The notes under the pieces were generated by a model. That model made no database searches, had not been told where the DNA came from, and saw nothing but the letters and a program-made list of their open reading frames with translations. From the NCBI GenBank assembly GCA_013368315.1, contig JAACJM010000018.1, forward strand, positions 1 to 64,000: a stretch of DNA of 64,000 nucleotides, in the 5' to 3' direction. This stretch comes from Tetrapyrgos nigripes. Taxonomy: Eukaryota; Basidiomycota; Agaricomycetes; Agaricales; Campanellaceae. Positions 1 to 64,000 of the stretch are shown here, in pieces. The stretch's first letter is position 1. Every line of letters begins with the position of its first letter. A program made the translations under genes and the position numbers.

Positions 1-467
1 GACAAGTGTATTTTATTTATGGAATGATTCTACCCACACATGCACTCTCTTTCCCATTTTTTAAAAATATGTATTCAAGTTCACGATCAGAAATTCATAC
101 CACTGCTGTGCTAGGTGACCCTTACTTAACACTATCCTCAGTTTCATTCCAGCTTTCTCAAGTAAGTAGGCTACATTAATTGTACACATCAACACCTTCA
201 TGGCTGTCATAACTTGGTTGATTATATCACTGTACTTTTCTGAAGCTAGGTCATCTTGACTTCAGGCTGGTAGTTAGGAGTAGGATGCTGTGAGTATTTC
301 TGACCCATGTTATTAACAAAAACTCTCGCATCGACCTCCCGGCAGCCCAAAATTCACGTAGTTAATAACAAATTATTAACATTTACATATGAGTGTTAGT
401 TAACATGTTAATGAAGCATTAATTAATGAGTTATTAACAAAATTTCATGTCAATAATTCTGCCCATT
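1..467. other. AT-rich sequence, no gene seen
   Basis: No supported coding region. The stretch at about 370-430 is rich in TTAAC/GTTAA words, including the palindrome TTAACATGTTAA. A similar but diverged stretch lies at about 1180-1220 in the same orientation, so the segment between them may be bounded by degenerate direct repeats. I cannot assign it to an element. Confidence 0.5.
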
Positions 468-826
468 TCACAAGGACAGCATTAGGATGACCATCAGTAT
501 CTTTATATTCTTCAAAAATCCCTCCAGCAAATCTGCTATAGCACCAATGCCATTTTCACCCCGCTCCATGATATCCAGAATGCCATCACCTGTCGTATGC
601 GCCTGCCAGCCGAAAATATGTTTAAACGACTCGTTAATGGCCCCTACCTCGTCTTCAGTATGTTCCAGCAAGTATCTGTCAATTCAGAACATTGTGAACA
701 GGTATTCTTGAGATAAGTGCGAAGATAGAGAAGGTTGTTCTGGACATTTTCTGGGAGGTCTGCACTTGTGTTGTATGACGGAGTGTCAAGCAGACTGCAG
801 ATGGAGAGCAGGTGTAAAAATTTCAC
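468..826 (-). pseudogene. Minus-strand exon fragments of unknown function
   Basis: Two open stretches on the minus strand (826-644 and 671-468) read like ordinary protein and could be joined by a short intron near 660-700. The downstream part contains the words HIFGWQAH and DIMERGENG, which do not look like chance translation. No start codon or domain is recognised. A further minus-strand open stretch at 1575-1288 begins with ATG and contains a short run of Asp residues; it could be an upstream exon of the same gene. Function unknown; this may equally be leftover mobile-element coding sequence. Confidence 0.25.
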
Positions 827-1918
827 TCAGAACTCAAGGTGAACTGTGACTCAGGTTTTTGAGAGATAAAAGATTACAGTCTTCCTGTGCTAAAAAAACT
901 AGGCCATATGGTACACCCGAGTAACAAGATAGAGAACTTTACCAGCCCTGCTTTTTGACAAGAGTGAAGTTAGTAGTAGCTCTTTTATCTCTGAAGAGAA
1001 ACAGAATATGCATGGCTGAAGGATGGCCATTAATGACTAGTTCAGGTCCAAGTGCAGTGGGAAATTGCCAGCAAAGCAGTCCTGTGTCTAGTCCAAAAAG
1101 AGAAAAGCCCAAGGCCAGCTCTCAGCTCCAAGTCTTTAAATGTTCACAAATGCTAATATGGGCTCTGGCAACCCTCTGTTATTAGCATTTAATAACAGTG
1201 TTAATTAACATATGTTAGTATTCATCACATTATTCACAGTAACCTACTTAGAAGTAATCCATTTGTACTCACCTGATGAAGAGTGTTTCATATATCTATA
1301 CACTCTCTGTAGCTATAGTAGGTACGTACAGAATCAATATCCATTCTAATATCATCATCATCATCTGCAGTCATCAAATCCCAAATCCCATTTCCCGCTG
1401 AGATACTTGATACTATACTTATGATACAAGGGTCTGCGTCTTTACAGTCTGCGACTGAGTATTCAATTCCAGATTCCAAATCTAAAGTTGATTGCGTTGC
1501 ATTGGTTAGGCCATGTACATGCATAATGCAATGGCAACCATCACTCAGAACGTTAACTAACATTGGAGTTGACATTGGGGCAGGTTATGAAAGATTCAGA
1601 AGTCAGAGCGAGGTGGAGAAGAAAGTGACTTGGTCTTAGTGCAGGGGCCAGAGTACTACTGAATGCGTTCCCCAGCCTCGATCTCTCACTTCAGGGTCAA
1701 GCTCATCAGATATAGCTTGTTTACTGGCTTAACCTCTGGGTTAACATGGAGGAGCTTGACTGTATCCTCTGTAAATCATGCCTCTCAAATCTCCGTTCGC
1801 TTTTGTTACTCTCTTCATGATACCAATGAGTTGTGATCAAGCGATACATGGTGTTCAGAGTCTGTGTGGCTTGTTACTCATGTTTCGTCTGTTGCTTCAG
1901 GCCATGTTAAAACAGTGA
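827..1918. other. Stretch without a convincing gene
   Basis: Apart from the possible minus-strand exon at 1288-1575 mentioned in the neighbouring entry, I see no gene, RNA or repeat that I can support here. Confidence 0.4.
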
Positions 1919-2131
1919 CTAAGTCAGGGGTGAGAAAGATGAGAATTGAACATGTAACTGTGTCAGGAAAATTAGGTGTGACTTCTTCCTCTTCCTCTCT
2001 TCTCCTCCCTTCTCACCCTCCTCATCACCCTGGAATTCCTCATCATCATCACTCTCCTCGTCACTGCTTTCTACCCTTTTCCTCTTCCCAAATTTCTTGG
2101 ACAACGGAGTTTTGGAGGTAACTTTGCTCAA
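1919..2131 (-). pseudogene. Short acidic/basic exon, nuclear-protein-like
   Basis: The minus-strand translation has a basic cluster (KKFGKRKR) followed by a long Ser/Asp/Glu run and a second basic cluster (ERKRKK), the composition of a disordered nuclear protein with a localisation signal. There is no ATG at its upstream end. It stops being plausible exactly where plus-strand helicase coding begins (about 2118), so the two do not belong together. Probably an exon of an unknown gene or a low-complexity coincidence. Confidence 0.25.
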
Positions 2132-4089
2132 TTGCCACCTGTAGGAGGTACTGCTTTATACACCAAAAAGGTGCCTCAGATGTATTGTGCACATTTGCTG
2201 TATACACAGGTGGAAGAAATGGGCAAAGCACTATGGTATCAGATAGCCCATGTAGTAATTTTGCAACAGAACATGAGACAACAGGCACAAAGTGACAGTG
2301 ACTCTGAACTAAGGATGGCATTGGAAACTATGTGGTTTGCATCTTGTACCAATGAAGACATTTCTTATTTGCAGTCAAGAGTTGCAGGTCAACTCTCTGA
2401 TAAACCCAAAATAAACAGTGTTGATTTTAGATATGTCTCAATCATAACCAGTAGGAATACATAAAGAGACCACATAAACAGTATACAATTGCAGAGGTTC
2501 TCTGAAGAATTATGACAGCCACTTCATTCATTCTATTCATGGGATGTTCTGGGACAAGGGAAAGACCCTGCTTACCCAAAGCGCAAGAAATACAGGGGTT
2601 CTGTGCCACCCAAAACAATGATTCAATCATTACGAGACGCACTTTGAAACTTGTCACCTTGTGATACTGGTCATCTACCTGGTATTTTACACCTGTGCAA
2701 AGGTATGCCTGTCATGATTAAGTATAATGAGGCAACAGAGCTTTGTATAACCAATGGCCAAGAAGCACATGTAAATGGATGGAAATCAGCAAAGGATGCA
2801 TCCGGAAAAGAGTATCTTGATGTATTGTACATGAAATTGCATAAACCAGCAAATGATGTCACCATTACTGCACTCCCTACAAATGTGGTCCCTTTATCTA
2901 GAAGCAATGTTCCTGTCACAGCTAGAATGCCAAGTGGTGAAACATACAGTATAACACGCAGTCAAGTACAGGGTATCCAGAACTTTGCAATGACTGATTT
3001 TAACTCACAGGGCAGAACAAGAGACCACAACCTGTGTAGCTTATCACAGGCAAGAAACCATCAGAGCATTTATACTGCTCTTTCAAGAAGTTCAACTCAT
3101 GAAGGAACAGTTATTATGGAGCCTTTATCACATGCTACTATTGACAAAATATCAGGTGGTTTAAATGGCTATCTCAGACAGGAATTCCATGAGCTAGAGC
3201 TCCTTGATGAAATAACAGGGTTAAGATATGAAAATGACTTACCAACCAGCATCAATAGTGTTACAAGAGTAGATGTAATTGCTCAGTATTGGTCATGGAA
3301 TGGTAGACATTATGTGCCACATAATATGCCTCTTAAACTGAAATGGTCTCAAACAGACCCTATGGATGATGTTGAAAATCTAAATGATGTAATAGAGAAG
3401 CACAAAAAATTTCATCTGAGAAGAATAACCAGTCTTCCATATACAAAGTTGGCAACACTGATAAATATGTATCAGCTCCTGGTCCACAACCTCTGAATCA
3501 TGTTGAAAAGAAATGTAAAGCATCAGATGATTTGCCTGGCCATCCTGTTAAAACACATAGAGTTCATTTAGACAGCTCTCAGTCAGGTCCAGTTGGTTTC
3601 AATTGGGACAGTATCAGCCACAGCTATGGTTATGATTCTATACTCACTGTTTTGGCTGACTTGTGGATATTCAACCCATTGGCCTGGACAAAAGAATGGT
3701 GGTCACATAATCTGTTTCTGGACACTCACTATGGAACCCAAGTCAGGTGATTTTTACCCCGAACGCAGGGGTACTATACACTATCACTCACTTACCAGGG
3801 CACTTAAGAGTGATTCAAGTTGTGAGGTCAAATCACTCACTTTATGGTGCCCATCACATTCGCCCGGGGAACAGGCGATTTTTGACGAGGGATTTTAGTG
3901 AAGGGGTAAAATACCCCTGTTTTTGCTGTGCTAAAGACACCTCCAAACTTGCATCTACTAAAAGCTGCATAGTTGCTTCATTGTTTTAGAGACAGCGCAG
4001 AATGTAAGCATATCGATAGAAAATGCACATGCTGAAGGAGACTTCAGAATGAGAAGGCTCATTTCAAATTTCAACTCGGATGTGGTACC

Positions 4090-4107
4090 GGTGACTGTAC
4101 AGTCACC
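4090..4107. repeat. 18-bp perfect palindrome
   Basis: GGTGACTGTACAGTCACC is its own reverse complement. It is surrounded by a weaker outer pair (TGTGG before, CCACA after), giving a quasi-palindrome of about 34 bp inside insertion A. It may be an inner TIR relic or an excision footprint; nothing shows a function. Confidence 0.6.
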
Positions 4108-4323
4108 AAGCCACAAATTATGTCATCAATGTTCGACTTGTCCGTAACGTCGACCACAACGGCCGCAAGCCCATCGCTCCTCAAACAGCCTCAACGCTCT
4201 GCAATACGCAAGGTCAACGTCCCTCAACGCCTCAATGTCCTCAACACCTTCAACACCCTCAACACCCTCAACACCCTAACGTTAATGTCTTCAACACCCC
4301 TTAATTCGTATCATCAATTCAGA

Positions 4324-4922
4324 CTGGGGAAAGGTGCCACTGCTTCGCATGGCAAGTGACGAGGCCCTCCTCAACAAAACCTCACTCTTGTATTGACTAC
4401 ATTGCAGCTACTTGCAAAGTAGTATGAGCGAAATAAGTTGGGAGTTTGAACCCGCGGAAAAGACTTTGAGGTCGCTACAGGTCGCTAAGAGTACGACATA
4501 AACATAAATTAATGACGATGAAGAGGCAAGAATTCTGAATTACGAGGGTGTCGAGGCTGAAGCCAAGCTTCAGAAGCGGAGGAAGTAGGGCAGCGAGTAC
4601 TGGCAAACGTCGGATAACAATTACTATGGCCATACTTGCGGAGAGAAAGCTGTGGACACGAGTAAGTATCCCATGAAGCACGACGCTGGCAATGAAGGTG
4701 AGATGAGTCAACACACTGGCATGACGTCATGATTGTCGACGTATGTAGACCCGGTCCAGACTCAGTCTGGATATTTCGGGTTGATCGGGAAAGTAGAGAC
4801 CGGTGTGGTGTGGTGACGACACACAGTTGGGTTGAGTGGCAACGAAAAGGGGTGGGAGTTTGAGGTTGTGGTAAAATTTTCGAGGTCGACATAAGTTAAC
4901 TCGGCCTTAAAGGGCCTCGTAA
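4324..4922. mobile_element. 599-bp repeat element, copy 1
   Basis: Nearly identical to 43422-44007; the main difference is a 13-bp length change near 4700 plus scattered substitutions. It begins CTGGGGAAAGGTGCC, then a small hairpin (GCCACTGCTTCGCATGGC), then TGACGAGGCCC (TTACGAGGCCC in copy 2), and ends AGGGCCTCGTAA, so an inverted pair TTACGAGGCCC/GGGCCTCGTAA spans the element. I find no convincing target duplication. A 127-codon minus-strand open frame exists in both copies but shows no domain, so I treat it as non-coding. It is nested inside insertion A. Confidence 0.75.
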
Positions 4923-5569
4923 TATCCCTCGAGGTACCCACAGGCAACATGATGATGAAGGGCAAGGGCAACAAGGATGTCAGAAGAGAAGGAGGCAGAT
5001 AAGAGGGTGTGCAGAGTGTAGGATGGGAGAAAGCATTGTGGTATGTACTACCTGTATGCATTGTGTCGGTAGTGCAATGTATCCTGTCCCGACAAACAAT
5101 ATGATTCTTTTTCTACCAATTAACAGAGTGCATCTATTGCTGGGGGATTTGGAAGACAAGCTTGAATTGCCCTGAAACAGAGTCATTTCAACTGACCGGG
5201 CGAAATTCTTGGAAAATTTGATGGTGGGTCAAAACCAGGTTTTTTTGGCGGACAGAATCACCTGGTTTTGAGAAGGGTACTAATCCCTCCAGAAAAGGGG
5301 GAAGATCCGTTCAACACCAATTTTTAATAAATCGGTGGAAAACCCAGTCGAGGCGGGTGAAAATCCCCCATCCGGCAGTCCACAGTGACTTTTTCAACAG
5401 AGTTGGCAGATGTGTGTGAGAGTAGCTGTAATATGGAACAGGTGAGAGATACAATCCACTCACATTTACACTCACATGATAGTTAATCTTTTCCTTATGG
5501 CCAAGCAGGAGTAGTCATAGATAAGCTGTTGAGATGTTCGTTAGATACACCAGACAGTCCATCCACCAA

Positions 5570-6942
5570 CACACCGAAAAGGGACAAATTTCCACTCGAC
5601 GGATATGTGAACGGATATGTGCATGGAAATAAGATATATTTGGAACCTGGATTTCAGTACAAAAAGATGATGTATCTGTAAGGTAGATATCTGAAAAGGA
5701 AGTTGCTATATAAGGATGCATTTTAGTACATTTGATTGATGTGCAGAAATATTGCGTATCAAAGCTATTGAAAGAAGTACAAAAAGACCTCATATCAAGG
5801 CTCCGGATATGGTTACGGACATGGGTCTGGAAAGACAATAAGTCCGGCTTCCTGATATGGGTACTAATAATTCATATGTCCGTTGAACGGATATGCGGAT
5901 TCTGGCCTATCCATTCAACGGACATATATGCTTGTGGATTGTGGACAAAATTATTTCCTGCATCTTGCCACTGATTTTCGCTGTTCCCGCACTTTTCTAG
6001 GCTATTTTCAAGTCCCCCGAACAAATTCAGTCTATGACTCACATCGTTGAATTTTGGTCCTAGAAATTCGCACTTTGATTTAAGGTGCCAAAATGCATCG
6101 CTAGTCTTTCAGGAGTCCGGCGCGCACTTCTAGCGTGACATGTGACATGGGCAAGTTACCGCACATATCTTTCACTTTCACCGCACATTTCTTTCACTTT
6201 CACCAAACTTTCATGGGGTTTTTTCCTGAACTTTTACATACGTCAAGCATAAATAGAAACTATGATTTAGAAATCAATTATTCCTTCAGCAACGACTTGG
6301 TCTTTTGGCAACATATAACATCATTAACCCTAGAATGCCCTTGACTAAGCGAAGGGCATTCTGGGGAACTGGCGGGCCGATTAGCTGGTCCGCTTGTCGT
6401 AACTTGCCCATGTCACATGTCATGCTAGAAGTGCGCGCCGGACTCCTGAAAGACTAGTGATGCATTTTGGCACCTTAAATCAAAGTGCGAATTTCTAGGA
6501 CCAAAATTCAGCGATGTGAGTCATAGACTGAATTTGTTCGGGGGACCTGAAAATAGCCTAGAAAAGTGCGGGAACAGCGAAAATCAGTGGCGAGATGCAG
6601 GAAATAATTTTGTCCACAATCCACAAGCATAGACATATGAACCATTGGCACCCATATCTGGAAGCCGGATTTATTGTCTTTTTGGATGCATATCCGTAAC
6701 AATGTCCGGAGCCTTGATATGAGGTCTTTTTGTACTTTTTTCCATAGATTCAATATGCCATGTGTCTGTGCACCAGTCAAATGTACCAAAAGACTTCCAG
6801 ATATATTGGCTTTCTGTTCAGATATCTAGTCTACGGATACATCATCTTTTTGTACTTATATCTAGTTTCCAAATATATCTCATTTTCGTACACATATCTG
6901 GTCACATATCCGTCAAGCAGAAATTTGTCCCTTTTCGGCGTG
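5570..6942. mobile_element. Insertion B, fold-back element with long inverted arms
   Basis: The left part (5570 to about 6165) and the right part (about 6395 to 6942) are long imperfect inverted copies of each other. The outermost bases are CACACCGAAAAGGGACAAAT on the left and, on the reverse strand, CACGCCGAAAAGGGACAAAT on the right. CAA at 5567-5569 is repeated at 6943-6945; removing the element plus one CAA restores an uninterrupted helicase reading frame, which fixes the boundaries well. About 230 bp of unique sequence lies between the arms. The arms contain many ATATCCG/CGGATAT words. There is no coding sequence, so it is non-autonomous and would have been mobilised by another element. 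Confidence 0.8.
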
Positions 6943-6978
6943 CAATGTGTATTTGTGTCTTACTTGCAGGGAAAATAC

Positions 6979-7111
6979 TAGACCTGTAACTAGGTCCCTC
7001 TAGTTAACGAGGAGTTGATCGAAGGCAGAGCCTTTCCTCGCTAGAGGGACCTGTCGCAAAGGCCGGATCTTTGGCCGACACTACATATGACGTAGCTAGA
7101 CTCTCATGTGA
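6979..7111 (+). repeat. Left TIR of element C with internal hairpin
   Basis: It matches the reverse complement of 13015-13147 over its whole length apart from a diverged patch at about 7055-7077. Inside it, AGGTCCCTCTAG (6992-7003) and CTAGAGGGACCT (7041-7052) are perfect inverted repeats, and a nested pair (GAGGA/TCCTC, AAGGC/GCCTT) continues the stem. The RecQ-like start codon lies only about 10 bp inside, so the TIR probably also holds the promoter. Confidence 0.85.
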
Positions 7112-7120
7112 TCTCTGAAA

Positions 7121-9782
7121 ATGGGGCATTGCCTAATTGGGCGATTACGATTTGCGCTGACGTATCACGTACCTTTCGCTGTAACCACCTTCGTACTCTC
7201 TGTAATCTCTGTATTCCCTTCATATACCCTCCAAATGTCCTCTATTAGCAGCACTCATCTCACTTCCACTTTTTCTGACACTCCGGAACCAATTCCAACG
7301 CAAATAGCCACCAACTACGCGACATTCTTCTCATCACTAACCAGTTCTCTTCCTCTGACATCTACGGACTTCCCTTCTGAGCCAACTTCCGATATCGACA
7401 TGTTCTCCACAATTTCAGAATCCGAGGATGATGAAAATCAAGTCAAAATCACACAAACTTCCAAGAAGACACCCGAAACTGACGCTGAGAAGTTGACATG
7501 TCAAACATATCCGCAATACATAAAGTCCCTCAATGACCATACGGTTGCCACGATGGCGCGAACGGAGATCCCAGCTCATATGCTTCCTAGAGATTACATT
7601 GAAGGCCTGTCATGCGCGTTCCTCAAGAAGCTATGTTACCAACTATGTCTGGTCTGCTGGCAGGTCACGAAGAGGACCCAATGCCCTAAACCACTTCAGC
7701 TCGAGTTTGCGTGTGCTGTCCACAAGAAACAAGATGTCTTTATGAATGTTGGAACTGGATTTGGCAAGACACTGGCTATGATTCTTCTGCTGCTTCTCGC
7801 AGATGGAAGTTTCATAGTGATTATCATTTCTCCGCTCAAACGATTGCAGGCTTCTCAGGTATGTCATTTTGCTTTTAATCAATCTAGCCCATGTCTAATT
7901 ATTGGACAGGCCGACGCACTACGAGAGAAGTATGGACTATGTGCTGTCATCGTCAATGAAGACAGTCCGAAGGATGATGCATACTGGAAGGTAAATTGTC
8001 TCAACTATTTCATTATCTACTGGTACTGAATATGTTTCTTGTATTAGACTCATGCATACGACTTTCGACTGAAGCGTCTGGGCTCCGCAGACGTTTTCAT
8101 TTCTATGCCAGAGCAGTTCTTTGTGGCAAAAGAAGGCTATCCGACGATTTTCAGCAAGTTTGTCTGCAAATCGGTTTTTAATCAACGAATTGGTCTCATC
8201 GCAATAGACGAAGCACATTTTGTGCACCTTTATGGACTCGAGCATTACGGTATACACCCGTTCCGTCCTGCATATGGTGACCTTGGGGTATCAAGAATCT
8301 TTTTGGTCCAAACATTCCCTGGGCTGCTATGACAGCAAGTGCCACTCATCAAGTTCTGCGAACTCTTGAAAAACGAATTCTTTGCCCCAGCTACTGTACT
8401 CTGAGTGCGACGGCAAACTGGCCCAACATCATGTATGCTACTCACTGTGTACCCGGTCGCATCAGTGATCCGACGAATTACATTTGTTTCCTCTCCAATT
8501 CATTCAATTTCACAACTCAGAAACGCACGCTTATATTCTGTGATAACAAGGATGACGCAGCTGCTATTGCCTATTATCTGGACAGCTGTTGACCTTCGGA
8601 GTATCAGGGCCTTGGCATTGTGATGCACTATCACTCGCTGATGTCCGACACTTATCTTCGACGGGCTCATGAAGAGTTTACGAAGCTTAACGGCATATGC
8701 AAGATATTGGTTGCTACTGCTGGAGAGGGTACTGTAAGTATAACAATCTTTTGACATGTCCTTTTACTCACTATTCTTCAGGGAATTGACCATCCGGACG
8801 TAGAGATTGTTTGTATTGCTGGTCTTCCATCTGATGTGCATAATATTGCACAGTGGGGTGGAAGGGCAGTGAGACAGATATCTGCCAATGGACTTTGTGT
8901 TTTATTTCACGAGAAGTGGGCACTCAAGATTGATCTCTCTGACTACAGCTTTGAGTCGGATAGTTTCTCTCTCGACTCAATTGACTTCTCATCCTTCGAT
9001 GTCAATAGACCGCGCAGGCTTGTGCTTACTGAATGGTCTCCACCAGCTGATCGTGCAAGCTTCGCCTGTGTTGTCCTTACCAGAAATTTGTTCTGTGTGT
9101 GCCGTTTCATCGCAAGATGCTTGAGAGATAATACTCCTGAATGTAAGTGATTAGTATCTCAATATTATGTCAATGCAGTTAACCCATTATTATAGCCATC
9201 AAGTTCTCTACACTGTTCTGTTGTTTCTTCCATAGTGCCAACTTTGACTTGCAGAACTTTCTGCAGGGCAAACTCTGGGATGGCATAGAGATGACACCTG
9301 ACACTACTCCATCTACATTACCCAAGCCAAAATCTCGTTCAGGCAAGAAACAACGTCTACTTGAGAAGAAATTTGAAGCTTGGAGACTAGAAATGCATCA
9401 GGCACAACCTTGGCCTCCACGACCGGTATACTATATTCTTCCTGATTCTCACATCAAATTACTGGCAGCATCCCTTACACATTTGATTCGGAGCACACAT
9501 GATCTTATAGGACTTACTGGGCAGTCGGTGGAGTGGGGTCAGCGCTGGGGTACATCTCTATGTAAGTTGGTGATGGAATTTGATTGCATGGAGGAGATGG
9601 TTAGATCACCAGAGTTTATTGAGGAGAGTGATTGCGATGAAGATCAGTGGGAGGATATATTTGCCCAAGACCAAAAGACACGAGAACGTACTGATAATTG
9701 TGCTCTCAAGGCCATGGGTACCGACAGATATGAGACTGATAAGCGCCGACGTAATGTATTTTTTGAGATTACAAATGAGTAG
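7121..9782 (+). pseudogene. RecQ-like DEAH helicase of element C (two disabling defects)
   Basis: Five exons (7121-7858, 7910-7990, 8048-8733, 8782-9142, 9196-9782) joined by 48-57-bp GT..AG introns give about 817 codons. The N-terminus is Ser/Thr-rich. Motif I is GTGFGKT, motif II is IDEAH, motif III is TASAT, and motifs V/VI read VATAGEGTGIDHP and QWGGRAVRQ, the order and form of RecQ-family superfamily-2 helicases (3'-5' ATP-dependent DNA unwinding). The C-terminal third is unique. Two breaks are visible: a one-base net frameshift in a G run at about 8283-8290, between DEAH and TASAT, and an in-frame TGA at 8590-8592. The gene begins at the inner edge of the left TIR and ends one base from the convergent DUF6589 gene. 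It could instead be a telomere-linked-helicase relative, but the TIR context argues for a transposon gene. Confidence 0.85.
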
Positions 9783-9783
9783 A

Positions 9784-12700
9784 CTACTTTTCTGTAACAT
9801 CTGCAAAATCTACTTGTGGTAACTCATCTGTCTTGAAACCAAATATAGCTGCTAAGTCTCCATCTTCAGAACTACGAGGTTTCCCGCTTTTCAAGTCCTT
9901 CAATGAGCTGTTGAATGTCTTGAGTCCAGTTGACCTGTACTTCTGCTGACCAGCTGCGTGAAGATCTGGAAATGCCATCGCTGTCTCATTGCCCTCTCTG
10001 TCCACGTCTTCTCGTAATAACTTCCATCTCTTCACTGCTTCGCATACCTTTCGCCCTAAAACCAATGTATCCGGTTTGGTGTGTCCAGTCTTTTGATAAG
10101 GCACATTGACGGAAGTCCGGACAGTTTTCTTTAGTGCCTCTAAATACTTGATAGCTGCTGAGATTTCTCGGTACTTATACCAGTCCAAGTAGACTCCTTT
10201 AGCAGCGAGAAGACCCTGACAATGATTACAATTTCAAAGGTAAGTTCCATCAAAAAATCGCAGAACTTACTTTGAGAACACCAATTAAATGTTCAATATT
10301 CATATCAATTCCCATGCCATGTCCTGGTAGCCCTGCAATGTTCACTATCATGTTATCGTGCATGATATTCCTGAATGCCAAATGTGTCAGATGTCTGGAT
10401 AGAAGTGGAGATGCTAATTACTTACGCAAAACCTAGTGGCCAGACTTTCTTGAGATTGTGCACAAAATGCAATAATTGTGTGCTATAGTTGTTTGAGCCT
10501 GCACCACGGAAGATTCGAGCTAAATCCATCAGAATATCCTCAATATGACCAAAATCACAATCAGAAATAGCTTGAACAAGTTCTCGAACATAGAGAAGGT
10601 CTCGAAAAAGCTTGCACATGTTCTGGAAGATGATATCCTTTGGATTGCGCTCCTTGTCTCTTTTCTCAGATGGGGAAGGAGGAGGAGTAGGTTGATATTT
10701 CTGGAGTATAGACATTGCAATCTCAGTGAGTTTCTCTGGTGACAGATTTGTTCGTGCAAATGCAGAGAAAGACCTATGCCCACATTCGCACTCCCAAGCA
10801 GCAAGAATGATGCCATCAAAGATTTGCTGAAAAGCAGATAACAGAGTATGATAATCTGGCTTCTCATTTCCGAGTCTCTTCTTCTCGAGTAATGAGAAAA
10901 AGAAACTTAGTGTGCCGGGCTGCGATGCTTCTCCACGATGAACATGTAGAATCGCCCACACAAGGTTTAGGCACACATGAAAGAGTCCCAGACTAAATTG
11001 CAGAAATTCTTGACAATCCCATGGTGCAATTTCCACACGACGATGGCTTTGAATAGCCATGCTGCGGACAACGGTAAGGAGATCTGCGAACAAAGGCCAT
11101 GCGTAGTCGTGTAACTGCTCTGGGGAAAAGCCAAGCTGATTGATGAAGATATCCTCTTGGACGCGTATGTTTCCAATGACCGAGGCCTCTTCAGTCAGGC
11201 AAATTTGAAGGGGAAAGCATTTCGTCTGATGATCAGAGGGTAGCTGTCTGCGGGGATGATGTTGGAGAAGAGGATGTTTCGAGTGGTATCTGGGGAATGA
11301 ATCGGACATGTACTTTGTTAGAACACCAATGATATGAACCACAGATTGCAGGTAATAGGCTTCAGTCTCGATTTCAGTAGGCATGATATCAATGAGGGTG
11401 AGTCCTGTCGACTTGAGAAAGTTCTCCCATATTGGAGCGAGTTTCATATCCCTAAAGTCAGCTCTGAAAAGTTGATATGCTAATGGAAAAGTTGCAGTCT
11501 GGAATTTGAGAGCTGCACCAGGTCGTTGCTCTACAAAAGTAGACTGAGCTACATGGATATTGTCGTAGGTCATGCCAGATGGTTCACAGCGAACCATCAG
11601 CATTACTTCATCCATTGCGCGTTTACCGAGTTCTACAACAGTGCGAGCAACTGTATCTGTGGAGGGGATAAGACCAGACCGGTGGAGAACATCCATCATC
11701 TGTTCCGAAGTACCATTTGCCCAGGCATAGATGCCAAGTGCACTCTGGAACTTTGCAGAATTTCGTGACCATGTGAAATGGACTTGGGAGGTGATAATAT
11801 GACAGCGCTAATGAAATCACTGTAAATAGCAATCCCTGTGTAAATTGGAGTTGAGCTTACTATTGCATTGAGCTCCTCCTGGAGTGGTTTGACTTCGTTC
11901 TTAGCGTCCATTGCAGCTGTGCGCAAAATCCTTGAGAAGGTTGGAGTCGGTGCAGATTTGGCAATTTTGGTAACATCCCAGTCTTGAAGATAAGACTGAG
12001 AAATATCGGATGACTTGGCTTGCAATAATGGTTTTGCAGCATCAAACTCATCGGATATCTTCTCTTCCACCAAAGCAATCGCTACATCACGAGTAGACAG
12101 CCAAGAGTTGATGCACAGCTTCCCCTCGTCACTGTCCCATAAAGTATCCAGAAGCCGTTCAACATTCTCGTACTTTTCCTTGAAAAAGGATGTACAATAA
12201 CGATGAAGCTCAGCATTGGTAGAGTCACTCTTTAGAATGGAAATCAAAAGATTAGTGAGACTCGAGCAAGCCACACGAATATGTCCCAGTGCTTTCAGGA
12301 GATTCAGGCGCTCTCCACAAATCTCTCCACAAATCTCCCGTGTTTCCGAAGTCTCAACTGAAGCGGGAGACATTAGAGTCGAGGGATGAGGTCTAAAAAG
12401 TATATCGCAAGAGTCAAGATTCGAAGTATCTACTTAAAATACGGGACTCCATAAAAATCTTCTAACCATTGAAAAAGGTATCATCAACATCCATCAATCC
12501 ACTAGTGAATACATCTTGTTGAGGGACCAGAGAATCCAACGTCAAACTACTGACCCGAAGGTCCAACGGAGAAAGAGATGCCAGATTATTAGGTGTCACA
12601 GGTGAAGGGTTTGGTATAGTATGAGGTGTTTCCGGCAGGGAGCTAAACGGAAACTGAGATGTCGATACAGTGGGGGAGACTGACGGAGATGCCTCCTGTT

Positions 12701-12905
12701 GTGGTACTCGGAATGTAGGACTTGTCTTGGGCTTTCACGCAGGCATTACTTTGCCCGATACACTATGCCAGACAGTGCTCGAAGTGCTGGTAGTAGGTAG
12801 AGCATTGTTGGGGCTCTCTGCTTGCAGTAGTGGTGGTGCAGATTCTGAGAATGACAGTGTGGACTGTCCAGGAAAGACTTGCTCTCGCTTCTTCTTTGTG
12901 GACAT
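9784..12905 (-). CDS. DUF6589 protein of element C, candidate transposase
   Basis: Exons 12905-12467, 12429-11861, 11807-10426, 10370-10271 and 10215-9784 keep one frame across introns of 37, 53, 55 and 55 bp (about 973 residues). From an ATG at 12373 the frame is completely open (808 residues); the Ser/Pro-rich N-terminal exon carries one TGA at 12735-12737. The 37-bp first intron is unusually short and least certain. DUF6589 hallmarks are GIYAWANGTS..MMDVLHRSG near 11760-11675, SGMTYDN near 11560, the block FADLLTVVRSM near 11070, and VNIAGLPGHG...IEHLIGVLK in exon 4. Asp of YDN, Asp of FADLL and Glu of IEH are my candidates for a metal-binding D-D-E set; that is inference. An ECECGH motif near 10780 may bind zinc. 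Convergent with, and one base from, the RecQ-like gene. Confidence 0.75.
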
Positions 12906-13014
12906 GGAGAGATGTTGGTATCACTAAGAGAAGTGGAAAATTTTTCTATTGGAGGTACATACATAAGCAGAGATTTGTAATCACCCAATTAGGCAGTGGC
13001 CCAAATCGAGACCT

Positions 13015-13147
13015 CACATGAGAGTCTAGCTACGTCATATGTAGTGTCTGCCAGAAAAATCACCTATGCGGCAGGCCCCTCTAGCGAGGAAAGGCTCTGC
13101 CTTTGATCAACTCCTCGCATATTAGAGGGGCCTAAGTCACAGGCCTA
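13015..13147 (-). repeat. Right TIR of element C with internal hairpin
   Basis: Inverted partner of 6979-7111. The stem arms here are AGGCCCCTCTAG (13073-13084) and TTAGAGGGGCCT (13122-13133). Compared with the left arm, one base pair of the stem has changed on both sides (T-A on the left, C-G on the right), so pairing is kept. The DUF6589 start codon at 12905 lies about 110 bp inside. Confidence 0.85.
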
Positions 13148-13601
13148 GGAAAATACAGGAGCTGGCAGTTTGAATAGTGTGATTTCCACTGCTAATCTGA
13201 AAGGGAGTCTAAATTCTGCTCTACATAAAGTTCAGACCTCACTAAGTGGTAACTGCCCTAAATGTGGACAACATGTACAGGTTAGACGTTTATTCAATAT
13301 GTGTCCTGCAATTGTTGCAGTTGATTCCTCTCCAGATAAGGTAACTCTAACTAAATCAATAAAGGTTACGTGTTTGAGTCAGAAGACAGGAACACTACAT
13401 TTAAGAGGTATAATATATTGGATTAACAAGAATCACTTCATGGTGCGAGTAATAAGAAAGGACAATACTGTGTGGGTTAACGATGGCATGGTCCAGGGCA
13501 TCCACTCATTATTACAGGGAAATTTGGGTGACACAACAATGAAAAACTTGGCCAAATTTGAAGATCACCCTGCATGCTCATATATCTATGCTAAACATTG
13601 A

Positions 13602-15700
13602 CAAAATTTGACATTGCTCTACTAGTAAAGTAAATCCAAAAGCTATGCACAAGGTAAATAAAATAGTAATTGTTCTTGCCAGCATTGCATGGCCTCTTCC
13701 CCCCAACTTGTATATAATTGGTTGTAGGCGCAACATTCTAGCTACTTGCCATACATACATGTACTTACTACTTGACTGTTTTCTACTTTTCAGCATCGTC
13801 AGAGACAGTGCACACTGAACCACTGCTCAGGAGTTCACTTCAGACCAGACACTGTGACGTGGGCATTGGGCAGGGAGTTGGACTTTGAGAGACTTGAACG
13901 TTTTTTTGGACTTGGGGACTTTAACATTTTTTTGTTTCAAGTTCCCAGTCAATTGGCAGCTGGCAGTCCAGAAGCGAAAGTCAACCTTTCTCCAACCACT
14001 GTCTCCCTCCATTCTCCCTCCATTCCCTGCCCAAAACAATTCATGTTTGTGATTCTTCAACGTGGTAAGTAAGTTGGTCTCTTCAACTTTGGGTTTCTCC
14101 TTGCTGTTTCGACTTCAACATTGCTTCTAGGTCAGACTCTTGAAGTTCTGGTGACACAGTAAGCTGTTTCCTCTGCTCTCGTACCCTCATTAGCTAATTC
14201 CTGCCTGTCTGGTTTGCAGCCTCACATAGTCACGACTTTTTCGTGATGTGGGATGTTTGCACGATGCCTCGGGAGTCAGAGTGAGATCAGTTGTTCATTC
14301 AATGTACTGGTTACGAAGCCTTTAGGCTGAGTTAACTTAGGTCAACTTTTGCAACTTTCCCATGTCTGCAAATTATGAGGCTGAAGAATGAGGATGAGTT
14401 CTTTACACTGTGTTTCTGCATGTGGCTATGTTGAGTTTGTCCTGATTTCCTCTGTCTGTCTTGATCAAATTTCTTTCCGATTTTCTCCAGTAATAGAGAA
14501 TATGTGCCCCTATTCTTGTAAGTATTCCCTTTTCAAGAGCTCGAGGGCTGTATCTTCTTCTCATGTATATTGATTATAGCTCTGAGCCTCTGATTCTACA
14601 CAATGATATACACTCTAGTACTTTTCTCAGAAATTGGACCAGCAATATCTGTTTTTTGTTGAATATCTTCACTGGAGTGTGGTCTAGCATCTTAAATTTG
14701 AATTCACCGGACTCGTTTCCACCACACTCAGTGCTGGCCCACACCCCTTCATTTCTATTGCTGGTCTCTACAATAGTCGACATCCGAATGATTAGTCTAG
14801 AACAGTCTTGAACTCAGCCCTGAGCGCCCACATCCTCAACGTCACCATCGCCCTTCTTCCCTCCTACTTCCACCTATGCCTCCCCTCCTCCGTTCTGCAT
14901 GGCTCTCAAAATCTCGACAGGTCCGCCATAGTGCACAAATACCCTCAGGCTATCACTCTTAACCACCAACATCACCAAAAATTACCCAAACATGACAGCC
15001 CATCAACAGCCAACCACAACATGTGTATATGTGGCAGGCCAGTTCGCTGGATGGATTGTATGTGGTTAGGAAGGACAGGATACTCCAGGGCCCAAATCAC
15101 ATGCTGCTGCCAGTGCGTACTTCCTTTGACTTAGGATAGGGCTAACACTGACACTTAATTTTCAGCTTAAATCACAACAGGCCTTCGAAGTTGATGTGGT
15201 TTGTTCTGCATTTCACTCTGGTCTCTACTAAATAACTGATTTTGGCGTTAGGAATATGTAAAACTGGGTCTTGAGCGCAAGAACAATGTGTGATACATGC
15301 TCTTTTAGTGTTGTTGCAGCCATTCTTACTGTTCACTTTTCAACATTTCGCTGTTCAATGTATCCTCTTCTACTTTGTATTTAATAACCTTAGTGATAAT
15401 TTTGGCTTCTGCTCAACTAAGACTTAGTGTCTAGCATAATATCAGGCTGCTAAATATCAGACTCATGCCCATTCTGACTGGCAGTACTTGCTCTACAAAT
15501 AGTAAATGTTACTGTATGGTGAGATTACATGTTTTTGTAAACTAAGTAGAGTCTTTAAGTTGTGAGTTTTTAAAGATTGTTTCACCTGAGTTTTATTACA
15601 AAATCCAAGAAAGTTGGAAAATATTTCGAGCTCCAATCCCTCTGTTGGCTAATGGCGAGCTATTTGGTACTGTAGACTGTGTAGTTGTTACATTTGTTAC
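13602..15700. other. Two kilobases without a supported gene
   Basis: It follows the helicase stop codon. Several short open frames exist on both strands but none has coding-like composition, domains or partner exons. The left boundary of the Harbinger-like element must lie somewhere in it, but I could not find its inverted repeat. Confidence 0.5.
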
Positions 15701-16909
15701 ATGTATCCATCTCTCTACTATGACACAAATACTACACTCCCTAGTGTCTCTGCTCTCTCTCCCAAAGACCATGATCCCCACACATTAACAGGATCTCCAT
15801 CCTCTCTGGCAATCTTTGGAGACCTGGCAATCACAGCTCTCAAGGCTATGCTGATACCTAAACCAACGCAAGAAGGAGAACGAATTACAGAAGAGTGGTT
15901 GTTGGGCCTTGATGATGTAAACTGTCTTTATCAGTTCTGGTGTGTCCCTGTGTCCCTCCAAATCTGGCTGTTCTAATTTATGTCTAGATTTCTCGCTCCT
16001 GAGATTGTTGATCTTGCCCTCGTCCTTCAAATACCCAATCCCTTGATAATATACAGTCACAGTAGATTCTCAGCAGTGGAGGCCCTTGGTCTTCTTCTTG
16101 CCCAGTTCAGCACTGTGGGAGACTTATATGACCTAGTTGCCAAATATGACTGGTCTATTTGTGCCATTTCAGAAGTCATCAATGAGCTTGTTTGTTTCCT
16201 TGACAAGCAGTGGAGCCATCTGCTGGAACCAGGGGAGAGGAAAATTTTGGTCTCTCAGGAATGTCTGACAGAGTACACTGCTGCAATTCACAATGCAGGG
16301 GCACCTCTCTCAACAGTTTGGGGCTTTCTGGATTGCACCATTTGTTTCATAACTCGTCCTACCTGGTACCAGTGGCAAGCCTACAATGGCTACAAAGGTC
16401 ATCATGCCCTCAAGTATCAGGCTATCAAACTCCCTAATGGACTCACTGGTTTCTTTCATGGGCCATTTGAAGGGCGAAGAAATGACAACCACCTTCTGGG
16501 AGAACCTCATGTCTTAGAATGGTGCCGAGAACATGTGTACTGTCCTGGAGCAGATGCTGGTACTCCCATTGAGCAGTGATACTTCCAGTTGTTTGGTGAT
16601 CCAGCCTATGGGCTGAGTCCAGTCTTAATCAGCCCTTTTTCTGGTTCTGGGGAGCAACCAGAGGCAGAAAAGGAGTGGAATGCAGCAATGTCAAGTGTGC
16701 AGATATCAGTAGAGCATGGGTTTGGGGACATCATTCAAAGTTGGCAGTTCTTGAATGTCTGGTGGAGGCATAGGGTCTTTCAGTCTCCCATAGGACGATA
16801 TTATCCTGTTGCCATCCTTTTGACAAATGCTCTGAATTGCCTCCGACCTAATCAGACTGTGCAGTATTTCCAGTGTATGCCTCCTACCCTTGAGGAGTAC
16901 TTTGTATAA
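15701..16909 (+). pseudogene. PIF/Harbinger-like DDE transposase
   Basis: The first exon (from ATG 15701) ends near 15945; the main exon runs from about 15988. The catalytic region has the order of the DDE_Tnp_4/HARBI1 family: Asp in GFLDCT (near 16330), the YNGYKGHHALKYQ block, Asp in GPFEGRRNDNHLL (near 16480), GDPAYG after position 16590, and Glu in VEHGFG (near 16715). These residues bind the metal ions that cut the element ends. A TGA at 16577-16579 interrupts the frame just before the GDPAYG motif, and the first splice junction does not join cleanly, so this copy is probably dead. The partner gene lies convergent on the minus strand immediately downstream, the usual two-gene layout of Harbinger elements. 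Confidence 0.8.
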
Positions 16910-16965
16910 GGACACCTGAGTAGCAAATAATTAACTAGTTGGCTGCATGGCATAAAGTATTCAAT

Positions 16966-18462
16966 TCACAGCTGAGTTATGTATACTACTTGTGAGCTAA
17001 AGCTAAGTATGACACAGTTACTGGCTGCACTCAAAGTGGGCATGGTCAAGATCATGCATACCCTCAATTGCAGAAGCAATATGTTCTCCATGTTCATCAG
17101 CTTTTTGCAAGTGAGTCTCAACCACCTCCTGATGCTCTTTCCTGTCCTCCTGATCCTGAGCCATGGTGTCAAGAATCTGCTTTGTGTCATTATGACGAGG
17201 AGCCACACAACAACAACACTTGGGTGCAGGCTCCTCTTCATCAGGCTCCTCATCTGTCTTGGTGTCATTAGCATGTCCATCAGTGTTGTTGGCATGACTG
17301 TTGGTGTCATCAGCATTACTGGAATTGGTACCATTCTGGACCTTGCCATGTTAGAGGTCGACAGTGCAGGGGCTGTCCAATTCACCAGTGCCAGTGAAGA
17401 TGTAGCCTGTACCATGACTGGGCCCCTCAACCATCTGTAAGCCAGCATAAATGAATGGATGAACACATACTGCAGAGGTGACTGCAGGTACAGGTGGTTT
17501 CTCAGCAGTGGTAGTTTGAGAAGCATCTGTAGACACATTCGTGGCTGGGAAGGTAGAGGGTTCTTGCTTGGGCCCTGGGCTGGCAACATCACCACACATG
17601 GTTAGCATGGATTGCTCTCTGATTGCTCTCTGATTGCTCGACCTCCACAGTCGTTTTCTTCATTGTGCTGCAAAGTGATATGTGTTATGGTAAGAAGGAG
17701 CTCAATGGTGACGTACCTGCCAGAGCTCATCCTTGGCCTTATCATTCAATGCTTCAGCCTCCTTATGGGTGTTCTTGAGAATAGCAGCAATTTGAACACC
17801 CTCCTTAGTACTGTTGAGAGTGTTGTAAATGGCTCTGACGTTGGCCCTAGTACTGGTGCGGTTCTGTATGGCGATAGTTAGTTAAATTCATCAACCGGCA
17901 GACAACAACATACCCAATGATATGCAAGCAAGGTCTCAGCCTTAGAAGGAAAGAGCCCAGGAGAAATATAAGTCTTGCTGAAGCCTGGACTGCCGGTAAA
18001 GCAGTTGTAACAGTGGGCCCAAGCCTCATCGGTATGTCTGTAAGAAGCATAGAACGGTGGCTGCAGCTGAATCATCTTTGCAATCTGCAGAAGGACAGGA
18101 GCAGTTACGTGACTTCAACGACCTCCACAGCCCTGACCCTGACCCTGACCACAGCGCTTGCTGGGAGTATTGGAGACATCAATGAAGATGTCCGCCTTGT
18201 CATCTTTGTGGGAGGACAGGATACCTGCAGCAGTGGGAGAAGGGAAACCTGGGCTGTCTGGCAAGGGGGGGAGTGAAGATGGCAGGTTGTAGAGTGGTGT
18301 ATTGTCCAGCAAGTAAGATATGTCACTGAACTGGAGTTCATCATTGAAGGAATGCATCATAGCTGCTGGACTAGGAAAACTGGGAAAAGCATAAGGCAAG
18401 TCAGTCAAAGGCTCGCCAAATGCATCATCAATACCCCAACAGGAGAGTTTGTCCAGATCCAA
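16966..18462 (-). pseudogene. Harbinger accessory protein (putative DNA-binding partner)
   Basis: Minus-strand exons start at ATG 18462, with an acidic Pro/Ser-rich N-terminus ending GQGQGQGCGGR near 18120. They continue through a helical segment (PPFYASYRHTDEAWAHC near 18040) and a coiled segment (RAIYNTLNSTKEGVQIAAIL near 17810) to the low-complexity C-terminal region below 17610. This arrangement matches the second protein of fungal Harbinger elements, which supplies Myb/SANT-like DNA binding; the role is inferred mainly from the position opposite the transposase. Exon joins are only partly resolved and the 3' part looks degenerate. Confidence 0.5.
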
Positions 18463-18489
18463 GCCAGGTGATTGTAGTATGTTTGAGAG

Positions 18490-18670
18490 GAGGCGATGTC
18501 GTACGGGTAACCAGTTACGGGTGGGACCTTGCCCATAGCCAGAATGTGGTTATGGGTGGAGGTTTTCCATTATGGGCAGCTCAGTGGGATAACCTGTTAT
18601 GGGCTGGGTTTCTGGGCCCATTGGGTGGGTAGGGGGCTGGTTTGGCAATTTGGGGGATCGGCATGGCGCG
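18490..18670 (+). repeat. Left inverted repeat of the KDZ-type element
   Basis: It contains several spaced copies of the word TATGGG (18551, 18575, 18598), suggesting a cluster of protein-binding sites. Its inverted partner is at about 31620-31790. Confidence 0.6.
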
Positions 18671-19723
18671 GCAGACCATCGGCTTCTCTTCTGCACATTA
18701 TAAATGCAGTAAATACATTACTATGGACCTCCTCGAGTATTAGCCCTGGTGTCTGCATGTCACAGTCACCCTCCCTCGCTTAAAAATACACTGACCAATG
18801 AAAATAAACTCCAATGTCTACTTGTACCACCACGACTTCAACCCTCGTCAAAACCTCAGCTGGGGAGCCCCAATCTTGCTTACCATTTTAGCTTGATCAA
18901 CGACCACCGACACACTCCCGACACTTGCTTAACCTAGTTGTGTCATTCCCTCGGTTAAAATCCGTTCATCAAATACTGGCTGATCAACGCCCACAGATAC
19001 ACTCTCGACACTATGTCGGTGTTTCCATTTATGGCACTGAGGTCTCTTCCTCGTCTATGTTGTACACTTACTTAGTTACATATATGTTTTTATATGTATT
19101 TAACCCAATATATGTATTCCGTTTTGTAGCAATGCCCTTGTAGAGACATGTACCGATCCCTACACAGAGACTTGTACAATCTACGCAAAGATACATACAT
19201 TTGCGGACACCCAAAAGGTTCATGAAGAAGCCGATCTATCTGGGCTATGGGCCAGGTCAAGAGGCATTGTTGTGATCATCGGAATAATTATGATGTAGAG
19301 AAACCAATGACCAAGAAGATTTCCGATCCATCGGAGGCATGGCTTAAGCGAGGCGTAGTGATGATTGGGACAAGTGTGTAGAGAGCTGTCCACAGTTGTT
19401 CTGTACCTAGCCAGAGACTTATGGATTCTAGGAATCCAGCCCCTGAGATGTAGATTTGTACTTGCATATGTAAATGCTTTCAGGGAAAATTTTGAGACAC
19501 CTAAGCGAGGATCGGAATAAGTAATGCCCTATGTGCTCACCCATATCTAATTACGGGTGAGTGCAATCCGTCCACAATCTCTTCAAGTTTTTCATTCTGT
19601 GAACAATGTCTTAATTTTTCACTACCTCACATATAGGACTACTAAATAAAACAAAGAGATAGCCCAATACACATAGTTAAAAAGATACAAAACAAAGGAA
19701 TACATATGTAGAGCAACTACTTC
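18671..19723. other. Non-coding part of the KDZ-type element
   Basis: No gene. Two imperfect 32-bp copies containing TGATCAACG..CAC and CGACACT lie at about 18893-18925 and 18981-19012. A short palindromic motif, CACCCATATCTAATTACGGGTG, lies at 19538-19559. Confidence 0.5.
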
Positions 19724-22700
19724 CTACTTTTTGCCCTTTTTCTTCCCAGTCCCTACAGACTTCGAGGTATTTGCCTTCGCCTTCTTCTGCGCTCGCGTCT
19801 CTCGGGAGGAGGATTCGACCGGCTCCTTTCGTTTGGTGGTACCAGTCTTGGTCTTGAAGTAGCTAAAACAATACCAATGGATCAGTTTTTCCTGCATTTG
19901 ACCAGCTAATATGGTCATATCTGCCAATAGCTCTGCTTGATCAGGTGCCCGGGGCTGGCGAGTAAGGTCTGGGCTGACAGGCAGACCAGCACCTGTGAAT
20001 GCCAAACTCATGAAGGTCCATATTGCCTGCCAGACACCGCCGTGTGAACCCGATATGCAGAGTATGTGAGGAGTTGGCTGGTCCTTGGGGTCGAAAGAGC
20101 TAAGGGTGTGCCACCACTCACGCATTTCCTCAGCCATCGCCTTATAGTGCTCCAGCTTCTGACCCTCGACAATCAGGCCTGCCCCAGAGCTCCAGTCATC
20201 GAACCATTCAGATATCCCTGGCCATTCTTCACTTCTTTCAAGGGCACCATTGTCTTCCTTGAACCCAAACGCTGCCTCGATGTCAATGAAGATGTGCAGG
20301 AGACTCTCGAATACCTCAATCCAGGTCTCGTCAGCAGCATACCTGCTGAAGAATAGTCTCCACTGGTCGAAGCACAGCTGCATGTGGGGCCAAAACTGAG
20401 GCTCATCCCGGTGGTCCCAACACACACCCTGCCGCAATCCTCCTTTAGTCCAAACCCCATCTTCTTCCTCCCCCTCATTCCTGTCTGAGTCCTCCTCGTT
20501 CTCCACATCCTCATTGTCAATGTCCTCATCGTCATGCTCCACTGCCCTCGCCTTTCCCTTTCCTTTGACTGATCTGATCCCCTCGGATAATGATCACACC
20601 GGGGATACGTCACTGGTAGGGGACTGGGGTGGAGATATTGGGGACAGTGGGGATAGATCTCGGCTAGGGGACAGAGGACCGGAAAATCGGAATTGGTCAT
20701 GGCTAGGGGACTGTGGTGGTCGTGATGGTGATGGTATGTGAGCCAGTGGTCGCAATGGAGTCGGTGACAGTAGTTGAAGTCGTGGTGGCGACAGCACCAG
20801 ACCCAGTGATGGCACTTTGGTCGAGGACTTGGAGTCTGAAGGAGCCGGTGTCCCAGGCAGGAACAACGGTGTCTTGGCTTTGCGAAATATCGACGACGAC
20901 AAGAAGTCAGCCAGAATTTGAAGCGACTCTAAAGGAGGAAGTATGGCCCTGGTTGGAGTTGTGGGAGGAGGAGAAGCAGCAGCTGGAGTTGAGATGGGAG
21001 GAGGAGAAGCTGCAGGTGGAGTTGAGATGGGAGGAGGAGAACCTGGTGGTGGAGTTGAAATGGCAGGAGGAGAAGCTGCCGGTGGTGAATCTGGTGGTGG
21101 AGTTGAGTTGGCAGGAGGAGAAGCTGCCGGTGGTGCTGAGATGGGTTTGGGAATTGGACGTGGCTTGGGTTGAGAGGGCTTGCCATGGGAGAAGTCAGGT
21201 TTAGCGGTAGATTTTTTGTGGGGTGAAGGATGAGATAAGTCGGGTTTAGGAGTAGTCTTCTTCTGGGGTGAAGGCTTGGTGGCAGAAGAAAAGTTGGGTT
21301 TAGCTGTGGTTTTCTTCTTGACAGAGACCGGGTCTCTGGAATGCAGAGAATAACTCTTGCGAGGGGTCTCATCCTGCTCCTCAGCTTCATCTTCTTCTTC
21401 TGCACCACTCGCCTCTGCTTCTGACTCCGAACCCAAACCAGTCTTCCTTTTTGCCAACCTCCACTGCTTGGTCTTCTTCTTGTCTCCTTCTGGCCCCTGC
21501 TTCCATTTTCTCAGGCTGTCAGTCTCGTTAGCGTGATTTTGTCTGGAGGACAAACCAGCATGAGGTTGACGTTGTTTTGAGGACGAGGCACCAGTGGAGG
21601 TAGCTGTTTGGGTGTCCTTTCCACGTTGGGGCCAGACACCAATGCAAGGAACATCCTTTGGAAGTGCTCGCGACTTGCAGACAGAGGGCGCTAAAGGGGG
21701 TAGGTCAGCCTGTGTCATGTTATGGGTGGGATAGAATAGATATGACTTACTGTATGTAGCCTTTGCAAATTTGAGTAACGCTGCATTTGCTGCATTGAAG
21801 GCTACTGGTTCAGCGTCCTCAAAGTCTCTACCCAGATTGTCAACGCCATTGTGATTCCTGTTCCACCTGAAGATAAGTCAATCAGCCCATCCTCTTGAAA
21901 ACATAAAAAAAGACCCACCAAAAAGTGTCTATGCTTCTGCCGTTCTCTGGATTTGGCCCAACGACTGCCGTGAACACCATTAATCCGGTCTCCTCTGCGA
22001 CTAGTGAGTTGAAACGAGCCAATGCCGGTGCCCATTTCTGAATTGCACTGGTAAGGGACAAAGGGAAAGTTAGTAACCAGAAACCGAATAAAGTTGAAAA
22101 CACGCACGCTCTCAGCTTCTCTGGATCTTCTCGGTCCGTCTTCTGTTTGTTCTTGGCAGCTTCCCACTTCACAATATGTTCCTCCCAATCCTCATCTGTC
22201 AACTTCTTGATTTCCACGTTCATGTCATTGTCTTGCTCCTCATAGACGTGTTTCGCCACCTGATACCGGATGTTAACCCCAGTTGGCTTTTTCACCTTCG
22301 CCTTTTCCTCACCCTCTGCTTGCGCAATGTTGGCCTTATACTTCTCCTGTTCCTCCTGTTCCTCCTTCTCACATATGGGTTTCAACAAGCTCTCGTAGTA
22401 GCGGTGCTCAAATATTTGGACCTCATCAGTATGGGTTGGCCTTCAAGTGCCGGGAAGTTTCTGGTTGATGGTGTCTCTCACCCCTTCAAGGAGGCTATTC
22501 CCACCGGTTGCATCGAGTTTTTTCTCGGTGTTCTTCAAGTATTTCCGAATTTTCTGTAAGAACGTTAAGTTAGCACAAAATTCGTCATGAGGAAGTGAAG
22601 AGCTCACATCCCGCACACTGGCATACCAGTTTCGCTTCTCCTCGTATTCCTCATCACTTAGCTTATCCCAGCCCAGCGCCTTGTTCACCTCTTCTTTACC

Positions 22701-23880
22701 CACAGCATCAAAGTTCAACTCCTCAAACTCATTTACCACCCTGGCCTTCTTCTTCCCCTTTTTCCGAGCTGATTGCAGTTTGACACCGGTATCTGGTTGC
22801 GGGTCGCCACCGGTATCTAGTTGCAGGGCGGGTGGATCCCAGATGGCAGTGGCCGTACTGAGGTTTTTGGCGATCTCTTCATGGAGAAGAGTGGGATCGT
22901 CATCAGGTTCCAGACCAGTGATTTTGCCGAGGATCGAGGACCAGTCCAGTGCATGGTACTTGTCACCCCAAAGGCCCTGAAGTGCGTCCTCCGCCAAAGG
23001 AAGGCTGTTATGAGGTGGCTGATTGTTGAGGTAGTCTGCCGCAATGAGCCAGGAACAATGCTGCACAGCAGCTTCAACCATTGGCATCAAGCTTTCTGGC
23101 CAGGTATCCCCACCCACAGAGACCTGCACTTTCTCCCTAGCTTCCGTGAGTGACCAGCCAGCTGAACCATTGGCAAATGATTTCAGCAGTGCACGGACAT
23201 CAGCCGTCAACTTGGTGTTAGTTGAAATGTTGGAGACCCCAGGGTTGGTGGACTCGGCAGCGTTGGATGACGAAGGAACGGTAGAGCTGGCAGCCTTTGT
23301 AGGCTCAGTTGCATTGGAGGATGAGGGGATGGTAGAACCGGAATTTTGATTGGGTTGGGGAGAGGCAGGGCGAGAGGAGTTACGAGATAGTCCAGGAGCA
23401 CTAGAGCTGGAGTTTTGCATGAGATGAGGAGAGGCAGGGTGAGACGAGACACCGGATGGGCCAGCCACAGCATTGGATGACGAGGCAGTAGAACCCGAAT
23501 TTTGTTTGGGATGGGGAGAGGCGGGGTGAGACGAGACACCGGATGGGCCAGCCACAGCATCCTCACCCATCGGCAAAGCAAGCTGGAAGTCCTCCTCTCC
23601 TTCATCGGATGGAATGTCACGGCCTACACTCAGAAGGAGATACATATGTAAATCAATTGATGTCAACGTATACAACAAATCAACACACACCGAGGTTCAG
23701 ACTGAATTTAATCAAAAATGTAGAACAAATCCAATTAAGAAATTTGCCCTTAGACTCCTGGCTTTTACAGGAGATCCATGAATTGACATAAGAGTTGAGA
23801 GATCGCTCCTGTTTGCCCGTTGGGTCAGCAAACGCGCTGGCAGGTCCTGGTTTGCGTTTTTCAGGTACCCTGCGCATCAT
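19724..23880 (-). pseudogene. Large Pro/Ser-rich protein of the KDZ-type element, function unknown
   Basis: A multi-exon minus-strand gene from ATG 23880 to a stop at 19724. The first exon reads RVPEKRKPGPASAFADPTGK. After an intron a Ser/Ala-rich stretch contains the near-repeats GPSGVSSHPASPH twice. A globular region follows (near 23200-22500), then a segment with GVNIRYQVAKHVYEEQDNDM (near 22290), a Pro-rich repeat region (ISTPPAASPP-like units, near 21150-20940) and a conserved C-terminal block ending in a basic tail (KKKGKK). Introns of 45-60 bp are visible, for example at about 22560-22606. In-frame TGA codons at 22443 and 20594 are the only breaks I see. Similar large proteins occur in many agaric genomes; I know no function. 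The plus-strand frames over 20713-21204 are shadows of the Pro-rich repeats. Confidence 0.6.
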
Positions 23881-24510
23881 GATACGGGGAGAGGTAGAAG
23901 TGAGAGTTGGAAAAAGGAGAAGAGCTGGAGCTGAGAGTTGGAAGTTGGGTTGGGCGTTGTAGTGGGTGATGGTAGAAGAAGAACTTAGCTGAAATAATCT
24001 GAGACACAACGAGACCACATGACTGGTCCATGCACGCAAACACGTCAAACGCATCAAGCGCGTCAAGGGAAAGCTCAACCCATTGTGACCACAAGCTTAA
24101 ACGAAGATTCTTTGGGTCCCATGGCTGGTATTTGATATATCATTCAAGATCCAGTGCTTCTAATTAATAAATGCTACAATAGCTACAACAGAGAGATATA
24201 CAATGTCTGTAACTACTTGTGAGTTCTCCAAAAATGTCTCCCTTAGTTCCTGACATTGAGGATAAAGCCTTAACATCCTTTCTAGTACTTCTTCCTTCTC
24301 TGAGACAGACTCTGCTCAACGTCGATCCGAAGCCAAAGTCATCAAGGTTTTCTCCAGGGATACCAGCTCCCTATGCATTTCACGTGCCACTGGCCAGATT
24401 TCCTCTCGTTGATCGACCAGCTGCATTGCACTAAACATTAGACTAGGACGCTCTTGGCCCGAGCTATATAGTACGGCTAAAAGAAAGGATAATTATTGTT
24501 AGTATGCAAT

Positions 24511-25095
24511 TCAACCTGCCCGTATCAGGATATGGGTGGACCCACCCAGAGACCTGGCCCAACTCGCAAACTCTCGCCTGTCAGGAATTGGAGCTGAGGG
24601 GGTATTATCCCAGCAGAACAGCCCAGCAAGATTCTGACTGAATGACACTGCCCGTGCAATGGCGTCTGTGATTTCTGGAGGGAGAGCTACAGTGTAAGAT
24701 CCCCAGACACCCCATGAACCAGGTATCTGCCTCAGAGCACCAGTCAGTAGCTCGTCAAGCCAGGTCCTAGCATCACCATGAGCCCATGGTATCTCTGGTA
24801 TCCACCAGTCCTCTGGGGTTTCGGTATTCCTGTTAAAGTAACGAAAAGGCTGGTGAGAACTGGTGGGAATGAAATAGGTGGACACGTACCAGGGAATGGA
24901 CTCAACTCAGACATCCTCCCAGAAATTCCCAGCTACATACTCCCCTCGTGTGAGCGATGCAGCACTACGCATCCACAGTTCCCAGTTTTCTGTGGTCTCC
25001 AAATCTGGAGGATTCAAATCTACAGGTTGAGGCTCTTCACGGGCTTCTATTGATGGGGGGGCTTCTGTGGACTGATAAGTGTATGTGAGACCCAT
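24511..25095 (-). pseudogene. Small minus-strand gene of the KDZ-type element, unknown function
   Basis: Exon 1 starts at ATG 25095 (MGLTYTYQSTEAP) and exon 2 ends at 24511, joined by a 56-bp intron at about 24838-24893 whose splicing keeps the frame (W-N-T-E-T-P). An in-frame TGA at 24907-24909 breaks exon 1. About 175 residues with an acidic N-terminus, many Trp residues in the middle (EDWWIPEIPWAHGDA, GSWGVWGSYTVALPP) and the C-terminal word FASWARSLGG. No domain recognised. It lies head-to-head with the small plus-strand gene at 25403, so a shared bidirectional promoter region of about 300 bp is likely. Confidence 0.5.
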
Positions 25096-25402
25096 GGTGG
25101 TTGGGAAGGAAAATTCTTTGGAGGGTGTTGGTTAGCCGAGCAGGCCTGATGGGTTCGGATACTCGGAGTCTTGAATAGGCACTTGACCGGCACTTGACCA
25201 GCACTCAGAATTGAGCTCATCGTCAGAAACGTTGAGCTCTGCTGCAGCCACAATAAAAAATGCCCTTAGCGAAATTGTCCAGAAGGGAGCATTAATATGG
25301 AAGATGAGTTTTGGAAAATCTGGCATCAACTGATGCTCATTTGAAAAAGTCCAATGAAACAGAAATCAAAACACTAAGATATTGTTCTTAGTGTGAACCT
25401 CC

Positions 25403-26173
25403 ATGTCTCGTCCCAAACTCTATCACACTCAGGCTGAGCGCTGGGCTGCCAATCAACGCAAGCGTCTAAAATACCATCACAGGTACGCTTTCCTCACATT
25501 CTATGGCTTTTTATTGTCTAATTATTGTGTTGCAGTCATAAGGATTCCATTAATGAAGCTCGAAGAGAGAAATACAAGCTAGCACAGGCTGCTGAAAGCA
25601 AAGACAGGCAAGTACACTATATTCTCCCTTTCCCCCTCTGCTTTCTCCTTCATCAGCTGAGACTAGCATCCAGACTAAAGCGGCACTCACAGAAACGCGA
25701 GAAACATGATAGGGGAGAGAGGGTGAGAACTACAATGGCGTAAGTCACATTTCCCTTGTTTGTGATTAGGATTCTCAGTGTTTTGAGACTTCAGTCATGT
25801 CTCCCAGCTCTTGGAGAACATACGGGCCCAACACTCTAAGATGCAAGACCAGGTCCAACCCTCTCCTGCACTTTTCTTTGAAAAGGTATTCCAAAAGATT
25901 GTTCAACGTCTCACAGAAGGGAGCTCTTGTACTCTGCTCAACAAACTCTCAGAGAAGTTCTCAAAAATGCTTAATAGGATGGAGAAGTGGGGGTGCATCA
26001 TATATGAGAAAGTGGGTGTAACAGCAGTACTCAAAGAGGCTGAGGAGCTCACAAGGGATGTGAGGCGCTATGTTCGATGGACTGAAGAAATGTTGTGTGC
26101 ACAATTTGTTGGATTGGCAGAGCTGCAGAGGCTTCACAAAAGGAGGCAATTCGGATTTCAGAAAGAAGCTTAG
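25403..26173 (+). CDS. Small basic coiled-coil protein beside the KDZ transposase
   Basis: It starts MSRPKLYHTQAERWAANQRKR at ATG 25403. At least four exons are joined by short introns (for example 25485-25535 and 25611-25660). The N-terminal half is strongly basic with many Arg/Lys/Glu, typical of a DNA-binding or disordered helix; the C-terminal half, after about 25800, is helical (LTEGSSCTLLNKLSEKFSKM) and ends at 26173. I recall similar N-termini (RPKLYHTPEE-type) in proteins encoded near fungal KDZ transposases. It is the upstream neighbour of the transposase on the same strand, about 430 bp away. Role unknown; helping transposase bind DNA is a guess. Confidence 0.5.
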
Positions 26174-26601
26174 CTATGTATGTATGTAAAAATGAGCTAT
26201 ACAGGTTAGGGGTAGACACATCATGACACCAACCAGTGAGCTCTCCAGCCACTTTTGGATCATCTCAGATCTAGATCATTAAGATTTTCAAGGTGGCCGG
26301 CCACAGATGATAAGGTTGATATTTAGTCCTTGATCCAGTACTGGTCAACCTTGGTTTGTCTTTGATCTAGATCATTAAAATTTTCAAGGCGGCCGGATAA
26401 ATCATAAGGTCGATAGTTACTTGTTCTGATACTCCTATTATGACCATTAACTCCAATGACAAAGACAAGGTGTAATTTGGCAGCCAGCTTTAACTCATGT
26501 GAAGTACAGGACTCTCTCTTAGCCAGTTGAGGGCTATTAGACCACCTATAAATAGTTACCGGTTGTGCTGCATTGACAGATACTGTCATTCACTCGATAC
26601 A

Positions 26602-29600
26602 ATGTCCAAGCGGAAGCAACCAGGCTTTCGTCAACCGAAAGCTGCCGTAACCCACAAAATCAGGGTATCCGATCATCGTCAAAAGTTCAACCACTTTTCT
26701 TCAAGTCTTACACAACAAGAGATGGATGCACACTATGCCATCTCAGCAAGGGAGGGGGAGGAGAGGGAGATTGAGGATGATGATATGGGTGTTGCTTTTG
26801 ATTTGCATGAGGACTACAACGACAATTATCCCTCATTTCCGGAGGCTGAGATGGATACTATGCCCATCTTCTGTGATCCGCAGCTGCAAGGGCTTATCAC
26901 CATTGAATCTCCAGATTCTGCTGGAATTCAGGTGACTCAGAAGCGAAATATCCATTCGGTAAGTGGGGTGCTTCTATGTGGAATGATTATTCTAATCATT
27001 TGTCAGGACAACCCAGCCCATGCCTGGCTACCTCATCGAGATCAGTACCTGGATGAAATGCTGTGGCTAGAGGGCTGTCGGGGCAATAAGGAAAAATGTG
27101 CCACCTGTAAAGCTCCTGGGTTGTTCCGATGTGTAGAGGATGAATGTCAGGGTGGATTGCAGTACTGTGGTCTCTACATAGTGAGCATGCATGCAAGATT
27201 GCCTTTACATTGGATTGAGGTGAGTGTTGTACATATCTGAGATCAGTTCTCCCTAACATTTACAGCAGAAATGGAATGGCAAGTTTTTTGAAGGGACATG
27301 TCTCAAGAATCTAGGGCTAAGGGTCCAGTTGGGCCACTCTGGACCTGGTTCGCGCTGCATCCACCCAAAGCAGGCACGCCGTGGCAAGTTTACAGTGGTC
27401 CATGTCAATGGAATTCATCAAGTTGCACTGGACTTCTGCGGATGTTCAGACAACCATTCGCAGTCTAGTCAACTTCTTTGCTTCATGTGGTTTCCAGCTA
27501 CACCAAAGGACCCTAACAGTGCCACCACTTTTTCATGTCTTCGATTGTTCCGACACCTTAATTGTCTGGGAAAGTTGCCTGTGTATGATTTTTACAAGGC
27601 ATTAGAGATGATGACACATAATAGGCAAGGGTCTGTGCCTCTGGTATGTGCTCATTCAGTTTATGGCATCAGAAATTAATTATATGTGCCAGGATCGCTA
27701 CCGTGCCGTGTTGCGAACCATGTATCAATGGAGAAACTTGAAGATGCTGAAGAGAGGAGGGCGTGGTCATTCAGAGTCAGGTATTGAGGGAACATCGCTT
27801 GGAGAGCTGGCACTTGAGTGCCCTGCTTGCCCACATCCTGAGAAGAATATTCCAGATAACTGGAAGGAGGTGGGGCCTGAGTCTGCGTGAGCGATCTTCT
27901 GTTGCCACCCCATAATGGGTTACAGGCTGTGTCCAACACCACCCATATCTTGCTATTGGATGGGCTGACATATATTTCAGATTTCTCTACACGTTGTTTC
28001 TAGCCCTTGATGCCAACTTTTGTCTGCGAAATCGAGTTGTCTCTAATGAGCATCATAGTCCACTTTTGGGAGATGGGCATGCATATCTCGTACCCAGCAG
28101 TCCTTAACGGGAACACATACTGCAACATGTTAATCAGGAAGATGTTAGTGTTTTCTAATGTTTGATATACACTTCTGATTCCGCATATAGATGAGCAGTT
28201 GCTCTGGTTTTCAGGCAATGCTATTGGCTAATCTTCGTAATGTGGCTGGCTTGTGGGTTAGTGGTATGGCTGGATGTTGTTGTGCACGGCACAGGGTCTG
28301 GAGAGCATGTGGGCTTGGTGATCTGCAAAAAGGCGAAAGGTGATATTTGTCTGCTTCATACTTCTGTTGAACATGTTGAAGGCTGACTTTATTGTCAAGA
28401 TACTGCAACGTAGACTTCATCTTTTGGTGTACCATGAATGGAACAGAATATCTCTCCGTTGTCATGTCCTATGATATTTCCTGCCAGTGGAGCCGGAACT
28501 TCTGGAAGTGAATGGAGGAACTCAACCCCGAGTGGAAGTTTCGCTTTACGAGAACTGGTGTCAGGTTCATGGTTCCCAAATTCCACTTGAGGGCACACCA
28601 GCCTGAATGTCATACAGAGTTTAACTTTGATTATGCACCAGGTTGTGGTCAGACCCATGGGGAGGTTATTGAGGAGGGATGGGCCGAGTCTAACAAGGCA
28701 GCAGCACAGACTAAGGAGATGGGACCAGGAACAAGAGCCCAGACACTTAATGACATATTTGGTTTCCACAACTTTCGGAATATCGCCAATCTTGGTAAGT
28801 ATCTTTCTCACATGAGCTGATCAGATGCTGATTTTGTCCAGACAAGGTTTTAGTGAAGCGTCTGATTGCGGCAATAAAGGAGTTTGATCACCATGAACAT
28901 GATTTCAAACAATTTGATGATGGACTGGCAAGGTGCAAGGACGTTGGAAGGGAGACGTTGGACAAGTGGAAAGCACAGGTTATTGCGTGGGAGCAAGATC
29001 ATGCAACATTTTGTCCCTATGAGGATGAAAATCAAGGCAAGTGTCAGGTCAATATGTTGGTATGTATTTGCTGATATCAAAATAGTTAATGAAAAGGACC
29101 AGTTCAAGGTCATACAAGCAGAGATGACACAAGAAGAATTAATCAACATGCAGAATGGACATGTTCAATATGCAAGCAGCCCTTCTATTTTTAGCCACTG
29201 GTATCGAGATACAGGAAGCTCAGTAAGTGGATGTACAGCTTAATTGGGGATCTTACTTAACATGATCTGTTCTTTCAAGGCATCAATTACAACTCTTCAT
29301 TGCGACAAATAAATATATAACTCCCACACAGAATCTAGAGCTACAGAAGCGTTGAGCTACCCTGCTGAAGCAGATAACAACATTCCGGGCACTACAAAGA
29401 CTTCTGATGCCTGGTATAGCCGATGTTCTCTCCCCTGAACTCATGAAAAAGATCAATGATCCCGACATCTCACATCCAGAAACAATGTTGTCATGGATAT
29501 GGTATGATCCTCAAATTTCGGAAGAAGACCCGGAATTCCGCAATGGTAATTTCAAAATCAATCTTGGGAGCTTCACTGACATCATTTTCATTTGGGCTCC

Positions 29601-30034
29601 TGGTGGCTGCAGTTATACGTGTTGAATGGTGTAAGGCAAGGGCGAGGATGTTGTGTTGGCAGGAGGAGGTTTTGCTGCTGGGGGAAGAGATCAGACGTAT
29701 GTCTGAATATATGAACTGGAAGGCAACATGGTGGGAGGCAAGGAGAGTTGGGCTACCAGGAATGCGAGTCAGCAATTTGGAGAATGCTGATGCTGACTCA
29801 GAGGGGGTTCCAAAGGACTTGGCAGAGGGGCTCAATGCTTATGCAAACCAGCAGGCTCATCTCACGAGGACTCGGGCGGCAGAAATTTTGGCCACATGTG
29901 AGTCACTCCTGAAGCATGCGGAAGCAGTGTTATCAGGCTGGCAGAACTTTGAGACTCTCACAATTGAGCTGGAGGATACCCCAGAGGCCACCGTTGATGA
30001 AGACATAGTTCGTAACGCAGAAAATGATCTATAG
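26602..30034 (+). pseudogene. KDZ transposase with CxC2-type cysteine cluster
   Basis: From ATG 26602 (MSKRKQPGFRQPK) the gene reads through many short introns. The Cys-rich cluster (CATCKAPGLFRC..C, then GLRVQLGHSGPGSRC and the HVNGIHQVALDFCGC block, about 27090-27460) is the CxC2 KDZ-associated domain. The catalytic region shows RFLYTLFLALDANFCL (near 27985), CARHRVWRACGLGDLQKGER (near 28280), SYDISCQWSRNFWK with the first Asp (near 28470), PKFHLRAHQPEC, and GEVIEEGWAE with the Glu (near 28665). The C-terminal helical part (VEWCKARARMLCWQEEVLLL) ends at 30034. KDZ enzymes cut and paste DNA with 8-bp target duplications (family knowledge). A TGA at 28509 sits where Arg is expected, and a stop near 29355 also breaks the frame, so this copy is probably inactive. 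Confidence 0.85.
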
Positions 30035-30049
30035 TGTACATGCATTTCC

Positions 30050-30509
30050 GGACTCTAGTCATCACCTTTGAGGATGAAAAAGCCCTTGACCCAAAGATTT
30101 TTGAGGACTGTATGCAATGGTGAGTAGATTCATTACATTTTGTGGCTAGGGCTCAAAAGACGCAGCCAGGAAGGTTGGCCAGCAGAGATGATTTTCTGCA
30201 ATCTGCATGGCGTGTGGCCAAGGGTGAAGAGCGAACAGAATGAGGAGGTGTCAAAGTGAGTGGTCTATTGCGACTAATATGAGTGTTCTAATGTTGCTAC
30301 CCTCCAGCGAATGGGTTTATAGCTACTTTCGAGTGCTGACCCAACACGTTAGGACTCTGGGAGAGGACTTATTTGACAAGGAGTTGGACAAGTGGCAGGA
30401 GAGGATAAATGCAAAAGAGGCTAAGGAGGAGGCAGAAAAAGTGAGAAGGGAGGAACAAAGGAAGAAGTGGCGGGCAGAGACTAGACTGGAGTTGTCAGAT
30501 TTGGAGTAG
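30050..30509 (+). pseudogene. Coding remnant downstream of the KDZ transposase
   Basis: Protein-like stretches (FEDEKALDPKIFEDCMQW near 30070; SRDDFLQSAWRVAKGEERTE near 30185; then SSEWVYSYFRVLTQH to a Lys/Glu-rich coiled coil ending at 30509) are separated by intron-like gaps and one stop. They may be one small gene or a displaced exon series. Function unknown. Confidence 0.35.
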
Positions 30510-31069
30510 CTCATTGTCAAAGGGTTGTAGACCACCCGTAACATGATTCCGGATGGCCTGTCTTGATTTTCAAACCACCCATATCTTGATGTGGGCTGGG
30601 TAACATGAAAGTAGATAAAACTAAACATTAAGACTCGCTGGCATCAGGCTGCTTTTTCCCCTTTTCCCTATGTAAACCTTCCAAGCATAAGTTTCGGCAG
30701 CTTCACACAAAATATGGAAGTAACTGTAGGTGCTGGAATAATCACACATTTTATTACAAGGGTGGTAAAGATTGGTGAATACTCACATAACGTTGAACTC
30801 TTCATCCAATTCCTGTTTTACCCGTCGCCAGAGACCACGGTCGTTACAAAAGATAAGGGTATTTCCCTTTGCTACAGAGCTGTGGGGGGAGTGGGGGATG
30901 AGAAGCTAAACCAAAAGACCATGCACTGCTCACCATTGCTCACAGTCCTCAATAGTGAGAGGATCACATGGAGGGTCCAGGGAAAAGGAAAAACAACGTG
31001 TTTCAAACTGGACTGCAGAACGAATTGGCAGGGACATGAGGGTGAGGTGCAAGGGTAGGTCAATAGATG

Positions 31070-31187
31070 CAAACAAAAAAAAAAATAGAACAAGGTAATT
31101 GGAAAGGGAAAAAAATAAGTGACACAAGAGGTTTGAACCTCTGACCTTTCAAGGGCTAGAGTACAATAAACTGTTGCACTACAGGGA
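31070..31187 (-). repeat. tRNA-derived pol III unit (SINE-like)
   Basis: On the minus strand TAGTGCAACAG fits the box A consensus TRGYNNANNNG and GGTTCAAACC, about 42 bp further on, fits box B. Runs of T follow at about 31107-31113 and 31076-31086, suitable as pol III terminators. The cloverleaf is not intact: the T-loop is one base short and the acceptor arms do not pair. It is therefore a tRNA-derived repeat or a tRNA relic, not a working tRNA. Confidence 0.5.
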
Positions 31188-31619
31188 CGTTCAGTGTTTG
31201 AAGAAGTAAGTAAGTATGTACCGCCCTACTTTTTTCATTTTCCAGCAGTGGTCGGAGACCTGTGCCTTGACGAGAGGCAAGATGTAAACCTGAAGGGGAC
31301 AACCACATGGAGGGGACAACCACATGGGAGGGTGGCAAAGGCTGGAAGAGAGGGCGGGAAGTGGCAGAGGGCAGGATGCAGTGGTGGGTGGGATGCTGCA
31401 GTGGGCGGGATGCAGCGGTAGGGGGGAAACGATGGAGGGTGGGAAATGGCAGTGGGGCACCTATCAATGACATTTGAATAGCCGAGCGCTGGTCAGGAAA
31501 TAAGAATGATAACACCGGCTGCCAAGTACTGATGTTTATACTAGCGTGACAAAATTACCGGATTCAAAGAGCATGCTTGTGACAGAATATAGGTTACCCT
31601 ATGAGGTGGATATTGGTAT
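31188..31619. other. G-rich low-complexity stretch
   Basis: It contains a tandem pair of ggggacaaccacatgg (about 31297-31330) and several G-rich units (gtgggcgggatgcag-like) at 31370-31440. No gene. Confidence 0.5.
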
Positions 31620-31790
31620 TTTTGTTGTGCCGTACCTGCCGATCCCCATAATCGTCAGAACAGCCCCCACCCACCCAATGCGCCCAGCGACCCACCCCAT
31701 AACAAGCTACGCCACTGAGCTGGCCATAGTGGTAAACCTCCACCGATAACCAGATTCTGGGCCTGGGAAACCTCCACCCATGACTAGTCT
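31620..31790 (-). repeat. Right inverted repeat of the KDZ-type element
   Basis: Inverted counterpart of 18490-18670; see that entry and the element entry for the shared landmarks. Its minus-strand open frame is an accident of the repeat. Confidence 0.6.
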
Positions 31791-32634
31791 CAGGTATGTC
31801 ATAGGGTGTTGAGAGGTGTTCGTTCCAGTAGGATGCTGGAACAGCATTGGGACAAGGGTAGTCATCAGAATACATGTTGAGTGACAAGTCTCAACTCACC
31901 TGTCTCCCTTTTAAACCTCTTCCAGCTACATGTCTCTAGTTTCACAACACGCATAGTTGCTGACCATGTCCCCAGATCCAGATGTGCATAACATTGCTGG
32001 CCCCATTGCTGTCGCCACTTCCATATATGCTAGACCTGGCAGCTGATCTTGGCAATGGGGCTGCTGATGGGGCTGGTAGGGCTTGAGTAGGGCTTGGGTA
32101 GGGCTACCCTGTCAGTGCTTTTAGTAACAACAGACACAGGAAAGGATGTAAAAAGACATACCTCGACTACAGAAGTCTTCTCCATGTGAGAGCCAGTGTC
32201 TGCAGAGAGTAGCAAAAACACAGAGCGAGAGGAAGAGGGATAACCGATGATATGTGTAATGACTGAGTTCAGCCAAACCTATGAGGCTGTGTACTGGAAA
32301 TCACAGGGAGAGTTCATCAGGAAAAAATAAATCACTATGGGAACGACTGCTTAAGATATCCGAATCTCTGTAAGTCACTGCCAAGACTCAGGAGCATCAG
32401 GAGTCCCACGTAGTACCAGTAGCACTAGTAATTGACCCCAGAGTACCAGTAGACCTGAGGCTTTAGATCCATAGGCAAGTATAGTCTCAGTTGAAGTATA
32501 CTGTAGATAATGTATTATTTCAGCCTGGAATTTCATATAATATATCAATTCTATAGTGTAAGTATTAAGGAGACCTGTATATGTTAACAGGATGAGGTCA
32601 AAAAGGTAAAGCAACCACGGACGTTGTAGATAAC
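31791..32634. other. Stretch without a gene
   Basis: Only short low-quality frames. The simple repeats ggggctg/tagggcttg occur at about 32050-32105. Nothing else supported. Confidence 0.5.
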
Positions 32635-35600
32635 CTAGGTACGGCACTGTTTCTTTCGTGGTCTGACATGGCTTCCTAAATAGTCTTTTTCTGCCTGCTC
32701 AGCTTGCCATTGGTCATAAAGATATGTGTGATACTGCAAAAGAACGAAATCGCAGTGTCAGAGATAGGGGTTAATGAAGAAAGATGAACACTTATCGAGA
32801 ACATTTTTGGAACTCCAAGCCAGCTTATCTGTACTGTGACCAAAGTTTGGTATGAGGTGGCAAGTTTGCTGGATGGAACTGGCGAACATGATGCCTGAGT
32901 GCTGTTCTCCCTGTCGCTGAGTGTACGCCACTTGATACATGCCAAGAGATTTATTGTATTTGTTGAAAGGTGTGAACCAGTCAACAAATGCTAGTAACAG
33001 TGAGAAAGGGATAATCTCAGGTGGTAGCTTGAATAAAACACGAACACGAGCAACTTGAAGGCCTGAAAAGTAGGCATGAATGAGAAACCGCGAAACTTGA
33101 CAAGAGGTCGAACTGTCCAAATTCAGAAATGAAATCTGACAGCTGATTTCATTTCTGAATCGGGACAGTTGGGCCTTTCACATGCACCACTTAGAGGGCC
33201 TTTCAGAGCATCAAGTTTCCCTACACGAACAATGACTGTGCTTGTCTTGGCTGGGGTCATTGGCTTTACACCATTCACTGTAATTGTTCTGGGGATTTCC
33301 ATGGTTGCATAGACAGTGTCAGTTCTTTTCTTGTTTTTGGCCATGGCAATAGAAGGGAGTGATGCAACAAATTTCTTCCAGACCAAAATCTGGAGAGATG
33401 AAGGATCATCTAGGGCATGAGCAGGTATATTTTGATTCTCAAGAAATCTCCGCAGGTACCACTTCAGCCATGGTCCACAACAAAGGTCGTGTTCAATCTG
33501 GTTAATAGTCATATGTGGGAAAGGGGCCCTCTTGGTGTAAGCGACATGTGATTCGGAGTTTGGATCTGTTCCTGAATCATAATCGTCATTCCTATCATGC
33601 TCTTCTCCATCTTCTTCCTTCCCAACCATCAACTCCTCCTCAAGATTTGCATAATACTCTGGCATCACCCATCCCATGAACTGGTCCTGCCTATGAACTG
33701 CCTCTTGTTGAGAAAGCCACCTCACGATTTGTGGTTGAAATTTTCGTTTGTTGGAAGCCCTGTACGCCTTCTTTGCAAGGTCTATGTGCAGCCGCTCAGA
33801 TGATTCTGTATTGTAACCATTGGTGGTACCCAGTAAGTGAATGCTTTCAGGATAGTGGGAGACATTGTGCAATTTGCTAATGTTAAAGTGTTTTCATAGC
33901 CCCAAATCCCAAAACACTTCCTTGTGCTCATGAAAAGCTACCCATGCGGTGTCCAATGCAGCTAGTGACTGGTCCGTATGGACCTCAAAATGTGAATAGT
34001 ACATGAAGCCCTCCAAGGCTCGCACTGCCTCCACAACATCCTCATCAACCACGTCTGCCAGAAGCCCAGGGTAGACTTTGGACATTGCCCGGTATTCATT
34101 ACCAGTCCATTGCGTCATGGAGGATACACCTTTAGAGAAATGTCGGAGAGTAGGATGGGGGGTCATGGTGCGGAACCGTGTGTCTATCTCCTTCTCCGCT
34201 AACTTTTTTTCACCTATAGCCCCCTGCACCCAGTTTGCAACATGGTCACCAAAGACACCTTTATGAAGTTGGTGGAGCAGGTCAGGGGTTATGCACCAAA
34301 AGATGTTGCAATGAGGCAAGTCCTTCCAGAATGGGTTAATGGGGTGTAGATTCTGACTGTTAAACTCTTCTGGCCTTTCTCCTCTTGACTCCGCAGCCAA
34401 CGTATCAAGAGTGATGCCAGGTGACCGAAGAATACTGTATGTCAGCTCTCCCCACTCTTCTGGCTTTACTATGCATTGAGGGCATGAGTTTTCCTTGCAG
34501 CAGCAGACCAGACACTGCTCTGGGTAATCCGCAATATATGCAGCCAGCAATGGATACACTAACCACTCATATCCATCAGCACACAGCATCTTCACTCTGT
34601 TTTGGCTGGCTTTCTTGAGGGGTTCCAGGATTTTCTTCATGCAATCATGAAAGAGCTGGTGGGACATTTGTGAGCGGCGGCTCTTGGAGAAGCACTTGAG
34701 TTTAGAGATGGGAATATAGCCAAGGAGGAGAAATGCATGAGAAGAAGGTTTGCATCATATATTCTTTTCAATGTTCCCTATGCTCAAGTACACTGGCCAG
34801 GCTTTCTTATCACCACTAAATGTTGACAACTGGGTTTGATCAGAGGCTATGATGGCTGGCGCAATGGTACTGAGCTCGTTGGGAAGTTTTTTCTGAAGAG
34901 AAAACATTTTGAGTTTTCATTTATGAATTTAATAGCATCCTAGACTCACCTGCATATCCCACCACCAATCACAGGTCCACATCTCATTGTACTTGCAGTT
35001 TGTCATGTCTTCATTCATGTAATGCTTCACAGGTGCATACTGCTGATGTCCACAAAATTCTGTATTCCCCATTAACTCCTTGATAATGTCTACAGGATCC
35101 TGATGCCAGATCTCGAGTACCTCCATTTGAGGGCTGCTGTTAGAGTCTAGCACATCTCCTTCCACCTTCATTGGCGTGCATTGATAGGCTGGTCCATGTT
35201 CCAGAGAGTCAACAAGCTGGAGACAAGAATGACTGTTATGAAAGGACAGTCAGACATCCTCTCATACCTGTACGTATTAGTTTAGCAGCTTTAATACTAT
35301 CAATACAGGATTCAGCCCACCGTTTCCAATTTGCAAAACTCATTGATCTTCTTTTGACTGACTCCTGAGTTCATCAACCACCAGACAAGGTTCCATTCCT
35401 TCTCGGACTGGAATGGACTCCAAGGCTGCAGATTTTCCTCCAGCTGTGTTCAGTGTTTCTTCTCGAAACAGGTGAGGACAGGCTGATCACTAATAGCCAT
35501 GCCTGCTGGTCCAGGGTACTGCAGAGCGTAAACATAGCCGTCATTGTCATATATGGATTTGGGGTCATTTGAAGGGTCATCCTCTACTTCTTCAACACTA

Positions 35601-35851
35601 GCTCTGTTTGGGGTGCTGGGCATGGTTTCCATCTCGATAATTCCAAATTCAGCATCCATGGTGGTGGGGAATGAAGATGTTGAGAACGCGTCATCTGAGT
35701 CGAGTGCCTGGGTGGTGGGGATAACCTCAGAGTCGGGTTCGGTGAAGGCTTGGTCATCTTTCTGGCAGCAAAAGTCTGACTGTGTAATGTGTGCCTGTAG
35801 TGCCTTGTTGCTTTCTACAGTGTTGCTGCAATAGGGACACGATATCCACAT
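32635..35851 (-). pseudogene. Plavaka transposase
   Basis: From ATG 35851 the protein begins with a C2H2-like finger (CPYCSNTVESNKALQAHI). It then has YPGPAG near 35505, a region with MWTCDWWWDMQ near 34960 and a DQTQLSTFSGDK-like stretch near 34820. The core is DGYEWLVYPLLAAYIADYPE, then the Cys cluster CLVCCCKENSCPQC (near 34500). DLLHQLHKGVF (near 34270) and TERLHIDLAKKAYRASNK-like sequence (near 33790) follow. These are hallmarks of Plavaka, a CACTA-related cut-and-paste family common in agarics. TGA codons at 34755, 33894 and 32758 interrupt it at places where relatives have Arg or another residue, and a 60-bp inverted duplication at 33111-33170 breaks the frame near the end. Divergent from the DUF6532 gene, with about 125 bp between start codons. 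Confidence 0.85.
33111..33170. repeat. Near-perfect 60-bp hairpin inside Plavaka
   Basis: Arms 33121-33136 and 33145-33160 are perfect 16-bp inverted copies around an 8-base loop. After two mismatched bases pairing continues between AACTGTCC (33111-33118) and GGACAGTT (33163-33170). One arm is genuine transposase coding; the other appears to be its reverse copy. Confidence 0.85.
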
Positions 35852-35976
35852 GGTATGGTAGAAGGATGGCCGGAGGTAAAAAAAAATTTGTTTAGCTGAA
35901 ATTGCCGCATAAAATACTTGACAACGCACAGGCTGCTTCATTTACAACCACTACCTTCAGCACACAGTTTTTGTAC

Positions 35977-37905
35977 ATGCCTCCCAAAAGGCTACAGTCT
36001 AATACTGTGGATGAAGATGACTCTGAGCTGGATATTCCCATGCCAAAGAGACTTCGTCCATGTGGAAAACAAAATACAAGCAACAACACCAGAGGCGGGG
36101 GGAGAAAGAATGGCGAGTACCCTTCCTTACAGCTTTATGTATGCCTTCTCAATTTTATACACTAGGAAAAGAAAGCAAGACCAACTCTACTGATACCAGG
36201 GCGGAGCTGGCTTGCCTAGAAAAGCAAGCAAAGGAACTTCAACAGAGAAAATTGGCGCTACAGAAGAAGGCTAACAGTGTGTTTCCATTTTGATTGTTTT
36301 CTCTCCATATTTTTTTACCTTCCGGCACAGGTGAAGCCAGCGAACACAGTCAAAATGGTGAGGATGAAGGAGAGTATGCGATGAAATGGGCCCAGAAGAG
36401 GAAGAAGAGTTTAGTTATGGTGACGACAACATGATTGAATTCGCACCTCCCTCAGCAGTAAGTCATATTGCATCTCACTTGTGCTAGACTCTTTTTTTAC
36501 CTTCAAAATACATTATGGCCATGCAAACAATGGTCACCCCTACTCCACCTTGCCTGGAACTGACCCATATTCACTGTAAAACAGCAGCAACACCTACCAC
36601 CTCAAGAACACCACAAAATGCATTCATGTCAACCCCACTCCAAGGTCAGGACTCAGAGCCAGAAGAGCTGACTACTCCAGCTCCTGCTGTCACAGCACCA
36701 GGTAATAATAAACAGTCTGGATCAATGGAGACCAGTCAGGTGCGACTCATTCCCACTGTCATTCCAAGTCATCTTAATAATTTCTTTACTTCATAGACGG
36801 CCAACCCTCCTAAACAAGTAATAGCAGCGGCACCTCCTCCACCTCCACCATCACCACCTCCTCCTCCTCCTCCAAATGTACCATCTACTGCAAACCCTTC
36901 AGACCCTCCCTTCTTGTCTTTTGCTGCCAATTACAGACCTAGTAATAAGCCAAAAGCTGATGACTATGACTCAGAGGGCAAGGCTATACTTTTACGTGCA
37001 TGTGCATATTACAAAGCCAAGATTATTGGGGTACAGGGCTTTCCTGACCGTTCTACTCAGGTCAGTTGGGCTAAAAAGGCCTTCAATGGTGCTTGTCGAG
37101 TTGCGGGAAAACAGTACCAATCTGATAAAAGAGTCGAAGGGATAGTAAGTCATTTCAAACAGATATTATTTTCTTATCATGCACTCATTTGATATGTCAG
37201 ATACACAACTGTGGTATTTGAGTCCGGGGTGACATGCTCAAGTACATTGAGGAAGCACTCATGTCTACCTTCAAGTTCAGTAAAAATACAGACAAGAAGA
37301 TGAAGAAACACAACACTACCCTGTTTCATTGGAAACAATTGCATTATTCATGACGCAGGTAAGTATGGCTCCATTACTACATACATGTCTGGCATGGCTC
37401 TAAGCTTGATGATGTTCTAGATTACCTATGTTATGAGGCAATGGTCAAGTGGCATCTATATCAAGCATCTGAAGGGACACGCGTTCACTGAAGGCGGGAG
37501 TGCACAAGTTCATCAAGACCACCTCACTGAGCTTCGGAAATGGGAAGGTCTGAATAAAGAAGTTGTTGAAAGGATTCGGAAGTGGATGTATTTATGGGCA
37601 AGGTGAGGTTTCCATGCATTTCAGCTTTGGTCTAGATACTAAGGTAACTATCATATAGGGACAAATCTGGCCTCGATCCTCCTGGACGGAACAGGTCTGT
37701 TATCACAGGTGAGCTTGAGAAGTGCATGCAGTTAGAGTTAGCTGCATGGACTGGCGAAACAGATAGTGGGGAGGATAGTGACTCAGAGGGTGAAGATGAG
37801 ACAGAGGGAGCAGCAGGTACACAAGTGGACAGGGAGCTGGAGCATGATGGACCTACAGTGGAGGGTGAAGTAGGGGAGGAGGGGGAGGAGTCGTCTCGGG
37901 AATAG
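35977..37905 (+). pseudogene. DUF6532 protein
   Basis: It starts MPPKRLQSNTVDEDDSELD at ATG 35977. The N-terminal half is disordered, with a Lys/Gln-rich coiled coil (LEKQAKELQQRKLALQKKAN near 36215) and a Pro run (about 36835-36880, a CCT/CCA repeat). The folded part begins near 36960: SEGKAILLRACAYYKAKI, then GFPDRSTQVSWAKKAFNGAC, then RGDMLKYIEEALMSTFKF after an intron, then YVMRQWSSGIYIKHLKGHAF near 37440. An acidic tail ends at 37905. This is the pattern of DUF6532, a widespread agaric domain of unknown function often found near transposons (recall). TGA at 37219 and a stop near 37355 break it. It may be the second gene of the neighbouring Plavaka element or an independent host gene. Confidence 0.6.
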
Positions 37906-39143
37906 TGGGATTAGTGAGGCAGCGGCCACAGGGCCACTGCAGGTGAATAATTGGTTCGGCTTTCTTGATACACTACGTAGTCTTTTTAATGTCACGCACT
38001 TTATCATTTATTTGAACGTGCTCTACACATTTGGGTGGCCTGGAAAGGAATGAAAATAGTGTGTGCTCTAACAACTACATATGTCTCTATAGCGTCTATT
38101 GGCACTATATCCTTTGGGGTCACCATAGGCTATGGAAGACAAAGGCATGGTTACTGGAGATACGGAGATATCAGTGATTGGTTATATAGAGTTATGGAGC
38201 TAATTGAGGACTGCTACAGCGTCTATGGAGCACTCAATAAATGGGGACATTCCTACCACGCTATCATTGCTACAGAAACCATAGAGCACTCTGTAGAGAC
38301 CTCATTTTTTCCTGATGTTGACATGCATTGGAGATCCAGAAGACAAGCGAACCCGTCTTTGCAAGTAGCACTGAACCAAATTTGGATGCCAGCCAGGTGG
38401 AAAAGACTGTTGATCCAAGAGATAGCTCTCAGAGGGAGAAAAGGAAGACCAAAGTAAGACATACATGGAGAAAATGAGGGGACCAGTTGGCGGTCGCCTT
38501 TGTGTAGTCTGGAGCAGCACTTCAGAACAGCTGTTGTAAGAAAACAGCGCAGGACTACCTGCTAGTAAAGACGGTGGGACCGCTGGTCGCCATCTTGAAA
38601 GAAGGAACGACGCCCTCGCAATTGAGTCAGCAAACTCTGACGACAGCATATCACTCATGCTTTTGGAACGTTTTCGGTCGCCCACTCAGTCAAATGTTGG
38701 AGCCGACTGCAATTCTCAAGTTTTTCGAATGTGATCTGTTACGTATTTCTAGTTCTTTGAAAATTTTTTAAACCCCCAACTTAAAGACTCTAGTGTATGA
38801 AAAGGCCTCGTAACTTGCCACGCGAAGCGATGGCTCTTTACCCTAGTAGTGTATATATGTACGTATATGTAACTAGAATTAGAAAAAATATATGCTTTCT
38901 CCCCATTCATGATTCTTTCTACCCAAGCCGCAGCTGAGGATCGAGAGCCGACGAAGCGTCGGGATGTACATATGTATGTGTATACAATTCAGTTTTGTAT
39001 TCAGTGAACAGTCATATTGGTCGGTTAACTGCGGTCAGGGCTCCTTGAAATGTGGGTAGCCCACGGTTTCAATATGTTTGAGCCATGGGTGTCTAGAGCT
39101 GTCTAGAGCGTCCTGGGTGATACATATGTGCACTCTGAGTTGT
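37906..39143. other. Intergenic stretch with a repeat-family end
   Basis: An open frame at 38035-38457 begins with GTG and shows no recognisable domain; I do not call it a gene. At 38810-38850 the reverse strand reads GCCATCGCTTCGCGTGGC followed by AAGTTACGAGGCC, closely resembling the start of the 599-bp element, but the sequence beyond it differs. This is probably the end of a related, different member of that family. Confidence 0.5.
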
Positions 39144-39425
39144 GAATACATATATCTAGATCTTCTCCATCGGGTTCGTTACATTGACGTAAATGAATGG
39201 GGAGCGAGCTTATAAATGGATTCTTATACCTAGGCTGACAGATTCTTTGGTTCATTCCCCTTCATCCATATTTATCTGTCTATCGAATACATATATCTAG
39301 ATCTTCTCCATCGGGTTCGTTACATTGGCGTAAATGAATGGGGAGCGAGCTTATAAATGGATTCTTATACCTAGGCTGACAGGTTCTTTGGTTCATTCCC
39401 CTTCATCCATATTTATCTGTCTATC
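39144..39425 (+). promoter_or_regulatory. Tandemly duplicated TATA promoter of the DUF6534 gene
   Basis: Two 141-bp units (39144-39284 and 39285-39425) differ at only a few positions. Each contains CTTATAAATGG, with TATAAA at 39211-39216 and 39352-39357. The second TATA box lies 97 bp before the start codon at 39449, a sensible distance for a transcript start near 39385. The first would give a leader longer by 141 bases. Confidence 0.75.
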
Positions 39426-39448
39426 GAGTACTTGGTGTAAAGAACGCC

Positions 39449-41003
39449 ATGAGCGTCCATGGTGTATACGACTTACTTGGGTGCGTCCAGGCCTTCGTCT
39501 CGTACATGGATCTCACCTTTCTGAACCATTCACAGATCACTTCTTATAGCGGCATGGTTGAGTTTAATGTTGTATGTGCTAGTAATTCATCAGGTAAAGT
39601 TTTCTTCGACTCTGCGCCTCAGCTTAGCTGATCCACTAAATAACATTCGCCACCTCTTTACTTCAGACAAACCATTACTTCAGATGTTATCCTGCTGACA
39701 AGGGGATCGTAAAGGCGGCAGTCTCAGGGGTGGTTGTATGCGATACACTGGCAACAGTGGCGGCATGTGGAAGTTGTTACTTGGTGAGTCGTGTAATTTG
39801 CGAGTTTTTCCTCATCCTTGATTCCTGGCAGTTTGCAGTTACTCGTCAAGGTAGCCCTTCAGTTACCGGGACCAAGCTGTCAAATTACTGATACATACGT
39901 GCGCAGGACAAATTTTACCTCTCAGCATACCTGACTGGCAAGTCTATGACCTTCAGGGAGTTCAATTCACTGAGACTTCCGACGCTTTTCAGGCCTACCC
40001 CATTATCTTTAATCGTCAATGGCATCTCAGCAGCGATCGTACAGTGTTTCATGTTGAACAGGTATTGGGTTTTGTATGTGCCAAATAGGATATTTCAGGC
40101 TTATTTCATGTCTGACTCCTAGTTTTGGCAGAACTAGTCGGAAATCTGTGATAGGAGCTATCGGTTTGACGATACTGTTGCATGTAAGTGCCTTTGCATT
40201 TATCCTTGCAATTTCCAATTGAGAAAGAGCTTGGATCACTTAGGTCGGAAGTGTTGCATATGTTACAGCGCTAATCATTGCCTTTTATAATGATCCCAGT
40301 CGGACCCGGATTCTAACTGGTGTCATGTAAGTCGAGTTACAGCTTGAATTTCGAGATAGTTGTGGCAGTCCAAGTATTCTGATTACCACTCACAGTTTAT
40401 GGTTAACGTCTGGGGCTGTGGTAGACGTATCTATTGCAATACTTCTGGTCGTGTATTACATGTCTACAGACGTTGAGCTGAGGTCTTCGCGCAGGTAAGG
40501 ATTAGCAATATCCTGCGATTCGATGTTTTAAACTTATCCTATTTTCAGGCTCATCCGTCGCCTGACGACTCTCGCGCTGAAAACAGGCTTATTCACTGCT
40601 GTCACTGCAATCCTCTCTCTTGCTATCTTTGTTAGCGATTATCAAACTAATGGTATGTTCATATTTGGTTCATATACGTGCGCGAAATGCTCTTCGTTCA
40701 AGTCCTCCTGATCTAATTTTTGAAATCAATGCGATAATTGACCGATACTCCGCAGTCGACCTGATATTCATCTACAATATCAGCCATGTTTATTCATTAA
40801 CGCTCTTGTACAACCTCAACATACGGCGAAAGCTGATTGGAATAGGCCAGACAATCAATCTTGGGAGTGAGGTTGTGATGCCCAACTTCAGGAGCGGTGT
40901 GGATACCCGAGGACGTTCTAGTACTTCTGAAGCGAGAGCTGCCAGCGAGCATACGGAGAATCGTAAAATAACAGGGAAGGTCTTTGCCACGAGAGCAGCA
41001 TAA
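39449..41003 (+). CDS. DUF6534 family membrane protein, intact
   Basis: Eleven exons: 39449-39480, 39536-39593, 39667-39783, 39832-39850, 39926-39941, 39993-40073, 40132-40183, 40244-40326, 40396-40494, 40549-40652 and 40756-41003. They splice to 909 nt, 302 residues, with every junction GT..AG and no internal stop. The sequence starts MSVHGVYDLLGSLLIAAW and shows seven hydrophobic segments in the DUF6534 order, with QTNHYFRCYP after segment 1, DTLATVAACG, PTPLSLIVNGISAAIVQCF, VIGAIGLTILLH, VDVSIAILLVVYYM, LALKTGLFTAVTAILSLAIF and FIYNISHVYSLTLLYNLNIRRK. The tail is Ser/Arg-rich and probably cytoplasmic. Members look like seven-transmembrane receptors and are numerous in mushrooms, but no function is established. 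One exon is only 16 nt long. It is the only gene in the window that reads without damage. Confidence 0.85.
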
Positions 41004-42300
41004 TAGAGATCCTTACAAATGTAAAAATAGTTTAAAAATGGATTAATCTTTGTTTTCAGTCACGTCACAATCCGAGTAATTTGAAGGAGCCTCAATCCTA
41101 TGCTGAATAGCCTAAATCATGTGCATCTACAGCTGTAAGGCCAAACTTGTAAGATGAATGGGTATGCCTATTCAAGACCATGTATCGTAGAGGGTATAAA
41201 TGCAATCGTGAAGGGAAACCGCTAGGTTTGAATGCATCAAAAAAATTGGGATGTACATAGGTAAGCGCACATGTTATATATGTTCTTAACCATATTATGG
41301 ATATCGAGGTATCCACAGTGTCGGGTAAGTTCTGAATACATGTGGATTTAGCAGATCAGGTCCACGCCATGGAAAAAGTCCAATTCAAAGAAAACGCGGT
41401 ACTAAACATCTCTAGCAAAAAATTAATAGTGAGTACTCTTTTGAGCATAGATCTGAAAATAGTCATTCTGTTTCCTCAGGTCGCCAGGACACTAGGGCTT
41501 TGCCAGACTCCTGAAAATTCCCACACGGTAAAATTGCCTACATACACTCTCACCAGTCGAGTTGACTGCAAATGATTGGGCTCAATAGCTTATCACTAGT
41601 ACGAAGCAGTGCGAGGGCCTGACTGGCATCTGCCTCATCACAATAACTAACCACTGCCAAGGATTCAACTGACCAAAATTGGCGCCACACTCACAAGTCT
41701 AAAATTCAAAACCTTGACTGAACTCAGGACCCTGGCCAATCCTTACTATACATCCGGATCCCAAAATTCGGGAAAGTTGGAGCATTTGTCCGGACGAAAA
41801 TTTCAAAATTTTGGTCGTTTTGCCGGGATTTGGATCTGGGTCCCAGAGGGCCTTTTTAGCTTCCAACCTCTAAAATGTGGTTATAAACTCGTTTAGGACG
41901 CAGGCAGTCCAACATCATCGAATGCTACTACATTTAGTAGGGAACAATGTAAATTTCTCAATGGCAATGATGTCAAAAACGGTTCTGTCAGCATCAAGCA
42001 CGTGCAAAAACATTGTCGGAAAAGCAGCAGTTACATACTATCAGGGCAGCGATGGATATCTGCAGACGGGTTTTGGGTCAGCTTAAATTTCGTCAATTTT
42101 TAAAGATTCTTTACAATGGTCTAATCATCGCAGTAAGCGCGTCCGTAAATTTCTTATCACCTACTTACGATTCGCTCCGAGCGCAGGACCCCAGGGTTCT
42201 CCGTCAATCCTTTGTGTTTACACTTCCTACTTATCTATCTCCTTACAAATCTCTCGGGTATGCTATTTTTCTATTACTTCCTACTTATAATTTACTCACA
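41004..42300. other. Stretch without a supported gene
   Basis: A short plus-strand frame at 41342-41575 with a possible intron gives unremarkable sequence. No domain, RNA or repeat identified. Confidence 0.5.
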
Positions 42301-42564
42301 AGTCTATTAGTCCAGTAGCACTTCATCTTCTCGCGCTGACCCTGAGTCGACGGTGTCCAAACAGCGGAGGCTTGTCTGAAGCGCATCTTTCTAGACGCCG
42401 CATCCCAAACCTGACCTGTGCCGTCAACACTAGCTACCTTCCAACCCTGCTTATGACTTCTACATTAAGGTCGAGACTAGGTGTATACGCCCCTTCTTCA
42501 CGTTCTCTATTCATTCTACCCGATCCTGTCTTATCCTTCCTCTTTCTCTCTTTCCATCCCGTCC

Positions 42565-42888
42565 ATGCTTACCCTCCCCCCTCTCAAACAAAGTCTTCCT
42601 CTGCGCATCCTCCCCCGACAAGAAGCTTTAGACTGGACTTTGGAGAGTACTATACAGAACGGAGACGAGTTTGTTGTGTTTAGAAACGTTGAGGATGTTT
42701 TGGGTGAGTTTGGGTTTCCCGACGCTCTCTTTCCCTCCGTCGCCATCTCATGTTTGCCCTTTCCTATCTCCCTCGCCCTTCGTATCCGGCCTATGGATCA
42801 CCGTTTCGTCGCCGTATTTAAAATTGATTCTCCGGTCAGGATGTCGTCGATGGGTTGGAACGAAATGTCAATTGGTTCGTCGGTCTGA
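42565..42888 (+). CDS. Small open frame, possible gene fragment
   Basis: From the ATG near 42565 about 107 codons read LPLRILPRQEALDWTLEST, then EFVVFRNVEDVLGEFG, which looks more like real protein than most frames nearby. No family recognised. It may be the first exon of a host gene cut off by the repeats that follow. Confidence 0.3.
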   Translation: MLTLPPLKQSLPLRILPRQEALDWTLESTIQNGDEFVVFRNVEDVLGEFGFPDALFPSVAISCLPFPISLALRIRPMDHRFVAVFKIDSPVRMSSMGWNEMSIGSSV

Positions 42889-43009
42889 GTGTCTACACGT
42901 AGAACTCCTTCCTTCCTTTTTCATTCTTCCTATCTATGTCCCTCTACCCCCGCCCCTCGTCTCCCCGCTTCGCTATTCTGAACGCCACGAGCGTGTTCGT
43001 GGTACATAC

Positions 43010-43262
43010 TCGTACCTACACTCTGTACACTCGACATCATGTATCATCAAGCAGGTACGTTCGACTACGTACACACTTAAACGGTACTGGAGTCAATGAG
43101 TGTACCATTGACTCTAGTACCCGTTCGACCGATTTCATATACTTATACACTCGAGTAGGTATGTACGAGTGTACAGTTCATAGCGGGCATCAGAAATCTG
43201 CGGGTACGCCATGCGGGTACACTGCGGGTACATGCGGGTACATGCGGGTCATGCGGGTACCC
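43010..43262. repeat. GTAC-rich hairpins and TGCGGGTAC minisatellite
   Basis: GGTACTGGAGTCAATG (43083-43098) and CATTGACTCTAGTACC (43106-43121) form a 16-bp stem with one mismatch and a 7-base loop. TGTACACTCG near 43023 is the inverse of CGAGTGTACA near 43165. From 43199 to 43262 the word GCGGGTAC is repeated about six times with small spacers. This resembles an element terminus, but no coding partner or duplication is visible. Confidence 0.6.
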
Positions 43263-43421
43263 ATTATCCTTTGCTTATTATGTAGAATCTTAGTTGATTA
43301 AGCCTTCTAATTGCTCTTTTATTGTGTAGATACTAAGATAGTCTTTTCACAATGCAGAGCCTGTTATGTAGCTATTTCACGAAGAATAGAACGCGCCGTC
43401 GGTATTAATTCACGTAAATCA

Positions 43422-44007
43422 CTGGGGAAAGGTGCCACTGCTTCGCATGGCAAGTTACGAGGCCCTCCTCAACAAAACCTCACTCTTGTATTGACTACGT
43501 TGCAGCTACTTGCAAAGTAGTATGAGCGAAATAAGTTGGGAGTTTGAACCCGCGGAAAAGACTTTGAGGTCGCTACAGGTCGCTAAGAGTATGACATAAA
43601 CATAAATTAATGACGATGAAGAGGCAAGAATTCTGAATTACGAGGGTGTCGAGGCTGAAGCCAAGCTTCAGAAGCGGAGGAAGTAGGGCGGCGAGTACTG
43701 GCAAACGTCGGATAACAATTACTATGGCCATACTTGCGGAGAGAAAGCCGTGGACGCGAGTAAGTATCCCATGAAGCACGACGCTGGCAATGAAGGTGCA
43801 CTGGCATGACGTCATGATTGTCGACGTATGTAGACCCGGTCCAGACTCAGTCTGGATATTTCGGGTTGATCGGGAAAGTAGAGACCGGCGTGGTGTGGTG
43901 ACGACACACAGTTGGGTTGAGTGGCAACGAAAAGGGGTGGGAGTTTGAGGTCGTGGTAAAATTTTCGAGGTCGACATAAGTTAACTCGGCCTTAAAGGGC
44001 CTCGTAA
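43422..44007. mobile_element. 599-bp repeat element, copy 2 (586 bp)
   Basis: The same sequence and orientation as 4324-4922, with a few substitutions and a 13-bp shorter middle. It starts CTGGGGAAAGGTGCC; its inverted pair is TTACGAGGCCC near 43456 and AGGGCCTCGTAA at its end. The high similarity of two copies 39 kb apart in different contexts indicates recent mobility or exchange. Confidence 0.8.
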
Positions 44008-44129
44008 TTCATACAAAAATGATGGGATTACGCGGTATATGTAAGGCTCAGCTTCACCTATTATTGACACTTTCTGACCCGCTCTGTGCTCACCTTTGCC
44101 CGTCTCTGCAAATGGGACTCCTTGTAAGC

Positions 44130-47100
44130 ATAAGTATCCAATGTCATGTATCCTTAGTCACATAGAATATTCTTTTTGTAGAAATGGCTTGGTAAAAGCA
44201 TCATACGCCCCGCTGTTGATGCTATTTTCCCTGAGAGTGATTCGGAAAGTGACGATAGTTTTGATTTCACATTCAGTAAGTCAGTCCATTGATAACAGGC
44301 TTATCATGCTACTCACAGCAAGATACACTTGTATTACATCAAGATGAAATTTCAAGAAGTGAGTCTTATGTATTCACCACATCTGAATATATCCTTACCA
44401 CCATTTTGATTAAGATACAAATGTATCTACTTCTTTACCCCCTAACAATGACTGTGCTGTACACCGTGAGTGACATGAACACATTAAGTTGTAGGGACTA
44501 ACCACAAATCCTCTATAGCACTTGAAGAATGCTTAAGAAATCCTGATTCAGGAGAAGAGAAAGATAATGGTGTGTACTGCCCATCGGTAGTAGATATATC
44601 TTTCATGAATTTGTCCAGGGAATGCCTCAGACATGGATATAGACAATGGAGAGCTGAGTTGTCCAGAAGTTAAAACAAGTAAGAGCACCACTGTTTTGAA
44701 ATTAGTTCAGCAGGATCTTACATGATATCCTTGATTCCAGTGCCTCCCGTAAATGAATCATGCAAGGACAAGAGTGGTTAATTCTGATTTCTTTTCAAAA
44801 TATCTATCTTTCTGACTTTCTTGTAACATAAGGCCTGCAACACCCACCTACACGTCGAGATGAAACCCAGGTCAGGTTGCCATGAGAGAATAGCATGCAT
44901 ATAGATTTTACAGCTACAAACACTGAGGTTGTTCAATTTCAAGTCTATCGTGAGGGCAAGTAGTCCACATATTTGGATTAGAGAGCTTGCGCAGAGCCAC
45001 CAGAAGCCACGTGTGGCTTAGTAAGCGTGCGCAGAGCGGTTGGCTCAAAATCGTGTGTGCAAGTTGCAAAGTGTATATTAAGGTGCCTACAGCGGGTACA
45101 TGAGAAAAAACTATAGGAAGTAATGGAGAGAGCATCCAGGAATAGTTTGAGCACAAAAAAACCAGGATATGATGCATAAAAACTGGCATAACAGAGATTT
45201 GACATATAAGAACTATGAGAGCTTGTGAGAGAAATGACAGGCTTTTCTCAACAGACAGGTGAACTGGAAAGGATGCTGGTGTCAGAAAGTATGTTTGATG
45301 GGAAGAGGAGGGCAACAGGTGAGGATATCTGGAGAGAAAGCACAGGGTGGTGAGGGAGAATGGATAACAGCATCATTGCTTGGAGCCAGCTCAGATATGC
45401 AGGGGAATGGACCATTTTAGACAGCCCTAAATCAAATTTAGACCCAAAAAATACGCAGAAAGCGGCATACGCACCTGTGTATCCTAATGAAAGCCAAATG
45501 TTCCTGCCATACTTCTGACATGTCCTACAGTACCATGGCACTTGGAGCTGCACAGTGAGTTCCCTGAGGCCTTGGTTGTGATGTGAAATGGGAATAGAAG
45601 AGAAGGAATGGCAGTTGTTGGCTGTGTTTGGGTTGCGCACACAACTTCGAGCCAACCACTCTGCGCAAGCTCTCTATTCTCTCCAACCAATTTAAATGCC
45701 TTTTATTCTGATACTTATAGGATACACATCCCAGATGCAATTCAATACACATGCACTACAAACATATCAAAATTCAGTCCCTTCCATCAGTATGAGACTA
45801 TCTGTTTGTACCATTGAGTTATTTGCTAACTACCTCTACAGTGCAGCCTAGTACCATTTCCACAGATCCACCTACAGCTTCCACTGTGCAATCCAATGTG
45901 GTACCAATCAAATCTGCAGTTGTGCCCTCAGTGCAATCTACCAGTCACTCAGTTGGGAACTTACAAAAACCACTATGTCCACCAACCACAGTAGCTAGTC
46001 AAACTGTACCACCCTCTTCATCACTCCCTCCAGCAGTTGTTCGAACTGCACCACTACCACCTCCAGCAACTAATCGAGGTGCTTGCCCTGTAGATCTCAC
46101 TGATCCTGCCTGACTTACTGCTTTTGTTCCTCTGGACCCTCAACATGAACCACAGTGCTGACATGGGCATGATGTTAATGTGCAATTTACTACTGCTGAC
46201 AATTTGGAACGGGGTTTCTGGAATGGATGGCCAAATGGAAAATTTGCCATTGACCTCGATCATGCTATGTACATGAAGCATGGAATGCTAGCTGTTCAGT
46301 AGGCTACATGGAACTGCAAGGGAAACAATGGAGAGAAAAATCAAAAGGGTTCAATCCATGCCACTACAATAGCTGGGGGGAAGGAGAGCTACAAGAAGTG
46401 CCTTGGTGTCTTACGATGCACTAATCCTCAGTGTCAAGTCATTACTTGGCCAAAAGTTGAGAAAAAGCTTCTGGAAGCACAGTGCTTAAATGAGTGCTGT
46501 ATATGTGGGTTCTCACTGGAACATTTTGACTGTGGAGCAATGTCTTTTCTTATTGAATATGCACAAGTGGGAGATGACATCACCACATGGCTTTATCGTT
46601 ACATCCATGCCAGTTGCCACAATCATCCTCATATTCCATACACCAAACATCTCACTGCACAGGAGGCTAAAGACACTTGGCAGCATCTGGGGAACAACAT
46701 GCACAAAAAGCCCTTGGAGTCATATGAAGGAGGAGAGACTCTAGATGGTCCAACTCCACCAGCACCACAGTTGGCACAGAAATTTGCAAACATTGATTCC
46801 TACCATTACCACACTAAAAAAATGATAGAAGGGGCTAGAGCAGAAGTTGGATGGTCATTCATCAACCAGTTTCACTCCTGGATCCAACAACATGAAGATG
46901 AAGTCCAAATCAGAATCAATACTGTAGGAAGGGAGCCTGAATGTGTCATATCATTTCACTCAAAGTGGATGCAGGACAAACTCTTGCCAAAAGCTGAGCT
47001 TGTTGAAGGCCCTTTGCCATTGGAGGGCATGCTGACTGATGGTGCACACAAGTATTGGGCAGATCCCAATGCTGTGTTGATTACTACCACTACATTCAAT

Positions 47101-47696
47101 ACTGTAATTGATAGATGGGTTCCCTCCATGTTCAGCTATGCAAATGGTGTTACAACTCAGCATTACCATTGGCATTTCACTGCTGTTATTGAGGCCATTG
47201 CTGAAGCTGCACATGAACATAATGAGAAAATCACTGATGAGTTGTTTGCACTTGTGAGGACACTAGATTTTCTATGGTTTTGAAAAAAGCTGATCTGTGT
47301 GATTAGGTTGTTGATCTCAGTGATGCTCAGCACTTGGGATTTATCTCTGCATTCACTGACTATTTCATCTGCCAAGAGGACAACACTTGGACACACACTG
47401 AACTAGAGAATGCTGCTCAGTCACTGATCAAGGGGTGCAGATATCACTTGTCGCTTGACTCAGTAACCATGTGCCACCTGACAGCAGAGCTGAGTTTGAA
47501 GAATTGTGCAGACAGATGGTTGCAACTGAGAATTCTGCTTTGTTTGATAGAGTTGTGAAGATCATGAAGGAAACATGGCCAGGGCTGGAGGCATGGCTGA
47601 ATTGGTGGTTGGCTCCAGAACATGCAAGTATGATTTTTCATAGCCAATGAAAAATGGACAGCAAACTTGCCTCAAAGCTTCCTGATACAACCAATA
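44130..47696 (+). pseudogene. MULE-type transposase with GCM/WRKY-like zinc region
   Basis: Acidic N-terminal exons with short introns lie at about 44190-44780 (SESDDSFDFTF; ALEECLRNPDSGEEKDNG). The gene resumes after the MITE at about 45840 with a Thr/Pro/Ser-rich linker. NLERGFWNGWPNGKFAIDLD (near 46205), then KCLGVLRCTNPQCQVITWPK and a second Cys/His set, form a GCM/WRKY-like zinc domain. The transposase part has FHSKWMQDKLLPK, the catalytic-looking GMLTDGAHKYW (near 47030) and WVPSMFSYANGVTTQHYHWHF (near 47120). I recognise it as the Mutator-like type. TGA at 46111 and 46159 and TAG near 46300 break it. Its 3' end is cut off at 47696 by the Gypsy-1 LTR. Confidence 0.65.
44980..45675. mobile_element. 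696-bp MITE inside the MULE gene
   Basis: Terminal inverted repeats of 17 bp are perfect: AGAGAGCTTGCGCAGAG at the left and its reverse complement at the right. The 3 bases ATT flank both ends (44977-44979 and 45676-45678). Pairing partly continues inward (GGTTGGCTC), and the left end holds a second copy of GCGCAGAG and the palindrome AAGCCACGTGTGGCTT. There is no coding capacity. A 3-bp duplication and short TIRs suit a Harbinger-like origin, although the duplication is not the usual TWA. Confidence 0.75.
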
Positions 47697-48158
47697 TGTT
47701 GAGGTTGTTGATACACTCAAATAACCACCCAAGTCACACAGTTTGAGGACAGATACAAAGCGGTCGATTGAGAGATAGAGATAGAGAAACAAGTAAGCTG
47801 ACTATGCTCTACACTGCATAGTATGGTATGGAGCAGAGACGAAGTGAACGAACTAAAGGATTAGCTAGAATGTCTAGTGGTTTATATAGAAGAGCAATGA
47901 ATAGGTGATAGGAAAAAGATAGGAGAAATAGGAGAAACATAGGAGAAAGTGGAGAAACGTAGGGGAAAGATAGGATCAATAGAATGGAAGATTGATTGAC
48001 AGTTATTATAGAGTTTGACAGGTTCTACAAGGTTCAAAGTCAGTAATATAAGGTTTAAAAGGTTTATCAAGGAAATGCAATAGACAAATGATCAGAAAAT
48101 GGGTTCAATAATGAAGTAGAAGAAGAAGGAGGACAAAGAACTGTAGCAGTTCATGACA
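47697..48158 (-). repeat. 3' LTR of Gypsy-1
   Basis: In element orientation it starts TGTCATGAACTG and ends ACCTCAACA. It shares with the Gypsy-2 LTR the TGTCATGAA start, the CCTTTAGTTCGTTCACTTCG region after a TATATAAA box, and the GTGTGACTTGGGTGGTTAT tail, so the two elements are one family. The matching 5' LTR is absent. Confidence 0.8.
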
Positions 48159-51100
48159 TTACCCCCTCTTTAAGTTGTACTTTCACCTGGAGCACATGCA
48201 TACTTCTCCAAATATCTTCAAAACTAATTCCCATCGAGCGTACCGTGGATCCTTCACGTATCAGGTTTAGTGGGTGATATGTGTCTGGGTGTTCTTGATG
48301 GAAAGTTTCAATCATCTCCTTCAATTTCATCAAACCCGAAGCTGGTTCCCATGAATTTTCGGAGTCTGAGTAGTCTAGCCATTTGACCAAATACTGCACT
48401 CCTTGATGATTCCTAGTTGGCTTTGAATCTAGAATTGCTTCTACATCATGCTCGTTATCTTCTGGCAGTAACTCTGCTGGTTTCCCTGGATAGTTCACTC
48501 CATGAGCTTCAGTCTCCTTGTATGGTGATAGTAGTGAAGCATGGAATACTGGGTGAATTTGCCAGGTGTTTGGCAGTTTGAGACGATAGTTAACTTTGCC
48601 AATTACATCAGTGATTTTGAATGGTCCATGATGATGATTTGCCAACTTAGCTTTTGGCCTTGTTGTTTTCAGGTTTTTTCTGTCGAGTAGTACCTTGTCC
48701 CCAACCTTGAACTTCATTCCTTCTTTCACATGGTCCATGTTCTGTCTTTTCATCAACTCTGCCATCATTGTTAAACTGGCTTTCAATTCTTCCCATAACT
48801 CTTCTAAGTTTTGAAGGTGTTCTTCTACTTTTGGTATGTGTGAAGAAGGATTGATCGAAGGAAAGAGTCAAGGGAGATATCCATGAAGTAGTTTGAAAGG
48901 TGATTTCCCAGTGGCTGAATGTACTCAGGTGTTATGACAGAATTTGGCATACAGTAAATATTTGACCCAATCGTCCTGACGATGGTTCGTAAGTATTGTT
49001 TGAGTTCTTGATTGAGCCTTTTGGTCTTGCCATCTGTTTGGGGTTGATAAGCTGTACTAAGAGCTGAGGTGATACCTAACTTAGTGTATATCCCTCTCAT
49101 AACCTGGCTCACAAATTGCGGTCCTCAATCCAATATCATTTTGTCCCACAGACCATACTGTTGCCAAGTGTTATTGAATAAAACATCAATAGTACTGTCA
49201 CTATCAATATCTTTTCAGCAGGGAGAAATGACTACTGTCTTAGTCAACTGATCAACTGTTATGTGAATCGTGTTGAAGCCTTCACATTCTGGAAGATCTG
49301 TGATAAAATCGGTAGTAATAGTACCAAAGGGTCATTCTGGCACATTGGTTGGAATCAATGGTACATGTAATGGATGGTTTTGTGCCTTGGTCAATTGGCA
49401 AGTAGCGCATCCTTCGACATAATCATGAACAAATACTGACATACCAGGCCACCAAAATTCTCTACTAACTAGTTCATATGTTTTGAACTGGCTTGGGTGT
49501 CCCACAGTGAGACTATCGTGATGCATCTTGACTATGTCTCTACGTAATTGTTGGTTGCAGGGGACATAAACTTTTTCTCAGAACAAAATAATCCCATCTT
49601 CGTAATTCCATTCCTGTAAGTTCTTGACCAGTGAGCGTGGACCATTGTTTAAGATGACTTTGAGAGCACTCACAACTTCCTTGTCTTTCTTTGGACACTC
49701 TTTAATTCATATTCTCAGTTCAGCATCTCCAATCACAACCACTGACCCCAGTCTTGTAGCTCAAATTCTGAAGAACTTGGGATCTAGTAACACTCTGTCT
49801 TTATTATCATCTTCAACCCCCTCTTTATGATCTGGCCTTCAAGAAAGAGGATCACTTTGATCAAGACTTCTGGCTTTATGGATTGAAAAGCGGTCAAGCA
49901 ACCTTAGATAAGTCATGTATAAAACGACAATAGAAGTTTCTGAACCCCAAGAACGATTGAATATCTTTAACGTTTCGTGGTGCTGGCCATTTGGTGATGC
50001 CTTTCCCTTTGACAGGATCCATCACCAATGTATTGTGAGAGATGATGAGACCTAGGAATTCTACTGAGCTAGCTTTGAAAGTACACTTCTCTGGTTTGGC
50101 ATAAAGGTCATTTTCCTAAAGTCGTGCAAGTACTTGTTTGACCATTTGTTGATGTTCTTCCAAAGTTTCCATAAAGATCAAGATGTCATCCATATAAATA
50201 ACCACTTTTCCTGAATCAATGAGGTCCTTGAAAAGAGTATTCATCATTGCCTGAAATGTTGCAGGAGAGCCCATAAGACCGAAGAACATCACCATTGGTT
50301 CCAAAAGTCCCCTGTTTGTCTTGAATGCTGCTTTCCACTCATCTCCTTCTTTTATTCACACATTATTATATCCCCATCAAAGATCAATTTTTGAAAAGAC
50401 TCGTGCTCCTTTGAGTTTGTCTACCAGCTCTGATATGAGTGGTAAAGGGTATTTGTTCTTTATGGTCCCTTTGTTCAATGCTCAGTAATCCTGTACAGGG
50501 TGTAGCTTTCCATCTTTCTTTTTAATGAAGAAAAAGGGACTTGCCATAGGAGACTTCAACGGTCTTATGCATTCCTTTTCTAAGTTCTCACCTATGAAAT
50601 TGTCAAGTTCTTGTTGTTCGTCAGGAGATAAGGGATAGGTTTTGCAAGGACAAGGTTCAAAGTCTGGCTTCAGTTTGATAGCATGATCCCATTCACCATG
50701 TTTCGGTAGTCATTCTGAAGTTTGTTTGTCAAAAACTGGTAAAAACTGATGATATTGGGACAGAATCTTATCTGTAAGTGATATGTCCTCTTTCATCTTC
50801 TGAGCTGCTTCTGTGAGTTCTTGAGCCTTGGTAAACCCCACCTGGATAGGTAGTTCCAAATCTGATGTCGGGTACTCTTCTTCTTTCCCAAACAGACTCT
50901 CTAACACTTCCTGTTCCCATTGGTTCAGAACATCCTTCTGATCAAAGTCTTCTTCAGTAAAAATAGCTGTAGATTCTGAAGAACGATGAAAGGATTGAAT
51001 AGGAACCCAACGACGCTGACCTGCAACCTTTGGCTGTGCAATTGGTTTAAACTGTCTGATTGGTTCTGACCATTTCACTTGGTACTCCTTGTGGTTGGTT

Positions 51101-51640
51101 CGTGGGTCGATAACAGTTGATTTGGGTTGAGTGCATAGGTTAAGGACAGGAGGTTGTTTCAAAGTACATGTTTTGGGACATCTAACCATATCCATTTTAG
51201 AAAATGAGCAATCCACCTCTGGATTATGCTCCTCTAACCAATCAGTTCCAAGAATTGTATTGTGATCTCTGATGTCTGTAACATAGAATTCGGCTGTTTC
51301 TTCATGATATGATCTTCTGTATTGAGAATAGATACAGAGTTTTTGAATGGTGTAATGTCATACCCATCCCATGGTGTTTTCAGAACCATTGACATTGCGT
51401 ACAGGGAAAGGGTTTTTGATAGAAAGGAGGGTTAAATGATTTTCTCGTGTGAAATGGCTGTTGATGATAATGCCTTCTGCACCACTGTCTATTAGAGCTT
51501 CTGTGTCGATTTTTCTGCTGGTAACTTTGCCAATAAGTTCAGTATTAAGTGTTATTGAGGGTACCTGTCAGTTACGAATGAATGCTGACATTCTTAATTC
51601 TGAAGGAAAGGTACGCTCGCAAAAGGGGCTTAACACATGA
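48151..51640 (-). pseudogene. Gypsy-1 pol remnant (protease, RT, integrase, chromodomain)
   Basis: Recognisable blocks are the protease region (near 51500), RT with VVIYMDDILIF (near 50190), the integrase zinc region HHDSLTVGHP..CATCQ (near 49510-49410) and the core around the conserved Asp (D, then TGA, then GPQF at about 49125). The chromodomain QYLVKWLDYSDSENSWEPAS is near 48370. Many stops and the RNase H deletion make it non-functional. The last codons run through the polypurine tract into the LTR. Confidence 0.75.
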
Positions 51641-51880
51641 TATTGATTGTTCATATACTGTCCAGTGTACTGTACAACTCCTCCTGATGACATAGCAGGG
51701 GAGCATTTCAAAAATCCATCATCTTCGCCATACACTAGCCTGTTCCTTTTCTTCTCCTTCCAAACCTTTGACCTTGTTTACCATATCCGAAATATCTTTA
51801 ATTACATTACGAGAGGAAGATGATGATGATGTTTGAGCCACTGTTACTGGTGGCAGACTAGATGATGATGATGAGCTGTC

Positions 51881-53244
51881 CTAACAGCATGAGGAGGGAA
51901 GTTTTGAGTTATTCTGAGATGTTGATGACCTTGGAGTATTGTTTGGGAACGTCGGACATTTGTTGCTCATGTGCTCAGGTTGTCTACATGTGAAGCATGC
52001 TCCTAGTTTCTGGAGTCGGTCCCTTTCTTCAGGTGTCAGTTTAGGTAAAGGAGTAAAGGATGAGTTAGCACCTGGTCCCATATTCATAAGTGCATTTATG
52101 CTTGCTACTGTCCGTCCCTGAGAAGGACCCAAATTCATCCTTGGCATAGAGAATGGTTTTGAACGTCCTTCCTTCTCTCTCTCATTTAACCATTCCAAAT
52201 GAAGATCCATTGCCCTATCTCTATACTTGTCAAAGTCCTTCCACTTCAGCCACGTTTGCCCCACTGACTTCTGAAGATCCTTTGGAAGACCTGCCTTATA
52301 GAAATCTAGAAGAGCCATTTCTCCGTAGTCCGACTCTTCTCTGTACATATTGAAAATACTATTATAGCTACTAATGTCCATCCCCTTCATCCTAGTGTTC
52401 TTGATTTTGGACTGTGCAACCTCATCAGCAGCGAGGGCTTTGAAATCCTTCTTGAATCTGTCCTTTATCCCTTTCAAAGTTGTCCATTGTCTGTCTTCTC
52501 GACTAACTCTCTCATTTTCCTCATCATCTTCTCGTTCTGTGATATGTTGGGTTGCCCAATCTCCTCCTTTTTCCCCTGTGACGAACGAGAGAAATAAGGA
52601 CACCTTAGAGTCCTCAATGGAGTATTTGGCCTTTTTCTGACATAGGTAGTTGTTAAACGAGGCTAACGTTCTCCAGTGAATGCATTGGGTTTCCTTCCTC
52701 AGTTGGAAGTACTATTAGAGTCGTTAGGTGCTACATCGGACATGGCCGAGTCATCTGGATCTGATGGGTCTGGAGAGGGAGAAGGGTTTGGACAACAAGG
52801 GCCTACAGATGGTCCTTTAGTAGTTGGAATTGTAGGAGAGGAAGGGTCATTTGGTTCTGATGGATTGGGAGAAGGATCTTGGGGAGGGGTTGATGGGTTA
52901 TTAGAAGATGGATCTGGTAATGGATCTGATGCAGAAGACAGATTAGGTGGTATGAAAGAAGAGGGTTCTGGATTCAGTTGAGTGTTTGTAGGGGTAGATG
53001 TCCCCTGATCTGGTTCAGTTTTGGAGTCGATGACAGGATGTGCCTTTTGAATCTCCTGTTCCTGATTATCTGTTATGACTTCGAATGGTGGATTAAGGGA
53101 AACATTGAGAGGAAGTCTCTGTTTGTTATATCTATTAAGACACGGTAGTTCGTTGCAGAAATTCCATGAGTTTTCTTCGTCGTCTGCACTTGTTTCAATC
53201 TGGGCCACTAGGCATGCAGACGGTCTGTGTAAGGGGACAGTTTC
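51881..53244 (-). pseudogene. Gypsy-1 gag
   Basis: The N-terminal Pro/Ser/Asp-rich part (GTSTPTNTQLNPEPS near 52990) is followed by the capsid region (SLFLSFVTGEKGGDWATQ near 52590) and a CCHC knuckle (CFTCRQPEHMSNKC near 51975). The N-terminus is truncated by Gypsy-2; the apparent ATG at 53250 lies in the Gypsy-2 LTR. A stretch near 52640-52700 is frame-broken. Clearly homologous to the Gypsy-2 gag. Confidence 0.75.
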
Positions 53245-53768
53245 TGTCATGAATCGCTACCCGCCTATTCATTTCCTTTCTATTCCTTTTCCTTTACTAC
53301 CTAGTTCCCACCTTATTTACTTTTAACCCCATAAAACATCAACCATTTCCCATCATCGTCTATAGTTACCATCTCTACAGATCTATGACTCACACTCTTA
53401 TCTCCTCCACTTCCTATCTCCACGGATATTCTCACTGTCAATCATTCCTCATGATCCAGTACCTTCATCTATCCATATTTAACTCATTACTCTCTCGCTC
53501 TTGACATTTCCACATGATACCGTCTATTATCATTTAGTCTTTCCCATCTGTTCATATTTTACTTATATACCTGTGATTTTGTAACCTATTCCTTAGTTTG
53601 TTCACTTCGTCTCCGCTCCGTACTTTTACTACGCAGTGTAGAGCCTAGTCAGCTTACTTTCTCTACCTCTCTATCTCTCTATCTCTTTTGATCAATCTAT
53701 TCTCTTGCAACCGGCTTTCTCATATTGTGTGACTTGGGTGGTTATTGAGTGTATCGACAATCTTGACA
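53245..53768 (+). repeat. 5' LTR of Gypsy-2
   Basis: It contains the promoter: TATATA at 53564-53569 and, 31 bases after its first T, AGTTTGTTCA (53595-53604), which can pair with TGAACGAACT (53771-53780) just after the LTR. A CT-rich tract near 53665-53690 follows. Confidence 0.9.
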
Positions 53769-53770
53769 CT

Positions 53771-53780
53771 TGAACGAACT
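53771..53780 (+). promoter_or_regulatory. Candidate self-primer binding site of Gypsy-2
   Basis: TGAACGAACT begins two bases after the LTR and is complementary to AGTTYGTTCA at the predicted 5' end of the element's own RNA (one G-U pair with the 5' LTR version, perfect with the 3' LTR version). No match to a common tRNA 3' end is apparent to me. This is the Tf1-type self-priming arrangement. Confidence 0.6.
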
Positions 53781-54435
53781 CCCATACACCCACCTCACAA
53801 ATCCTCCCATTGTATTGAACCTTCCTATTATCCTATCCTTCCCCCACGATGCTGCAGAAGCCCAGCAACTCTACCCTGTGTGAGGAGCCTCACAGGTTGG
53901 CAGGCGTGAACCGCTCAAGGAGCAGTTACACGAGGTCATCCCCTGTCTACACAGTCTCGAGACGTAATACCAGACTCGCTAAACCCGAGTAAGGTGGTCG
54001 ACCAGTTCTGTAATTGAAATCCAAAAATCCTTTTCACTCTGTCTACCCCACATCCCCGAATTCGTTTCGAACCTGCTGTAACCCCTCGTGAATACGAACG
54101 GGTTCCATTTCCCCTTCCTTCTTACATCTTGCACACTGAATACTGGGTCTCCCACGGAAGAAACATATGAGCGAATCCTTGGAACTTCGACCGACATTTC
54201 GTCTGCACAAGACGTTGGGTGTGGAAACTTACCATAGGTGACGTAATCCTCTCAACATTTTCATACATAACAGTGAAAGAGGACTTCGATACAGGAGAAA
54301 CTGTGGTTCAGATTAGGGGACCTCTATTCTTCAGAGAAAACATCGACTACTCTCCATCATCACCTTCCCCCGACTACGGTCTACCGTCCTCCTTTATCCT
54401 AGGACCCAATTACCTTTCTTAAAAAGGAACTAGTA

Positions 54436-55924
54436 TATGACCAGTCGACGATCTGCATCTGCAGACCCAAACCTTCACTGTGCCGACTGACCACACGTAT
54501 TCCATCCCGCATCATTCCGAGACGCCTCCTATATCCCTGAAAACAGTGACGATCCTTGGGTTCCGTGCACCACACAACCGTGTCTGAACAGATATAACAC
54601 TCAACGACTTACTACCGAAGAACTCCCGAGTTGGTTACACGTTATAACCCAGCTCCAAGAACTTGCAATTCAAAAGGCACATCGAAAACCTAAAACCGAA
54701 TCAGGCCAAGGAACCTCTACACCTACCAACCAACCCTCCGAATCTAACCCAGAACCAGACAACACCACTTCCCCCCCTTCATCTCCCACCATTCCATCCG
54801 CCGAAGGACCATCTGTAGCCCCTCGTCATCCTCCTACACCTCCTTCTCCAAATCCATCAGATCCAAACGACTCAGTCATGGCTGATACACCTCCTATCGG
54901 GTCAAACGGCACTTCCGAACGAGGGAGGAAACCAGACGCCTTCAATGGAGAACGTAGCGAGGCAAAATGATGGTTGGCCCTGTTTAACAACTATCTACGC
55001 ATGAATAAAAACAAGTATCCTACTGAGGAGAGTCAGGTCTCGTTATTCCTGTCATTCTTTACAGGAGAAAAGGGAGGAGACTGGGCAACGCAGAGATTAA
55101 TAGAACGAGATGAAGATGAGGAAAATGAGGACTTGGCGAGTACACCGGAGAAATGGAGATGGATAACTTTGAAACAGATATGTGATAGATTCAAAAAGGA
55201 TTTCAAAGCTCTCACCTCGGAAGATGTGGCAAGGACGAAGATTAAGTTTGCTAGAATGAAAGGGACGGATATTAGCATCTACAACAGCATCTTCGATACA
55301 TACAGAGAAGAGTCCGACTTCAGAGAAACAGCGTTGTTGGAATTTTATCAGGATGGGCTACCACCCAAACTCCGAGAAGCAGTTGGAAGAACATATCCAA
55401 AGTGGGATGACTTCGAGGAGTACAAGGAAAGAGCTGTGGAGCTTCATTTAGAATGGTTGAAGGAACGGGAAAGACAAGGATGCTGGAAAACTACTTCAAT
55501 GTCGAAGAATAGTCCAGGCCCGTCTCAGGGAAGAACGGTAGCAAGCGTCAACACGCTCATGAATATGGGACCAGGTGCTAACTCGTCTTTCACTCTATTA
55601 CCCAAACTGACACCTGATGAAAGGGACCGGCTCCGAAAATTAGGAGCATGCTTCGCATGCAGACAAACTGGACACATGAGCAACAAATGTCCGACATTCC
55701 CGAGGACGTCATCTCAAAACACTTCCCGAACCTTTTCTTCTTGTTTTGTTCGAACAGCCGAAACTGCATCTTCACCACCGGTAATGGTAGCTCAGACGTC
55801 TTCATCTCGAGATACAATCAAGGATATTTCCGACATGGTTAACAAGGTTAAAGGACTGGAGGGAGAAGAAAAGGAACAAGCGACCGTCTATTTAAAAGAC
55901 ATTATGTCTAAATTGGATTTTTGA
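54436..55924 (+). pseudogene. Gypsy-2 gag
   Basis: It starts at ATG 54436 (MTSRRSASADPNLH). A Pro/Ser/Asn-rich disordered part precedes a capsid region (SLFLSFFTGEKGGDWATQ near 55040) and one CCHC knuckle (CFACRQTGHMSNKC, 55650-55691). It ends with a helical tail at 55924. Gag packages the RNA and forms the particle. TGA codons at 54488 and 54968 interrupt it; the second falls in AK-stop-WLALFNN, where Gypsy-type gags usually have a basic residue. Pol continues in the -1 frame. Confidence 0.8.
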
Positions 55925-55995
55925 ATCACTCCTCTGCTACGTTGTCAGTAGGAGTAGAACAGTACACCGGACAGTTAAAGAACAATTGATACAGT

Positions 55996-56647
55996 GTGTT
56001 ATACCCCTCTAGTGAGCGAGCCTTTCCTTCAGAATTAAGAATGTCGGCAATCACTCGTAACCGACAGATACCATCAATCACACTCAAAACTGAATTAATC
56101 GGCAAGGTTACTAGCAGAAAAATCGACGCAAACGCCCTAATAGACAGCGGTGCAGAAGGCATAATCATCAATAGCCGGTTCGCACAAGAAAATCAACTCA
56201 CCCTTCTTCCTATCGAAAAACCGTTCCCAGTACGAAACGTTGACGGCTCCGAAAACACTATGGGATGGGTACAAGAATACACCATCCAAAATCTCCATAT
56301 CTATTCTCGAGATAACAGGGCGTACCACGAGGAAAAAGCCGAGTTCTACATGACGGACATCGGGGATCACGATATAATCCTCGGTACCTGACTGGTTGGA
56401 GGAACACAACCCTGATATAGACTGGTCGGACTCGCGAATAGGCATGACCAGATGCCCAGAAACGTGTACCATAGCGAATCCCCCTATTCTCCATTTGAAA
56501 ACTAAAACGAAACCTTTGAAATCTGCAGTCGTCGATCCAAGAACCCATCACAAAGATTACCAAGTCAAATGGTTGGAACCAATTGGACAAATCAAACCAG
56601 TTGCCCAGTCAAAAATCGCAGGGCGATGTCGTCAGATTCCTATTTGA
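55996..56647 (+). pseudogene. Gypsy-2 protease region of pol
   Basis: The aspartic protease motif is ALIDSGAEGIIINS (near 56140), followed by HDIILGT (near 56385), the second half of the retropepsin fold. It would cut the gag-pol polyprotein. A one-base insertion at about 56391 shifts the frame between HDIILGT and WLEEHNPDIDW, and a stop follows at about 56646 before the RT frame begins. Confidence 0.75.
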
Positions 56648-56737
56648 TCCTTCCATCGAAGTTCGGAGTTAACGGCGATCTTTACGGAAGACGATTGTGG
56701 GAAAGATACGATCCCAGAACAATGGGAACAAGACGCA

Positions 56738-58735
56738 ATGGAAGAACTGTTGGGGAACGAGGAAAGAGTAGACGAGGAAACATCAGGAACACCAAACCTG
56801 AATATCCGTGCAGGGTTCACAAAGGCACAAGAACTTGCAGAGGCAGCCCAGAATGCTCAGATCAATATACCTCTTAAAGATAAGATTCCTTCACAATATC
56901 ATCAGTTCTTACGAGTCTTTGACAAACAAACCTCAGAACGATTACCGAAACGTGGCGAATGGGATCATGCTATCGAACTAAAACCGGACTTTGAACCACG
57001 TCCCTGCAAAACGTACCCTTTATCCCCAAATGAACAAAAGGAACTCGACGAATTCATCAAGGAAAACTTAGAGAAGGGATATATAAGACCGTCGAAGTCT
57101 CCTATGGCAAGTCCTTTCTTCTTTGTAAAAAAGAAAGACAGAAAACTACGACCAGTACAGGACTATCGCGCCTTAAACAGAGGGACCATCAAAAACGAAT
57201 ATCCCCTACCGCTCATATCGGAACTCGTAGACAAACTAAAGGGAGCACGGATGTTTTCCAAAATCGACCTCAGATGGGGATATAACAACGTACGCATCAA
57301 AAAGGGAGATGAATGGAAAGCAGCGTTTAAAACCAATCGCGGTCTCTTCGAACCAACGGTGATGTTCTTCGGTCTTATGAATTCTCCAGCCACGTTCCAA
57401 GCAATGATGAACACTCTATTCAAGGACCTAATCGACTCCGGAAAAGTCGTGATTTATATGGACGATATTCTCATATTCATGGAATCACTAGAAGAACACC
57501 GATACATGGTAAAACAAGTACTCGCACAACTCCAAGATAACGATCTGTACGCTAAACTGGAAAAATGCACTTTCGAAACCGATTCAGTGGAGTTCCTCAG
57601 CCTTATCGTTTCACACAATACACTGGCCATGGACCCAGTCAAGGTGGAAGGCGTGACCAAATGGCCAACCCCATGCAACGTCAAAGACGTACAATCATTT
57701 CTTGGCTTCAGAAACTTTTACCGTCGTTTCATACGCGATTTCTCAAAAATCGCACGACCACTGTTCAATCTCACGAAAAAGGAGCACCCATGGGAATGGT
57801 CCGAGGAAGCTCAAAAGGCTTTCCAAGCACTCAAAGATACGTTTACGACTTCACCAGTCCTCCTCATGCCTGATCATTCTAAACCGTACCAAGTAAAAGT
57901 TGATGCGTCAGACTACACTACAGGAGGTATCCTGCAACAACAAGGACCGGATGATAAATGGCATCCGGTAGCCTACCTGTCAAAAGCTTTATCCGAAGCC
58001 GAACAGAATTACGACATTCACGATAAAGAATTGTTAGCGATCATACGCGGACTTGAAGCCTGGCGACACTACCTGGAGGGCGGACCACATACCATCGAAA
58101 TGTTAACCGATCATGACAACCTTAGATACTTCACCACCACTCAGAAACTTAGCCGACAACAAGCAAGAATGGCCCTGTTTCTGACCAGATTCGATTTTAC
58201 GCTCACCCACAAACCCGGGAACCTGAACCGAAGTGACCCACTCTCTCGGAGGTCAGACCATAAAGAGGGGGTCGAGAATGACAACAAAGATAGGGTCTTG
58301 CTTGACCCCAGGTTCTTCAGGATTCGAGCGACAAGGCCAGGAATGGTAACCGCAATAGGAGATACAGAATTGAAAAGGCGGATTAAGGAATGTCTGAAAA
58401 AGGATGCTGAAGTCGTAAGTGCGTTACAAACCATCTTTAACAACGGACCACGTGCGTTGGCAAAAAATCTACAGGAATGGAATTACGAAGACGGAATCGT
58501 CTTGTTCCGAGGGAAGATCTACATCCCAAACGACCAACAACTCAGACGAGACATTGTTAAAATGCATCACGATAGCCTTACTGCAGGACATCCAGGACGA
58601 TTTAAAATGTATGAACTCGTCAGTAGAGAATTCTGGTGGCCTGGTATGTCAGTATTTGTTCATAACTACGTCGAAGGATGCGCTACCTGTCAGTTGACCA
58701 AGACAAATAACCACCCGACGCATGTACCACTGGTT
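56738..58735 (+). CDS. Gypsy-2 reverse transcriptase, RNase H and integrase N-terminus
   Basis: Long open frame. RT palm: DYRALNRGTIKNEYPLP (near 57165), FSKIDLRWGYNNVRIK, FGLMNSPATFQAMMN, and the catalytic VVIYMDDILIF (near 57450). RNase H: VDASDYTTGGIL (near 57900), DIHDKELLAI (near 58015) and TDHDNLRYF (near 58110), containing its Asp/Glu set. Integrase HHCC zinc finger: HHDSLTAGHPGRF...CATCQ (58565-58695). The stretch between about 57768 and 58235 is exactly what Gypsy-1 lacks. The frame is lost by a small indel near 58735; integrase continues in another frame. Confidence 0.85.
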
Positions 58736-60075
58736 CGAACGAGGTACCGGAACGACCCTTTGGCACAATTACAACCAACTTCATCACGGATCTGCCAGAA
58801 TGTGACGGCTTTAATGCAATTCACATCACAGTTGATTGTTCAACAAAAACAGTTGTCATTTCTCCATGCAGAAAGGATATCGATAGTGACGGAACAATTG
58901 ACCTATTATTCAACAACACCTGGCGACGATACAGCTTGTGGGACAAGATGATATCTGACCGCGGACCTCAATTCGCAAGCCAAGTGATGAAAGGGATATA
59001 CGCTAAGTTAGGTATCACCTCGGCACTCAGTACAGCTTATCATCCACAAACAGATGGTGAGACAGAGAGGTTCAATCAAGAACTCGAACAGTATCTTCGA
59101 ACCTTCTGTAACTATCGCCAAGACGATTGGGTTAAATACCTACCTTACGCCGAATTTTACCACAATACCCGAGTTCATTCAGCAACCGGGAAATCGCCAT
59201 TCGAACTGCTCCATGGATATCTACCCCGACTCTTCCCTTCCATCAATCCGACTTCACACGTACCAAAGGTCGAAGAACGGCTCCAGAACTTGGATACTCT
59301 CCGAGAGGAACTAAAAGCAAGTCTGGCGACAGCGGCAGAACTGATGAAAGAACAAAACAAGGACTATACGAACGAAGGGATGAAGTTTAAAGTTGGGGAC
59401 AAAGTGTTGCTAGACGGGAAAAATCTGAAGACAATGAGGCTGAAAGCTAAGTTGGCAAATCGTCGTCACAGACTGTTCGAAATCATTGACGTTATTAGTG
59501 AAGTCAATTACCGACTCAAATTACCGAATACTTGGCGCATTCATCCAGTGTTCCACGCTTCACTCCTATCGCTGTACAAAGAAACCGAAGCTCACAGAGT
59601 GAACTACCTGGGGGAACCAGCCGAATTACTTCCCGAAGACAATGAATACGACGTGGAAGCAATTCTAGATTCAAAACCAACAAGAAACCGTCGGGGAGTA
59701 CAATACCTTGTCAAATGGTTAGACTATGCTGACTCAGAGAATTCATGGGAACCGGCATCAGGATTGACAAAGGTGAAAGAGATGATTGAAACCTTCCACC
59801 AACAGCATCCAAATGCGTATCGACCAACAAACCTGATACGCCCCGGAACAATGGTGTGTTCACTAGGAATCGCCATAGAAGATATATGGCGAAGTACTTG
59901 TGTGCTTCAAGCGAAAGCACAACTCCGAGGAGAAACACTGTTACGAACCGCTGGTATTCTATGCCCACCTTCCCACCCACTCGGCAATCGAACTCAGAAT
60001 TTTGTCATCATTTGTCGATCGCATTCCCTCGTTAACGGCGTCTACTGTCAAACCCGTCTCCGAACGATAACCTGA
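58736..60075 (+). pseudogene. Gypsy-2 integrase core and chromodomain
   Basis: After the indel the core reads HITVDCSTKTVVIS (first Asp, near 58830), MISDRGPQFASQV (second Asp, near 58955) and TDGETERFNQELEQYL (Glu, near 59060), the D,D-35-E catalytic triad. The C-terminal part contains the GPY/F-like module (KFKVGDKVLLDGKNL) and a chromodomain (VEAILDSKPT...VQYLVKWLDYADSENSWEP, near 59660-59750), which in chromoviruses directs insertion to marked chromatin. In Gypsy-1 pol ends in the LTR directly after the equivalent of 59940; here unrelated sequence follows. Confidence 0.8.
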
Positions 60076-60111
60076 CCGTTCATTCAACCTCTACACCATA
60101 CAAACCAACAA

Positions 60112-60118
60112 CTATAAA
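60112..60118 (+). promoter_or_regulatory. Possible TATA box for the extra Gypsy-2 ORF
   Basis: TATAAAA, in the context ACTATAAAAGATCC, lies about 90 bases upstream of ATG 60203. That is the spacing expected for a pol II promoter with a short leader. No experimental support. Confidence 0.35.
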
Positions 60119-60202
60119 AGATCCCTCTCCACAACGGAGAGCTACAGAACACCATCCATCGCTACCAGTCGAACAACAATCACCCACACCCTCATCATTG
60201 CA

Positions 60203-60676
60203 ATGTCAACCACTTCCTCTACTGACACCATCGTCCATAACACCCACCCAACCAACAGGGGGTGTTGCACCTATGGGAAGCGCTCAGGACGTCAATGCCG
60301 ACTCTCAAAACAACACCAAGGACCTCACAACGGGTGTCAACGTTGCACGTGGGGAGGAGAAGATGGACCAGGGCGATGTAGATTAGGGAGAGGACATAGA
60401 GCTAGATGTGTAGTTCAGTGGACATCCCTACGAGCAGAACACAGAGGGAACCTAGGATGGGGAGACAGTAGCGTATGGGGCGCACACATCACCCTACAAT
60501 ATGACAATGACGATGGATGGGATGGAGCGGGCTGGGGTTCTGCGACCAACATGACAGAATGGGGCGACTTAACAGACTATTGGCCAGAACAGGGAGAATT
60601 GGACAAACGACTACGTGAACAATGGGCGAGACACTGGAAAAGTAGCTTGCCGAGCTCCGGTGAAAGCTCGTCCTAA
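60203..60676 (+). CDS. Extra Cys/Trp-rich ORF between pol and the 3' LTR of Gypsy-2
   Basis: From ATG 60203 to a stop just before the purine tract, 157 residues. The N-terminal half holds a Cys/His cluster (GCCTYGKRSGRQCRLSKQH, then PHNGCQRC and two more Cys), suitable for one zinc-binding unit, with many Arg and Gly. The C-terminal half is rich in Trp, Asp and Gly (DDGWDGAGWGS; DYWPEQGELDKRLREQW). No homology recognised. Related Gypsy-1 has nothing in this place, so the roughly 730-bp segment (about 59940-60670) looks acquired by Gypsy-2 or lost from Gypsy-1. It could be a captured host gene piece, an envelope-free accessory protein, or a chance frame; the Cys spacing and codon-rich openness make chance less likely. 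Confidence 0.5.
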   Translation: MSTTSSTDTIVHNTHPTNRGCCTYGKRSGRQCRLSKQHQGPHNGCQRCTWGGEDGPGRCRLGRGHRARCVVQWTSLRAEHRGNLGWGDSSVWGAHITLQYDNDDGWDGAGWGSATNMTEWGDLTDYWPEQGELDKRLREQWARHWKSSLPSSGESSS

Positions 60677-60687
60677 AAAGGGGGTAA

Positions 60688-61210
60688 TGTCATGAATCGC
60701 TCCCCGCCTATTCATTTCCTTTCTATTCCTTTTCCTTTACTACCTAGTTCCCACCTTATTTACTTTTAACCCCATAAAACATCAACCATTTCCCATCATC
60801 GTCTATAGTTACCATCTCTACAGATCTATGACTCACACTCTTATCTCCTCCACTTCCTATCTCCACGGATATTCTCACTGTCAATCATTCCTCATGATCC
60901 AGTACCTTCATCTATCCATTTTAACTCATTACTCTCTCGCTCTTGACATTTCCACATGATACCGTCTATTATCATTTACTCTTTCCCACCTGTTCATATT
61001 TTACTTATATACCTGTGATTTTGTAACCTATTCCTTAGTTCGTTCACTTTGTCTCCGCTCCATACTTTTACTACGCAGTGTAGAGCCTAGTCAGCTTACT
61101 TTCTCTACCTCTCTATCTCTCTATCTCTTTTGATCAATCTATTCTCTTGCAACCGGCTTTCTCGTATTGTGTGACTTGGGTGGTTATTGAGTGTATCGAC
61201 AATCTTGACA
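60688..61210 (+). repeat. 3' LTR of Gypsy-2
   Basis: Preceded by AAAAAGGGGGTAA and followed by the target duplicate GTTTC. Its TATATA is at 61006-61011 and AGTTCGTTCA at 61037-61046. It differs from the 5' LTR by about seven substitutions and one indel, near 98.5% identity by eye. Confidence 0.9.
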
Positions 61211-61774
61211 GTTTCCTTTTTCCTTCCCTTCTCCTTTAGGACTTGTTTGTTCTTGTTTTATCTGGACTTCATCAACTTGTTTATTCCTGTTTCACTGTTT
61301 CATCATCCATCATTCATCGTTCATCATTTGATCTCCCATCATTCCACCTTTCCATTACTTCGTTTCAACTGTACAGTTTTGTAGATCTTTTCCCAAGCCT
61401 TCATACAAGTATATATACCCCTTCCCTGCAGGCAAGTATCCTTGAGTTTTTCTCTTTGGATCCCCTCCTGCAGGTGCATAGTATGTCAGCCTTGTATCTT
61501 CTAGTTCTGATTTATATATCTTTGGATCTCCTCCTGCAGTTGTTGAGTGATTGCCTCACGTGTCAGGAGTCACCCTTACAGTAGAAAAACTCCTCATCAA
61601 GTGGACTAGTCATCTTTGGCAACCATTTCCTTCCGAGCTCCAGATACCAGTGAGAGCGACTCTGATAGCGCTCACACTGCTCTTGCTCCTCCTCCCACAG
61701 TTCCCCAAGACTCCTCCACTCCTCAGTTCTCTCCACCCTCTGTTTCTTCTGCCTCATTACCTGGGTCCCCCACG

Positions 61775-62992
61775 ATGTCTGAAGCTTTTGATGCTCGTCT
61801 GGCCCATCTAGAGCAGACTTCTCAGAGTCAGAGCAAACAACTCGCTGAGATCCTCGCTGCCCTCCAGGGCCAAAATCTCCCTCCACCACCTCCTCAACTC
61901 CCATCACAACACCCCACTCGACCTCCATCCTCTGCTTCGTCTTCTACTCCTCCCTCTCATCATTCTTCCAGAGCTTCACATGCTAAGGCGTCCCCACCTG
62001 GCATCTTTGATGGTCAACATGATAACAGCCAAGTCTGGTGGACCAGTGCAATCATTTATGCTAGCACTGTTCATTTTGAAGATGATATCGCCAAGATTAT
62101 GTGGGCGCTGTCCTACTTCCAAACAGGTTGTGCTGCCACCTACCGCCAAAGCCTCATTGACCATGGACACCTCTACAGCTCCTCCCGCTTTGATACCTGG
62201 CAAGAATTTGAAGCCGAGTTCATCAAGGAGTTCATGCCAGAAGATGAATGCACCCAGGCTAGTCTTACCCTAGAGGGTGTCTCCTACTTCCAGGGCACAG
62301 CTTCTGTTGACGAATATGTCGACAACTTCTGTGCTCTCATCACCATTAACGTTGAACCCGTCCTCTACTCCACGAACCCTAATGCACCTACCATCAAGGC
62401 CCGACTTGAGGACACAAAACATGTTGGTCAGACAGTGGTCCTCAAATTCCGACATGGACTGCAGCCTGCTTTAGAGAAGAAGGTTGCAGAGGCAGAGGCT
62501 CGTCCACAGGAATGGGACACCATGGCTTGGTATTTCCTGGCCAAGAGGTTTGATAAACATGAATGGGAAGATGCGATCTTCCGTGGTGCTCAGAGAAGTG
62601 TGCACCCTGGTCCACCCAAGCCTACTTTCCCTTCTCGTGCTCAACCTCAGGGTCATTCCCTTCTCCCAATCCAGTTCCCTACCCCTGCTGCCGCCCCCAT
62701 TCCTGCCCCTTGTGCACCAGCCCCTGCCCAAGCTCCCCTTTCCAAAGGCATTCCCATGGAAGTCGATGCCTTGAGGCAGAGGTTCCTAGCCCACTGCACC
62801 TGCTACACATGTGGCAAAACTGGTCACTTCTCTGCAGCATGTCCAGACTGCCAACATGAACATGTTCGCATCGTGGATATGTCTGTTGATGACTGGCAGG
62901 AGATTGCAGAAGCATACGCAGCTTTCCAGGATTTCCAAGCTGCCCTGATGAATGAGCCCGCTCAGGAGGATTTTGCCAAGGACCAGGAGTGA
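61775..62992 (+). CDS. Gypsy-3 gag
   Basis: The open frame extends upstream to 61616 without an ATG; the first ATG is 61775 (MSEAFDARLAHLEQ), followed by a coiled coil and a Pro/Ser-rich spacer. The retrotransposon gag domain runs from about residue 70 of this start (PPGIFDGQHDNSQVWWTS; WALSYFQTGCAATYRQSL; FDTWQEFEAEFIKEF). A Pro/Ala-rich linker leads to a CCHC knuckle (CYTCGKTGHFSAACPDC, near 62805). It ends in an acidic tail at 62992. No damage is seen. Confidence 0.85.
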   Translation: MSEAFDARLAHLEQTSQSQSKQLAEILAALQGQNLPPPPPQLPSQHPTRPPSSASSSTPPSHHSSRASHAKASPPGIFDGQHDNSQVWWTSAIIYASTVHFEDDIAKIMWALSYFQTGCAATYRQSLIDHGHLYSSSRFDTWQEFEAEFIKEFMPEDECTQASLTLEGVSYFQGTASVDEYVDNFCALITINVEPVLYSTNPNAPTIKARLEDTKHVGQTVVLKFRHGLQPALEKKVAEAEARPQEWDTMAWYFLAKRFDKHEWEDAIFRGAQRSVHPGPPKPTFPSRAQPQGHSLLPIQFPTPAAAPIPAPCAPAPAQAPLSKGIPMEVDALRQRFLAHCTCYTCGKTGHFSAACPDCQHEHVRIVDMSVDDWQEIAEAYAAFQDFQAALMNEPAQEDFAKDQE

Positions 62993-63229
62993 TGGACACG
63001 CCCTCATGGTCAAAAAATAATTACTTTGCATGTTTATCTACAGACTCTATCAATGATAACAATTGTATCTCTGCCCCTGAGTCCATGTGTGAAGTAATTG
63101 CCTCAGTCATGTCTCCCCCTGCCCCCTCTATTTCCCCTTCCATTCCTTCCGTTCACCGTCCAGTTCCTTGGTGCTGTCTAAACGTTGGGAACGCCGTCTA
63201 CCTCACAAATTAGTAATCTCCTCCCACAG

Positions 63230-64000
63230 AAGCCGCTGCCTGACAGTCCCAATAGAGCTAGAGTCCACATCTAATGCCTCTTTGATCTCTGGCAGTGCGC
63301 TCATCGACAGTGGAGCCACTAATATGGGTTATGCCAACACTGAGTTTGTCACCAAGAACTCTATTCCTACCTGGAAACTCCAGAAGCCTATCCCCGTCTT
63401 CAATGTCGACGACACTCCTAACGAGGCTGGAGCCATAACCGAGATCTTGGACACTATCCTGCGTTTAAAAGATCACTCTGAACACATCCAGCTTGCGGTC
63501 ACTCAGCTTGGCAGCCAGGATGTCATTCTTGGCTATGGATGGTTACGAGCCCATAACCCTGAGGTGGATTGGGACAATGGCAACATCAAGCTCAGCCGGT
63601 GCCCCAGGCAGTGCTCTACATGTCATGAAGAAGTACAACAGGAATGTCAACTATCTCTATCTGCTGCCCATCGTCAACGCCAAGCTCTGGAACGTTTTCG
63701 GGAAGGTCCATCTCCCCATGTTATTAAATTGGACCCTGGTGAAGATGAGATGAACAACCTCAGGACCTTTGGCTGTGATGACTTCCCTGACAATGTTTCT
63801 ATTGAGGAAGGTGACCGCATATTTGTTACCTCAGTTCCTCCGGAGTCGGAGTTCATCAGTGCGACAAGCACCACTTCTCAACGTCTAGCAGAAGCACATG
63901 CCAAGGCTTCGAGGAACCCTCATGATGGCCTCCCTGATCACTTCTATGAGTACATAGATGTCTTCTCCAAAGACTCTTTCAATGTGCTGATCGCAAACCA
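63230..64000 (+). CDS. Gypsy-3 protease and pol start (partial)
   Basis: The retropepsin motif ALIDSGATNMGYAN (near 63298) and the second half DVILGYGWLRAHNPEVDWD (near 63520) are in one frame that stays open to the window end. It then enters the linker before RT (RFREGPSPHVIKLDPGEDE; HFYEYIDVFSKDSF). The RT itself lies outside the window. The gag stop at 62992 and this frame are separated by about 240 bp with a different frame, so either an intron, recoding or a defect joins them. Confidence 0.75.

Follow-up and report, generated by a model that had tools for sequence, protein, structure and literature searches.

Which superfamily of transposons, if any, accounts for a unit in which a RecQ-family helicase gene and a gene for a DUF6589 protein lie between inverted ends? 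The locus raising this question lies in a 64-kb stretch of a contig of the agaric Tetrapyrgos nigripes (hereafter, the window), and the first-pass annotation knew of no named superfamily with this pair. Our analysis leads, with high confidence, to the answer that the element is an agaric copy of an AcademH-type cut-and-paste transposon, with a DUF6589 transposase and an accessory RecQ helicase. This kind of transposon is already known and the find is mostly ordinary.

Ends, duplications and genes of the window copy

The element and its ends comprise the following features (+, forward strand; −, reverse strand).

6979..13147, no strand: whole element, very probably an AcademH-type DNA transposon; 6,169 bp, with terminal inverted repeats (TIRs) and a flanking 9-bp direct repeat; ~95%-identical relatives elsewhere in the genome
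6970..6978, +: left target-site duplication (TSD), GGAAAATAC; perfect 9-bp copy of the right TSD
13148..13156, +: right TSD, GGAAAATAC; perfect 9-bp copy of the left TSD
6979..7148, +: left TIR, beginning TAGACCTGT; 84% identity to the right end
12977..13147, −: right TIR, beginning TAGGCCTGT when read inward; aligned to the left TIR, 84%
6992..7052, +: subterminal palindrome of the left end; arms 6992–7003 and 7041–7052, perfect over 12 bp
13073..13133, −: matching palindrome of the right end; arms 13073–13084 and 13122–13133, imperfect, read by eye and aligned to the left end

The bounds given in the first-pass annotation are exact, and the direct repeat that it placed outside both ends is indeed perfect. 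The inverted ends that it put at about 130 bp are real but rather longer, extending over ~170 bp at 84% identity. At no more than 2 mismatches, the 12-base end motif has 9 forward and 15 reverse candidates in the window; among the motif pairs lying 60–9,500 bp apart, only the true end pair carries an 8–11-bp duplication with at most 1 mismatch. Both arms of the subterminal palindrome could be read by eye in 10 of the 14 element ends compared.

As first described, two genes converge within the element. The stop codons of their last open reading frames (ORFs) nearly touch (helicase, 9780–9782; DUF6589, 9784–9786), the last helicase ORF (9183–9782) being assigned to that gene by prediction.

7121..9782, +: RecQ-family helicase gene, intron-containing, broken; DEAD domain (PF00270), top PDB sequence matches include RecQ helicases
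9784..12905, −: DUF6589 gene (PF20231), probable DDE transposase, broken; five exons in the predicted exon model, fold predicted from a 71%-identical relative

The breakage of both genes was missed in the first-pass annotation. The helicase gene has a 1-bp deletion near 8285, compared with the copies C37, C329 and C122, and a TGA at 8590–8592, compared with C37, the sole other copy covering that stretch. The DUF6589 gene has a TGA in exon 1 (12735–12737) and is 19 bp shorter at ~12430, near the predicted intron-1 acceptor, in both cases relative to C37 and C329. Because of the nonsense codons in both genes and the helicase frameshift, the window copy is probably dead, that is, unable to make either protein intact, although, with exon limits being predicted, a nonsense codon might lie within an intron that went unrecognised. 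The candidate catalytic residues are still present in its DUF6589 gene.

The affinity of the helicase is with the RecQ family. Its top PDB sequence relative is labelled only as an ATP-dependent DNA helicase and is followed by human RecQ1, BLM and bacterial RecQ; these matches came from a longer read-through query, the first helicase exon alone giving no match in the PDB search. Among 65 homologues found, recQ_fam was the top NCBIfam model in all 6 that were scanned, each time below the curated cut-off. For the 18 closest homologues (P0103–P0120), the Pfam column holds two helicase domains only, or none; many more distant RecQ matches also list PF16124, which we take to be the RecQ zinc-binding domain.

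Related copies and recurrence of the gene pair

The element belongs to a family. C37 and C329 are long copies with ~95% identity to the window copy, and C122 is a partial one. At up to 2 mismatches, 24 sites in the genome match the end pattern TAGACCTGTNACTNGGTCCCTC, compared with none for the reversed control; 13 of the 24 fall in the window or in the 15 regions fetched for related ends. In 9 of these 16 loci a partner end is present, and every one of the 9 is flanked by a duplication with no more than 1 mismatch, of 9 bp at 8 loci and of 10 bp at the remaining one. C515 and C437 share flank and duplication and, therefore, probably represent one insertion, so that the 9 loci probably correspond to 8 independent insertions. 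Within the DNA fetched, no partner end was recognised at C37, C329, C122, C12, C75, C128 or C2. The non-autonomous elements include three of 887–894 bp (C95, C175 and C58) and five loci of 71–122 bp, among which C54 (86 bp) and C193 (87 bp) match only the outermost 34–35 and 45–56 bp of the two ends. Chance origin of the duplications was considered and rejected: they accompany all partner-end loci and none of the spurious-looking motif pairs (the others in the window and those in L012, L038 and L062).

The two genes also recur together. Genome-wide, 108 PF20231 matches fall into 54 clusters and 104 Helicase_C matches into 101. A Helicase_C match lies within 10 kb of 16 of the 54 DUF6589 clusters, against 1.15 expected by chance; the Poisson tail (~1.5e-13) is only a rough measure because copies that arose from one another by transposition or duplication do not count as independent events. 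In all 16 pairs the two members occupy opposite strands, converging in 9 and diverging in 7. Thus, the first-pass expectation of further copies with short duplications and paired genes is borne out. The other 38 clusters have no Helicase_C match within 10 kb, which does not prove absence, since the match counts are minimum numbers and genes are interrupted by introns.

This recurrence bears on the notion that a non-mobile fungal gene pair was captured in an unrelated element, of MULE type or other, that makes 9-bp duplications. Among MULEs, duplications of 9 bp and long TIRs are common. However, the two genes are paired at 16 loci and in every case lie on opposite strands, DUF6589 itself has a predicted DDE fold (see below), and there was no MULE model among the Pfam matches of the 8 ORF pieces scanned; we consider capture extremely improbable.

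Several of the loci deserve mention in their own right. Contig C80 carries two DUF6589-helicase pairs with nearly equal scores in inverted orientation (5394–8793 and 72942–76341), reflecting either recent transposition or an inverted duplication. A diverged pair in L064 (C88:107300–114800) is associated with a 21-bp inverted repeat of the ATTTGCTAATCACAC type (1260–1280 and 7420–7440), the repeat copies lying ~6.2 kb apart with no clear TSD; perhaps this pair belongs to another family, older and with ends of its own. At the C300 DUF6589-helicase locus, no ends were detected within the 6.5 kb examined.

The DUF6589 fold and the placement of the element

The window protein matches PF20231 with 228 bits, compared with a cut-off of 27, in a Pfam scan of the window ORFs. 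The acidic residues named in the first-pass annotation turned out to be near-invariant and correctly placed in the predicted fold.

11562..11564, −: first catalytic Asp candidate (YDN), equivalent to P0001 D144; D in 52 of 52 ungapped rows; in strand 139–147
11082..11084, −: second catalytic Asp candidate (FADLL), equivalent to P0001 D304; D in 51 of 52 ungapped rows; just past strand 299–303
10292..10294, −: catalytic Glu candidate (IEHL), equivalent to P0001 E531; E in 51 of 51 ungapped rows; in helix 526–543

Indeed, an RNase H-like core is present in the predicted model of the DUF6589 relative, the outcome that the first-pass annotation had anticipated, with D, D and E at the positions required in a DDE transposase, and the best structural matches of the model are P element, Hermes, RAG1 and Transib. 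At the sequence level, comparison of the DUF6589 profile with PDB chains yielded no credible match; two telomerase chains at E 0.15–0.18 were the only hits and were taken as chance. When viral and prokaryotic contigs were scanned with the DUF6589 alignment, the 85 and 12 pattern matches, respectively, included none that encodes a relative. Given the TSD-bearing copies, the pairing with a helicase, the predicted core and its structural matches, the identification of DUF6589 as a DDE transposase with RecQ as its accessory protein, as already suggested in the first-pass annotation, is a well-supported proposal.

We propose that the DUF6589 transposase would bind the ~170-bp TIRs, cut at the TAGRCCTGT ends and join them to the target with a 9-bp, sometimes 10-bp, stagger, which host repair would convert into the target duplication. 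The helicase produced from the convergent gene would be an accessory that most likely either opens the palindromic subterminal DNA or assists repair where the element has been excised or inserted.

The defining paper on AcademH is reportedly that of Kojima (2020). AcademH is described as a group of helicase-encoding DNA transposons of the Academ superfamily (Kojima 2020, through PMC10045372, PMC10799480 and PMC8290104). A RecQ helicase is reported in Academ (PMC3627910), AcademH generates TSDs of 9 or 10 bp (PMC10045372) and is present in Basidiomycota, Ascomycota and Mucoromycota (PMC10799480), Academ is listed among the DDD/E superfamilies (PMC9587614), and fungal Academ copies encode DEAD/DEAH helicase and recQ_fam-type domains, often being annotated as host genes (PMC6416283). 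The window family displays the same combination: a helicase with RecQ-type PDB and NCBIfam relatives beside a DDE-type transposase (by predicted fold and acidic residues), long TIRs, 9- or 10-bp TSDs and a basidiomycete host; no difference from AcademH was found, the comparison being by description rather than by transposase sequence or terminal motifs. Thus, the view that no named superfamily carries the RecQ-DUF6589 pair is not supported as far as RecQ and the TSDs are concerned (PMC3627910, PMC10045372 and PMC6416283), and the finding that the first-pass annotation had said would count against novelty, namely, that this gene pair and these ends belong to a superfamily with a name, has largely materialised, at the level of published descriptions rather than of an alignment of DUF6589 or the ends to curated Academ sequences. 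We infer membership in the Academ superfamily from this resemblance.

A separate, unnamed superfamily, in which DUF6589 is unrelated to the Academ transposases and which took up RecQ independently while making 9–10-bp duplications, is an unlikely alternative explanation. It draws on the likening of DUF6589 to Academ by description rather than by direct sequence comparison, on the literature searched, in which DUF6589 is not mentioned and PF20231 occurs only in an unrelated optics paper, and on KolobokH, where RecQ is paired with another transposase superfamily too (PMC9587614). With a fold near those of P, hAT and RAG and with RecQ acquired apart from Academ, DUF6589 would form a superfamily of its own, whose tiny 71–87-bp passengers suggest that only the outermost ~34–56 bp of each end is needed in cis; we judge this version to be similarly improbable. 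Against such independence, RecQ, the 9–10-bp TSD and the fungal host all fit Academ/AcademH as described, and their joint coincidence seems unlikely. Although the P element, hAT (Hermes) and Transib-RAG1 provide the best structural matches, the window element differs in its RecQ gene and its 9–10-bp TSD, and the PDB chains give no profile match.

Kolobok elements target TTAA, whereas all 9 partner-end loci show 9–10-bp duplications, none of them TTAA. Fungal KolobokH elements do carry a RecQ helicase together with a DDD/E transposase (PMC9587614), and one rhodophyte Kolobok is described with its RecQ gene on the complementary strand, as in the window element; however, the fungal helicase is described as lying downstream of the transposase domain, unlike the separate convergent gene seen here. 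KolobokH also has a C/DxxH motif between the second D and the last E (PMC9587614); such a pattern occurs in 34 of 55 alignment rows at P0001 position 438, its equivalence to the KolobokH motif not being established, and in the window protein, read by eye, F replaces the H. A KolobokH identity is, in our view, very unlikely.

The AcademX nuclease is of the XPG type, and none of 10 XPG_I matches lies on a contig with a DUF6589 match, as compared by eye. AcademX, described as Academ with a nuclease and 3–4-bp TSDs (PMC10045372), would share its superfamily with the window family should DUF6589 be the Academ transposase but differs from it in TSD length (9–10 bp in the window family). The CMCT clade (EnSpm, Transib and Plavaka; 2–5-bp TSD) and Zisupton (KDZ; 8-bp TSD), as described in PMC12730594, were rejected on the same character.

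The residual value of the find lies in the probable DDE-transposase function of DUF6589, an assignment that we did not find in the literature searched. The Pfam entry for DUF6589 gives its function as unknown, and this genome alone holds 54 clusters; if DUF6589 is the DDE transposase of helicase-carrying Academ-type elements, a large unexplained mushroom gene family becomes annotated mobile DNA. The exact ends, TSD length and likely minimal end lengths are available here for a bench test.

Insertion site and flanks

When the flanks are joined, a frame of 185 codons opens, which, with the element in place, reaches a stop after 22 bp of element sequence; to this extent, the earlier claim that a host frame heals on removal stands. 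However, the 37 codons upstream of the element lie mostly inside a foldback repeat, and a splice-acceptor-like TTGCAG immediately precedes the target site on its 5′ side, so that the limits of the true host exon are uncertain. The empty site that the first-pass annotation had hoped for was not found as a paralogue in the same genome among the 40 candidates scored of 136 in the joined-flank search, which matched only the two flanks themselves and a repeat over the first 39–55 bases. Directly after the element lies a host-side ORF of 150 amino acids (13149–13598), with weak, below-cut-off matches to DUF2209, a zinc ribbon and Peptidase_C39.

The foldback element (5570–6942) has inverted arms of ~590 and 544 bp, and 36 bp separate its end from the start of the transposon. 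At the C37 copy, a relative of the foldback element likewise lies ahead of the transposon, with its end 51 bp away (L011:137–461, element start 513), and a foldback-matching stretch lies ~1 kb from the helicase match of the C30 DUF6589-helicase pair. By a rough estimate, such recurrent proximity is unlikely to be due to chance, and the two kinds of element may have an insertion niche or preference in common.
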